Assembly (NCBI GenBank): GCA_958510875.1
Contig: OY294067.1
Location: forward strand, 249,875,736-249,939,735
Direction: 5' to 3'
Length of the DNA stretch: 64,000 nucleotides
DNA from: Endomychus coccineus
Taxonomy: Eukaryota; Arthropoda; Insecta; Coleoptera; Endomychidae
The position numbers and the translations under genes are program-made. How positions within the stretch are numbered: the stretch's first letter is position 1; each line of letters opens with the position of its first letter. A model generated the notes under the pieces. The model was not told the DNA's origin, searched no databases, and saw nothing but the letters and a program-made list of their open reading frames with translations. Shown here one piece after another: positions 1 through 64,000 of the stretch.

Positions 1-620
1 GGTATAGTTGTAAGTTGGGTTAAATCTTCATATTTTGAGTTCTACTACATGTCTTTGTTCTGTATCGGTCCTTGTGTGAAACATCCTGTGCATCTAGTGA
101 AAATGTTGAAGACGTACATGAAACTCTCCTTCTGGTTGATTACCTGATTTCGGCAAACACGCACAATGTTAGCCTCCAAATGGTTTAACGTCACCAGTCT
201 ATCTGCATACACGAAAACTCAACCGATCTCCACAGAATTGAAGTTGCAGGAATTGTGATGACCAATTGACATATCCCTGTATCGAAATATACTTGGAACG
301 TTTGTCTCAATAAATCCATCGTTTCACGCGCTGTATGACAGGCAGCGCCGTCCTGTTGGTACCACATTTCCACATGCCACCCAATTGGGGAACGAAATAG
401 TCTCTTATCATGGCCCTAAAGCAAACGCCAGACGGTAACACGCTGACCGGCATAAAAAAAGTACGGTCCGATGACTCCTTCAGTCCATAGAGCGATCAAA
501 CGGTGAATTTTGCTTGTTGACATAGCCATTGAGCCAAAAAAAAAGAGCCTCATCGCTGAACATACGATGGTCAATCGGCTTCAATTCTTGTACGAAGTGG
601 ATCTTGAAGGTGAAGTTTCG
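1..620 (-). mobile_element. Tc1/mariner-type transposase remnant, cut by window edge
   Basis: Minus-strand reading in shifting frames gives pieces of an insect DDE transposase. One piece around 470-570 reads FSDEALFFWLNGYVNKQN, a catalytic-core block with the first Asp. A second around 430-455 reads GPYFFYAGQRVTVW. A third at 373-300 reads WYQQDGAACHTARETMDLL, which holds the second catalytic Asp. A C-terminal block NHLEANIVRVCRN lies near 130-190. The order is right for one transposase but the frame changes several times, so this is a dead copy. The left end is outside the window and the right terminal repeat was not identified. Confidence 0.75.
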
Positions 621-2300
621 ACACGGTAGAAACATACATTATTCACATAATGAATCCACATTAATTATGATTTTTATTAAGAAATGGACACTAAAAAAGT
701 ACAATATTGTCAAAACTAGATGAAAATGGCTTATTGAATATGTACTTGAAGATTACTTCCTTGAGAGGTAAATTGCATTAAAAAAAGAATCGCAAAGTAA
801 CGGAAAACGGTTAATTTTTCAAGGATATCCCCGTTGATTGAACGAGTTATAATTAACCCCTATGTGTCAATTATTGGAGATGACATTAATTTATAATAAT
901 GATAACGCAACTATCAGTTATTGATAAATATTCACAGTACCAACTCCGACTGCTGCCATTATATCTATTGAGGTTGAAAATTATAATAGGAATACTATAA
1001 AAATGATTGTTGAATAATAGAAGACTTATTAATATATTACACATGGGATGTATATTATGTAAGTTTGATTAGTTTTGGATGATATATTTACATGTGCATA
1101 TAGTTTTTGATATTTTTGGTTATCATTAATTTCACAATTTCAAATAGGTACCACATGAACTTATTTGTGAAACTACGTCTGCGCTAATAATCATGCAACC
1201 GAGTTTACTGTCGTGACGTGTGGTTTGACCACCAAGTCTCCAAACAGGAGAAGCAAGTCACTTGGTATGGGCACGCTAAAAACGCAGGCAGTAATTAATG
1301 TAGGTCTCGCAGAACTACTGTTGCGCAAAGTTCTCGTGCGCACGAGTTACATATGTAGCGATGCATGTTCGTGTGCCCGTGAGAAACAGCTGCGAGAAAG
1401 TTATCAAAGAATTTTGACACGACTTCGTGGTTGAATATTATTATTACTGAATCAACAATTTTCTAGTGGATTGAGGATTAATCTTAGCGTAAAAGAGGAT
1501 CATAGTCGAAATATCAACAGAGGTAAGACGCAGTGACCTTTTCAACCACTCTGGAACTGTGACGTTGTTAATAATTGAAAACAACTAACAACAATTATTG
1601 ACGTTTGATATCCTCCAATCGCAATTTCTTTAATTAATTTCAGGTTTCAAGAGTGAAGTTGAAGCGGGTTGCATAAGAAGTAAACGTGATTCTATTTCTG
1701 TTTTGAATATTCAATATACCTAATACTAATAGCGTGCATCTCACATACGAGAACATATTTCTGAACGGGAATGAGCAGAAGACACTTTGCGGTAATCTTC
1801 CCCAGCCTGCGCTTTTTGGCATAAGAAATTATACCCGTGGCATTGCGAGTTGCTTCTCTTGTTTAGAGACTTGGAGGGTTAGACTTACATACATAAAATG
1901 AAATGACTGCACATGTGTAGACTTGAAAATCTGAATGTTGAACGTCATTTACGTGATTATGAAGTTTTCCTTGTGTCTTCCTAACCCTCGAATACTCTGA
2001 CGACCCCTATATTTTCAATCCCAACCAATTCAGCATTTTTTCATTGTGTATAAATGTATAAAACTCTTTATAGTTGGCCTCACAATATACAAATCGTATT
2101 TCGCTCCAAACATTTAAAAAAACAAGAAATTTTTTAATCAAATTTGCCGTACTTTCATGTTTAAGTGAATTTGATTCAAACTGTTCACTTTTCAACGGGT
2201 CAGCAGCAGTTATTCAGGGGTTATTGTAGTATTTTTATTAATACACCAAGTATTCTTGTTATATAAGTTTATTAATTATAACTTTTAGGTTGCTGCTTGT
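621..2300. other. AT-rich intergenic stretch, no gene seen
   Basis: No reading frame here has recognisable protein features. The short frames (73 aa at 1213-1434, 62 aa at 2007-2195) show no domain and no splice context. Nothing else was identified. Confidence 0.5.
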
Positions 2301-3053
2301 AGGTTCTAAGTTCAGACAACACTACTGTCTTTTGTACTTCCCTGATGTTTTGCCTTCCTCTCTATGCGCTGTTCTTTAGATCTACCTTTGAGTATACATG
2401 CAACAACATATACAATATGCTTTTTTCTTTTTCTTTTTTTTTACAAACGATAATCCTTTCTACATATTTCTTTATCAATTTCAAATGTGTCCTGGCAAAA
2501 TTGTTCGTCTTCCTCACTTTCTTCTTTCACTTCATTTATTTTCATCTTTAATTCATTCTTATTACCAAATGTCTCTATTTTTTGATTTAGACATTACGGC
2601 AAAATGATTTTTATTCTTGCACAATGCACATATTTTCCCAAATGCTGGACATTCTCTTGGTTTATGTTGTTTTCCACACTTCACACTTGAAAGTTACATT
2701 TTCTTTTCCACTTCTAGGTCATGTTTTCTAAATTCATCTATTTCTACTGTGCGCTCCTTCAGTGCTCTAGCCTGAGCTCTTCCTGCTTCCATAGCTCTAC
2801 AGAACTTTATTGCATTCTCAGGTGTGAGCTCAGATTCTCCCAATAATCTTTCCTGTTGTGACTGGTCCTTTAAAACTATGACTATTCTGTCTCTGATTAG
2901 CCTTTCCTTTGATTTCCAAATTCACACTGTTTTGCTTGAACTCTTAGGTTCCGACAACACTACTGTCTTTTGTACTTCCCCGATGTCTTGCCTTCCTCTC
3001 TATGCGCTCTTGTTTAGATCTACCTTTGAGTATACATGCAACAACATATACAA
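2301..3053 (-). mobile_element. LTR-retrotransposon Gag fragment (zinc knuckles)
   Basis: On the minus strand a broken frame between about 2940 and 2600 reads first RLIRDRIVIVLKDQSQQERLL and ELTPENAIKFCRAMEAGRAQA, the usual end of a Ty3/gypsy-type capsid domain. Further downstream comes CGKQHKPRECPAFGKICALC followed by KNKNHF, a double CCHC-type nucleic-acid-binding knuckle. Stops and frame changes lie between the blocks and no protease or reverse transcriptase follows, so it is a degraded fragment. It sits between two direct repeats (2301-2416 and 2946-3053). Assignment to Ty3/gypsy rather than BEL/Pao is an inference from the knuckle style. Confidence 0.6.
2301..3053. repeat. Direct repeat pair of about 110 bp around the Gag fragment
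   Basis: The stretch 2301-2416 recurs at 2946-3053 with a few changes. Both contain ACTACTGTCTTTTGTACTTC and end with AGTATACATGCAACAACATA. They bracket most of the Gag fragment. They could be remnants of longer repeats or a local duplication. Confidence 0.7.
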
Positions 3054-5682
3054 CAGTTATAATTTTCATGAGTAAGAATGAAAAACTATTTGCAAGATTA
3101 GTTTTAGCATAAACTTTTTTATTTATTTGGAACGTATGTTCTCAACAATATAACACGACTGCTGTTTTATGATAGATATAATTATTAACTTGTAATGAAT
3201 GCCGTAAGAGAACTGAAATAATTTCAGATTTTTTTATGAATATCGCACAGTTGCTTTTTATGTGGTATCTAATTATTGAATCCTTTTTCATTTTAGTTAC
3301 ATATTTGGCTGTATTATAATTCAAGAAGGACAATAAATAGTTCATTTACAGCTACAGAATGTGACTGAAACAAACAAACCGCACCGAATTGTAGGATTTT
3401 TATTTTTTAACAAATTTTTCACATGCATTCTTTTAACATATTGATCAATAATTCAGTTCTGTGGTTTATTAAATATGCATGTAACGTAATCTTGCTACAA
3501 AATACACAAACTATTGTAATGTTAAATTTTGATATCTCCACTTGGAGAAGGAATTCCCAGATATGAAAGACTCATCTCAATCGGGAACATGACATTTATG
3601 GAATGTTTCATATAAGCCAAAATATCATACATTATATGACACTGACATGATTAATTTTATAATATGAAAGAAAGGGTATTATTTAATGTTTGTAATAAAG
3701 TCGAATTTATAATGATTTTAGGATTGTTTTAGACAGCAAAAGTTAGAAATTTCCAAAATAACTGGATTTAATTAACACTTCTTCCATTTATGATGTTTTT
3801 AATTTTTCCAAATAACTATCTAATTGTAAGGAAAAAATGTAATTATTTTGTATATTATGTTTATTTTGTAATATTCACCGCTGAAAAAATTCCTATTCCT
3901 ATCAAGGATGGTTTCAAACATTGAACCATCAAAATAGTAGTTAATAATTGAATGAATCTGAAATCTCATAAACTTTTGAAGTAAACAATCTAAACTTCGG
4001 AAGTATTAGATTGATGTATTCTCATTGTATTTATGTAGCCCAAAAACTAAGTTAAGTTACGTTTCCTTTATATCTATAACATCGAATTCTACTCAAACTT
4101 GTATTATCACAAATTTTGATGATCTAACTAATTAACCACGTTAAAGAATTGAAAAATATTTCATGATGCTCTTTTTATTGTTGAATATGAATTTTCTACC
4201 TTTTGGTAATTTATCATTTATCCTATTTTGAAAAAAAAATAGTATATGGAATGAAACTCATTGAATTTCTCCAGTTGAACATTAAATCATAAAATATTGA
4301 TTCTGACACCCTAAGTTGGATTAATTCCGTAAGGTAGTGGAACCTTCATGACTGAATACTTATAACGAAGACCAATATAGAATCTAGACTTATATTTACT
4401 AGTCAAATTTCAATTAATTGAATCATAAAATATTAAATCAACACTGATGTTAGTTGACTTTAATCATATATGTTCCAAAAACAGTGGACTGTATAAAAAA
4501 CTAAGCATACCTACCATTCTTGAGTATATAGAGTGTATATAATCAAGGCTACCATGTACATTTGAAATGTTAAACTTAATTTTTAATATTCCTCAAGTAA
4601 GCAAATTCAAAATTTAACAGTATAGCATTCTTAGATTATATTTTTCTCCATGTTGCAATAATCAAATCTAAAAATGAGGAATATGTTTGTTAACTTACAA
4701 CTTAGAACTTAAAATATAGATACTTTTAATGCCAATATTTCAATATTTAATCTGAATTGTGTAAATGTTTTAATTGATTGTTGCGGACATTATATATTTG
4801 GTGATATTGCATACCAAAGATGTTAGAATAAAAATGGTAAACTTGAAACTTCATGTTGATTTCTGTCTATATCCTAATGAATAAAGATCAAACTATGTGT
4901 CTTTGTTCTTTATACAGCTTTACACCACTGCACCAATTGGGTTGCAAAGCTTTATACAAATAGTAAGCCAGTAGAGGCAGTCCTGGTTGCTAATTGTTAC
5001 GTTTCATAAAATTTGCAATATTCACGCGTAAACAACATTACCTGAAATAAATATCGATATGCGCGCAAACACCCACAAATCTTTCCACGTATTGTCATAT
5101 ACAATATTCCAAATTATTCTGCTTTATTATTAAGTTTATTATTGAGCTCAGAGGAGAATTGGCTGTAGGCAACAGCTAGTATTATATAAAACGTAGCCTC
5201 GGTTGTCCTAGTGATGTAACATGTAAAATCTATACTATTAATATAAAATTAATAAATCTATGGATTTGATCATCAAATGATTATAGTTACTTAAATTAAA
5301 TGAATTTAATACCAATACTAAGAATATCTTACTAGAGCTTCTTGCTATAAAGGCTATAACTTTTAAAGTTGCCTAATTTAAAATAATTGAAACATTATAA
5401 AAAACAAAGAGCATTATTGAAATGTATTCATTTCTCCTGTAATATCAGCATATGAAACATTGATCCTCGTTGGTTTTTTAATTGTCATTTATGATCAAGT
5501 ATGGCCAATTTGTTGATATGCATTTAAGACACTTATACTGTTACTATTATAAACTTATTTTCAGACTAATTATGACTAACCATTCCATTCTAAAAGTATT
5601 ACTTTTAGTTGAATGTTTGATGTATATAACATGATGAATAAACTATCAGAACCTACTGAGTAGTTTTACTAGTGCACTTGTA
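3054..5682. other. AT-rich stretch without recognisable features
   Basis: No coding frame of note and no repeat structure that could be supported. A short hairpin near 5161-5185 resembles a Helitron end only weakly and is treated under rejected items. Confidence 0.45.
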
Positions 5683-6826
5683 CGAGGGCACGGTGAAAAC
5701 GCCCTGAAAAATAAAAAAGATGGCGCCAGAATCAAAAATACCATGTGACATAGGTGATGTACCATCTTTAACTAGAACGCATTAAAAATGTCAGACTGAT
5801 ATATCATTCACTTCTGTTTTGACACCCATCGAAACCTTGAAGATTTTTGTAAACATGGAAAAACGTGAATTTCGCATCTTGATTAAACATTATTTCTTGG
5901 GTGGAAAAACATTACGCAAACCAAAGCATGACTTGTTAAACATTATGGGAACTCCTCACCATTGATTGGAACGATTCACAAGTGGTTTACTGATTTTCGT
6001 TGTGGTAGTATGACCACAAAGGACGCCTAACGTTGTGGTCGTCCAATTTAGGTTACAACGCCAGAAATCGTTGATACAATCCATGGTATGATATTGGACG
6101 ATCGGCCAGTTAAAGTGCACGAGATTGCTGAAGCTACGAGCATGATAACCGAACGGGTACGGAACTTTTTGGATATGAGAAGCTAGCCAAATGGGTGCCG
6201 CATTTGCTCTCTGTTGACAACTTCAACGAAGTGTTTGGCGATGTTCAAGCGCGATAAGAAGGACTTTTTGGGCCGTTTGGTAACCGTGGACGAAATATGG
6301 ATCCATCACAACACACCAGAGATCGAAGAACAGTCGAAACAGTGGACTTGAAACATGAACCTTGAAAAGGGTAAAACTTTCATCGGCGTATATTATGCAG
6401 AACTGTTGGATCGATTCGACGCGAAAGCAGCCGCATTTGGCAAAGAAAAAAGTACCCTTCCACCAGAACAGCGTACCGGAGCACAACTCCGCAGTCGCAA
6501 TGGCAAAATTGAATAAATTGCGCTACGAATTTGTTCGTCATCCACCATATTCTCCAGATTTGGCCCCCTGCGATTTTTATCTATTTCCAAACTTGAAGAA
6601 ATGGCTCGGTGGGAAGAGATTTGGCTCCAACGCTGAGGTCATCACTGAAACAAACGCCTATTTTGGAGGATTGCCGAAATCGTATTATTTGGAAGGGATT
6701 GAAAAATTTCAAAAACGTTGGACGAAGTGTATTGGGCGTCAAGGAGATTATTGAGAAATAAAATAAGTTTTAACCAATTGAATCATTTTTTGTTTAATTT
6801 TTCAGGAACTTTTCACCTTGCCCTCG
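5683..6826 (+). mobile_element. mariner element with both terminal repeats and TA target duplication
   Basis: The left terminus CGAGGGCACGGTGAAAACG (5683 on) matches the right terminus in inverted orientation (about 6796-6826, ending TTGCCCTCG), roughly 30 bp with a few differences. TA dinucleotides flank both ends (5681-5682 and 6827-6828), the target site of the Tc1/mariner superfamily. At 1144 bp it is slightly shorter than a full mariner of about 1.3 kb. Its only gene is a decayed transposase. Confidence 0.9.
5855..6754 (+). pseudogene. mariner transposase pseudogene
   Basis: The frame opens MEKREFRILIKHYFLGGKT, the helix-turn-helix N-terminus of mariner transposases. It then breaks repeatedly. 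A middle block reads VTPEIVDTIHGMILDDRPVK. The first catalytic Asp is in VTVDEIWIHHNTPE. The C-terminal block HPPYSPDLAPCDFYLFPNLK holds the third Asp of the D,D34D triad. Several frameshifts and at least one internal stop (an in-frame TAA in the N-terminal part) rule out a working enzyme. Compared with the usual 345 residues, some sequence is missing in the middle. Confidence 0.85.
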
Positions 6827-6828
6827 TA

Positions 6829-9444
6829 ATTAACTGGCGGCATCTTCTCAGATTTTCATTTGTGTTTGCACAGGTACTGCCTTGAAATGTGTTCAACCAG
6901 AACCACAACTTAGTTGCACTTACAAGCACTTGTGAAACTAGATGCCAAATTCGATCAGTACCAAAAATAAGATGAGACCAGTGGCAGCTTGACTAAAATT
7001 TGATGAGGCAACATTTTTAACCGGTATTGTTAACGGCGGATTCAAAAGGGTATATTTTCTTCTATTCAGATCCCGATAGCTCACAGCTTCCTTCACTCGA
7101 CACTATTTTTAATCTTAAATGATGTTTCAACTAATAATAACGCCGGGCAAATACATACGATGTTCACCGTCAGTGGTTTCGTCAATTTGCCATAAATGAA
7201 AGATTTCGAAAATCGTCAATTCTTATTCAAAACAAAACTAATGGAATCGTCAAGTCGTTCTGTATAGTTTTTGATTTGCCGGCGAAATCAGACAGTATCG
7301 TTATATTGAAATCAGACTTTAGTATCATTATATTTCACTAAAAAATTATGTGAATGAATATCGCGTTTACTAATCAAACAGTTCTTTCAAATTACCTCGA
7401 TTCGTAGAATAATCATTATTACTCTCATCAGAAATGGCAGCTCTTTTGTACACTAAACTACTATTTAAATTATTTTCAATTTGTCGTAAACTCTCTAAAG
7501 CTGTGGCAATGTTTTGAATACCTAAAATGATGCAATTTGAATTACTCCTGTTATGTTTCTCTAAAAAACTACATACATTTTTCATTTCTGCTGTTTCGCT
7601 ACTTTCCGGAACAGGAACATGAAACCAATAAATTAATTTCTTCAATAATTAACTTACTTCCGTGAACCTATCATAACACAAATTAATGAATGCACGATTT
7701 GGGGTCTATATATTAATCATAGTTTTAGGTGCAACACTTATCCCCCAGATAAACTACAAAACTATCCTAATTTTTGTCTGCTTTCCGCAATTCCGACTTT
7801 TACCAGAACTACCCATCTGCTATCTTTTCTGAATTCTCACGGTCTTAAGAGTGCGGAAAGTACCTCAGGCCCTCAGGGAGACTTCATAGTTAATATTATG
7901 CTCTTAGCGGCGAGCGAATTAAAATTGTTGATATACCGAATTCAATATACAACCTGCATTGGCGGTTCTGGTGGAGGCGGATAAGACTTCACTCAAGTAT
8001 TTTGCTTCCTGATAGCAGCGACGTAGGTTAGAAACTTCAAGCAAGGTCATCGCAGGTAGTTTGTTAAACTTTTAACGGGTATTTTCTTAATTTGTATATA
8101 TTTTTGGTAGCATGTTATTTGAAAGTTTGTTGTAATAGATTAAGGTTCCTTCTTTATATATTATTAGTTGTAGGGGTATCGCCCTTGTCTAACAGCTTCT
8201 CGTGAATACATTACCTAATCTTTGAAGATAAGATGCTTATACAAACCTATACTCACAATGCTCTGCAATTTTCGAATCTTGAGTAGGCAATCCAATAATA
8301 ATACTTATTTTTCTATTCATGCAGCTGATTTGTATGGTGAGGTACTGCCTCTCCGGAGAAGCTGCCACTGAATGAGACATGGAATATCAAAATATTTCAT
8401 GAGTCATTTGTATGTATCTAATTCTTGGTTTGATTGAGATTTTTTATTTTATGGTGGTTCGGTGGACTTACTATAAATATATTTGGGAATATGAGATTCT
8501 TACTAGTTCTATTTTTCAAATAATTCTCATTCTAATGATTGCTGTTGATCTAGATTTTTAATGTTTATGTCTCTTTTTTTGAATCAAGTAAACTTTCTAC
8601 TGTATTGCGATACAGTTGAAAGATAACTAGGTGACAAAGAGTTGTTGTATGATTAGGACACTTTCCTGGAATATGAAGCTTTGAATTGTTTATCACTTCA
8701 TCACTGTCAATACACAACTTCAAGAATTGTTCAGCATTCAAATTCATCTTTTTCATTGCAAACTAAAATTTTACTTCAAAGATGGTCATGAAAATGGAGA
8801 TAACAACTATTGTGTAAACAAAAATTCTCTTTAATTTTATGATGTACCTAATAAACATGCACATAGAACATACCCAAAAAGAAAATAATAATAAAAACAA
8901 CTTCCTTATATTCAGAATTTGTTTATAGCAGTTGTAGTTCTTGCAGTATACTCCACCTGGGGAGAATTTCCAATTCCAGAACCAGTCAGAATCAAAGATT
9001 GATCAATAATAATATATCTAATATTATATGTATCAACTGCCACTAATAACACTCAACCAGTAGTATGTATAAAGTTCCGGGTTGTGAGTAGCTCTCAGCA
9101 TATTTCATAACGATTCATTAATTATTGCTGGGTCAATATAAAAGCAAGCAATAAACAACAATCCATTTATTTATTCCACAGTCTTTTAAACTAAATCTAT
9201 ACCAGAGAGAAAACCATTATAAAAGTAGAAACTACCCACATCAAGTCACCAGTAACTTCTACAAATTAGTAATTGTACTAAAACTTCTGTTTATGCATCT
9301 TTTTTCCAAACCCACAATTGGAATGTTATAAGTATTTCTTACATAAGACCTAACATATTGTCCTCAAGCGAAGAACAGAGACAGCACCATTCATCTACAA
9401 AAGTACTTATACATCAATATTTACTGTTCAACTTCATCAGAATT
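6829..9444. other. Intergenic stretch downstream of HINT3, no assignable gene
   Basis: Two unassigned minus-strand frames are the only candidates: 7370-7645 (91 aa, opening at a TTG) and 8565-8756 (63 aa, opening MKKMNLNAEQFLKLCIDSDE). Neither has a domain I recognise, and no convincing splice pair joins them. A TTTATTTATT at 9166-9176 gives AATAAA on the minus strand and is a plausible poly(A) signal for HINT3. Confidence 0.4.
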
Positions 9445-10180
9445 TCATCTACCTAGAAAAAAATTGTTTGCATATTTGAAATTATTTCTGAAAAACATCA
9501 TTTGCTTATTTGAAATTATTTCTGAATGCACACTCACTGTATTAAACCACCATGTATTCGGTTTGAATGCGAATCTATGAAAATATGACATTTCACTTGT
9601 TGGTGATATTAAGTGTAGATGCAAATGTGATATGGAATTAAAGGGTGGTATATGAAATCCTAATCGCACATCATTTTGATCTCCCCCACATTCTTCCAAC
9701 ACTTTTCTGCCATTGCTCACCAATTTTTCAACTATAACAATGGGCATGTCTTAATTTGAATGAAAAATAAAGAAAGTAAAACACAATTAGGATATACCTG
9801 AAGAGCTTGATAAGCCCATTTTTCTGTAGAATTTTTGCGAGTTTTTAATATTATGTGTATATTAGTTTATATGAATTACCTGTATCATAACTATATTATT
9901 ATATATTCCTAAGTTCTCTAAATAATTAAATAAATTAAATTGAATTAATTATCAATTGATATGCTAGTATTTTATTGTCAAGCTCAAGCTTACTCAGTGA
10001 AATGTCATCCATAGTTAAACATTTTGTGCTCTCTATATGTTGCTTAGGTATAGCTAAAAAGTGATTCTTAGCTACCGGTTTTATATCTTTAAGTACCAAC
10101 ATATCATCATCTTGGAAAAGGATCTCTGCAGGAACACCATCTCCACTTATTATTTTACAAAATATACATTTTGTAGACAT
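9445..10180 (-). CDS. HINT3: HINT3-like HIT-domain nucleotide hydrolase, two exons
   Basis: Exon 1 is 10180-9994 and exon 2 is 9749-9445, joined by a GT (gtaagc) donor and an AG acceptor in matching phase; together they give 163 residues (human HINT3 has 182). The N-terminus has the CIFC pair (residues 5-8) and the block DIKPVAKNHFLAIPKQHI. Exon 2 has the histidine triad SISHLHLHLISP, with the catalytic histidines near residues 104, 106 and 108. The HINT branch hydrolyses nucleoside phosphoramidates and acyl-adenylates in cytosol and nucleus. The stretch RLGFHIPPFNSISH is characteristic of the HINT3 subgroup. The C-terminal tail after WWFNTV is longer and less conserved than usual. The gene is head to head with RMC1. 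Confidence 0.9.
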
Positions 10181-10482
10181 CTACAACAATCATAATTATA
10201 TTGTAATACCAATTAGAATTAATACATATTTATTTACCCTGACTGTGTTAGTTATACTCATAGATTAGATATTATATGTTATACTGTTATAATCAGTATA
10301 TCCGAGTTCGTTGGTTATAATATATCACATTTAGAAATGAGAGAGGAAGATAATTGAACATTGATCTGTCCAGTTCAGTTGTCTTGTCATTATGTCATAT
10401 TTATGGTTATGAAATTGACAGACAACAACGTCAGTCGCCAATAATACAGAACATACAAATATGACTAAATTTTGAATTACCA
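10181..10482. promoter_or_regulatory. Short bidirectional promoter region between HINT3 and RMC1
   Basis: Only 302 bp separate the two divergent start codons, so both promoters and 5' leaders must share this interval. It is AT-rich and no TATA box stands out. A four-codon upstream reading frame (ATG at 10461, TGA at 10473) precedes the RMC1 start. A motif TATATCCGAGTTCGTTGG (about 10298-10315) recurs in diverged form near 44664 and 45650. Confidence 0.5.
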
Positions 10483-13400
10483 ATGGATCTGCCTGATCAT
10501 TATTTAGAATTAACCAAGAATCCTATAAGATTTGAGGCTGGTAATCAATTAACAAACGTGTTCTTCGATGATTCAAATAAAGAAGTAGGAATCATGATTC
10601 AAATATCAAGTACCAATTGATTCTAATAAATTTTTATTTTCAGGTGTTTGCTGTTAGGTCTGGGGGAGTAATGGGTGTTGTGGTAAAAGGATTACGAGAA
10701 AATGATCAACCGTTAAATTTTCGTATGGAAGATCAAGGACCAGTTCTTTCGATAAAATTCTCCCATGACCATAATATCTTGGCAGTTCATCGTTCAACCT
10801 CTTCAATTGAGTTTATAAATTTCAATGGTACTTCAAAAGATGCAGAATATTCTCAAACATGTAAAAAAAATTGCAAAATTTTGGGGTTCGTGTGGTCATT
10901 TGAGAATGAAGTGGCTTTTGTCACCGATCATGGAATTGAATTATATAAAGTAATTCCAGGGAAGAAGTCTTTGAAACTTTTGAAAGCAAGTTCCATCACA
11001 GTTCAATGGTTTGTTTGGTGCTCGTTAAATAAAATTGCACTATTGGCATCTGCCCATGGATCTCAGTTACAACCTGTTTTGTTTAAGCCAGGTTCTATGG
11101 GGAAATTGCCCAAAGTTGAAAGTAAGTACACTTTTCATACAAGTATTTTTATTATTCTGGGTCAATTCAATCATTTCTTCTTTGATCACTATTGACAGTC
11201 ATAAGTTGTAAAGAAATTATAGTAGTGCTGGGGGCTGTGGCTCATTAAAAGTAGTGAGACAATTAAATTGGAGTTAATGGTTAGACAATATCCTATTATT
11301 GCATCAAATAAATATTTCCTGTGATGTGAGAATTTGAATATTCATTTTTATATTATATGGGCAATTCCATTTTCAAGGAGCCCAGGTCAGGGGGGTGTCA
11401 GCTCATGGCCCGGCTTCTGGTTTTTTTGATTCTACTACTAAAATGATGGCTTCCTGCCAAATTTCAGCTCAAATGGTAAGAACAAAAAAAAAGGCGCCTA
11501 TTTTTCATTTTTCTGTCATTTTTTGTTATTAATTTTTGAAACATCGTCTTGAGAGCCGTTCGCGCCAGTTTGAGTCTAAAATTTTTTTTGAAAATCCATA
11601 GGAAATCGGAAATTTCCCGTAGAATTTGAATTTTTTATTAGTTTGGGCCCAGAGGCCATATTTTTTTTGTGAAATCAAAAAAACGATTTTTCGTCTTTTT
11701 ACGTGTTTTTCGAAGCCGCACTTTTTAAAACGTTCTCGTGAAAAAATATCAAGAAAAATTCAATCAGTACCATTTTTTCTTCAAATGTTCTTTGAATATT
11801 GGCTGTTTTTTTCTAAAAACCTCTCGAAAACCCAAAAAATGGTAGATTTGGGTATAACAAAAATTGATATATAAGTTTATACTTACGTATATATTATATA
11901 CCTGGTACCGAGTATATGTGCTTGTCACCTTTTCAAGTGCACTTTTTTTAATTTATTGTATTCTTAATGAATAATAGATTTAATAAATTTTGTATAACTG
12001 GGACTTGAAATAAAATACAATATACATATATATTTTATTATGATGACTGACAAAATTAATATCAAGTTTATCAGCAATGATACGACGCGTTGTTTAGTTA
12101 AGAAGACGAAGTTATATAATATGTCTAGAAACATATATATTTTTTCTCTTTTGTTTTATAATTGACAAACGAGTCCAAGCTGGTCAACATTAAACTATGT
12201 TCTGTTTCTAGGTATTCCATGTAAAATGGCATTAGAACGGGATGTAACTTTGGCAACCTTATATGATGTTCCTTCAATATTGATTTTAAGGCATCAAAGT
12301 GGGCCACAAACAGCTGAAGTTCATATACATACCTTAACTGGACCAGGACAAGCACCTGTGAAGACTCATGTATTGAAGTTAGGATTATCTGGGAGGTTTG
12401 CAATTAACATTGTAGATGACTTAATATTGGTTCACCATCAGGTATCTTAAGAATTTTCAAGTATTGGTTATTAATTTTAATTTAGTTTGACGAGTATTAC
12501 AACCTTAGAGAATGGTATATAATAGAGATGTTGTGATGACGCTCACTTTGGGAGAGTTGCAGACACACTTGTGTTTTGGTTCATGAGTAGGGGTTCGGAC
12601 ACTTGGGGCGGCCAGACAGAGAGCCTTATCAGATGTAGGCAACCAGTAGCGCATGCGCGGTAGCTGGGTAGATGGTTAGGGTGTGGTCGTCTCTGACCTT
12701 CTGCTGACCTCTAGGTGTTACCGGGTAGACGGCTAGGGCTTGATCGTTCAAGGTAGACAGCAAGCAATATGTGAGGTTAGGGAGAACTTCAATGTAAAGC
12801 AGCATCAAAATATTTTTTTTCTACACACGGGAATCGAACCCGAGAAATGAAATCCAAAGCCGGTTCCTTAACCGCTCAGCTATGGAGGAATTGAGAACAA
12901 GCGATTTTAATGTTGTAGATATAACCGCAGGGTATCCGGTCTGAGTGCGAGTATATTGCAGTCTATATGATGCAGGTAATTGTTTTACATAACGTTAGTC
13001 ATGCAGGTATGTCATGAAGCGAGGTATGGAATGTGAGGCTTCATAGTCCTAGGGTTTTGAAATAGTGTTGTTTGTACATGTCGTCGGTCACGTGATTTTT
13101 GAAAGAGACCGGGCATTCATCGGAGGTATCATGGGAGGGCTGCTGTTCCTTGAATGCATAGATGGAATGTTATATATAGTATAGAAATGATATCTTCTGC
13201 ATCTCTCTCAAACGCGATGTTTATAAGGAAATTACTTTCAAAAACGTTTATTCAAGCTGTCTGTACCTTACTTGATTGCTATATTACAAAATGCGATTTC
13301 AATCATCTTAAACATATATGGAAATTATTTTTTAGTATACAAAATGGAGTTGGGGGACTTCAATGGGGTATGGAATGTGGGGTTATACAGATTGTTTATG

Positions 13401-16400
13401 TATGACGTTAGTCATGTGAATTTGAATGAAGCTGGCGCGATCTCCAACGAGACAGGTGTGTATGTGAGGTTATACAGAGTGTGCAGGTATAATGATGTCT
13501 ATCACGCAGGTCTTCAGCGAGGTATCTACCTTGCAGGATTCTTCAACGAAATGTGGGGTTGTTTGTACATGCCGTTAGTCGCAGGGTTTTGTATGAGTTA
13601 TAACATCTAACATGCGATAGTTTACAAAAAATGCTGCTTCTCATAATAGCGATATTATGAAGCGTTTGCAGAAATAACTATTGAATCATCTAAGGACTTT
13701 TTGCTTGATTAGAACTAGCGAGTACAAAATTCGTTATAATATTATAAGTATGCATCATTAGCTTACTTGTGCGATAAGGTTGTGCTAAATCATGTCCAAC
13801 AGCATTGTATTCAACTTGGAATTATCGTAATGATGCGCACGATCCTTCAATGTTAAAGTAGTTTTATAAGTTATCCGAAAGTAATATGAATATATATAAA
13901 ATGTTTTTCCAAAATTAGTTCCGAAGTAAACATAATTCGCTGTAATATTCATTCATGTATGTTACATAAATTATCCGATATAAATCAAATAAGTTTATGT
14001 CGCAGGTTGAACAATATTCACTATCATATTTTGCGGTAGAGCTACAGCTGGTTCGAGAGAGATAAGAAAGATACGCCGATCACCTTCAAACGCGATGAGA
14101 ATACTTTATTTTAAATCACACATATAGTATGTATATATTCGAATCATATTGATTGTAAATCGCATAATATGACCCGAAATCTAGCTGCTGCTGGGTGTAG
14201 CCCAATACCTATACAGAATCTAGACGAAGCGGTGTTACGCATCACGATGATTATTCGAACTGTCTGTACAGCTCGATTGCTATATAACAAAATACATTTT
14301 TAATCATCTTAAACATATAGATGTGCTAATATAATTTTTTCAGTATACAAAAATATACTAATAAAACATTTTTCATCGACACACATTTCTTCATAGGATA
14401 GTTAGCTTTTTATAAAATTCAATCAATTTCAATGGGAAACATATATGCGAGGGAGTTTTATAGAGATCGAACTCATTTCCCCAACCACCCCGAGAGGTAG
14501 AACTATGATGAGGAATAGATGTGGATATTGATCATATGAATATCTTCATAAGCGCTAATCTATATGACATGCTTCATAAAAGTCTGAATATTGAGTAGAG
14601 CTATAGTATCTTTCTTCATAAGCGATCATTATCAACATTCAGACACTTGTTTAGCACGTGATTCAACAGCCTGGCATCATCGTTCACGAACTATGATGGG
14701 CTGATGAGGAATAAAATACCAATAATAATTATATAAATATCTCCATTAGCAATCTGTACTATTTTCCTCCACCAGCACGACTTTTACAAACTCCATACGT
14801 TCGCGTAAAAGATTATAATGATAAACACATTTTTGTTCACGGGTTTACATAATCATATGAATATCTTCATAAGCGCTAATCTATATGACATTCAAACACA
14901 TGCTTCATAAAAGTCTGAACATTGAGTAGAGCTATAGTATCTTCATAAGCGATCTTTATCAACATTCAGACACTTGTTTAGCACGTGATTCAACAGCCTG
15001 GCATCATCGTTCACGAACTATGATGGTTCGATGAGGACTCAGACATTGAACAGATGAATCTTTGAGGTTAAATATCTGCTGTAGAAATTACCCCACTTTT
15101 ATTACCTTTTTTATTTGAGAATATCGATATTTCCCATGTAACTAACCTAAAGCTATTTTGTATGCAACATTGTTATCATTTGCGAGCCTACGAGGGCCTG
15201 TGTGTGTTGGTCGGGGCTAATTGAATATGTTTGACTATTATTACCTGTAGAGACTCATTTGAGATTCTTCAAGTTTGAGATTGATAACCCACATGAAGAA
15301 AGAAGATTCAACGAATTGATATCAATGAATATTCGTTATTCTGAATGTGACAACTTTATCAGCTTCAACACTCGAGATAAGAGAGAATATTTACCGCAAA
15401 CTGTCTTATAACCACTAGGTACTACATATTATAATAATTGAAAAGATAACATAATAATCTGAATCACTTTTATATTTATTAATTAGATGGTTGCATAAAT
15501 TTTTGTTTCTAGACCTAAAGCGATATTTAAAATTTAGATTACAATCCTGATGGGTTGATCCAAGGGACTGTACTTTACCAAACGGCTCGTTCATTATTGT
15601 GATGTCTTGCGGGAAAGTGAGAGAAATAAAATACCAAAAATAATAATAATAACATTTATTTAGAAAAATACATTTAGAATTAAAATAATAACATTATGAT
15701 TCATGGCTCTTCACACTAAACTCCGAACTGATCCTGTAATTGGAGAATACTCCATTATACGATCGTTAATGATGATGCAATAAGCCCTGGTGTTTTTGGG
15801 GAAATTCAGGAAACTTTCCATCTCTAGTTTGACGTCAACTGTTGATGACTTTATAGCATCGTTTTGTTTTGAACAGTCAATCACAAAAATTGCTCTATTC
15901 TTGAATGTTATATAATCCAACATGGGTTCGCTTATTATTTTATTTGAAAATGATTTCTGGAAATCATAGTACATCTGGTATGCTTCCACGTATTGCTGGT
16001 CGGTGAAATTCAATTTCATTGCTTCATATGGATAACACTCTGAATTCAAGTATAATTTTACATTTAGCAAGTTTATATTATCGAAATATGCACTGTGCTT
16101 AACAGGATTATTTTTTCGATCAGTTTGGAAAGCTAAAATCACATATCTGGGACGTTCCAAATTCATTGAAGTTTTAACAGCCCAAATGTCACGAGTGCTC
16201 TCCTTCATCAACGGATTTTCATGCAGATCCCAGCTGCGAAATGGAATCAAAATAGGCTTCTCAGCACTCAAATTCTCCAACATTTGAAATTTAACCTGAT
16301 CACTTGGAAACACATGTCGCACTTTTAATGCTATCGTCTTCACATTTATTTTAGCCCTCTTCGTACCTGTGCTATTGGTATAGCAATCGTTATCGGTTCG

Positions 16401-19400
16401 AGACCTTATCAAGCGCAGCTTATGTTTTCCACTCAAGACTTTGTTATAGTCAATGAATAGGCCTAGTAGAAAATTCAACGGTATCCATAAATTGATTTTA
16501 TTATTGTAGACTGAACTCAATGCATCCTTAAATGACCATCCAGAAATAGCTAGAGGTATAGATTCATGTTTGGCATATGTTAGATAAGCTCTGATGGTGC
16601 TGACAATACCAGGATCACGTACTTTGTCTATCTCTTTTCCATTCAATTCATAACTAATATATTCGAAGAGAAACGCTCCGAAATTATTCGTTAGTTTACA
16701 TTCACCATCACCACTTGCTTCTGGCTGGAATTCTGCCTCGATGAATAAAGCAGACGATGCCAAATCTACCAACACATCTTGTTGATTGATTAATATCTCA
16801 ATTTCATCGCTGTTGCCAAAAGATGTTGTGTGTGGATAGTAGGTATGAGTTTCTTCCCGGATGATGTCTTCAATGAAGTTTGGCTCGTTGAATATTTGAA
16901 GTTTTTCCGACATTGTAACCAAGGGACTTCAAAAAATGTATATTTTCCAATGATAGTGATGCAGAAGCAACCTTCTCCTTCTTCAATGACAGTGATGCAG
17001 AAGCAACCTTCTCCCTCGAGCTCGTTGTAGATAATGACTGATGACCACTATGGAGATGTCTTTTATTGCTAAAATCCAAACCCATGTTCTCAAGTGATGG
17101 CTACTGCAACCTTCTCAGTTGAATTCCTTTCATATAATGAGTGGTGGTGAGTATTGGATTATTATTTATTGTTGTGAGGTATAATCCCTAACGATCTTTT
17201 TCAATTCCAATCGTATAATAATTTCTTCTCCACGAAAATTTACCGGTTTCCAATTCTGATCTAGAATATTCAGTGTGATGTTATCGAAGGACGTCTTGCT
17301 GATAACCGGTAGATAAATAAGATTCTTCGGCTCTATATCAATGGAAAACCCAGGTGGTACAAGAGGTGAGAACTCATATATCGTATGAGCTATCTTATTG
17401 TTATAATATGCTCCCGCGGTTAAGTTACACTCTACGCGTATAGTTTGAACTTTGATTATGTTTATAGGTCGATCAGATACGTGTAGTTCACGAGATGTCA
17501 ATTTCTTTTTGCTGAATCCCAACAGTTCGCTTATACTATCTTTAGGAATAAAATTCACTTGAAAATCACTCTTCAGCTCTGTGTGTAGAGTGTTGTTGTT
17601 AGATTTTATTGATAATTTCCGGTCACGCTCTTCTTGCTTCACTCCTATCCCACAAACTGTACTTTGTATGAAATCTTCGATGTCTGTCAACTCGTAGGAC
17701 CCCGTAGGTATAGTAACTACTTTTTCCTCACCCTTCACATCTTCATAATAAAATTTATTAAAACCTTCTTCAATGTTCGGAATGCTATTGTACGTATGCA
17801 AGCCAACAAGTGCGATAGAATAATATGAATGAGGATCTAGTTCTATAGGTGGGTGGAAATCTACAGATAAACGAGAGCTCTTACCCGTGATAGTGAACGT
17901 CTGAGACATGATTGATGAAAACTTCATCAACAATCTATTTATATACTAATAAATGTTAGTCGACCAATTCCAAATATAACTGGCTACAATTATAAGTGTT
18001 ATATTGCATGAAATATCGTGTAGACGGCAAGCTTTATCGAATGAATTGATACCCTGAATCTCCTCAACCGTTCTTCTAATTTTGCCCCTGGTATTGATTT
18101 GAAGTTCAAACGGGGGCTTGTTTATAAGCGTATTGAGAACAACTTCTCCCACGCACGCTTCCATACAGACTGATGAGAATTCAAGATTGCACCGCTATTT
18201 AACGAGGGGTGGGAGGAAGACCAAAGATCTCAAAATAATTTTTTTTTATTAATTATCTCAATACAAAAGACTTAAGTATAATCTTAACAATATATGTTTC
18301 AAATATCTCAATCTTGACTCTTGATTCATCGTCCTAGTCGTATTGCATATTCCTACCCCTTCCACCTATATTGAAGTCCTTTTATGTATGTTCGACGCTG
18401 GTAAAAGTTCTTTCTTCTGTGCTCATGAAGCTCATGCACAACTTGTTCTCTACTCATCTTATCAATGTGGAAATCTAGTGTAGAATTAATTTTTTGGGTA
18501 TATTCACAGGATTTGGAGATATACGTTTCACAGAGGCCTGCTTTGATGTTATGGATGATGAAGGTCTCTTCTTAGAAGGTTCCACAGATGTCATCCGTCG
18601 TTCTAACGCCTCCACTTTACTAGTAATGTCATTTAGACGCATGTTCATACTGTTAAATGTGTTATTGATCTCTTCCAATTCATTTCTGTTTTCCCTCACA
18701 CTATCACTGATTGTTTTATACTCTGATTTTATATAGATTCCCATTTCATTATATTTATTCTGAATGTCCATCAGATGTTTATCAATGTTGAGAATAACCT
18801 TGTCATTCGTTAAGTTATGTTCATCCAGATCCTTGTTGATATCTTTGATCAAATTATCAACCCTAACATTGAAGGTATCTTTAAGACTGGTTTCCGTTTT
18901 CAGATTCAGTTTGTGTGTTAATTTATCAACATACACTTTATTTGCAACATCTCCATCATCATTCGGTGATTTTACGTTACACAATCTACGATTTTCCATA
19001 TCATAACTTCCATCGCTCGTTAGGAATAATCCTTGTCCGTGAACTTGTTTGAAATTATTATTAAATACATTTGTATCATATATCCACATGGAAGAGGAGG
19101 CTCTGCCAAACTTATCCATTGAAACCATCTTTATAACTGAGATGAATTTGTCTTACACCTGGTTTTTGTTCAATTACCCCTGCCTCTATCAATTCTTCTA
19201 TTATAGAGATTATCTCATTGTGATGATTATGGTTACCTGCATGCGAGGATGCAACAAGAAGTCTCAGTCTATCCACAATTTCGTTAACGTCATCCCAATA
19301 AACATATTCGATAGGTTTCTCGTTATATTCAAGCATATCATTTTTGATATATGCACTTCCAGTGTATGTTTTGGCTCTGGGTCTTTTCATGGAATTAATC

Positions 19401-22400
19401 AAAGGTTTCAGTACATTTTTGTATTTTACAATGTTTCTTATTCGATCAGCTGGATCGTTATTACGCCTATGGGCACTAGTCATTTCCATCATTTGACTGT
19501 AATTTTTCCCATCTTCCACAGTGTAAGTATCAGGTAGAACATCTCTATAAAATATCAAATTATACAGTCCTGTGGTACCCTTGAACGGAGTACCCTTGAT
19601 AGTTATATTACTCTCACTATCAATTTCTATAGGTTGATTACCCATGAACCATTTGTCTAAAGTTGAATTATATTGCAAACCCATTTTATCATCATATCTC
19701 TTAACATCATCATCCAATAGGAATCCTTCCAAGTAATAACGTGCTAATGTGGGGTATTGTTGCAGAAACTCCTCTGTAGCCGCTGCATTATCTTTCTTAT
19801 GTTTTCTGAATTCTTCACGAATCTGATCGATAGTAGGTTCGGGTGTAAACACATCCTCCTCAGTATCTTGGGGGTTATATACGAATTCTTCACCTTCAGT
19901 TACAATATTTGGGATTGGTATGTTCTCCATTTGTGTTGCTGTAGAAACAATACTTTTAGGTTTAACCAACGAATTTTGTTTGATTATTTCAGCATTTCTC
20001 GCAATTTCCTCCAGAGGTTTAGATACATTCCTGAACATATTATCTAGAATCTCATCATTTTCAGCTTTACCCAATTTCACAGCCATATATTTTTTCCTCA
20101 CAACGTTTGCTAACTCCCAAATTTTTTTCTTCAATTGTTGTTTTTTCTTTAGCACACCCACGTCCATGCTGAGCGGCTTGTCTATTTCAAATGAAAGTAT
20201 ATATACATGTTAGATGTATATATAACTATCAAAACCTTTGCGATAACGTCCTTTGTTCATATCACAGTCTTTGTTTATCATAAGGAATCCATATTTATCT
20301 TTCCAACATACGCTACATATCTCTTTGAATTTTTCGAGTGACATGTCGGTACTTACATGATCGGTGAATATATGTTTCAAATTGAGCTCATCCTGTTTGA
20401 AAATAATCAAGCAATTGGCATTGTCGCGCAATCCATGTTTTGGACATTTAGCAAAAGACTGGCAAAGATAGAAACTATCAATTGAGTTGTGTCTCCCTCT
20501 TGAAAAATAAGCACGAATTTTCTGCTGTTTCTCAAACATCACGTCATCGAATATTATTATCGAATTAGGCCTCGCTTCTGTGGGGTCTATGACCTCATCA
20601 CTTTCGGTACAAGGAAAATATCCAAGCCCCTCAATTTTCTTCAATGTCTCCTTTAGTAACTGGTATTTTGGTTGGTGTAAAGACTTTGAATATATGTACA
20701 CGTTTTCAAATTTCAGGCCGTTAGCATCCAACAATAGAGATAACATCACATTTGTTTTCCCACAATTACTTGGACCACAGATTATTGTTCGTAGAGTATT
20801 AGGCAGCAAAGAGCTGTGACGTTGTGGTTGTTCAACATTCTCATTGCTTGACCCTAAGTTCATAATACTCAACGAGTCTTTTTGCTTAACAATCTTCATC
20901 ATGCCTGAAGGCGAATCGAAATCATACTGGAACATATGTTAATAAGCATTTGTTTATATACTAGATGATGATGTTATATTGTGTATGTCTGATCACGCGG
21001 TTAGGTACTTCTACGCTTCTCTCAAAATCAGGTATCAAATACATGTTAAATAGGTATGAATGTTGAAACACGTGTCTGGATATTGGAACACGTGTCTGAA
21101 TGCTGAAACACGTGTCTGAATGTTGAAACACGTGTCTGAAACACGTGTCTGAAAGCTGAAACACGTGTCTGAATGTTGAAACACGTGTCTGAAACACGTG
21201 TCTGAAAGCCGAAACACGTGTCTGAAAGCTGAAACACGTGTCTGAATGTTGAAACACGTGTCTGAAACACGTGTCTGAAAGCTGAAACACGTGTCTGAAA
21301 GCTGAAACACGTGTCTGAAAGCTGAAACACGTGTCTGAATGTTGAAACACGTGTCTGAAACACGTGTCTGAAAGCCGAAACACGTGTCTGAAAGCTGAAA
21401 CACGTGTCTGAATGTTGAAACACGTGTCTGAAACACGTGTCTGAAAGCTGAAACACGTGTCTGAAAGCTGAAACACGTGTCTGAATGTTGAAACACGTGT
21501 CTGAAACACGTGTCTGAAAGCCGAAACACGTGTCTGAATGTTGAAACACGTGTCTGAAACACGTGTCTGAAAGCTGAAACACGTGTCTGAAAGCTGAAAC
21601 ACGTGTCTGAATGTTGAAACACGTGTCTGAAACACGTGTCTGAAAGCCGAAACACGTGTCTGAATGTTGAAACACGTGTCTGAAACACGTGTCTGAAAGC
21701 TGAAACACGTGTCTGAAAGCTGAAACACGTGTCTGAATGTTGAAACACGTGTCTGAAACACGTGTCTGAATGTTGAAACACGTGTCTGAATGTTAAAGCA
21801 TGTGTTGAATCATGCGAAAAAAAATGTGTATGAATGTAATACAATCATTATGATTATTCACATTTTATTCCTCATTAGCCCATCATAGTTCGTGAACGAT
21901 GATGACGTCATCATCGTTCGTAAACTATGGTCGCCGGGTTGAATCAGTTACTGTCATTGGCTTGAAGCAGTGACGTCATCATCGTTCGTAAACTATGATC
22001 GCCGGATCTTCAATTCAATAAAACACCACTTACTCGTCAAATCCTTATGTATTCCGATACACATAAAGCTGATGTTCTCACCCACCCCAATTTGTATGCA
22101 TCATATTGATTTTCCCTACATCAGCGGTAAATATTCTCTCTTATCTCGAGTGTTGAAGCTGATAAAGTTGTCACATTCAGAATAACGAATATTCATTGAT
22201 ATCAATTCGTTGAATCTTCTTTCTTCATGTGGGTTATCAATCTCAAACTTGAAGAATCTCAAATGAGTCTCTACAGGTAATAATAGTCAAACATATTCAA
22301 TTAGCCCCGACCAACACACACAGGCCCTCGTAGGCTCGCAAATGATAACAATGTTGCATACAAAATAGCTTTAGGTTAGTTACATGGGAAATATCGATAT

Positions 22401-25400
22401 TCTCAAATAAAAAAGGTAATAAAAGTGGGGTAATTTCTACAGCAGATATTTAACCTCAAAGATTCATCTGTTCAATGTTTGAGTCCTCATCGAACCATCA
22501 TAGTTCGTGAACGATGATGTCAGCTTGTTGAATCACATGCTAAACAAGTGTCTGAATGTTGATAATGATCGCTTATGAAAATTCTATAGCTCTACTCAAT
22601 ATTCAGACTTTTATGAAGCACGTGTTTGAATGTCGTATAGATTAGCGCTTATGAAGATATTCATATGATTATTATCCACATCTATTCCTCATCATAGTTC
22701 TACCTCTTGGGTGGTTGGGGAAATGAGTTCGATCTCTATAAAACTCCCTCGCATATATGTTTCCCATTGAAATTGATTGAATTTTATAAAAACTAACTAT
22801 CCTATGAAGAAATGTGTGTCGATGAAAAATGTTTTATTAGTATATTTTTGTATACTGAAAAAATTATATTAGCACATCTATATGTTTAAGATGATTAAAA
22901 ATGTATTTTGTTATATAGCAATCGAGCTGTACAGACAGTTCGAATAATCATCGTGATGCGTAACACCGCTTCGTCTAGATTCTGTATAGGTATTGGGCTA
23001 CACCCAGCAGCAGCTAGATTTCGGGTCATATTATGCGATTTACAATCAATATGATTCGAATATATACATACTATATGTGTGATTTAAAATAAAGTATTCT
23101 CATCGCGTTTGAAGGTGATCGGCGTATCTTTCTTATCTCTCTCGAACCAGCTGTAGCTCTACCGCAAAATATGATAGTGAATATTGTTCAACCTGCGACA
23201 TAAACTTATTTGATTTATATCGGATAATTTATGTAACATACATGAATGAATATTACAGCGAATTATGTTTACTTCGGAACTAATTTTGGAAAAACATTTT
23301 ATATATATTCATATTACTTTCGGATAACTTATAAAACTACTTTAACATTGAAGGATCGTGCGCATCATTACGATAATTCCAAGTTGAATACAATGCTGTT
23401 GGACATGATTTAGCACAACCTTATCGCACAAGTAAGCTAATGATGCATACTTATAATATTATAACGAATTTTGTACTCGCTAGTTCTAATCAAGCAAAAA
23501 GTCCTTAGATGATTCAATAGTTATTTCTGCAAACGCTTCATAATATCGCTATTATGAGAAGCAGCATTTTTTGTAAACTATCGCATGTTAGATGTTATGG
23601 CCCTTATTGAAGATTTGTGGAGCAGCCGATGCATCGCGACCGATATCATTATAACTCAGACAAAACTCTGCGACTAACGGCATGTACAAACAACCCCACA
23701 TTTCATTGAAGGCTCCTGCAAGGTAGATACCTCGCTGAAGACCTGTGTGATAGACATCATTATACCTGCACACTCTGTATAACCTCACATACACACCTGT
23801 CTCGTTGGAGATCACGTCAGCTTCATTCAAATTCACATGACTAATGTCATACATAAACAACCCCACATTCCATACCCCATTGAAGTCTCCCAATTCCATT
23901 TTGTATACTAAAAATAATTTCCATATATGTTTAAGATGATTGAAATCGCCTTTTGTAATATAGCAATCAAGTAACGTATAGACGGCTTGAATAAACGTTT
24001 TTTTTTTTTTTTGAAAGTAATTTCCTTATAAACATCGCGTTTGAGGAATGTAGAAGATATCATTTCTATACTATATAACATTCCATCTATGCATTCAAGG
24101 AACAGCAGCCCTCCCATGATACCTCCGATGAATGCCCGGTCTCTTTCAAAAATCACGTGACTGACGACATGTACAAACAACACTATTTCAAAACCCTAGG
24201 ACTATGAAGCCGCGTGGAGAAACAAATGTCGGGGTCCGAGCCTGGTAAATGCCTGGGTCCGAGCCTGGTAAATATTAACATTATCATATAAATATTTGCG
24301 ACTTCTAACGCGCTGCCGTCTTGCGATATGTTTCATAAACAGATGTGATTTATCCATTTAACCGCGATAGAACGATAAATTGAATTATTTCATTTTAATA
24401 ATAATTTAACGCATTGGCTAGGTGTTTCAAACAGATATGATTTATTTAACCGCAATTGTTACTATAGAATGACGAGTTGAATTATTTTAAGAATATAGTT
24501 TATTTTCGTGAATATTCACAGACTCTCAACTGTCTCGTATCTTTTGTCAGAGAATATGTTTACAGCTGAAATTCTCCCTAACCTCACATTGTGTATGCCC
24601 CAGCCCTACAAGCTGATTCGTGAGACCTTGTATATGCCCCAACCCTACAAGCTGATTCGTGAGACCTTGTATACAGGTTGATTACCACAAAACCCTAGCA
24701 GAAGGTCACCACACCCTAGAGGTCAGAGACGACCACACCCTAGAGGTCACACCATCTACCCAACTGTACCGCGCATGCGCTACTGGTTGCCTACATCTGA
24801 TAAGGCTCTCTGTCTGGCCGCCCCAAGTGTCCGAACCCCTACTTTCATGATTTAATTCCATGATATTATAAACAAAACATGCAATACAAATATTACCTCC
24901 TGGAGAAAGCTTTATAATAATCTAATGGTTTTACTTGGAAACTAGTCAGAAAAGATATAGGAACATACAGAATACATACAGTTATTGATCTACCAGGCCA
25001 AACAGGTCATTTGTTTTACTTCAAATAGCGTAGGTTCGAAACTTACAGACTGCCTTATAATTTTATATTTTATTATCATTCTTTTTAGGTTACAATTACT
25101 TTCTTTATATATTACTTTCAAGCGGCAATTCTGGGTTAATAATGTTACATAGAAATGTACAATTAGTTGTCTAATATCAAGCTGATTGACATTTGACAAC
25201 ACAACATGATCGATTGTCGCATGACGCTTTCAAAACCTCAAAAAGCTGATAAACCTCTTTATAAGTGTATTTGTTAAATAACCGGTACCAGTTTACAGTA
25301 CATAACAAGTAGTCTATTTGAGTTTTTGTCTTTGTAATTAATTGATTTTCTTTGCTTGTACCTATACTTTAAATGTACATATTACCTTCAAGCGGCATGT

Positions 25401-28400
25401 AGAATGGAGAAATAACCTACTTTAGTAGTATATATATATATCGATAGCAAAGTACTACACTACTAAAGCATGCATAGTTTATCTTTTAAGATCTCAAATC
25501 CTCAAATATGTCCAAATTACCGCAATACTTTATATAGTTATGTAGAAAGAGTTGAGGCGCCGTCGCCGCAATGTTATTTCCCAAGTTCATAGACTTGATG
25601 TGTAGTTCAAATCATAGTCAAAGTATAAAGGTCTGTTGGAGCCTCCCTATCATCGTTTCTCGCGCTGGGTGACGTCACCTGTCTCCTCCAATCACAGCCT
25701 TGCTCTCATCGGCTCGTCGCCGGTACGTAACATCATATTATGTCGTCGTCAATAACATTAAATAAACGAAATAAACGACCAATCAGCTTGCACTCGAATT
25801 TTAAAAAGAGTAGAAGGGAGGCTCCAACAGACCTTTATACTTTGAACATGGTTCAAATAAGTAGAAACCGTTAAAGGGGTGGAAAGAAATGAAATTAAAC
25901 TGTATGGCATGTGAAAGGTTATTTGACATGACATGGCTTTCTATGTTATGAAGTGGTCCATCGCGAACATGTGACTGTCAATTATCAGCCGTATATGTCT
26001 TGTAAAAGTCTTGCTGAAGGGTTATAAATAGTCTGAAACATTGACCATTCTAAGCGGTTGCCTACGTCGTATAAGGAGCCTACCTGTCAAATTTCAATTC
26101 GGTCTGCTCTATAGTTTCGGAGATTTCATGGTGAGTGAGTTAGTCACTGGATTTCGGACCACACTGCTCTTGACGACGTTTCGGCAGATTCACATCTGCC
26201 ATCTTCACGTCTTGCATGACAATACTTTGCTACGTCTTCTTGTTACTTTAGCAGTTTAGTGATCAATCGATCTCTAACTTCCCTCATTTTTGCGTGCACA
26301 ATTTTTAGTATTTGCCTAATATATAATACCAAAAATTATGCCAACAAAAGTGAGGGAACTTAGTGATCGATTGATCACAGTTCATTGAGTTTGGTTAGTA
26401 AGCTTTGTAGTATCCTTGTTGACTTTACCGTTTGGTTGCTTGTATGTGAGGTTTCCAATTTGCTTTGATGAAAGATGAAAGCTACGTAACCACAACTTAT
26501 AAACTAAAAGAGTTCAAAACTTGCTTCATCAAAATGTTCATTCTTTTTCTTTCATCCCAAATTAGAGCTCTGCATACAATTGAAAACAGATATGAATGAT
26601 CATTCAGTATTATTCTACCTTATTTATTCATTTCGTTGTGAAAAATAGGAATATTCATCAAAATAAATTAATTTCCAACTGTTTGTAGCAAAAATATTTG
26701 ATTGTATTATTTTTCATTCTAGGCTTCAAGAAGTTCTCAAGTATTTGATGTTTCCCTGCCAGGTGAAAGTGATGGCATTGTTAAATACCATACATCTCTA
26801 GCGCCAGCTAAATCCTTTAAACCAGCTAATTTAATACTTCCAGGTCTAAGTGAACCTAAAATCCACGGTTGCGAGCTATGTATCCTTTCAAATTTCAAAT
26901 TCAATAAGGAAAGAAAAATATACCCATGTGGGTTTTATTTCTTGGGTTTGTAAGCCTGACTAATGAATACTATTATTTGCAACAAGTGTCCTGATTCCTG
27001 AATCTAAAACACTGATGTTCCATGGCACAAATTCAACTAGACATCTTTATCACATGTATAACATTTGAATTAATGTATATTCTGTAACTAGCTTATTTCC
27101 TACATAATCTGCCTGAACTTAAATATAATGTCAATTTTTCCTTAATAATTTCAAGACTCTCCTAATTGGGTAGTTTTTCAACCTAATATTGTTATAGACG
27201 CTAAACTTGGATGTTTATGGCACATACACTTATGTTTACCAGAATTATGTAGTTTAATTTCAGATCTCAGTATTTGTACACAAGTAGTTTTGAACAGAAC
27301 TGATGGACAATCGATACTTCTGAAGGTGAGTATTGTCTTTCTAACTACATAATGTACATATGAGAATAACATTTTACATTATCAAAAAGCTATTATCAAT
27401 TATTTACCATCACTAATCAATTCAAGCCCTTAGTGTCCTTCTTTGCATAAGTGCAATATGTAGGTACTTATTGCAATATTGCCCAACACTGAATATTACT
27501 GCATTGTTTTTTGTTCTGAACGTCCATATCTCTTAAAATCTTCAACAGAGGTTGTTCTGTCATCTTTCGCACGTTATTATTTGCTATTCAAGTACCTTTT
27601 CTCTGTTTTCAATAAAATTACCACATGCATCAATTTCCTCTTTTCAGGGCAACTTATTTGAAGAAAACTTGCTTGTATGGCCACTGTCGATAATAATGGA
27701 GTGGTTGCCCATAATTATTTACTAAAAATATTGTTCATGTAATTCAATTATACTAACAAAAAAAAAATTACATACCACATGTACGACCTAATATAACATC
27801 TGATGTTATGCTTGTACTACCAGGAATATGAACGTTACCAGCAGAACTTAATTCGAATGTTGTTATTTTTTTCTTTACTTTGACTATATTCCTGAATCTT
27901 AGTAAAAACTAGGATTTGCAAATAAACAAGTCTGTTTCAAATGTGAGCATTCATAAAACATTTTCCTTCAAAATTCACATACTCTATTGAAACTTATAAT
28001 GTTTTCAACTTTTTTCCACCTCTACATAATTTAGCTTCTTGTCCTGAAATTTGTTTTGTTAGAGATTTTCCCATACATAATTGGTAACACAAATACTGAA
28101 AAACAACACCATATTTGATGTTGGTAACTATATTAAATTTTGAATATTAGTTATTATATTATTAGAAAGAATTTTTTTGATATATATTTATAGGTATATT
28201 ACAGGAAATCATAAGTAATAATATATTATATTCACAATATATTCTACGTAAACTGGTTTCCTTATGCTATTAGTTATATAAATATATTTGATACCTGTAG
28301 TTTTCATGAATTCAATAATGCAGCTTTTTGATAAGTGGAATATAGTTTACTATCTCCTATGCATACTTACTTATTCAAAATCGTATTTTTGCCAAGATTG

Positions 28401-31400
28401 CAATTTAATTTAAAATGTAAGTACCTAATTGCACTTATGTTACACAATCCTTTGGAACTCTGAAAAATGTGATCTTCAATTTGAGCTTTTTGGTATTGCA
28501 GTCTTTCACCACATAAGTAGAACGACCCATAATGAAACTGGATGAAAATAACTCGAAGAACATAGTTACAGTTTAAGAAGAATACATCATATTCAATAAA
28601 TAAAACACTTAGAAATACAATTTTCATGAATATCAATAACCTGAAATTTAATTCAATTCACTATCACAACACAAACTGATACTGAACTGACACTATTTAA
28701 CTCCAAAAACAGCTGTAAACAAAACACGTAAAACTCAAATGATCTTGAAATATCGTAAGATTGTAAAATATAAAGCTGAAAACTTGTTTACTTTAATGTA
28801 GTTCGGAATTTCGGAAGTGTTCGAATGTTATAGTATATAAATTATAGTATACAACATTCTGAACGCCTTCTCTTTGATGGCGATCCTGTTGCCAATATTC
28901 TTTTTACCGATGAGGATAGTTTCACACGAAATGGAATTTTTATTTTATACAATACGCATGTGTGCTGATGAAAATTCGGCTGCTATTATGGAATCTAGAC
29001 ATCGAGAAGCGATTTTCATTGAACATTTGGATGGGTATTTTGGGCGAACCGGTTCTAGGTCCGGTTGTTTTACCAAACAGATTAACAGGAGCTGCATACC
29101 TAAACTTTTGCAGATTACACTGTATGATATTTCAGACGACTTTCTTTTGAACCAAAGTGTACAAACCTGGTTCCAGCACGATGGATTGCCGTTAGAGAGC
29201 ATTTACACGGAACTTTTAGACGAAGATGGGTTAGAAGGGGCGGACATGAACATGCCCTGCAAGAACGCCCGATTTAAACATCGATTTGTCTTGGTGATAT
29301 ATGAAAACTTTATTGCACACTACTCCTATTTACGATCTCGAGGAGCTGCGGCAAGGAATGGATCAAGGATGCCACCAAATCCGAACCAATGTGGGTGGTT
29401 TTGAGAGTTCCTTGCGGTGTGGTGGCAGCCATGATAAGGGAGGGCACTTTGAACATCCCATTTGACTTTTTTTGTCTTTGTTGTTTGTTCATAAATTACA
29501 TTGTTTGCACATAATGAAAATTGGTTTAAAAGCAAAATGTCCATTTGCGGACTTTTGTGTATATTTTATTTTATACTATATTAGCTACTGCTATTACTAC
29601 CAACGACTTTTGACTGTATCTGCATTTCATTTTCAGCTACTCTTAGAAAATATTAAACAGAAACAACCAGAACTGGATAAAATCCAAGAATCATTCAATC
29701 ATATAAATAAAGTATATAGAGAATGTTTGGAATTCGAGTTGAAAATGCAAACAGCATCTCCTGCAGGTGATCCAGTATTTGAAACACCTGCAATCACACC
29801 AAGAGTTCATTTAGATCAAATACTATTTTATAATGAAATATTTTTGAAATTGGATTTGGATTCAGAAGTTAATAAACTAGAATGGACTCTCATTTCTTAC
29901 CTGACTTCATTATTTGAGTGTAACATTCCCGCACAACATGAAATCATTGAACTAATTATCACTACACTGGTAAGTTGAAGAAAATATGCTATTTGAGAAT
30001 TCAATTTTGTCGTGCAAGTTCCCTCAGTTTTGACCTTAGTAAGATACTAGAATTGATAGAACACTACGAATTAAAAATATAGATATTTATTTTTCAAGAG
30101 ATAAGCGGTCACTTTATGCTTACTAAGCCTAAATAAGCTAAATATTAGGAATCTAAAATTGAAGAAAATTTTAAACGTTCAAATAACCAAGCTTAAATTT
30201 ACATGAACTGCAAAGTTTAACTGCAGAAATTGTTTCTTTACACAGTGACATTTTCAAAATGGGTTATAATTATAAGTTTATAACCAGTTTTGAAAATATC
30301 TGTGTGATGAAACAATTGTCAGCAATTAAATTTGTTTTGTCACTATTCTACATATTTAAAAAAAAAATGAATTTACATCAAGTAAAACTTAGATTCCAAA
30401 GAGATGATATTGCAAGAAGAGACGTATAATATAAAATGGCACTAAACTTGACGTGAAAGTTAAGCTAGCACATGCTTCAGGATGCATATAATATAAAATT
30501 CCAATCACTTCACAGATGTCAATACACAAAAATTAATAACACAAAGTAGACAAGTAAATTAAACAGACTATATGTAACTATGTAACATTATAACAAATAC
30601 AGTAGCCTACATTTTTAAGACTACTGGTGCTCATATCTAGCGTTCAGAGACAAAAAAGCTAAATTTAAGTATGAGGCATTCCACATGAAATTAGCACTCG
30701 TTCCCTGGTCACCCTCGGGGATCGCCCTGAAAGTTGTTCCTACTTTTGTACATTGACAAATATGACGATTTCCGAAATTTCTGATCTTAAGTGTCGATAT
30801 TGCGCCGAGGAGAACATAAGTAAAAAATAAAATTCGTCTCATTATCGTAAAATATTCGAAAATTAGCCTAAAAATTTTTTTGAAAGTAGGTACATAATCG
30901 ATCGGAAATTTTCCGTAAAATACGATGCTGCAGTCTGATTAGGGATATCTTGCAAAGAAAATCCGGAAAATGAGAAAAAGTTTTTTTTGAAAATTCTTGT
31001 CTCAGAAAACCTATATTTTAATTTTTTCTAACCTGGCTAAAACTCTCGAAAAATGTGTCTACTTTAAGGCGAAAATGATCCGGTAGTGACTTTAGTCCAG
31101 TTTCATCAAAATTTTCACTGTTTTCCAGAATTTTTCCGATTTTTTGACGATTTTTCTTTAAATAAAATCCTATTTTATTGCCTACAATGTTACCAAACGA
31201 CCCAAGGAAGAAATTCTAAGCAGTTTTCCTTAATTCTTAGACAATTTTACGTAAAAAACTGTCAAACTCGCAATTGGTTGTAGGTTTGATCTTGAAGTGT
31301 CCAAGTTAAGGAAACGAAATTTTTTTTCTTTGCTGAATGAATAATAAAAGTAAGACAAATAACCTCGTAATTCTAGTAGACTTCAGGGAAAATTACAATT

Positions 31401-33728
31401 TTATAATTCAAGATGAAATTCAAAGTAGTTGAAGTCCAAGAATATTTGCTCGCTCCACCCAACTGTAATTTACTATGAAGATGAAGAGGCTAAGTTGCAA
31501 AATAAAAGTTTATGCTTTCTGACAGAAGATTTGAAACATGTCTTCAAAGTTAATGTTTACATTAAATACATAGCAAATTATGTAAAAAAAAAACATTCCT
31601 CAATATAAATAGAGTTGAATATTTCTCAGATGGATGCACAGGTCAATATAACAATTGTCTCAATTTTCATTTTTTATGTCAACATGAAAAAATGTATCAA
31701 CTTGGTGCAAAATGGAATTTCTTTGCAACTTCACATGGAAAATCTCCGTGTGATGGCGTAGGTGGAACTTTCAAGAGAAATGCTGCAAAAAAAGTCTGAC
31801 TCGGCCAGTCAATAATCAAATTTTGAATATGAACGACCTGTACGAATTTTGTAAACATAAATTATTAACAATGGAACCTTTTATAGTTGGAAAGAATGAA
31901 ATTGATGCGTTTAGAGAAACTTCATTACCTAAAGTACAAACTGTTCCTGGAACCAGGGGATATCATCAATTCACACCCATCAATGAAACTACACTAGGAT
32001 GCAAAGTTGTGAGCTATGACGCAAGTTACGGTCTCACTTTTGACTTATTTAACTAAGTGTCTTACGAATGGTTGCCTTAACGTTTGTAATAAATGATACA
32101 TGCGAACTAGGTTTATTGCAAATACATTTGATGATACTCTTGAAGCTGAAATTTTACTTCTATACAGTTACGAAAAACATTATAAGTGGCCAGTTGTGGA
32201 GCAAAAAGTCCTCATTGGTTATAACAATATTTTATCAGTATTGACAGTTGAAACTAAAGGCAACATTGTGCGAATAAAACTTCTTGGTCACACGAAAAGC
32301 AAATTTAAACAATATATGCAAAAGAAAAGATCATTCTAACTTGAATGTTGATGTTTAATATTAGTCTAACTCGTTGTGGAAAAATTTATGGATATGAATG
32401 TAATCTTTTGGATTATAATAAAGCAATTTATAAAAATTTAAAAATCCGTATTTTACAATATTTCGTGATCAGATCTACAATCAATTGCGAGTTTGACAGT
32501 TGACAAATTGTCTGAAAATTGAGGAAAACTGCTTATAATTTCTTACTGGGGTCGTTTGGTTACATTGTAGGCAATGAAATAGTTTTATTTTTAAGAAAAA
32601 TTCTAGAAAACACTGAAAATTTTGGTGAAATTGAGCTAAAGTCACTACTGGGCAATTTTCGCCTCAAAGTAGATAAATTTTGTGAAAGTTTTAGCCAGGT
32701 TAGAAAAGAGTTTTCAAAAAAAGAATTTTTTCCCATTTTCTGGATTTTCCTTGCAAGATATCTCTAATCAGACTACAGCATCGTATTCTACGGAACATTT
32801 CCGATCGATTATGTACTTTAAAAAAAAAATTTTAGGCTAATTTTCGAATATTTTACGATAATAAGACGAATTTTATTTTTTACTTAAAAAGAGCCAAAAA
32901 AACTTCATTATGTTCTCCTCGGCGCAATATCGACACTTAAGACCCGAAATTTCAGAAATCATCATATTTGTCAATGTAGAAAAACTTTCAGGGCGATCCC
33001 CGATGGTGACCTGGGAACTAGTGCTGTTTTCATATGGAATGCCTCGTATAAGAAATATAGAAACTGAAATACTCATTTTCTTTTGCATTATAAATAAAAA
33101 CTTTTAACGATTAGTATAGCATGTAAATAAACAAACAAAAATTGCATCTAAGATTTATTCAACAAATTTTGTTCATTACTAACCGATATAAGATTCCATT
33201 CCATGCTAACTATGATTTGATGATATTTACTTTGAAGCATTTCTATTTTAATTAGGTGTATTCAATTGCAGGTTCGAAGAAAAAAGTTCACAGTACTTCA
33301 ACAGTTGTTGCAATATGGAGTAATCGCAGACTCAAAACCTTTAGCATGTTTACTTCTTTCACTAGGAAATGTATATAAAGCAGCATCACAATTAGCCCTA
33401 GATATGCTCTATAGATTAGGAGCTAAAGATGAAATTCAAGAAATTCTCTTGAGTCAAGGACAAATTTTAACTGCCCTAAAGCTATCAAAAGATACAGCAA
33501 ATCCTAGAAAATTCCTGCAAGCTGCCAAAGATTCTGGGGATACTGCTCTGTTCCATTCAGTTATATATTATCTTAAAAATAATCCCCAATTTAGTGTAGC
33601 TTTCAAAAAAGGTATTTAAGTGCTTTAAGTGTTTAAGTGACATATCCTAATGTAGGTATTAATCTGTTGTAGATGAACGATTAGATTGTTTTGTTCATTA
33701 TTACAACTCATTATTTGAAGAGAAGTAG
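10483..33728 (+). CDS. Rmc1: RMC1, Mon1-Ccz1 regulator (Drosophila Bulli), 8 exons
   Basis: Exons: 10483-10584, 10644-11121, 12212-12441, 26723-26843, 27156-27325, 29637-29969, 33272-33611, 33673-33728. All introns are GT-AG and phases agree, giving 609 residues (human about 657). The N-terminal half is a beta-propeller opening with VFFDDSNKEVFAVRSGGVMG. The C-terminal half is the Mic1 helical domain, with LLQYGVIADSKPLACLLLSL and LALDMLYRLGAKDEI. RMC1 is the metazoan third subunit of the Mon1-Ccz1 Rab7 exchange factor, needed for late endosome and autophagosome maturation. Intron 3 is 14.3 kb because it hosts a Polinton-like element; introns 5 and 6 hold other transposons. No frameshift or stop interrupts the exons, so the gene looks functional. 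Confidence 0.95.
11122..12211. other. RMC1 intron 2, repeat-like but unassigned
   Basis: The 1.1-kb intron contains homopolymer-rich, repeat-like sequence between about 11350 and 11870 (for example GCCCAGGTCAGGGGGGTGTC). An 82-aa frame at 11626-11874 is low-complexity and shows no domain. No terminal repeats were found. Confidence 0.4.
12580..12585. repeat. Left 6-bp target-site duplication TTCATG
   Basis: TTCATG lies directly before the left end of the Polinton-like element and is repeated exactly after the right end at 24844-24849. Confidence 0.85.
12821..12887 (-). pseudogene. tRNA-like sequence (A and B boxes) in the left inverted repeat
   Basis: Reading the minus strand, TAGCTGAGCGG matches the pol III A box and GGTTCGATTCC the B box exactly. 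The T arm CGGG-TTCGATT-CCCG pairs fully. A seven-base acceptor CTCCATA pairs with TGTGTAG at six positions, counting one wobble. The total of 67 nt is short for a tRNA, and the anticodon stem does not pair well. It is therefore a decayed tRNA or a tRNA-derived SINE head rather than a working gene. It lies in a block missing from the right arm. Confidence 0.5.
14531..15026. repeat. Direct duplication inside the left inverted repeat
   Basis: 14531-14699 and 14862-15026 are near-identical, both starting ATCATATGAATATCTTCATA and ending with CATCGTTCACGAACTATGATGG. The right arm has only one copy (about 22495-22665), so the duplication arose on the left after the arms became separate, or one copy was lost on the right. 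Confidence 0.8.
15711..16922 (-). CDS. Double-jelly-roll major capsid protein, Polinton-like virus type
   Basis: An uninterrupted 403-residue frame. The second methionine (MSEKLQIFNE, at 16913) is an alternative start. The N-terminal part has HTTSFGNSDEIEILINQQD and NNFGAFLFEYISYELNGKEI, which resembles the double-jelly-roll-like capsid proteins found in insect genomes; the second half has the repeated beta-rich pattern expected of the second jelly roll. It would form the main hexon-like shell. It is the last gene of the leftward gene set, and AATAAA on the minus strand lies about 50 bp past the stop. Family identity is recognised from motifs; a structure prediction would settle it. Confidence 0.75.
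   Translation of the reverse strand: MVTMSEKLQIFNEPNFIEDIIREETHTYYPHTTSFGNSDEIEILINQQDVLVDLASSALFIEAEFQPEASGDGECKLTNNFGAFLFEYISYELNGKEIDKVRDPGIVSTIRAYLTYAKHESIPLAISGWSFKDALSSVYNNKINLWIPLNFLLGLFIDYNKVLSGKHKLRLIRSRTDNDCYTNSTGTKRAKINVKTIALKVRHVFPSDQVKFQMLENLSAEKPILIPFRSWDLHENPLMKESTRDIWAVKTSMNLERPRYVILAFQTDRKNNPVKHSAYFDNINLLNVKLYLNSECYPYEAMKLNFTDQQYVEAYQMYYDFQKSFSNKIISEPMLDYITFKNRAIFVIDCSKQNDAIKSSTVDVKLEMESFLNFPKNTRAYCIIINDRIMEYSPITGSVRSLV
16948..17014. repeat. Two tandem 31-bp units between capsid genes
   Basis: CAATGATAGTGATGCAGAAG and CAATGACAGTGATGCAGAAG start two units (16948 and 16984) that continue identically through CAACCTTCTCC. They lie just upstream of the major capsid start, in its leader region, and could be a regulatory duplication. 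Confidence 0.7.
17166..17933 (-). CDS. Minor capsid (penton-like) protein of the Polinton-like element
   Basis: A full-length 255-residue frame. An internal start at MSQTFTITGK (residue 9) looks more likely, as in related proteins. The block PPIELDPHSYYSIALVGLHT followed by YNSIPNI is typical of the short capsid protein that accompanies the double-jelly-roll shell protein in insect Polinton-like elements. The length and beta-rich pattern fit a single jelly roll placed at capsid vertices. It lies between the PLA2-like and major capsid genes, in the same direction. No catalytic motif is seen. Confidence 0.65.
   Translation of the reverse strand: MLMKFSSIMSQTFTITGKSSRLSVDFHPPIELDPHSYYSIALVGLHTYNSIPNIEEGFNKFYYEDVKGEEKVVTIPTGSYELTDIEDFIQSTVCGIGVKQEERDRKLSIKSNNNTLHTELKSDFQVNFIPKDSISELLGFSKKKLTSRELHVSDRPINIIKVQTIRVECNLTAGAYYNNKIAHTIYEFSPLVPPGFSIDIEPKNLIYLPVISKTSFDNITLNILDQNWKPVNFRGEEIIIRLELKKIVRDYTSQQ
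17946..18164 (-). pseudogene. Phospholipase A2-like capsid domain, frame-broken
   Basis: The 72-residue frame contains GINSFDKACRLHDIS, the His-Asp active-site helix of the parvovirus-type PLA2 domain, which these elements often carry and which in parvoviruses breaches the endosomal membrane. The calcium-loop region expected about 20 residues earlier is not in this frame. Similarity to it appears in a neighbouring frame over about 18060-18105, flanked on both sides by the main frame. That is the mark of two compensating small indels. The product would lack a proper calcium loop and is probably inactive. Confidence 0.55.
18475..19128 (-). CDS. Fibre-like coiled-coil protein of the Polinton-like element
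   Basis: An intact 217-residue frame. The N-terminal third has GQGLFLTSDGSYDMENRRLC followed by NVKSPNDDGDVANKVYVDKL, a repeat style seen in trimeric tail-fibre and virion-spike shafts. Residues about 70-180 are charged heptad-rich sequence predicted to coil, and the C-terminus is basic (SKKRPSSS). A trimeric fibre or receptor-contacting spike is an inference from this layout. The gene overlaps the next one upstream by 17 bp (19112-19128), which ties the two together. Confidence 0.55.
   Translation of the reverse strand: MVSMDKFGRASSSMWIYDTNVFNNNFKQVHGQGLFLTSDGSYDMENRRLCNVKSPNDDGDVANKVYVDKLTHKLNLKTETSLKDTFNVRVDNLIKDINKDLDEHNLTNDKVILNIDKHLMDIQNKYNEMGIYIKSEYKTISDSVRENRNELEEINNTFNSMNMRLNDITSKVEALERRMTSVEPSKKRPSSSITSKQASVKRISPNPVNIPKKLILH
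19112..20167 (-). CDS. Conserved element protein resembling DUF8207
   Basis: An intact 351-residue frame. The N-terminal 75 residues are a lysine-rich coiled coil, followed by an acidic linker. The conserved part begins near residue 165 with GLQYNSTLDKWFMGNQPIEI and continues through GTTGLYNLIF, AHRRNNDPADRIRN, and EYVYWDDVNEIVDRLRLLVA near the C-terminus. This pattern is shared with arthropod genomic proteins that I know as DUF8207, usually beside double-jelly-roll capsid genes. Its biochemical function is not known; a virion-internal or assembly role fits its position between ATPase and fibre genes. Confidence 0.6.
   Translation of the reverse strand: MDVGVLKKKQQLKKKIWELANVVRKKYMAVKLGKAENDEILDNMFRNVSKPLEEIARNAEIIKQNSLVKPKSIVSTATQMENIPIPNIVTEGEEFVYNPQDTEEDVFTPEPTIDQIREEFRKHKKDNAAATEEFLQQYPTLARYYLEGFLLDDDVKRYDDKMGLQYNSTLDKWFMGNQPIEIDSESNITIKGTPFKGTTGLYNLIFYRDVLPDTYTVEDGKNYSQMMEMTSAHRRNNDPADRIRNIVKYKNVLKPLINSMKRPRAKTYTGSAYIKNDMLEYNEKPIEYVYWDDVNEIVDRLRLLVASSHAGNHNHHNEIISIIEELIEAGVIEQKPGVRQIHLSYKDGFNG
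20210..20935 (-). CDS. FtsK/HerA-type (A32-like) DNA packaging ATPase
   Basis: A full-length 241-residue frame. The Walker A loop GPSNCGKT is at residues 54-61 and the Walker B strand NSIIIFDD at about 124-131. It is followed by YFSRGRHNSIDSFYLCQS, the arginine-containing sensor block of the A32 branch. Such ATPases pump DNA into capsids in Polintons, virophages and large DNA viruses. It is the first gene of the leftward set, starting about 130 bp from the CACGTG array. All key nucleotide-binding residues are present. Confidence 0.85.
   Translation of the reverse strand: MFQYDFDSPSGMMKIVKQKDSLSIMNLGSSNENVEQPQRHSSLLPNTLRTIICGPSNCGKTNVMLSLLLDANGLKFENVYIYSKSLHQPKYQLLKETLKKIEGLGYFPCTESDEVIDPTEARPNSIIIFDDVMFEKQQKIRAYFSRGRHNSIDSFYLCQSFAKCPKHGLRDNANCLIIFKQDELNLKHIFTDHVSTDMSLEKFKEICSVCWKDKYGFLMINKDCDMNKGRYRKGFDSYIYI
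21061..21790. repeat. Array of about 40 ACACGTGT palindromes
   Basis: The array is built from three interleaved units, two 20-mers (with ATGTTG or AAGCYG before AAACACGTGTCTGA) and one 13-mer (AACACGTGTCTGA), in runs such as 20-13-20. Every unit has one ACACGTGT, an E-box-type palindrome; about 40 were counted by eye. All three minus-strand frames stay open because no unit holds a stop. Single diverged copies of the unit occur in the right inverted repeat near 22546 and 22618, so the array probably grew from terminal-repeat sequence. Confidence 0.95.
21884..21929. repeat. 23-bp-arm palindrome centred on TGACGTCA
   Basis: CATAGTTCGTGAACGATGATGAC is followed at once by its near-perfect inverse, with the CRE-type octamer TGACGTCA (21903-21910) at the centre. 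Half of it recurs at 21971-21999, again with TGACGTCA. The arm sequence also occurs near 14675, 15002 and 22494 inside the terminal repeats. Confidence 0.85.
22124..24843. repeat. Right terminal inverted repeat, about 2.7 kb
   Basis: Inverse of 12586-15397. Private to this arm are 24212-24575 (with GGGTCCGAGCCTGGTAAAT twice near 24233-24272), a block of about 50 bp near 23600-23650, and a tandem duplication with AAGCTGATTCGTGAGACCTT at 24611-24668. A 103-aa frame (23588-23899, minus) is the counterpart of the left-arm frame. Confidence 0.9.
24844..24849. repeat. Right 6-bp target-site duplication TTCATG
   Basis: Exact copy of 12580-12585, directly after the right tip of the element. Confidence 0.85.
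24850..25612. other. Remainder of RMC1 intron 3, left part
   Basis: AT-rich with no coding frame of interest. A short phrase CTTCAAGCGGCA recurs in slightly different form near 25110 and 25384. Nothing else was identified. Confidence 0.4.
25613..25850. mobile_element. MITE with 8-bp target duplication, copy 1
   Basis: Terminal inverted repeats of about 36 bp run from CATAGTCAAAGTATAAAGGT inward and return at 25815-25850. The octamer GTTCAAAT flanks both sides (25605-25612 and 25851-25858). The GC-richer interior includes GGTGACGTCACC. A second copy in the opposite orientation is at 46050-46301. Eight-bp duplications point to a hAT- or P-type parent. Confidence 0.9.
26253..26380. repeat. Foldback in RMC1 intron 3
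   Basis: TTAGTGATCAATCGATC followed by TCTAACTTCCCTCATTTTT is inverted at 26345-26378 as AAGTGAGGGAACTTAGTGATCGATTGATCAC, with about 50 bp between. Upstream sequence (26040-26220, including GTTTCGGAGATTTCATGGTG) looks like the tail of an unidentified repeat. Confidence 0.6.
27326..28849. other. RMC1 intron 5, left part, no feature seen
   Basis: AT-rich intron sequence. Short frames (60 aa at 27479-27661, 89 aa at 28367-28636) show no domain. Confidence 0.4.
28850..29460 (+). mobile_element. Tc1/mariner-superfamily DDE transposase fragment
   Basis: Plus-strand pieces in alternating frames read NILFTDEDSFTRNGIF (first catalytic Asp), then LDIEKRFSLNIWMGILGEPV and GPVVLPNRLTGAAYLNF, then VQTWFQHDGLPLE (second catalytic Asp). 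The order matches the catalytic core of Tc1/mariner-like transposases of insects. The third acidic block and both termini were not found. At least two frame changes show that it is dead. It lies in RMC1 intron 5 in the sense direction. Confidence 0.6.
29970..30654. other. RMC1 intron 6, left part
   Basis: AT-rich with no coding signal. GTTATAATTATAAGTTTATAAC near 30260 is a small palindrome. Nothing else seen. Confidence 0.4.
30655..33060. mobile_element. DNA transposon with long inverted repeats, unassigned superfamily
   Basis: 30660-31290 matches 32475-33060 in inverted orientation, for example GGGGATCGCCCTGAAAGTTG on the left against CTTTCAGGGCGATCCCCGAT on the right, and ATTGCCTACAATGTTACCAA against TTGGTTACATTGTAGGCAAT. 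The arms differ by scattered substitutions. The 1.2-kb centre holds pieces of a transposase-like gene. The tips and target duplication were not resolved. It fills most of RMC1 intron 6. Confidence 0.75.
31600..32340 (+). pseudogene. Transposase-like gene remnant inside the long-repeat element
   Basis: Around 31610-31800 the plus strand reads YFSDGCTGQYNNCLNFHFLC and WNFFATSHGKSPCDGVGGTF. A 77-aa frame follows (31823-32056) with VPGTRGYHQFTPINETTLGC, then a 79-aa frame (32100-32339). I recall these blocks from lineage-specific insect proteins with an invariant SDG and SHGK, which look like a DDE-type nuclease core, but I cannot name the superfamily. Frame changes and stops separate the blocks. 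Confidence 0.5.
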
Positions 33729-33926
33729 ATGAAAACAAAAAACATGCAGTGCTAATATTTTATGATCATTATTTACAACGTAGAATTGTTAAAGCAGTAA
33801 TTTTTAGCAAGAATCACGATGATTTGAAAGAATGGAAGAAGAGTATGTGTTCCATTTGGAGATAAATTGAGAAGTTGTACATTATAGGGCAAGAATTGTG
33901 ATATTATTAAGAAATATTTATTTTTG

Positions 33927-33932
33927 AATAAA
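33927..33932 (+). terminator. AATAAA poly(A) signal, probable RMC1 3' end
   Basis: The first AATAAA after the RMC1 stop codon, about 200 bp downstream and followed by a T-rich stretch. Confidence 0.5.
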
Positions 33933-34479
33933 AGAGATTGCTTGAATTGCTTTTATATTTACACTTTATTTTAGATACATATCATCTAAAACTATATAGC
34001 AGGCATGGGCAACCCACGGCCCGCCGATAAGTTTTGTCCGGCCCCCCTCGGGTTAGGAAAATTCACGCGAAAAGCCGTAAAAAACAACGCGTCCGAGTAA
34101 TTTCTGTCGTGAGCTGCTCAAATTAATTATTGTTACATCTGCAGCATCCCGTGGCCACGCTTCAAAGCTCCGAAAATGCGGTCTTTGATAGTTTGATACA
34201 CGTTGATAACTGTGGAGTAGGACCTCGGTCCCCCCCCCCCCCGGCCTGCCCGTCCAGTGGACTCTAGACCTGTTAGTGACTTGCCCTCCCCTAACATAAA
34301 CAGAACGCCACTGCCCGACAGAGACCAACGCCTTAATTGAGGAGGAGACGGTCTTTTGAACCGTCTGGGCCCCTCTCCCCCTGTCTACTCGTGTTGGTGT
34401 TATAATTTATAACAGCTCCCGTTTGACGAGTCGCCGTCGACCTCTTATCATCGGTCTTCCACATTTGTTGCCCTGGCCG

Positions 34480-35380
34480 CGAATTAATTGCCCAGAAATC
34501 TGGGATAAGAAGCACAGACACCGGACTTTAGGAGTAAAGCCATGTGGTGCAGCATAATACCCACGCAGAGGCAGTTTTTTCCGCCCCCGGCGGGACTACT
34601 TTAGGCGGTCCCATCTCAGGCATACCTAGGACCCTGTCCCGTGCATACCCAAGATGGAGCTTGCTTGCTAGACTCATATACTGCCCCTTCTGGGCTATGG
34701 TCAATTCCACCTCCTCGTAATTACCTGTTTCACCAGGAACGGCTACGAGTAAACGTTCGGCTTTCGTTCAAATAGCCTACCGCATATGCCACCACGACCG
34801 TGAATCCGTTCCGACCAGCCATCTGGGATAAGAAGGCACTGCGCCGTGGTTTTTATGGGTAAATGACATGTGGTGCACCGTTTACCTGACGTTTCGCAGC
34901 GGTACCTTTTTTCGCCCCTGCTCAGGCAGGCCGAGGTTACTTTAAGCGAGAACCTGCGTTACCTATGGTGCAACAGGCACGGTACTTGCTAGTTATTCCC
35001 CCTGACTCATGAGGAATAGCCCCACTCGCCTGCTTGTGTTAGCCTAAGCTACGTTTACGAACCATCGCCGGCCTCGTTCAAGTTTGGCCTTCCGCATGTG
35101 TCTACCACGTCCGTGAATCCGTTCCGACCAGCATCCCTGAGATAAGAAGGCACGGGGTCGTGGTTTTAGAGGTTAAAATGTATGCGGTGCCCAGTTCACC
35201 GGATCTCTTGCAGTGGCAACGTTAGTTTGGCCCCGAAGGGTTACTTGTCTCGAGAACCGCGAAGAGGTGTTGCTTGCTGAATCTACCGCCAGTTTCTCTC
35301 CGGCCTAGTAGATTCTCTCCCGACAGTGAGAGATACAGTGAGACAGAGATGTTGCTAGCACCGACCGATGAATAATTCGG
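34480..35380. repeat. Three diverged tandem units of about 310 bp, GC-rich, inside the hAT element
   Basis: CTGGGATAAGAAGCAC (34500), CTGGGATAAGAAGGCAC (34823) and CTGAGATAAGAAGGCAC (35137) mark three unit starts. Each is followed by a GTGG/GGTTTTA and TGTGGTGC pattern; the second and third are preceded by CGTGAATCCGTTCCGACCAGC. Base composition is far richer in GC than anything around. No frame is coding. Confidence 0.8.
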
Positions 35381-35549
35381 GAATTTTCCAGAATTTTAAA
35401 ATAACGCTATCTATGCGCGATCGCCGCCCCCGCCAGTCCTCGTGTTATCAATAATGAATATTGTTCGTTACGTTTTGAAAGTGAATTTGTTGATCTAAAA
35501 CAGAGTAAGTTAGTTGAGGTATTATTTGAGTTATATTTGGTCATAAAAT

Positions 35550-36966
35550 ATGTCTGGGCCGTCTTCCAGTAAATATAGAAAGGTTGATCAAGAACGTCGT
35601 ATCTTCCAAGACAAATGGACCAAAGAATATTTTTTGTTATATATTTAGGAAAAACCAATTTGTTTGATATGTAATGAAGCAGTTGCTGTTTTAAAAGAAT
35701 ATAATTTAAGAAGATATTACTTACAAAGCATTTGGAAAAATATGGGAAATTAACAGGCCAATTAAGAAGGGACAGCATCGAAAAACTAAAAAGAAATTTA
35801 GCTGGTCAGCAAAATACTTTTTTCAAACGCAATGCAGACGCAGAAAGTATTGTTCGAGCAAGTTATGCCGTTAGTAAAAAATTGGCAGAACATTCAAAGC
35901 CATTTTCAGGTGAATTTGTGAAAGAGTACTTACTAGAAGTTGCAAATATTTTATGTCCCGAAAATAGTAAAAAATTTGAACAGATCAGTTTGCCTCGAAG
36001 AACGGTTACAAGATAAATAGATTTAATGGCAGAAAACATCAAAGCCACTCTTAGCAACACTGTGGAAAATTGTGTCTCATTCTCAATAGCTTTGGACGAG
36101 ACTATTGACATTAGTGATACAGCGCAAGTAGTTGTTTCCTGTGTGAATTATATTAAATCAAGAGGTTTGAATCATCGTCAGTTCCAGCAATTTCTGCTTG
36201 ATTTGGAAGCCGAATATGGGGATTTAATTTTTTATTGTGAAGTTCGCTGTCTCAGCAAAGGCAAGATGTTGATGCGATTTTACAAGTTAAGAGAGGAAGT
36301 GCAAGCTTTTATGGAGATGAAAGAAAAACCCGAATTGGTCCTATACCTAAAAGATGATGCGTGGCTATCTGATTTAGCATTTTTGGTTGACGTAATTGGT
36401 TACTTAAGCGAGCTAAATAGGAATATACAGAAGCAAGGACAATTTGTACATAAATTATTCGCTCATATAAAATCATTCCAAGCCAAACTTCGGTTGTGGG
36501 AAACTCAGCTTCGTTCAAGCAATACGTATCACTTCCCCACATTAGCGACACACACAAATTTTGAGGGGATACGTTAGCCGAGGCATTGAGTTCTTTAAAC
36601 AAAGAATTTACATCCAGGTTTCAGGATTTCCGTTCACTAGAAAGAGTTTGAAATATTCATAAATCCATTTACTGTGAACGTTGAACAGGCGGCTATGTCT
36701 CTTCAAATGGAACTAATTCAACTTCAACCAGGTGATGTTTTGAAAAGAATTTTATAAAAAATACATTCCCAAGGATACTTATCCAGGTTTGGTACTTTTA
36801 TATGCAAAATAATGTGTTTGTTCGGTAGTACTTATTGTGTTCACGAAAGCAAAAAATAAGTCGACTTAGTGACGTTAATTTGGAAAAAACATTACGTGTC
36901 GCAACATCACAGTCACTAGATATTGAACTTCTTTCAAAGCAAATGCAATCGCAGGTTTCTCATTAG
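35550..36966 (+). pseudogene. hAT transposase pseudogene (GTF2IRD2/ZBED-like group)
   Basis: It starts MSGPSSSKYRKVDQERRIFQ and continues as a worn BED-type zinc-finger region, with a stop soon after. The next frame (35732-36016) has GQQNTFFKRNADAESIVRAS and EHSKPFSGEFVKEYL. The frame at 36026-36577 has SFSIALDETIDISDTAQV, which holds a catalytic Asp, but then jumps to RQFQQFLLDLEAEYGDLIFY, so part of the core is deleted. The C-terminal hAT end, VNLEKTLRVATSQSLDIELL, is near 36862-36930. Stops, frameshifts and a deletion make it non-functional. Confidence 0.8.
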
Positions 36967-37197
36967 GATTTTTAGTTTTCTATACCTAGTTTATTTTGTT
37001 TGTTAGGTGTTTCAACCTAAAGTTTAAATTGTTTATTTGTCAAAATGCCTATTTAAGCTTCGTTTTATAAACTAAAAACTAAATAAATGATTTCTTGAAA
37101 CTTGCTTTTTAATTAGATTTTAGATTTTTAATTGCGGCCCGCGGCCCATATGAATTTTTTTATTTTGGCTCTTTCCAAAAAAGTTTTCTCATGCCTG

Positions 37198-37928
37198 CTA
37201 ATAGCATACAAAGTTCCTTTATAAATCTGATTTACCTTCATCTCCCGATTTCATCAGTTCTCCATGAGTTTTACTTGGGCTGACCTAATACAGCATAAAC
37301 AGTTCCTACACCTGGCAAGAACATTTTATTACTGCATGCTCAATGATGAATGTACATATTTGTGGTCATTGATGATAATCACAATAAATTGTTTACAAAC
37401 TGCTTCAGTATGCTTTCTGTGATTCAATTCACATCGATGGTGAGATTTATGAAAAGTGTTATAACTCGCTGAATATTGCAGGAAACGAACGACTCTACCT
37501 CTATAGGTTTATAATAAAAAGGACACAAGGTAAAACATGTATATAATTTATTTTATATGTACAATTATTATAAATATATCACAAAATTATACTATTTCAC
37601 TATTTTCTAATTATTAATTCAAATTATATGTACCAAATATAAAATATAATATTTTCATTTGGAATGACAATGATATAGAAGGTTAAAATTCAAGGTACCA
37701 AGGCCATGCACTTGAATAGAATGAGCAACAAAATGGGCCTTCTGCCATTCTAAACCTGACAATAAAAAAATGTTAAGATTTGATTTACGTGATAGAAATT
37801 GTTCAACGAATCTATAATAAATTATCAAGAGCTACTTAGACCCTTGACAAATATTCTTTATGTTTGTTTTCTTAATAATTCTGAATGATTTCAATCAAAT
37901 TAGATTTATAATTTAGTTTACACTAACG
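37198..37928. other. AT-rich intergenic stretch
   Basis: No coding frame or repeat that I could support. Confidence 0.4.
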
Positions 37929-38832
37929 CCCTTTTTCCACTTGAATTGTAACTTATCTACAGCACTTTTTAATTGGGATGCAGACATTATCAAAGATGTA
38001 TACTGATTCTATAACAGATTACAAATGAATGCGAAATATTTAACGGTCAAATTTGAGAAAGTGTTAATTACAACCAGTAATAAAGCTGTCATTGTGCTAA
38101 TTGTAATGAAGGATTAACTTCATTGCCAGCTCTGTAAATCTTTAAGAAAACATTCACTATATTAAGTGACCCCAATAAGTTCTAAGCATTCACTTATAAT
38201 CCTACTATTGTTAAAACACTACATGTAACAGCAAATCTAATTTACAACACATTCTCGGTAACCGTTCTGAAAAATTTCAGTTCTTGATAAATCAGGTATA
38301 CAGTATCGGAAACAATTCTTCTGGGGTATAGACAGAAATCTACACGAGCAACAAGGAACGCAATGATATGATAATACCACATAAACAAGAGAGAAGCACT
38401 GATTTGCGCCCCTCCTCTTACCCCAGCCAACGCGTTAACTGACCACGTGGCAATGCGAGCTGACCGAGTGACCGCCCTGACTCCTATCTCTGTGTCGTGA
38501 CGTCGATATCCTATCCCTTCCTCGAGCGAGTCGACGAGAAATTGTAAAGCTCTCTCAACATATAGGCTATTCTTTACGCTCTCATGAAACCACCATACCC
38601 AAGATAAATGCTTTCCGATAGTGATCAATGCTATGTTGGCTTAACTTAAAGGAATATTTCTACAAAGTTCAAAGAACATTTTTATCATGTGCGCAAAACT
38701 AACATTGATAAGCCCGCCGTAGCGAACCATGTCTTACCATTACAAAAACGAATTAGTTTACCTGTCGTTGATAATGGCTGCTTCACAATTGAAAAGTGCT
38801 TTAGATAAGTTACAATTTAAGTGGAAAAAGGG
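37929..38832. mobile_element. Non-autonomous DNA transposon, family tipped CCCTTTTTCCACTT
   Basis: CCCTTTTTCCACTTGAATTG at the left and its inverse at 38813-38832 begin inverted repeats of about 65 bp (through GCAGACATTATC on the left). The middle includes a GC-richer segment (38390-38600). A 128-aa frame at 38242-38628 shows no domain. Related end sequence occurs near 54541-54690 and, inverted, near 59815-59992. Confidence 0.7.
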
Positions 38833-40447
38833 TTTTATTTTTTTGTACTATTTGGGAAAAACATAACGAACTTTTACATTTGTCATAGTTCTCCCAGTAT
38901 TTTGAATTTTGTTCAGTTCCCCATTTATCCAAATTTCGCCTCGTGTGAAGACAATTTGTGCCTATAAAGCGGCAACATGTATTTTTGCTCTTCAAACATC
39001 TTTTTATGCAAATTTCAACAGGTTTACAGAGGTTTGGATAGGCGAAATTTTGATCCGTATGTGTGAGCTATACCGAGTAAGTTTTCTACCTTGTTTCATC
39101 GAAATATCTTTAAAAAATGGAATAAATTTTCAGAAAATGAATCTCGCCAAAATTGCCCTCTTCTACAACCCCCCCCCCTGGGGTATAAGAAGCAACTTTG
39201 GAATTTTAAATGAAAATTCCTTTTTTATTATCAAATTCGTCACTTCATTAATAAAAAAGTTGCATAAAAAAAGTACTAGGAAAAAATTGATTAAAAAGGG
39301 GTCTCTATTTAAATTTCTAAAGTTACCCGCTCCCCTTTCACCTCCGGGTGGTGTAAGGATGGTAATTTTGGAGAGGTTAATTTTCTCTCTAACACAACCG
39401 ACTTTTTTTCGTAAAATACATATTTCTTAAGATATTTCGATGTCTCAATATAAAAAAACACACCCGGAATAAGTACTAGATACACGAAATACATCAGTGC
39501 AATATTTGGTGATCTAATATGACCATTTCAAATTCGGCTTTTTTGGATTCATATTTCACAATGGTTCGATTTATTGATCACCAGATGACTAGTTAATATC
39601 CCTGACTTGAAATAGTTTGTTCTTTACACCGTAAACGCACCTTGTTTGTTTTCGCTTGAATGTCTAATCTGGGAACAGATCCAGTAATGCATCAAACTGA
39701 TGGGATGAGTTTTATGTGCTGGTTATTATGAAAGTGATCTATGTCAAGAACGTTAAAAAAAATAGTAATCCGCTTTTTTTTCTTGCATTCTTTCACATTG
39801 CCATATGTGCAAAAATTTTAATATTGAAGCTTTAGATTGAATTTAGTTTTGCGTCGTTAAGACAGAATTTAGATAACTGTAAGTGACTAAGTTACTGTCG
39901 TACTTTTGTAACTTATGTGTTAATTATTTTACTGTCATGAGATGGTTGGTTCGGGTAAATATATTTAGAGAACTATCAAAAGTAATATTCATTGTATATA
40001 ATAATGTGAAAAAGGCCATTTTTTAAAATGTAATTGGCAGATATAAATAATACTTCTAAGAAATGGAAACGTACCTTCAGATAAGTGAAACCAAGACGTC
40101 ATTGCATTGATTTATGTGTAAATCTAAAAACCACAGATACGGAGCAAATGATGAAAAAGAACCATAAATGAAGATTATTATGTAAAAAAAGTAAGAAAAA
40201 TGAAGAGAAATAGTGGCGAAAAATACATTACAAAAGATTCTAAAGTTGTTTCCGCCAAAGATTTGAAGAAAGGTTTTAATATCTTAAAATATGAAGGGAC
40301 AAAATCTGATTTTGAAAAGTAAAACTCTTGGTTAAAAATACAATGGAAGAGATTTTTGAAAAATGCACCATATAAAATTTTGTATAAAACCTCTTTAGAA
40401 AGTGATGCCAAAATGATCACTAAAACTTCAAAATCCCAAAATCAGAT
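38833..40447. other. AT-rich intergenic stretch, repeat-like, no gene
   Basis: Short frames such as 38909-39430 are rich in homopolymers and cross C and G runs (CCCCCCCCCTGGGG near 39170); no domain is visible. Confidence 0.4.
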
Positions 40448-40628
40448 ATGAAAATTAATATCTTGGATAGTAGACTTCCGCGGACAGCTAATCTTGAAAA
40501 ATCTTGTGTTCCGGATGGATTCCGCGTCACAATAGCTCGACTTGATGCCGACGTTTCGCCAACCATTACAGGTAGCTATTGTGACGCGGAATCCATCCGG
40601 AACACAAGATGTTTCATGAAAATTAATA
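40448..40628. mobile_element. Small foldback element with perfect 37-bp arms
   Basis: Arms 40501-40537 and 40574-40610 are exact inverses (starting ATCTTGTGTTCCGGATGGAT) around a 36-bp loop. The 13-mer ATGAAAATTAATA flanks both sides (40448-40460 and 40616-40628), like a long target duplication. It has no coding capacity. Confidence 0.65.
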
Positions 40629-42580
40629 ACGCAGATATAATGTTATAAAATGATGATTAGTCTTGTTGGTAACTTTTGATTATAATAAAATTGACTCCGA
40701 TTGTGTTGTCGTCACAAGTCCATTCACTGTCATAAGGATTTCAGTAAATTTTAAAGCTCTAATATTGGTCTTTATGTTTAAAGTTCTTAAATAAATATCT
40801 GCGTAGTTACGTACGAAACAATTCAAGGTTTGGATACGAATTTGAATCTATGACAGTGAAAGGTGGGGTCGTAACTTCACACTATCGCAGTGAATTATTG
40901 TTCATTGTTACTTTTGAAATATTCTATTAATTTCTAAAATGGTCGTTTGAAGGTTCAAAAAATCATAATTTGAAGACAGTTAAAAAAATTCTGATTTTAC
41001 AAGAGTAAATATTTTTTTTAAAGATAGTATAGAAATAGTTTTTAATCTGCTTAAACTCAGACCTTTAAGTACCACTCTCATAATAACGTGTACTAGCAGC
41101 GTTGAGGGGCACTCTACCCTTAAACTCGCCGCACGTGCTAGAAAGACTTACTTATGCACTAATATCATGATATAGGTACAATTTTTTTTATATTTTGACT
41201 TCACCTGAGACCCTATAAACTTCGTAGAACATTTACAGTTACCATCGTGTTATATTATCTGGTGCACAATTATTGAATTCATTAGAAAATGATTATTGCC
41301 AAATCACATCAAATGGAAATTAGTGAAATAGACCACTCAGAAAAAAAAATTAATATTTTTAACATATTCTATACAGAGGTGTGACAAGTAACTCCTTAAT
41401 TTTTTCATTGGTTCTAGAAATTTAATATTTTATATTGTTCAGAAACCAAAGTCAGATCTATGTTTTGTATCAGTTGGTAGTACTCACAATTCAATTGCAA
41501 TTTACATTGTAAATATTTAAATTTTAGATATATACATACTAAATGGGATAGATAGAAACTGCAATGTAGAAATAAATGAAAGAGTTGCATTTTGCATAAA
41601 ACAAAGTCCTGGTAAATGCTTAGATTCCGGTAATTTATGTTGTACTTTAAAAGAACGTTAGATTTTCCCTTTTTGAAATAATGAATGATTATGGTGAATG
41701 TTTTATACAATTCACTCAGAAGCATAGCTACAACAAATGAAAAGGGGTAAATGTAGGACTCTACTGTATGCCTTTTGATTATATTCGAAATGTATGACTC
41801 ACCTTAACATATCCTCCAATAACTTTTGTCACTTGTGTGTAAACATTTTTTATTTTTCGGATAAAATTAAATTAATTACGATTAAGTCTCTGATAGTCTG
41901 GGAAAAACTTGGAAAATTTCCAAGGTTCGAAACTTAGAACCACCCAGTATCATATAGACCACCCTGAGTCGCGGGACCCAGGTGAAGCTACCCCTTAAGA
42001 TCCGTGGTAGCTACGCTTCTTTCACCGGAACCTAGCTTATATTTCTACTGATTAAAGAAAAAAATAAATCTGATAGGTATATAAATGCATCTATTAGATA
42101 AAAATATGATTATAATGGCCAAAAAGAAATGAAAGTTTCTATCGACTCCACTAAAGTTGAATTGAAACAAGCTATATAAAGGAATGTATTCTTATTATGT
42201 ACATTCAAATAAAAAATATACAACTGTTGAGGTTGTTACTACCACCTTATTAAGGCAATATTGTATGGCCCTGTATTTCAGTGCGTTCTTAAACCAAGGA
42301 TGACCTAAATTGTGCTCTTATAACTAAGAAACGATCGCCCTTATCTACTGAAAATTCTGTTTACGTGCTCTTATGCCAACTAGAGGTTAGCTCTCTGTAT
42401 GTATTTCAGTAGAAAGTTGAACTACGGTTACCTAACCTTTGGTTTAGTTCCATCAGATATATATTGTCACCACTTTTCTGTCAAACTAATGTCACTTGAA
42501 ATTGAAAGTAACCTTAAATCAGTGTTGTGCAGTAGCGTTTCAAGCTAAAAAACTATTTTTATTAATTTACTGTGTTATAA
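40629..42580. other. AT-rich intergenic stretch
   Basis: No gene seen. A segment at 41930-42050 (GGTAGCTACGCTTCTTTCAC) is GC-richer and may be an old repeat, but no structure was resolved. Confidence 0.4.
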
Positions 42581-42667
42581 ATGGAAGAAAAGAAAAGAAC
42601 CAATAACTTTACTCAAGCGGAGGAAGATCAGTTGCTTAAGCTACGATCACAACGCCCGCGCCCATAA
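42581..42667 (+). pseudogene. Myb/SANT-like N-terminal fragment, PIF/Harbinger-type
   Basis: An ATG after a transcript-leader-like stretch opens MEEKKRTNNFTQAEEDQLLK, the first helix of the Myb/SANT proteins that accompany PIF/Harbinger transposases. It stops after 28 residues. Upstream, GGCCCTGTATTTCAGTGCGT near 42266 resembles Harbinger termini. No transposase follows, so this would be an internally deleted copy. Confidence 0.4.
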
Positions 42668-43718
42668 CTGTGGTTTATCCGTTACATTATCGTTGCAATG
42701 GTTGCGATCATCGGTATCCACTGAACATTCAAGTGGCCACCATCAGAGTAAAATAAATTAGAAAACAAAATGTGCCTGTTTGGAGTTAGTAATACAAATA
42801 AGGGGAGACCTTAGCTGGAGATAAATCTGAATTCTTAGGAATGCTTTTTCGCTCTTAATTTCCATCCCTTCTAAAATACCTAAATATTTGTCTGTACTGT
42901 GCTTTAAATAAAAGCAATGTGACTCCTACTTAAAACATGTTCTGCTAATTCTGATTTAAACACTATGATTTTTCTGTATATGGCAAAATTTTTGGTTTGA
43001 CTAAATGGAGGGTAATGTTACTCAGTTGATTAGTCGAATACTTCACTGTATCCTGCGCAGGACAGAGAAACGTTATTATGTCTGTTGCAATTTTCCTTGC
43101 TGTGATAGTCAGCTACACCTCTATACCTAACCACTAATACCTAAGACCGACCCATCTTTAAACGAGTTAAACTTACAATTGAAGTACTGGTCAATTCATA
43201 TGTAGACCTTCGACTGTCTATTTCAACGAAGGTACGAACACTGATAAGTATAGTGGTTCTATGAGTTGACATGTAACAAATATATATGTCTCGGATCTCT
43301 GTAATTAATGTCTAATGCTTATGCATCATTTTTGTCAAATAACGAAGTTTTTACTAGTATTGAACAAATTTCATTAATTCAATCGTTCAAGTACGAACTC
43401 GGTTCTTCTGAGCGGCGTTTAGATAAATCGAATGGTTAAACAATTACTGAAATACCGGGCCTAAGAGTTTATTTTTCTATCATGGATTGTCTTGTAAACC
43501 TGTATATATCATGCCGATTCAGTTCAGGCTTTTTATTTCATCTTTGATTTTATTGAAATCCATTTCATTTGTTAAAATAAGGGCAATATCAAAATTTCAC
43601 ATCTGATAATTTCCAGCTAACATTTCAAAAGAAGGATAAGCATATTTCTTATTACACTGGTGCCATTTTGAAAAACAATACATCATAAAATTCTCCTTAC
43701 TGATATTTTGAAAATACA

Positions 43719-46700
43719 TTAAAAATGGCCTTCTAAATCAGGTCTAATTCTTGTATTTACAAGTGCATTATTTTTAATATAATTCTTAGAAACCGTTTTT
43801 CTGCCGGGTATAAGAGTACCTTTAGTTTTACACTGAGGACATTGATTCCCCATATCTGATGCTTCTAGACAATGTGAATGAAAGCAGTGACTACATCCCC
43901 AAACTGCAACCAAATCACTCTCTGTATTTTTAGGGTTGGTAAGTGACTTGTGGCAAAGGCTGCAAGTTTTGCTAGATACATTAACGCCCTTACCATTCCT
44001 TGACAGATGTTTCGCCAAAGCTGTAATCAACAAGTGACAATTTAGTTATGTTTCAATAATAAGGATGATAATAATCCTAAATATAATATAAGTTTATAGC
44101 TTGGGACCTCTTCCTAGGTCCAGCGCATGAACTGATTTAGCGGGAGAATATGTACGGTTGAAGGAAATATAAAATGAATTAGAAGATCTACGTGAATAGG
44201 ACCTGACCTTAAATTGCAATATCTCAAGAATAACCTGCAATAACGACGTAAAGTCGTACTGTTATTAGCCCGAGTCGCGTGCTCAATATAAATTCTTCCA
44301 TAGTTTATTTGGTCATAAAAAGGCTTGAAATCATGTTTACTTAATTTTATTAATTATTTAATTATTTTCAGTCTTCTGAGAAAACGGCATACATTTCAAC
44401 TGTCGCAAAGTTGTTAAATGGACTCTAAATAGGCTGCACACCAATCTACTAAATCACTTAACCAATGTAACTACGATAATAAACTTAAAAAAAACAGATC
44501 AATTAGTCACTTTTATTAGCAAAACCGCTTTTAGACAGTCCTGTGGGTCAAATGTAAATGATTGTAGGAACAGAAAATATATGAAATGATTTAGAAACCG
44601 CTAATGAAAGACGTTAAATTATTCTCATGTTAACTTGAAATTCCATCCAAATAGTCTACATCAACGAACTCGGATATACTAGAATAAGCTAAAGTCGTTT
44701 TTGAGTATCGCCAACATGTCTCTCTCCCACCATACTGTCATCTAGCTTCCCAGCAATCGTGTGGAGAAATAAAGATTGAATAGAGAGATCTCCGATATTG
44801 GCACTCGTAATTCGCCGCCGCTAATCGAATACCTAATGTCAAGATAAGTGACATTTATTTGAAATTTAGATATGTTGGGATGGAACATGGTAGTAATAAT
44901 TGCAAACTGTTTCAGACATGATCAAGACGACAAAGAGAATATTGATGTTTCAGCGCCTAAAAGGTAAAATGTTTAATTACAACAATGGATTTTGTATGAA
45001 TATACTTAGACAGATATGATTTGAAACCAAATTATAGGTTGATGTAGTGGTGAAAAAAGTGAAACTATTATTGTAGTGTAATATAAAATAATTGTGATCT
45101 AATAATGTCCTCGATAGAAACAAATGTTTTTCACTGGTTAAGAATATATAAGAATATACTTAATTGCCCAGATGTAGATGAACAAAGTAATAAGCAGCTC
45201 ATAGTCTGCGCTTCAATATAGTTACTTGCACGCACACATAAATCGGTGAATGGCAATCACCAAAAGAAGAAACGACCTTACAAATTGCTATTATACAAAT
45301 GTGGTCAGTAAGTGAATCAGTTTAATTGCCAAAATACCAGTCTTTTTCTGTAAAACATGGAAGAAACCCACATTTGTCATTAACGTTCTTCTATGTCTAC
45401 AGCTACACTGTTAATATTGGTTATAAAGTTTTTATTTTTCATGTTTCAACAGTTTAAAAAAAACGTACCTTACTGCCTTATAAATAGTACGCCCGTGGCC
45501 TGGGGTACCCTGGAAATCTGTTTAAAATACCCTATACAATACACGCCTATGCCGTGGGGTACTATTCCTCTATCTGTACTGGATTTCTACACGTCATGTT
45601 GGCGATACAAAATTCCGTAGTTACGAATAGACTGACTAACTCTAGTATATTCGAGTTCGTTGGTCTACATGATCTATTTTAAAACTCCATGTTTCATGCT
45701 GACGCCATTGTTAGATTGACACACTATAATATAACCTTTTGTACTGACACTTGCTGTCACATGAACTATCCAAATACAAAATATACCAAAGCGTCAAGTC
45801 TAGGACTTCTTGCTCAGAATAACGACATAATATATATCGTAACGTCACATTACTAATTTACACTTCTGCAGGTGAAATAAATAATTCCATTTGAAAAAAT
45901 TAAGATGGATGTAAAATAACACTTCCTATTTTTACCAATTCAAAGCGATCTGCAAAATTTCAAAGCGATACGACCAATAGGAAGGCGCAACCGTCTCCAC
46001 AACACATCATGTCTAAAATAATCTAGATCGATTCAGAAATACTCAAAACCATAGTCAAAGTATACCAGGTCTGCCGGAGCCTCCATTCCACTCTTTTTAA
46101 AATTTTAGTGCAATCTGATTGGTCGTTTATTTCGTTTATTTAATGTCATTAATGTCATAGACGACGACATAATATGATGTTGTTACGTGCCGGCGACGAG
46201 CTGAAGAGAGCAAGCCTGTGATTGGAGGAGCTGGGTGACGTCACCCAGCGCGAGAAACGATGGAAGGGAGGCTCCGGCAGACCTGGTATACTTTGACTAT
46301 GCTCAAAACGGTATATCCGCGAAATTCCGGGAGAACATTTTTGAGCACTTACACAATAAGTATACTACGTAAAGTGAGGGAAGTAAAAATTAATGATAAA
46401 GTAAAAAAATAATTTTACGTCATTGAAGATGGGAGACCGAAGGTTAAGTTACTTCAAGAATTTCCCCAGCTCGTATTTTTTTCTAATAAGGGTTTTTAAT
46501 TTTTGTGCGTTAAGCCGGTATAACAGGAAATACGCTGTATATCAAAAATGAGAAGTGTGGAAAATCATCCGAGAAGTGATGAAATCCATTCTAAACCTCA
46601 ATAAAACTCTTCGATATTTATTAATTTAATAAATAAATGTGAATAAGTTCCCCTAACTTCGTAGCTTCTTCAAACAATGATATATGCCACAACTAAGTAA

Positions 46701-49700
46701 GTGATTACTTGTGTTCACTTGTCAGATGACCAAGTTAAACTGATTTACTCACAACTGTTGGAATTATTCATATAATATATTGCCTGAAGTCATTAAACCG
46801 CATGATCTGTAACTACTATATAAACTGTAAAATGGAAGCATTTTTCATAATGATACGATGTCACAATGAATAAAAATACCATTTACGGTATATATATCAT
46901 AAACCATTGATGCGATTCACTTCAACGTTATATTTTTTGCACTATGAAATACATTATTATTTTAATGTTACTATATGTATATATTATAGGAAATGTACAA
47001 ACATCATTTGCAAAATTTAATTTTTGAAAAATATTTAAAAAAAAAACTCATCTATACTATACAGGTATATGATTCCGCTTATTAACCCTTCGATAAAAAC
47101 GATCATCCAATGTTTAAGACCACGCCTCTTATTAATATAATAGAAAAAGTTTTATCAGGTAAGAAAAAAAAATTATTTTTTTTTTTGAAAGATATAATGT
47201 ATATATAATTTCTTGAATAGCATACATTTATTTAAGTACTTTATTTTAAAAAAATTATTTGCAAAATATTAAAAAAAAACTATATAAAAAAAAGAAGTTA
47301 TAATGAACTAAAATATACACGTAAGCGCACATCAGGTGAAGGTTATTAAATAAATACAAATGTGTTACTCAAATTTAAAAAAACAATTCTATATTCTTTA
47401 CTTTTCGAACATAATTATTTATTTGTAGTGTCATTTTTTTTTCTTAATATTTTTCAAAAATAAAATTTTGTATGATGTTTGTATATTTACTGTAATATAT
47501 ACATATAGTAACATTAAAATAATAACGTATTTCAAAGTACAGAAAATGTAAACGTTGATGTGGATCACATAAATGGTTTATGATATACAGGCTGTTTCAG
47601 AAAGACCTCCCGTAAATGCAGGGGACGATAGATTTTACAAAAATAATCAGATTTTTCATATAAACTATGGTCCTATTTTCTTTCGTTTAGGAGATGCGTT
47701 GAATTTAATTTTTTTTAACGAAATTTTGCTGTAGCTCCTGTGCAATTAAAGATATTTCATTGAAATCTGGTACTATCTGGCTAAAATAGCCCAATTTGAA
47801 TTTTTCTCCAAAACACGTTTTTATATATATTCCAGGAGGGGGGTTAACGAAATGTCACGAAATTTGGAGTGAAAGTTCCTCAAACACCAACAATAAAAGG
47901 GTACCATTTTCAAACCTTAGCCGGAAGTGTAAGGGGTCCAAAAAAAATAAAACTCCAAAACTGACCTAAAAAACATTTTTTTGAAGGTTAGAGATGGTTC
48001 CACCCAATATTGGTGATAGAAATTTTAAAATTTATTATTTTTATCATGAGACACCATTTTTTCCAGGTCGCTAACCTCTATCAAATTTTTACGAACCTCT
48101 TCCTATTTTTCCGTAGATTGACTCCACTAGGCGCAACTTCCTCAATATTATTGTTCCCATAAAATGTTGATTAAAACTGAGACAAATATTTATTTTCATT
48201 AGCTCAAATATAATGAATACTCACAATGATGTAAGTCCTTGCTCAATAGCTGCAATGTGGTAGTAAGCATTTGAAAATCATGTGTGTAGTCTACCAACAT
48301 TCCTCTTAATAACATTTTAATATCGCCAAATTTAGCGTTCGATACCAATTCTAACAGCTGCGTGGGTGGCACATGAGGAGCAGCAGCATTCAGTAATTGC
48401 CTCAATGACATGGTTTTAGTGCTTTGTTTATGTTGCAGTAACGTCAACCATAATTGTTGCGCTCCTTCTGGATCTATATGTTCAGCACCACGAATACATA
48501 AATTAACAGCCTCATCAACCAAATTGTGTACCAGAAGTAAATTCAACGACTCCAACCATTCACCTCCTTGTTCTAATAGCAAAGCTGTGGCAGCGTGTAC
48601 CTCATATTTCTTCGTAACTTTCAAAGCTTCTTCCATTCTGCATAAACTTAGTTGCACATAATTCTGAACACCATCTTTATTTTTAATGCATAATAATTCC
48701 AAATATCTTTCTGCTATCATAGGTGATAATTTAATATCGTTAGATATTAATTCTCCTAAAAACATATACTGCGAATTTTCATCCCCTTCAAGCATTTCAC
48801 AAAGCTGTTCAATTAATTGCGTAAAATGTTCTAACACTATTTCGACTGTTTTTTTACTATTAATTTGAACTAAATCTTTGAAATTAGTTAGAAACTGTTC
48901 TTGAATTTGTCTTTCACTATTATTTATATAAACTGTTATATAATTAAATACTTCATTCTGGCGCATTATGTCCTTCAGGTAGCAAGATAATATCACGGAG
49001 TAATCCTTTTGTACTTCATATATATATTCAGCTACCCTATAACATTGTGATCCTAATGCTAATGCTAAAAGTTTTTCGTCAGGTATGTGATGTAATTTAT
49101 TAGCACTCAAAAGATCCAACCAACACTGCTCCTGTTCCATGTGATCTCGCAATCTTAAAGGTTTCTTGGTACTGCTTGTTAAAATCTTGATTATATTGTT
49201 TAATAGATTTTCTTCTAGATTTAAATTATTTGATGTGACTAGACGGCTTATAAAACAAGCCAAGTTTATGATTTCATTATCCTTAAAAAAAAATTGTAAA
49301 TTAATAGGACTCAACGATACCATGAGTTGTTTGGATTTATCGTAAAAACTATTCAAATTGAACCATAAACATAATAGTTGAAGAAACATGTACAGGTCGA
49401 GTATGAGAGACCGGTATATTCAGATGAGTGCGGTATAGATTCGAAAAAGATGGAGATATGATGGCCGTAATTTACTAATGCGCATGTGTTCGGTACCTCA
49501 TTTAGCGAGAACTAGGCGATGCATTCGATTAATTCATTTCAGTTGATGCTTTTGTGCTCAACATACATGATCCAAAATTAATGTATGATAACATAACAGT
49601 ATCCATTCAATGTGCGCGCATCTAACAAAACCAGGCACAACCGCCTGAGCCAAAAAGATTAGAATCAGGAGAACAAACTGTCTTGGAAGGTAAAGGCCGA

Positions 49701-52700
49701 TATACGGCGAGTTCTTACGGTAGTAGCGCAATGATTACTGCGCATCTCGCACATGCGTTTACCGAGCCTTGTGGTTTTGGTTAATAACGCGAGTCTTACC
49801 TTACTATCGACTCTTTTTGACTGTACTGGCGAATAATTATTATCACGAGTTAACTTGTTACGCTCATTAAATTACGTAACTGAATTGTTTCTTCTCGGTT
49901 TTCTTCAGTCATAATATGTGTTCGAATTGAGTTTAAAGCAAACTGATAAAATGAATATTGAACGTAGGATTTCCACAAAATTGACAAGTGCTTTTGACCA
50001 GCGGTAAAGGGTTATTATTCGTGCGCGAATTCGTACGGCACCAACAGCACTAGTGTTGTTTTCGAACGGGTCTAACGCAAAGAGTTCTATATATAGAGTA
50101 GACTACTAAGCCTTCCACTGGTAAAGTTGATGGACATACTGCGCTCTCGTTATACTTATTCTTGTATTCTTATACTCTTGTGATAGAAGGGGAGACCGTG
50201 CGAGTGAGAGTGCACTACGAGCGCACTACATGTGCGAGGACAGAATGTCCAACTACTTACCAGCGCTTTCCTATGCTTAACACACTACTTGTCTACTCTA
50301 TATATAGAACTCTTTGCTCTGACGTGCGCAGAATGCATTGCGCAACTAGCACGAGGCGCGTGAACTTTCGACGTATTTCGTCTCATGTGAATATTCAAGG
50401 CAGTATGGGGAGGTTGACCTCCTGTTTCTAATCTTCTTGTTCTGAACAACTGTTGATACCGTTTTACTTCTCTATCTTTGTAAAGCATCTATAGCTGTCT
50501 TTGAGATCTGAAGGTGCACAGACATTATTTCTGCGGTTTTACTAGTTCTATAAACAAGACAGATGCCCAAGGCAGTGAACTTACCTAAGCATGTTTAGTT
50601 GCTTATCAATACAACCACTGAATTTATCATGAAACAATGCTTAAACTCCTGTGATACCTCTCGAGATAGAAACGAATAATTTACAGGTTTTAGATCAGAT
50701 CATCATACCTAATGTCCTAATAAGGTGTCCTGATGTGAAAATAGAAGGTGGCGCATAAGTCACCCATTGGTTTGAACAATTCATAACTTTCTTATTTACG
50801 AATAAATTGGCATTATGAATAAGATTGTCGGGGGACATCTGCTTTCCGGCAGATGGTTTTGGAAAATCTAGTTTTTCCAAGCATTTTCGAAAGTGGTAGT
50901 TATACCTCTGCCGGAGATGGTTGATCAGTGACTTCATCGTCTGGCTCGTTCAACTTATGAGCTCATGAGAAAAGTGAAACAGGCGTCTGGAACTAATAGA
51001 CGTGTTATCACTATTCAACCTGGAGAACCAAAACTTTGTCTATTGATTCTAACACGAAATGTGTTTGAATTTCACTTTGTATCAAATTATAATAAAGATT
51101 CTTGACCCAGTATGAATTATATATAAAAATTCTCGGCAAATAGATCACATTAACACTTTGTTTCATATTTTCGTCTTTACGTACCTTTCGGTCTCACGAC
51201 TATCATCATGACTTATTATGTCAAAAAGTTTTTTTTAAAACTAATTATGACAAAAAAGCGTCCATATCGCACCAATTTCAATCAAAAATGCCCACATCGT
51301 CGAAACGAACAGAACCACAAATAATCGAAATGTACCATCAATATTTCAAGTATAAAATATAACAAGAATCCACTATTCAGTAATATTCTTATAATATACA
51401 AGCGCATGTTGGTAGTGTCTCAACTCTCAACGACTGGAGATCAAAACTATTATGTTAAGTATCCACTCTCGAACCAGATGTAACGATTTATGAGGTACTT
51501 GAAAAAGGTTGCAGATCTGTATTGGAATATTACTTTTGAGCATTCTTCCTAAAATATACTTTTAACATTATAAAGACGCATGTAGGAATTTGCAAGAGTT
51601 TTAATTAATTAAGTTAGTATAAATCTGACTTAACGTCTGAATATCAGTCCTATGATGTACAGATTTGGAGTCACGTTTTATGTGAATCATCTCCAGAATA
51701 GATGTTTTATAATAATTGGTTTCTTTAGTTGAAATATTAACATTTTTGTGATCAAATTGATGGTTATAATCAAAGCAGTGTTTAGCAAGGGCGGTGGAAT
51801 TTTCTAAGTGTTTATTTCTTGTGCTATACTTATGGCCATACATTCATTTTTGGAAATATTGTTTAGAGATTCCAGTATAAGTCCCATCGCACGTACTGAA
51901 TTTTATCGTTGAGAACACAAATAAGACAATAATCTACATACCGTTTAAAGAATACGGGTTGAAAATCTAATGAATTAAGAACAGATTCCTCTAGGCAGTC
52001 TATAACAAGGTTAGCGATAGTAGCTGAAATAGGAGATCCCATTGCTGTGCCGAATATTTGTCTAAAATATTGCTCACGTTAAATAAGTGCATTCTAAACA
52101 AAACTGTACTGCATTTATAAATTCAGATTGATCTAGAGGTGTGTAGTTTTTAATCTCTGCGCAATGTTTTGTGATGCTATTCAATGAATTTAAATTCATA
52201 AAATCATAGGACTGATATTCAGACATAAAGTCAGATTTATTATACTAACTTAATTAATTAAAACTCTTGCAAAACTCTGCGTCTTTATAATGTTAAAAGT
52301 ATATTTTAGGATGAATGCTCAAAAGTAATATTCCAATACAGGTCTGCAACCTTTTTTCAAGTACCTCATAAATTGTTACATCTGGTTCGAGAGTAGATAC
52401 TTAACCTAATAGTTTTGATCTCCAGTCGTTGAGACACTACCAACATGCGCTTGTATATTATAAGCATATTACTGAACAGTGGATTCTTGTTATATTTTAT
52501 ACTTGAAATATTGACGGTACAATTTCGATTATTCGTGGTTCTGTTCGTTTCGACGACGTGGGCATTTTTGATTGAAATTGGTGCGATATGGACGATTTGT
52601 GCTATAATTAGTTTAAAAAAAAACCTTTTTGACATAATAAGTCTTCTGATGATGGTCGTGAGACCGAAAAGTACGTAAAGACGAAAATATAAAACAAAGT

Positions 52701-55700
52701 GTTAAGGTGACCTATTTCCCGAGAATTTTTATATATAATTTGTATCAAATAAATTAAAGATTTTTTACTGGGGAATAAAACAAACAATTTGGAGTTTTCT
52801 TAACCCTATGTGTGGAAAATTATGTTTTTCAAATGACCGTCATTTTCTGCATTACAAAGACGTGATCTTACGAGAACTGTTTACATTTAAACACGATCAG
52901 ACATTGCTAAAATTTCGGGCCACTCAGACCGCTGTATATTACAAGTATGGCCGTATGGAATATGCTGTTGCCGGATTAGTTGTTCCGTGTGCCGGATTGA
53001 GATTTGTAATTATTATAAAAACGCCCATAGCATTATTTATTGGTTATATTAGAAGAAATACTGTTGAAATGTTGTTTTCTCTGAAAAATATTTCATAATT
53101 TATGGTAACCACCTGGAATATACAATCGAATTATAGAATATTTAAATTTTTAAATATAGAACTATCCCACTCCATTGCATCATTTGTTCATAAAGCGACA
53201 ACGCCGCGTACCTTTTATGGACTTGGTTCTGTACTACGTCATTTGACAGCTTCCTTATTTCTCGTAGCTATTTCGAAGCGGTGTTGCCTTACAAGTGGTA
53301 CCAAGTTTTCAATCATAGTTACAGCGTTGCCAGTAAGAAGTAATTATGACTCGGCGACCAAGAGGTCCGTTGGTTTTCTTTGTCATACTTCGTGTAATCA
53401 TTGCGACAAGTCAAATGGAGTTTTATTAATGAGATGTTTCGTCTCCTTAGGATAATAGGTCTGTGACCTGTATCAATTGCACGTTGTATGGAAACAAGTG
53501 CAATCCATTCCCTAAAATTATTTGAGCTGACCTTCGCGAAATTCCAATTTGAGTGACACGTCTTTGAGTTGATGTTTGGGGGTTTATAAATTGTTCAAAT
53601 CATAGCGCCACCTTGTACAATCTCCTACATAAAATGTGAGATTAAATACATATATTTAAGAAACATAAATGTAGCCAGTTATCAGATGTGTGAAATAATG
53701 ATACTTACTGAAAACTCTGGTGGTACCATTATTTGCAACAATATTTGCACTAGCCTTTGTCTCTGGAGTAAACCCATTTCTCCAGAAAATTCAGCCTCGG
53801 TAAACGCAAGTTCTACAACATTCAAACACTCTCTAGTATTATATTTAAGTAAGGCTCTTAAATAGGGATATGTCTTTTCATTTTCAGTACCATTCATTGA
53901 ATGTAAAGTTTCCAAACAACGGAGGACGTCGTGTTTCACTCTTGGAACATCTTCTTTGGGAATGTTACCACTGGGATAACCTAAACCGGCTAAACATGAA
54001 GAAACGTAAACCAGCATTGTATTACCTAATCTTTGGTTATTTGGTGTAAGTTCACTTACGAATTCAGTTAATGGACTTGCATAATCTCCTATCGTTTTAG
54101 TCGTTATATGTATCCATGCATTATACAATTTATATTTTTTACAGATATTTAACACTTGATGCAAGTCTAAACAACTTATTTCTAAAGCTAAAAGAACATT
54201 TTCTAAAGTTTGTACATCATTTTGCTCCAGATAGGTTACTAGACTTTGTGCAACCAATGGAGTTAAGGAAGTTAACATCCCACTGACTATATGATCTGTT
54301 AATAAACTATAATACCAGTCTTGATTGTGGTGGTCACTAGAAACTGCCTCCCAAAGTTCATTACATAGAATACTCCTAAAAGCAAAAAAAATGTATTATA
54401 TTTTACAGCTCTTCTCAATACAACGCCCAACAAACTAATTTTGTGTGAAAGAATGACCTGTGAAATTATCAAACTGCACAGGCTAATTTTTTTGATAAGT
54501 CTAAACAATATCATGAATTATAGGTTAGTTTACGCTAACACTTTTTTCCACTTAAATTATAACTTATGTAAATCACTTATCGGCTGCGATGCATCCATTA
54601 TGAGACATATGTAAAATATATGGGTCAAATTACAGAAAGGTTAAGCTACAACCAGTAATCAAGCGGCTATTATGGTGTTTCTAATAAATACCGGGATATC
54701 AAAAATTATCTTGGTCAAGGGTGGTTGTGGAATCTAAAACGTGTGTCCTTACTTTACGTTATCAAAACTTGTGTCAAATTAATTAATTTGAAGTTTCTAA
54801 AAGTGAGAAATTTCGCAATTTTATACGAATGTCATAACACTCAGAAGTCTCTAGCGCTTTAGACTCCGGGATTTTCACGTGACCTATTGAAATTAGAAGG
54901 TTCGAATTGTATAAAAACACAATTGCATGAACGCCAGACGTCCTATGTAATTAGCTACGAACGTAATCATTTTGACATATGCCTCGAGGAGCTCGCTACG
55001 CGTCAGTTAGAGTTTATACTTTTTACCTCGATCTTGTTAATTCGGGGCCGTTTTATGCCCCGTGCGGCCGCCGCCAGTTGTAATAAAGTGTTTTCGGCTA
55101 TAGGCCGCTAGCTTTTAACCGCTTTTGGGTATATTTTAGGAGCTAGAAAATTCCCTTTGGTACGTCGCACGTTAGACGCGCGTAGCTGAGACCTGAGAGT
55201 ACCTGTTTCTATTTTTATTAAATTTTCCTATTTAATCGACATTTTGGAGCCCGAGACTATGCCATTTAGTTGGCCCCGTTCATAAACTAACGACATGGAG
55301 CGAAAACCGCATGCGAAAAGTCCTCATAAAGACGTTCTATGTTCCGAAGATTTGCACTTCTCTAACTCGCGACCTACGCGCTCCTCACATGAACGTCATT
55401 CGATTTATCGAAAATTAACCAATTTAAAACAGTTTTGGACCCCGTTTGTGGCTATTGTGACCTTGTAAAACGTTCAAAGTTAACATTTCGTTTTACATTC
55501 CACAACCACCCTTGACCAAGATAATTTTTAGTTTGTAGTTCATTATTGTTTTACAACTGAAATAAATAGGTATGAAATGTTTAGGTTATTGATGATGTCA
55601 GTGTGACAGTGACATAATTATTTCAAACGTAAAGTAAGACACGTTTTAGATTCCACAACCACCCTTGACCAAGATAATTTTTGATATCCCGGTAGAAGTA

Positions 55701-58700
55701 ATACAGGTAATAGTTTGTGGTCGAAAATAAATAACTAGAATTTTCATAATATTATGTATTTGATACTGACTACATCGCAGTCGAAAAGTTCTTTAGTGTA
55801 GCATCCTACTAAAAATTTATTTTGTATTTTGGATGTTCCATTGACCTTTTGAGTGATTTTTGGTACATCTCAAATCATCCATTATACCGTAATACATAGT
55901 GATGAGAAAACAACAATTATCACTATTTAACAACATTTATGTATAATTAAATCTATAATTTTTCATTTATTTCATAGATAAACATATTTCACTTCATTTT
56001 ATATATACAATAGTTATTTGTATACATTTCAAATTCAAGAATTAATAATATCATAAAGTAATAATATCTCATGTTACACCTAAATGTTACAATAAAGTAA
56101 CTTTTGTAAGTAAATGAACAAATATTGCTATTGCAAATAAATTAAAAATAAAATTGAAATTACATTTGTATTAAGTTTCTAATAGTAATATATCCGTAAT
56201 CCATTTAAAGTGAAATTAAATTAAAATGATTAACAAAAACAGTTTTTCTCTTCATTCTTTCATCCTACCTTCAGTCAGTAAAAAATGAGAATTTCTTTTG
56301 GTTTTGAAAAATGAATCATTTAGAAATTTCAGAAAAGTGTTTCATATTGAAAATTGTTTTAATATCTATAGGAAGCAAGTTATAGCATTTTACCGCAAGA
56401 TATAGAATAGAATAGAATAGAACAGGGCTTTATTTTCAGGAATGACAATCACAGTGACATATAGTACAGGAAAGTTCTTTGTGTTTTAGATTTTGTGCAT
56501 ATAGGGATGCTGATTTATTTATTTGTAGTGTTCCTAGTTAAATGTGTATGATAAGTGTGACTTTTATAATTCTCTTTTTGGTGGAAAAACTTGCATACAG
56601 TATGAGTGTATAAGTTTCTCACATTTAAAATTTCTTCCGAGTATAAATGTTCCGTGGGAAATAATTTAGATTTATGTTTAATAACTTTTAAAATGTAGTT
56701 TTGGCTAATATTTAGAATTTCTAATGAATTATTATACAACCCGCCCCATGCGATTATACCATAACGAATTAATGACTCCACCAAAGATTTGTAAACTGTT
56801 ACAAGTAGATCATTTTGTAGTATTTCCCTTAGTAAGTAAAATTTATGTATTAGTTGTTTAATCTTTTTACTCAGATAAATGACTTGGTGGTCCCATTTAA
56901 GACACTTATCAACATAGATACCTAGATTCGAGTGATAATTAAAAGTGTTTTCCGACGACCACATGCGAAAGTGACAAATAGGAAACTATTTAGTTACTTC
57001 GAAAATGACAAATATCACCCTACAGATGAAAAGTTGAATATCACAACTAGAGTGATATGTGTATCTATAGCTATATGTATTGCATAATGGAATTGAAGTG
57101 TGCTTTGAAATTAATATTACGAAAACGTCAGATAAACTTTATAAGTGTCAGTTTTGCATATGCATCATTCTTATCATATACAAAACCGTGAAAATAGTAT
57201 CTAAAATTCCATAAAACATGGATGCAGAGATCAATAGTGATGATCAATGTACTCCATCTGAAATTGAAGAGGCCGCAAAATTAACGTCACTAAATTTACT
57301 GCCTGAAGTCCAAAAGAAGGTACGAATACGCTTACGATCAATTTCTTTCATGGCGAAGAAATAAGGAAATAAGAAGCTCCTTTTCTGAAAACGTTTTGCT
57401 TGCATATATGGGTGAACTTTCCAATAGAATCCAATGCTCAACATTATGGACTAATTATTCTATGTTGCGTACCACTTTATCCATTCACCACAATGTAGAT
57501 ATTTCCAAATATAGTAAACTTAAGGCATTTAAAAAAAGGAAAAGTGACGGATATAAACCAAAGAAAGCTAAAATTTTGACGCAACAAGAAATTTGTGAAT
57601 TTATAAATAAAGCTTCTGATGAGATTCATTTACTTACAAAGGTAAGTCATCGGTATTTAAACAAAGTCTCATTTATTTAATTATGTTTTTTTTTAGGTTG
57701 TGTTGGTTATGGGTATATCTGGTGCATGTCGCACGCAAGAACTTACCCAGTTATGTATAAATAAGATTGAAGATTTGGGGATTGCGGCTGTCATTCAAAT
57801 TAATAATACAAAAATAAATACTGTCGAAAGTTCACTATTACTGGAAACTTTTATAGCATATATAAAAAATATGCCAATCTAAGACCGCCAACTACCGAAA
57901 CACGCTTTTTTCTTAATTATAGAGACCAAAAATGCACAAAACAAGTAGTGGGCATTAACAAACTTGGAAATATACCTATAGTGGCTAAATTTTTAAATCT
58001 AAAGGATCCTGAAAAATACACAGGGCACTCATTTCGCCATTCTTCTGCTACTATATTAGTAGATGCAGGAGGAGATCTAACTTCTCTGAAAAGACATGGG
58101 GGTTGGAAATCGTCCAAAGTCGCAGAAAAATATATTGACGATTCTGCTACTAACAGGTTAAATATTGCCAATAAAATTATGGGTGCCATCAGCAGTACTT
58201 CGAAAGCCGTCACTCCGCCTCTTCGAGAAACTGACATCGAGTCTACTACTGTACATAGTGTACAAATAACATAGAGAATCTGTCTAACTCCTCATTGCAA
58301 AGTCCATTACAATTTACTAATTGTAATAATAATAATATTACTTTTAATTTCTACAATTCTAAGCAGTAATTTTCTTCAATTATTACTTTTCTTTGTTAAA
58401 TTCTCAAATTCTCAAAATAAAGTGAAAATACATTAATTTTTTTGCAATTATGCATTAATCTGTGGTCGTCGGAAAAATACTAAACATTACTTGTGTGGAA
58501 AGTCCCATTTCACACTCGTGGGATTGTCGCACTCGGCTGGCGCCTCTTGCGACAACATTCTCCCACTCATGTGAAATGGGTCACTTTCCACACTAGTAAC
58601 GTAATATACTATTGAAAATTCATATCAATTTAGTAATATATTTGAGTGATTAATATGGTGATGCTAAGTTTCTAAACCTGAAAACTACATTAATTTGCCA

Positions 58701-61322
58701 AAATATATTTCCTGTTGTTGTTTATTTTAGTTGATACTAAAAACTTGTAGTTTTTTAAATCCAGTTTTCAAATTTCTAAATAGCAAATGTGTTTTGCCTT
58801 GGTAAATATATTTTGCCCAATTTATGTTGACAGTTATATCCATTTGCTTCAAACACCATCTGAAGCACGATACAGAGAATTTAAATATCTCTAGGTAAAC
58901 TGTTCCAAACAGTTCCAACTAGGAGTCGGAATTTTTCGTATCCAAGTATTTGTTTATAATCCTATTTGAATATTCAAATTATCCAATAATTGAATATTTG
59001 CGCAAATATTCAAATATCCAAATATTTGAATATCTGAATATTCAAATATTTGGATATTCAGATATCTGGATATGTGAATAGTCAGATATTCTACTATTTG
59101 ATTGATTGAAAATATGTTTAACTATTTCGATATCCAGATATTCATATTTTTATAGATGCCAACTGTCAATAGGTATTGGGAAAATTGTAAAATAAATTGA
59201 AAATATTGCAGTATATTTTTCATTCAAAATCAAAGTATATAAATTGTCACTCAAAAAACAAATTTTTTTCAAGTTATCTGACTTTAAGCAAGATCGTTTA
59301 GCTGAAACTAAATTACCAGCTCTCGAAAATGCTCTCTCAGACGGAACTGATGGATTCGTTTCGACGTTCATCCTATTCCCGAATATGAAAACCACAGATC
59401 CTTAAATTTTTGTTCATCCAGATATTTGGATATTCGAATATTCAGATATTTGGATATTTGAATATTTGAATATCAAATAATATTTTTTTGAAAGTATTTG
59501 AATTATGGATATACAAATACCTGAATATTTGAATAATTCGAATACAATTCCGAGCCCTAGTTTCAACTTCAAATCTGATTATGTACTATAACTTTACTAG
59601 TGTTATTCACGCAAGCGCATTTTCAATTTCACTTACTCATAATGAACGATAACGAAATTCGTTACTGGAACAAACCAAATGTATATGTCAAAATTTTTTT
59701 CCATGATTGCAAAACTATCAACTTAGGAAATAACATTGAAATTTGTGAAAGCCACTTCAAATTTACTTATGGGGAAACTTGAGGTTTTTTTTTCATTTCT
59801 TATAAATAGCAAAATAGCAGCCTTTATTACTGGTTGTAATTAACCTGTACCCTAATTGACCCTTCAAGTATCCCGGGTCGTTTAGTAATCTTAATTTTAA
59901 ATTCAGTTTACATAAGTTTCAGATAATGACTACATCACAGTCGAAAAGTGCTTCAGATAAATTTTTATTTAAGTGAAAAAAGGGTGATAGTGTATGTTAC
60001 ACTACACTCCCGTCGTATCTCATAAGTAAATACCATGTAATTATTATTATTATTATTAATATAAGATTCTTGACCCAGTATGAATTATATAAAAAATTCT
60101 CGGGAATTAGGTCACATTAACACTGTTATAAATGTTCGTCTTTACGTACGTTTCGGTCTCACGACCATCAACAGAAGACTTATTTTGTTAAAAAGGGGTT
60201 AACTAAAACTAATTAGCACAAGCGTCCATATCGCACAATTTTCAATCAAAAAGCTCACGCCGTCGAAACGAACAGAACCACGAATAATCGAAAATTGTAT
60301 ATAATATAATTGTATTAACGATACAATTTTCGATTATTCGTGGTTCTGTTCGTTTCGACGGCGTGAGCTTTTTGATTGAAAATTGTACGATATGGACGCT
60401 TGTGCTAATTATTATTATTGTAATATTGGTCAATTGTTTGATATTTTACAATGTAATACTATTCACAGATGTATTTGGAAGGTAAATATTGAACACAACA
60501 TTTTCAGTTGCATTTGTGGCAAAGTATTGAAACTAATACTCAATATTAATAATATTCGTGGAAATACCACAATAAAATATAGCAAATGAGAAGTACTTAC
60601 ACTTTATTCAACTTTACACAACAACTGACAGCTGCAATGAGACTTTCTTTGTCAACAGTATTCTGATTCAAGTTTTCCAAATATTTCATCAGCAGCACTG
60701 TTGTGAACCTTTCCTTTTTTAAGCCTTCTTCTGCAGCTAAATTTAATGCTTCAGCCCATCTACCTTGTTCACTAAGGTATACAAGTCTCTCAGGCCAAGA
60801 CCTCAATTTAATCATATGAACTGCCTTTGTCCCTAATACTAATAACTGATCACCTCGACTGGATAAACTGTTATAACATGCTCTTTCTCCAGCTAATGCA
60901 AAAGCTTCACTCACACCCCCTCCCACTGCTAAGGCTTTGAAGTGTGCAGATCCATAAACTAGACCAGCATTACCTAATTCCAATATTTCTAACTCTCGCT
61001 GTGAACGAACCTCCAACAACCTCAAATTTTCGTTTATATCAAGGACGGCTAAATGTCTTGTGCCTATCCAATGTAGTGCCATCAAGGAGTATGTTAACTG
61101 TACCGTCCGAAGAGGTGATAATCGAATTCGTTTACTACTTGGTCCATGAGCTACTACCCTCGTATAATTGAGTTCATTTCCACGACCCCAGGCTAACACT
61201 GGCTGGAATATACGTCCCACAGATACTAGCTGCCAAGATATCAACGGAAGAGAAGTAGAAATTCCAGGAAGTAGTTGGCAGAATAAGACTTTCAATCGAG
61301 GACGAATCGATATCACTATCAC
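43719..61322 (-). CDS. Vps8: VPS8, CORVET tethering subunit, 3' four exons (5' exons outside window)
   Basis: Exons in transcript order are 61322-60601, 54375-53709, 49281-48225 and 44020-43719. Donors, acceptors and phases agree, giving 915 codons and a stop. The first exon carries the end of the beta-propeller (SSHFKALA-like block YGSAHFKALAVGGGVSEAFA, then GTKAVHMIKLRSWPERLVYL). The second and third hold the alpha-solenoid (MLVYVSSCLAGLGYP; VFNYITVYINNSERQIQEQF). The last has a C-terminal RING: CSLC, then GCSHCFHSHC, then CPQC. VPS8 is the Rab5-binding subunit of CORVET, tethering early endosomes. The start codon and earlier propeller exons are not between 61323 and 64000. No stop or frameshift is seen in these exons. 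Confidence 0.95.
44021..46041. other. VPS8 intron 3 (transcript order), right-hand repeats not resolved
   Basis: CAACGAACTCGGATATACTAG near 44664 is inverted as CTAGTATATTCGAGTTCGTTGG near 45636-45657, suggesting the ends of an old 1-kb element. Small frames at 44872 (32 aa) and 45104 (MSSIETNVFHWLRIYKNILN) were not assignable. Confidence 0.4.
46050..46301. mobile_element. MITE with 8-bp target duplication, copy 2
   Basis: Inverted relative to the copy at 25613-25850 and clearly the same family (TIR CATAGTCAAAGTATA, interior with CATCGTTTCTCGCGCTGGG when inverted). CTCAAAAC flanks both sides exactly (46042-46049 and 46302-46309). The interior holds the perfect 20-bp palindrome GCTGGGTGACGTCACCCAGC (46230-46249). 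Confidence 0.92.
46893..47585. repeat. AT-rich foldback with arms of about 150 bp
   Basis: TATATCATAAACCATTGATG at the left is inverted at the right as CATAAATGGTTTATGATATA. The arms continue inward through TTTTAATGTTACTATATGTA and its inverse near 47500. The centre is poly-A/T rich. It lies in VPS8 intron 3 and looks like a MITE. Confidence 0.75.
47588..48180. other. Repeat-like stretch beginning CAGGCTGTTTCAGAAAGACC
   Basis: It starts directly after the foldback and has the look of a transposon terminal region (CTCCCGTAAATGCAGGGGAC), with G-runs and A-runs. The other end was not found and no coding frame exists. Confidence 0.35.
49390..50076. other. VPS8 intron 2, no gene seen
   Basis: Moderately CpG-containing intron sequence with small imperfect palindromes (GCGCAATGATTACTGCGC at 49728-49745). 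No frames of interest. Confidence 0.4.
50077..50317. repeat. Foldback with perfect 27-bp outer arms
   Basis: GCAAAGAGTTCTATATATAG (50077 on) is inverted at 50291-50317. Inner similarity continues imperfectly, for example CTGGTAAAGTTGATGGACAT against the inverse of ATGTCCAACTACTTACCAG, so most of the 241 bp can fold on itself. A MITE remnant is likely. Confidence 0.7.
51080..52768 (-). mobile_element. Penelope-like retroelement remnant with inverted terminal repeats
   Basis: On the minus strand, around 52065-51890, a frame reads QIFGTAMGSPISATIANLV, reverse-transcriptase motif B, then FFKRYVDYCLICVLNDKI, motif C with the second catalytic Asp replaced by Tyr. The frame 51843-51601 (MYGHKYSTRNKHLENSTALA onward to LEMIHIKRDS) is the second half of a GIY-YIG endonuclease, the domain pair that defines Penelope elements. 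Arms 51080-51655 and 52205-52768 are inverted copies, each ending TTCTTGACCCAG-like or TTTTTATATATAATT. Stops and lost catalytic residues show it is inactive. It lies in VPS8 intron 2. Confidence 0.8.
52636..52680 (+). ncRNA. Hammerhead-ribozyme-like motif in the Penelope terminal repeat
   Basis: CTGATGA (52646-52652) is followed by a GGTC-GTGA-GACC hairpin and GAAA (52666-52669), the core order of a hammerhead ribozyme, just after a GAC-ATAATAA-GTC hairpin that could be helix I. Penelope elements are known to carry hammerheads in their terminal repeats. One extra U separates CTGATGA from helix II, so activity is doubtful. Related copies at 51180-51230 and 60140-60200 (minus strand) have changed cores (ATGATGA, CTGTTGA). 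Confidence 0.5.
52769..53708. other. VPS8 intron 2, unassigned
   Basis: Frames at 52808-53098 (96 aa) and 53102-53455 (117 aa) have no domain, no conserved motif and no splice support. Repeat content likely but not resolved. Confidence 0.35.
54541..55800. mobile_element. Copy of the CCCTTTTTCCACTT family, split by a nested insertion
   Basis: 54541-54690 resembles the left part of the element at 37929 (TTTTTTCCACTTAAATTATA; CTACAACCAGTAATCAAGCG). The sequence GACTACATCGCAGTCGAAAA near 55767 resembles its right part. Between them sits the TA-flanked element 54691-55692. The outer right tip is worn away. Confidence 0.5.
54691..55692. mobile_element. TA-flanked transposon with about 68-bp inverted repeats
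   Basis: CCGGGATATCAAAAATTATC at the left is inverted at the right end (finishing TTTTTGATATCCCGG), and the match runs inward through AACGTGTGTCCTTACTTTACGTT. TA dinucleotides flank both sides (54689-54690 and 55693-55694). An extra inverted copy of the tip (CCACAACCACCCTTGACCAA) lies internally near 55501. The centre is GC-rich for this window and non-coding. Confidence 0.8.
55801..56400. other. VPS8 intron 1, no feature seen
   Basis: Very AT-rich, no frames or repeats that can be supported. Confidence 0.4.
56401..56964 (-). mobile_element. 5'-truncated non-LTR retrotransposon
   Basis: The 149-aa frame 56964-56515 reads LGIYVDKCLKWDHQVIYLSK, then LLREILQNDLLVTVYKSLVE and SLIRYGIIAWGGLYNNSLEI, the region after the reverse-transcriptase palm in Jockey/CR1-type elements. 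Past its stop the minus strand ends in an AATAAAGCCC stretch and a (TTCTA)n tail near 56402-56425, a typical 3' end. The 5' nine-tenths are absent, as usual for aborted insertions. Confidence 0.75.
57219..58274 (+). pseudogene. Crypton-like tyrosine recombinase, intron-bearing, frameshifted
   Basis: Starts MDAEINSDDQCTPSEIEEAA. A single-base break near 57326 changes frame into YEYAYDQFLSWRRNKEIRSS, the core-binding domain. After LLTK a canonical GT-AG intron (57642-57696) leads to VVLVMGISGACRTQELTQLC, with the first catalytic Arg. A second break near 57870 leads to the C-terminal block GHSFRHSSATILVDAGGDLT (His-x-x-Arg) and LKRHGGWKSSKVAEKYIDDS (His/Trp and the Tyr nucleophile). All five signature residues can be found but not in one frame. 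It resembles insect Crypton-family genes; it could also be a relic of a domesticated one. It lies antisense in VPS8 intron 1. Confidence 0.75.
58484..58602. repeat. Compact palindromic repeat of about 120 bp
   Basis: ACATTACTTGTGTGGAAAGT at the left is inverted at the right as ACTTTCCACACTAGTAACGT; inside, CCCATTTCACACTCGTGGGA faces TCCCACTCATGTGAAATGGG, and TTGTCGC faces GCGACAA. The whole unit can fold into one hairpin. It is probably a tiny MITE. Confidence 0.75.
58920..59559 (-). mobile_element. Short hAT derivative with hATC fragment
   Basis: The ends TAGGAGTCGGAATTTTTCG and its partner, ...CAATTCCGAGCCCTA, are inverted relatives. GTTCCAAC (58912-58919) and GTTTCAAC (59560-59567) form a worn 8-bp duplication. 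The minus-strand frame 59395-59150 reads NPSVPSERAFSRAGNLVSAK followed by RSCLKSDNL, the dimerisation end of hAT transposases. Long runs of TTTGGATATTC-type repeats fill the subterminal parts. Confidence 0.8.
59815..59992 (-). repeat. End fragment of the CCCTTTTTCCACTT family
   Basis: Inverse orientation relative to 37929: GGTTGTAATTAACC-side sequence, then GACTACATCACAGTCGAAAA and TTTAAGTGAAAAAAGGG. Only one end is present. Confidence 0.6.
60061..60420. repeat. Penelope terminal-repeat fragment folded into a palindrome
   Basis: 60061-60300 matches the end of the Penelope-like element (GATTCTTGACCCAGTATGAA; TTTCGGTCTCACGACCATCA). From 60221 the sequence CAAGCGTCCATATCGCACAA ... GAATAATCGAAAATTGTA is followed after a short loop by its almost exact inverse to about 60407, an arm of about 75-90 bp. 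Confidence 0.75.
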
Positions 61323-61621
61323 CTAAAAAATGGTTTGGGCTAATCAACAGACTCACTTTATCAAAATAGGAAGAAGTTCTAATAAACATCTTCCTGAAAA
61401 TACTTCCAAGAAAGTAGTTCTTATGCTGTTATTTAACAAATGACCCGATGACTATTTGGATTAGAATAATGAAGTTATCATGCTAGTACAAATTAAATGG
61501 TGTAAAACAAATTCCTATATTCAATCAGATACAACATAAATTGGAGATTGAAGAGGACTATTTGGCCCAATCTTATTTGCAACATGACTCGTCATTTGGA
61601 AATTTTCAAAAGCATTTTCTC
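61323..61621. other. VPS8 intron upstream of its first visible exon
   Basis: No further propeller exon is recognisable on the minus strand here. Confidence 0.4.
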
Positions 61622-63527
61622 TAGAGATGGAACGGACGCCCGGTCGAGTTCGGCTTCTTTACCGGACGTCCGGTTTAGCCGTTTTTTTGGCCGGATTTTT
61701 TTTTTATAAAAAAATACATTTGAAATAAATAATGACTCTAAAAGACAAGTAAAATGTTAATTTTAATAAATCTATTTTATTTAGTCAAAATAATATATAA
61801 AAAAATTAAGAAAATCAAAATATTAACACTTCAAACAGAAGCGAAACGAAAACCTATACTACCTATTTTATTAAAAATATTTTTATTTAAGAAACTAGTA
61901 CCTAGTCAAAGATTATCTTTTTTAAGTTATGGTGAATAAACAAAAGATTTTCTGCATTCTGTGGAGTCAGTCTGGAACGTTTTTCTTCATAAATATTTCC
62001 CATTTCTGAAAATGATCTTTCAGAATACACACACTACTAGCTGGGGCACTTAAATATTGTTTTGATGTCTTTGTCAGGTTCGGAAACACAAATTGGTGAT
62101 CTTTCCACGAAACAAGTGGATCGGACAGTCTTTCTTAGATAGTCCTCAAACGCCTTAATGGTGCCATCACCTTTTATTAAACTGGAATTGGAGATGGTGG
62201 CGCTGGCGATACTGTCAAAACACTTCCACAATGATTCTTCAGGTTTAGCAACTTTTGATAATGTTTCATATTCGTCTTCACTTTCCTCATTACTAGCCTC
62301 TCGTTCTAGATTACTAGCTACCATATCATTAATGTTTCAATATTTTTTGAGGTTTCTAATTTATTTAGAACAATCTGCTTTCTAAGATTACAATCTGAAA
62401 AGAAAGCTGGTTTCAACCTGGGATCTAATACAATCGTCATCATGTATTGCTCTATGTTTTCTCGTAGGGCCTCTTTGGTTGTACCGTCTCCATAAATATC
62501 AGAATCAATGAACAATTTTTTGTTTAAAGTTGCTACTATTGGTATTACATCTGAAATTATAGATTCTGTAGAGCTAATTGTCCTTGTTACCTCTTCATAC
62601 AGCCGCAAAAGTTTCAAAGTAGAGTTCAACAATTCCCACTGGTTATTTGTTAAACTAGTAAAATTTAGTTTTTCCTGAGCATCAGTACAATATATAGTTA
62701 TAGGCCTCTTCAAATCTTGCAATATTTCCAACATATAGTACGTCGAATTCGATCTAGTTGGGACATCCTGCACAACTTTTTTCTGAGAAAGATTGTATTC
62801 GTCTTGAATTTTTTTCAAGTTGTTACAAGCTAGGGATGAATGATTAAAATGAGTAGCTTTTCGTTTATGTCCCAAGTCTTTCTTGAACTTATAAATTGTC
62901 CTAATGTTGGCTGCATTATCCTAAAGCCGGCACACTTCTACTTGCTCCTTTGTTGGTAAAATGAATGTTATACTGGCTTGGATGAGATATTTTTATATGT
63001 CTGAGTAATGGCGAAGTTGACGCAGATTTTCCTTCACCTCCGCGAGAAAACTTATTTTCACACAGCCTACACTTTGCGAAAGACTTAATGTCATCACAAA
63101 TTACGAAAAAAATCCAAACTTTACTTTTATTAAATGACATTATTACACAAAACACGAAGCGACTAACGGACACGATTGAAAATTAAACAGGCGACTAAAT
63201 ATTTGCCATTTGTTGTATCTCTGTTAACATTCGGGGATTCACAGATACAAGGTCGGTATATCCCCGCGCTTCGCATCACAGCAGTGTGCCATAAACATCG
63301 ATTACCGACTCTTGTCGCATCTAAAGAACCGTAAGGCAACAACGGATTGTCGCTGTATGTAGACTTTATTATAGTACAGGATAGGAATGAGCGCGAAAGA
63401 CTAAAATAATATCGAATTTTACTAGTAATTGGTGAACCCAATAGTTCGGCCGGACGTCCGGGGTCCGGTCCGGTAGATTGGCCGGATTTCCGGTAGTCCG
63501 GCGAATTTCAAGTCCGTTCCATCTCTA
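61622..63527 (-). mobile_element. hAT transposon, 1.9 kb, with ZBED-type transposase
   Basis: The terminal TAGAGATGGAACGGAC (61622 on) and its exact inverse, ending 63527, are the inverted repeats. The octamers ATTTTCTC (61614-61621) and ATTCTCTC (63528-63535) differ at one base, an 8-bp target duplication. GC-rich subterminal CCGGACGTCCGG repeats occur at both ends. Confidence 0.92.
61930..63140 (-). pseudogene. hAT transposase pseudogene with BED zinc finger
   Basis: The start is MSFNKSKVWIFFVICDDIKS (about 63139), with a BED finger C-x2-C (CRLCENKF) and H-x4-H (LLRHIKISHPS). A middle frame (62875-62318) reads QDVPTRSNSTYYMLEILQDL and MMTIVLDPRLKPAFF. The next (62324-62037) has KAFEDYLRK-type sequence. 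The C-terminal hATC block, SVYSERSFSEMGNIYEEKRS and LTPQNAENLLFIHH, is near 62030-61935. The frames do not join cleanly: the catalytic Asp region between finger and middle frame is shortened, so this copy is defective. Confidence 0.8.
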
Positions 63528-64000
63528 ATTCTCTCAGAAAATAGTAAACTCGTTTATTTATGATAGGGCGCAGCTGGTTAACCACTTGAAAATTATGATA
63601 ATGGCTTTTATGGATATACTTAAAGTATTCGGTAAAATTACAGAACATCTTGTAGGCCAGATATTGGCACGTATTTACAGTATAAAAAAATAATTAAATT
63701 TGATCAGCCTATTTATACTACATATTACAGTTCAATTCCATGTTCAATTTATGTGAATAAGACACGTTGGTTTTTCAAACTGTACAAAGAGATATATGCC
63801 TAATAATAGGCATAGTGAAGGAATAGCTTAGTTATTAAATAGAAACAAAGACTGATAAGACTCTAAAACTAAATATTTTTCCTAGCTATTTAATAAAGGA
63901 ACAAGAACAAAAAAAAAGATTGAATATTTTTGGAAAGTAGGGATGTTTTTTGATTCACTAAGAAAGGCATCTTTACAACAAATATCAAAAATTTTCCCAA
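63528..64000. other. Right-edge stretch, no feature seen
   Basis: AT-rich, presumably still VPS8 intron since the 5' exons are not found yet. No frame of more than 60 residues exists. Confidence 0.4.

What the first reader, a model, noticed from the sequence alone, without database searches (positions are those of the whole stretch)
12580..24849. A virion-module-only Polinton-like element, cleanly inserted but without polymerase or integrase
Seen directly: perfect 6-bp TTCATG duplications, AG...CT termini, 2.8-kb inverted repeats and a one-strand block of packaging ATPase, DUF8207-like, fibre-like, PLA2-like, minor capsid and major capsid genes. Known: Polintons make 6-bp duplications through a retroviral-type integrase and replicate with protein-primed DNA polymerase B. 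Neither gene, nor the usual cysteine protease, is between the duplications. Inference: the insertion was done in trans. It could be one segment of a multipartite virus, a satellite that rides on a helper, or a snap-back deletion derivative in which the polymerase end was replaced by an inverted copy of the other end. Five of six genes still open full length, which argues for recent arrival or repeated mobilisation.
Basis: partly seen in the sequence, partly recalled or inferred. Interest (0 to 1): 0.9.

Follow-up and report, generated by a model that had tools for sequence, protein, structure and literature searches.

The report
Capsid-only half of a split Polinton
A virus-like mobile element in a large, probably beetle, genome carries only shell-building genes, has nevertheless spread to at least a hundred places in nearly identical form, and shares its end sequences with separate elements that carry only a DNA polymerase, so a virus-transposon appears to live on as two separate parts.

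Summary
In detail: 12586-24843 is a 12,258-bp insertion with perfect TTCATG duplications, AG...CT tips, about 2.8-kb inverted arms and a one-strand virion block, without polymerase or full integrase. It is not one broken copy: the same 906-Mb genome has at least 103 loci with 99-100% identical capsid protein. None is within 18 kb of a listed polymerase, and 1 of 103 is within 18 kb of a listed integrase (lists capped). The predicted partner exists: six separate 17-20-kb elements carry polymerase, no capsid genes and no integrase found, 6 of 6 with perfect 6-bp duplications; two share their first 30 tip bases with a virion copy. Among the first 100 of 925 tip places, 42 pairs form two main length classes, 11-13 kb (virion where checked) and 16-19 kb (mostly polymerase). 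Integrase, where examined, sits in other Polinton lineages. A 31-residue integrase remnant at 18362-18454, also in 5 of 5 other copies sampled, shows that integrase was lost before the spread. Best reading: a split Polinton moved in trans. Virion formation and mutual dependence are untested.

The parts
12580..12585 (.). left target-site duplication TTCATG
   Evidence: equals 24844-24849
24844..24849 (.). right target-site duplication TTCATG
12586..24843 (.). whole inserted element, 12,258 bp
   Evidence: TSD and tips
12586..12662 (+). left tip, identical to right tip; first 62 bp identical to a tip 6.5 kb from a polymerase hit on C3
24767..24843 (-). right tip
12586..15397 (+). left inverted arm (mosaic identity; 321-bp extra piece at 14528-14848)
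22124..24843 (-). right inverted arm
12816..12938 (.). subterminal block in the left arm only; 95% identical over 123 bp to both ends of three polymerase-plus-metalloproteinase elements
15711..16922 (-). major capsid protein, double jelly roll, 400-403 aa
   Evidence: PF21738 1.2e-89; 466 relatives
17166..17933 (-). penton (minor capsid) protein, 247-255 aa
17946..18164 (-). short frame with a PLA2-like HD motif (label recalled, no Pfam hit)
18362..18454 (-). 31-residue remnant of the N-terminal part of a Polinton integrase, directly downstream of the fibre-like gene
   Evidence: 18 of 31 identical, 38.1 bits against at most 28.1 in 500 shuffled queries; in 5 of 5 other copies sampled
18475..19128 (-). 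fibre-like coiled-coil protein, 217 aa
   Evidence: residues 1-75 are 41% identical to a type-3 Polinton protein
19112..20167 (-). DUF8207 protein, 351 aa
   Evidence: BFVD match to a bracovirus DUF8207 protein 9.7e-13
20210..20935 (-). packaging ATPase, 241 aa
   Evidence: Pox_A32 5.3e-6; 55.5% to type-3 Polinton ATPase
21054..21812 (.). tandem array of 20/13-bp units, 40 CACGTG in 746 bp, upstream of the gene block

Best explanation
The element is the virion part of a split (at least two-part) Polinton. Shown: virion-only elements of about 11-13 kb and polymerase-only elements of about 16-20 kb are separately inserted across one genome, share terminal sequence, make 6-bp duplications, and carry, where examined, neither full integrase nor each other's genes. 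Shown: the virion-only form descends from an integrase-bearing Polinton, because an integrase remnant persists after the fibre-like gene, where a relative keeps the full gene. Inferred: the polymerase part replicates both molecules by protein priming at the shared AGTAG tips; the virion part packages both; and integrase comes in trans from other Polintons of the genome (type 1 or type 3) or from a part not yet found.
For: Capsid copies: 103 of 103 scored loci 99-100% identical, 99 without a stop. Co-location within 18 kb among listed loci: polB1 with INT1 13 of 13 (control); capsid with polB1 or polB2 0 of 103; capsid with INT2 0 of 103; capsid with INT1 1 of 103; polB2 with INT1 or INT2 0 of 63. 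Of seven polB2 loci fetched, six gave elements with both tips, 6 of 6 with perfect TSD, and no capsid, penton, fibre, DUF8207, ATPase or integrase by tblastn. Five virion elements with both tips read, 3 of 5 with perfect TSD. Shared tips: virion copy C1:223601160 has the same first 30 bases as polymerase palindrome C5:69627345 and the left tip of palindrome C5:82049446; the window tip is 62 of 62 identical to a tip near polymerase hit C3:93418252 and 61 of 62 to one near C5:88551908. Shared subtip word: 457 + 468 places, control 0 and 0. Of the first 100 places, 42 pairs: 25 of 11.0-13.0 kb (8 hold a listed capsid; 8 of 8 others sampled are virion elements; 9 not sampled), 9 of 15.7-19.4 kb (6 hold a listed polB2), none with a listed integrase. 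Integrase remnant in the window and in 5 of 5 other copies.
Against: No integrase with these tips was found, so the full set of parts is not in hand. Only 100 of 925 tip places were listed (16 of these stayed unpaired), and the capsid, polymerase and integrase lists are capped (103 of 4492, 76 of 1488 and 135 of 4341 candidates scored), so a complete relative with these tips could be missed. Of the three unassigned 15.7-19.4-kb pairs, all sampled in the middle, two show virion sequence and one neither. The three polymerase-plus-metalloproteinase elements share in the tip region only AGTAGG, CTTGGGGC and a subterminal block, with no tip match at E 1e-4. Two of five virion copies lack a perfect TSD. 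The exactly matching tips on C3 and C5 lie 6-7 kb from polymerase hits, but their second tips were not found. No expression, particle or packaging evidence.
Confidence: 0.68

Rival explanations
1. Two independent satellites: the virion-only and polymerase-only elements are each parasites of other, integrase-bearing Polintons in the genome and do not depend on each other; common tips reflect selection by, or capture from, the same machinery.
For: Integrase-bearing Polintons are present: INT1 43 loci and INT2 89 loci listed. Type 1 is complete. The one INT2 element examined (type 3) carries relatives of the window's ATPase, DUF8207, fibre-like, penton and capsid proteins. A tip-like AGTAGG sequence lies between integrase and ATPase in 6 of 6 type-1 copies looked at.
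Against: Type-1 true tips differ (AGTAGTAAGAGAGG with TSD GCCATG), whereas the two split forms share up to 30 of 30 bases in elements with both tips read. The two gene sets are complementary. The ends of the type-3 element were not found, so its tips are unknown.
Confidence: 0.22
2. A snap-back or internal-deletion derivative of one complete Polinton with these tips, still present in the genome but not seen here.
For: The integrase remnant shows a deletion in the ancestry; arms of 2.8 kb exceed the 46-1,447 bp reported for intact vertebrate Mavericks; palindromic polymerase elements exist.
Confidence: 0.08
3. A provirus deleted after insertion at this one site, or an assembly artefact.
For: None beyond the missing genes.
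Against: Further elements of like length and gene positions at other sites: 4 with both tips read and 8 of 8 sampled tip pairs (each checked at two points, not throughout).
Confidence: 0.02

Closest known systems
Polinton/Maverick (Polintoviricetes; insect adintoviruses)
   Same: 6-bp TSD, AG...CT tips, inverted arms, DJR capsid, penton, packaging ATPase; every named species among the 120 listed capsid relatives is a beetle
   Different: no protein-primed polymerase, no integrase (31-residue remnant only), no recognisable protease; arms about twice the maximum and seven times the mean reported for intact vertebrate Mavericks
'Meldviruses' of Buck et al. 2024 (PMC11071296; section 16 and passages seen)
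   Different: no partner molecule with shared tips and no integrated two-part system is described in the passages seen
Multi-segment bidna-like viruses (Vesanto virus; PMC8363768 and PMC11071296, passages seen)
   Same: polB-bearing invertebrate viruses with genes on several segments
   Different: parvovirus-type capsid, ssDNA; that they are not inserted by an integrase is recalled
Type-3 Polinton of the same genome (L046-L048, one INT2 locus)
   Same: relatives of ATPase, DUF8207, fibre-like, penton and capsid at 40-55% identity
   Different: has integrase and PLA2 and a large frame of about 1,259 aa that was not recognised as polymerase B; other strand arrangement; its ends were not found

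Membership tests
Polinton/Maverick | 6-bp target-site duplication | tested here: met
   TTCATG; perfect in 3 of 5 virion copies with both tips read
Polinton/Maverick | terminal inverted repeats beginning AG | tested here: met
Polinton/Maverick | double jelly-roll capsid, penton and packaging ATPase | tested here: met
Polinton/Maverick | protein-primed DNA polymerase B | tested here: not met
   polymerase of type-1 and polymerase-only elements is detected by the same Pfam method
Polinton/Maverick | retroviral-type integrase | tested here: not met
   remnant of 31 residues only; control integrases detected
Polinton/Maverick | Ulp1-type cysteine protease | tested here: inconclusive
   no hit, but none was recognised either in the frames scanned of types 1 and 3
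Multipartite virus | complementary genes on separate molecules with common termini | tested here: met
   (integrase not accounted for)
Multipartite virus | the molecules are packaged and transmitted as parts of one infection | not testable with these tools
   no particle or read data
Snap-back derivative | one arm is a single-event inverted copy of the other | tested here: inconclusive
   arms are a mosaic of identical, 3-5% diverged and unrelated blocks

The most novel reading that the evidence does not exclude
A working multipartite Polinton: capsid genes and polymerase gene live on separate proviruses that share tips, multiply to many copies each, and are inserted by an integrase borrowed from other Polintons in the same nucleus; that is, a double-stranded DNA virus lineage that became multipartite by loss of integrase and separation of modules.
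Probability: 0.5. Interest if true: 0.95.

Novelty: new variant of a known kind. Interest (0 to 1): 0.85.

Why it matters
Polintons are discussed as ancestors of many eukaryotic DNA viruses, and whether they are viruses or transposons is debated (recalled, and in the passages). Capsid genes kept open in a recent burst of a virion-only element are hard to explain unless the capsid is still used, so the case bears on that debate. It also offers a genomic record of how a one-piece DNA virus can turn into separate, complementary parts, with both parts, possible integrase donors and an integrase remnant preserved in one genome.

Tried and rejected
Relatives of the capsid, penton and DUF8207 in viral contigs: nothing for capsid and DUF8207, one distant penton locus L001 (23% identity), with an ATPase; its 10 scanned frames (of 17 listed) gave no polymerase B or rve. 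Capsid in phage records and prokaryote genome contigs: none. Capsid against PDB sequences: nothing meaningful. DUF8207 model against PDB: nothing at E 0.001. PHROGs: only tail-fibre, coiled-coil-type or unknown matches for the fibre-like protein, none below 0.001 for the others. Regular expressions for polymerase and integrase motifs (patterns recalled) in the non-gene parts 12586-15710 and 20936-24843: no match. A tRNA-like look of 12816-12892 by eye: neither ARAGORN nor Rfam calls it. Rfam hits on the tandem array are far below the gathering score. The frame of 88-103 aa in both arms (13344-13610 and 23588-23899): no Pfam hit; not claimed as a gene. The idea that type 1 is itself split at its inner tip-like sequence was rejected: ATPase-side sequence follows in 5 of 5 further copies. 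One polB2 locus fetched (L024/L025, C3:92.75 Mb) was left out of the TSD count because only its right tip was found; its polymerase lies in two frames. Literature: the searches list no paper, by the titles and abstract starts shown, on a Polinton split over two elements; the library lacks most subscription journals, and Starrett et al. 2021 was not held.
Full report
What is in the window. The element lies at 12586-24843, between perfect TTCATG duplications. Exons of RMC1 lie at 10581-11192 (RMC1_N) and 29466-29975 (RMC1_C), both on the plus strand, so the element most likely sits in an intron of RMC1, antisense to it (inference). The window is G000:C1:249875736-249939735 of a 906-Mb assembly in 129 contigs.

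Arms. The arms are a mosaic: in the alignable part, 31 mismatches in 2020 columns with an 896-column identical run, which 0 of 100,000 shuffles reached. Simple decay since insertion would not leave such blocks; gene conversion between arms, or exchange with other elements, would. Other elements support exchange: parts of the window's arms recur in polymerase elements, for example 24212-24588 at 87% and 15063-15300 at 84% in L024/L025, and 12816-12938 at 95% in both ends of three others. One virion copy on C2 has a right arm more like the window's left arm (99.5%) than its right (92.9%) (L030).

Not a single broken copy. The capsid protein has 103 matches among 103 scored loci (of 4492 first-look candidates, so a lower bound), all full length at 99-100% identity; 99 are without a stop and 4 have one. 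Virion elements with both tips read: window, 12,258 bp, TTCATG; C3:131938224-131951113, 12,890 bp, AATATC; C2:156394058-156407058, 13,001 bp, TATAGG; C1:223601160-223613296, 12,137 bp, no TSD (TAAAGT/GTTGTA); C1:223684180-223696668, 12,489 bp, imperfect (CATATC/CTCATC). So 3 of 5 have a perfect TSD. The insides of the other copies were sampled, not read through.

The polymerase-only partner. The Pfam model DNA_pol_B_2 gives 201 matches, not all listed. By matched profile range and frame length I grouped the listed rows by hand into 13 'polB1' and 63 'polB2' loci. Seven polB2 loci were fetched. In six, both tips could be read, and every one has a perfect 6-bp duplication: C5:69627345-69647206 TCCCAC; C5:82049446-82066922 AGTATG; C1:302428549-302445653 TACAAG; C3:75688689-75706570 GACAAC; C5:68710654-68728457 GTTTTA; C2:110978948-110996773 GATATC. 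The seventh (C3:92.75 Mb) showed only its right tip and has a polymerase in two frames. The six are 17.1-19.9 kb long. tblastn with the window's capsid, penton, fibre, DUF8207 and ATPase and with INT1 and INT2 finds nothing in the stretches fetched (500 bp of the first were not fetched). The two on C5 at 69.6 and 82.0 Mb are near-perfect palindromes with inverted polymerase genes. The last three are copies of one element that also carries a matrix metalloproteinase with hemopexin repeats.

Shared tips. Over 77 bp the window tip is 87% identical to the palindromes' tips, and over 65 bp 92-94% to those at C1:302 Mb. The virion copy at C1:223601160 has the same first 30 bases as the palindrome at C5:69627345 and the left tip of the one at C5:82049446, whose right tip differs at one base. 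The 30-base window tip, up to 2 mismatches, occurs 8 times: two each at the window, C3:131.9 Mb and C1:223.7 Mb, and singly at C3:93411734 and C5:88558597. The last two lie 6-7 kb from polB2 hits; 62 of 62 and 61 of 62 bases match the window tip, but their second tips were not found. The metalloproteinase elements differ more at the tip: AGTAGG, CTTGGGGC and a subterminal block only, and no tip match at E 1e-4.

Census of tips. The conserved subtip word, up to 1 mismatch, occurs 457 + 468 times, and its backward control 0 + 0 times. Only the first 100 places (all on C1) were listed. They give 42 head-to-head pairs (16 places unpaired): 25 of 11.0-13.0 kb, one of 14.4, nine of 15.7-19.4, three under 0.6 kb and four over 20 kb, the last probably mispairings. 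Eight of the 25 hold a listed capsid. Eight of the other 17 were sampled at two points each, and all 8 are virion elements collinear with the window at those points; nine were not sampled. Six of the nine long pairs hold a listed polB2. Of the three others, sampled in the middle, two show virion sequence (virion copies with extra sequence, or mispairings) and one shows neither. No pair holds a listed integrase.

Where integrase is. A query with the integrase of a complete Polinton (L014) finds, after four second fragments are set aside, 43 loci at 47% identity or more (INT1) and 89 at 38-43% (INT2, of more than one frame length) (135 of 4341 candidates scored). Within 18 kb: polB1 with INT1 13 of 13, which shows that the test can see linkage; polB2 with INT1 or INT2 0 of 63; capsid with INT2 0 of 103; capsid with INT1 1 of 103 (C1:179212476, 14.4 kb away); capsid with polB1 or polB2 0 of 103. 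The type-1 element L014/L015 is complete: polymerase 1764 aa, integrase, ATPase, PLA2, capsid 444 aa, with tips AGTAGTAAGAGAGG and duplication GCCATG (read). One of the 89 INT2 loci was examined (L046-L048, type 3): it has relatives of the window's ATPase (55.5%), DUF8207 (40%), fibre (41% over 75 residues), penton (44%) and capsid (41%), a PLA2 gene, integrase, and a large frame of about 1,259 aa, seen in two pieces, with an endonuclease VII-like domain (1e-5) but no recognised polymerase B. Its ends were not found, so whether it is complete, and what its tips are, is open.

Origin. In that type-3 element the integrase follows the fibre-like gene. At the same place in the window, 18362-18454, 31 residues match the integrase start (18 identical; 38.1 bits against a maximum of 28.1 in 500 shuffled queries). 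The remnant is present in 5 of 5 other virion copies sampled, which are 98.5-100% identical to the window there. So integrase was lost before these copies spread, and the truncated form then multiplied, most simply with integrase from elsewhere. The strand arrangement and the 40-55% identities show that the window element is not a simple deletion of the type-3 element found here.

Mechanism. Shown by sequence: separate virion-only and polymerase-only proviruses with common tip sequence and 6-bp duplications, and many near-identical copies of the former. Inferred from established knowledge of Polintons: 6-bp duplication by a retroviral-type integrase, and protein-primed replication with jump-back at short end repeats. 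For vertebrate Mavericks the latter is stated in PMC8097293, of which I saw passages, where ends are (AGT)2 or (AG)3, inverted repeats are 46-1,447 bp and intact elements 12,723-24,620 bp. The AGTAG start fits. Inferred without direct evidence: mutual dependence, co-packaging, and the integrase source. Long arms may keep the virion-only molecule near a minimum packaging length (speculation).

Comparison with what is known. Buck et al. 2024 (PMC11071296; section 16 and passages seen) report genomes that unite adenovirus-class virion proteins with no recognisable PolB and integrase, and up to twelve segments in bidna-like viruses. I found no description of a Polinton split over two elements (searches: listings only, apart from passages of PMC11071296, PMC11071308, PMC8363768, PMC12567637 and PMC8097293). 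As a family member the element fails two defining features of Polintons (polymerase, integrase), so I file it as Polinton-derived, not as a complete Polinton.

Noticed in passing
L017:5880-7451 (-), L019, L020 and L024 (G000 C3, C5, C2): Polymerase-only elements carry a matrix metalloproteinase gene with hemopexin repeats (PF00413 3.4e-31), apparently a captured host gene; copies at three sites are 99.4-100% identical in that protein, and a worn relative is in L024.
   Followed up: partly
L010/L011 and L012/L013 with L026/L027: Near-perfect palindromic proviruses, 19.9 and 17.5 kb, with two inverted 1,270-aa polymerase genes (L010 also has a third, partial 702-aa polymerase frame), each flanked by a perfect 6-bp duplication.
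   Followed up: partly
window 21054-21812: Tandem array of 20/13-bp units with 40 CACGTG palindromes in 746 bp (3 in the 8,478 bp of the element left of it, 3 in the 39,151 bp right of the element); its unit resembles a motif of the inner arms at 14632-14668 and 14959-14995.
   Followed up: partly
window 14675, 15002, 21881, 22496: Four copies of a 24-bp near-palindrome CATCATCGTTCACGAACTATGATG (or its reverse complement), in the inner arms and beside the array; no other match of the pattern in the window.
   Followed up: no
L014:9799-9878, also L041-L045: A sequence like the split elements' tip lies between integrase and ATPase in 6 of 6 type-1 Polintons looked at; its role is unexplained.
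   Followed up: partly
L046:2-2014 with L047:3238-5001: The large frame of the type-3 element, about 1,259 aa in two pieces, has an endonuclease VII-like stretch but no recognised polymerase B; its function is open.
   Followed up: no
G000 C1:57726099, 94346391, 156391181: Head-to-head tips only 0.4-0.5 kb apart: very short elements or fused ends with the same tips.
   Followed up: no
window 13344-13610 (+) and 23588-23899 (-): A frame of 88-103 aa open in both arms; its two length differences (9 and 54 bp) are multiples of three.
   Followed up: partly
window outside the element: Frames matching phage-type integrase (3.1e-7), BED zinc finger and hAT dimerisation domains, and host genes Vps8 and DcpS.
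   Followed up: no
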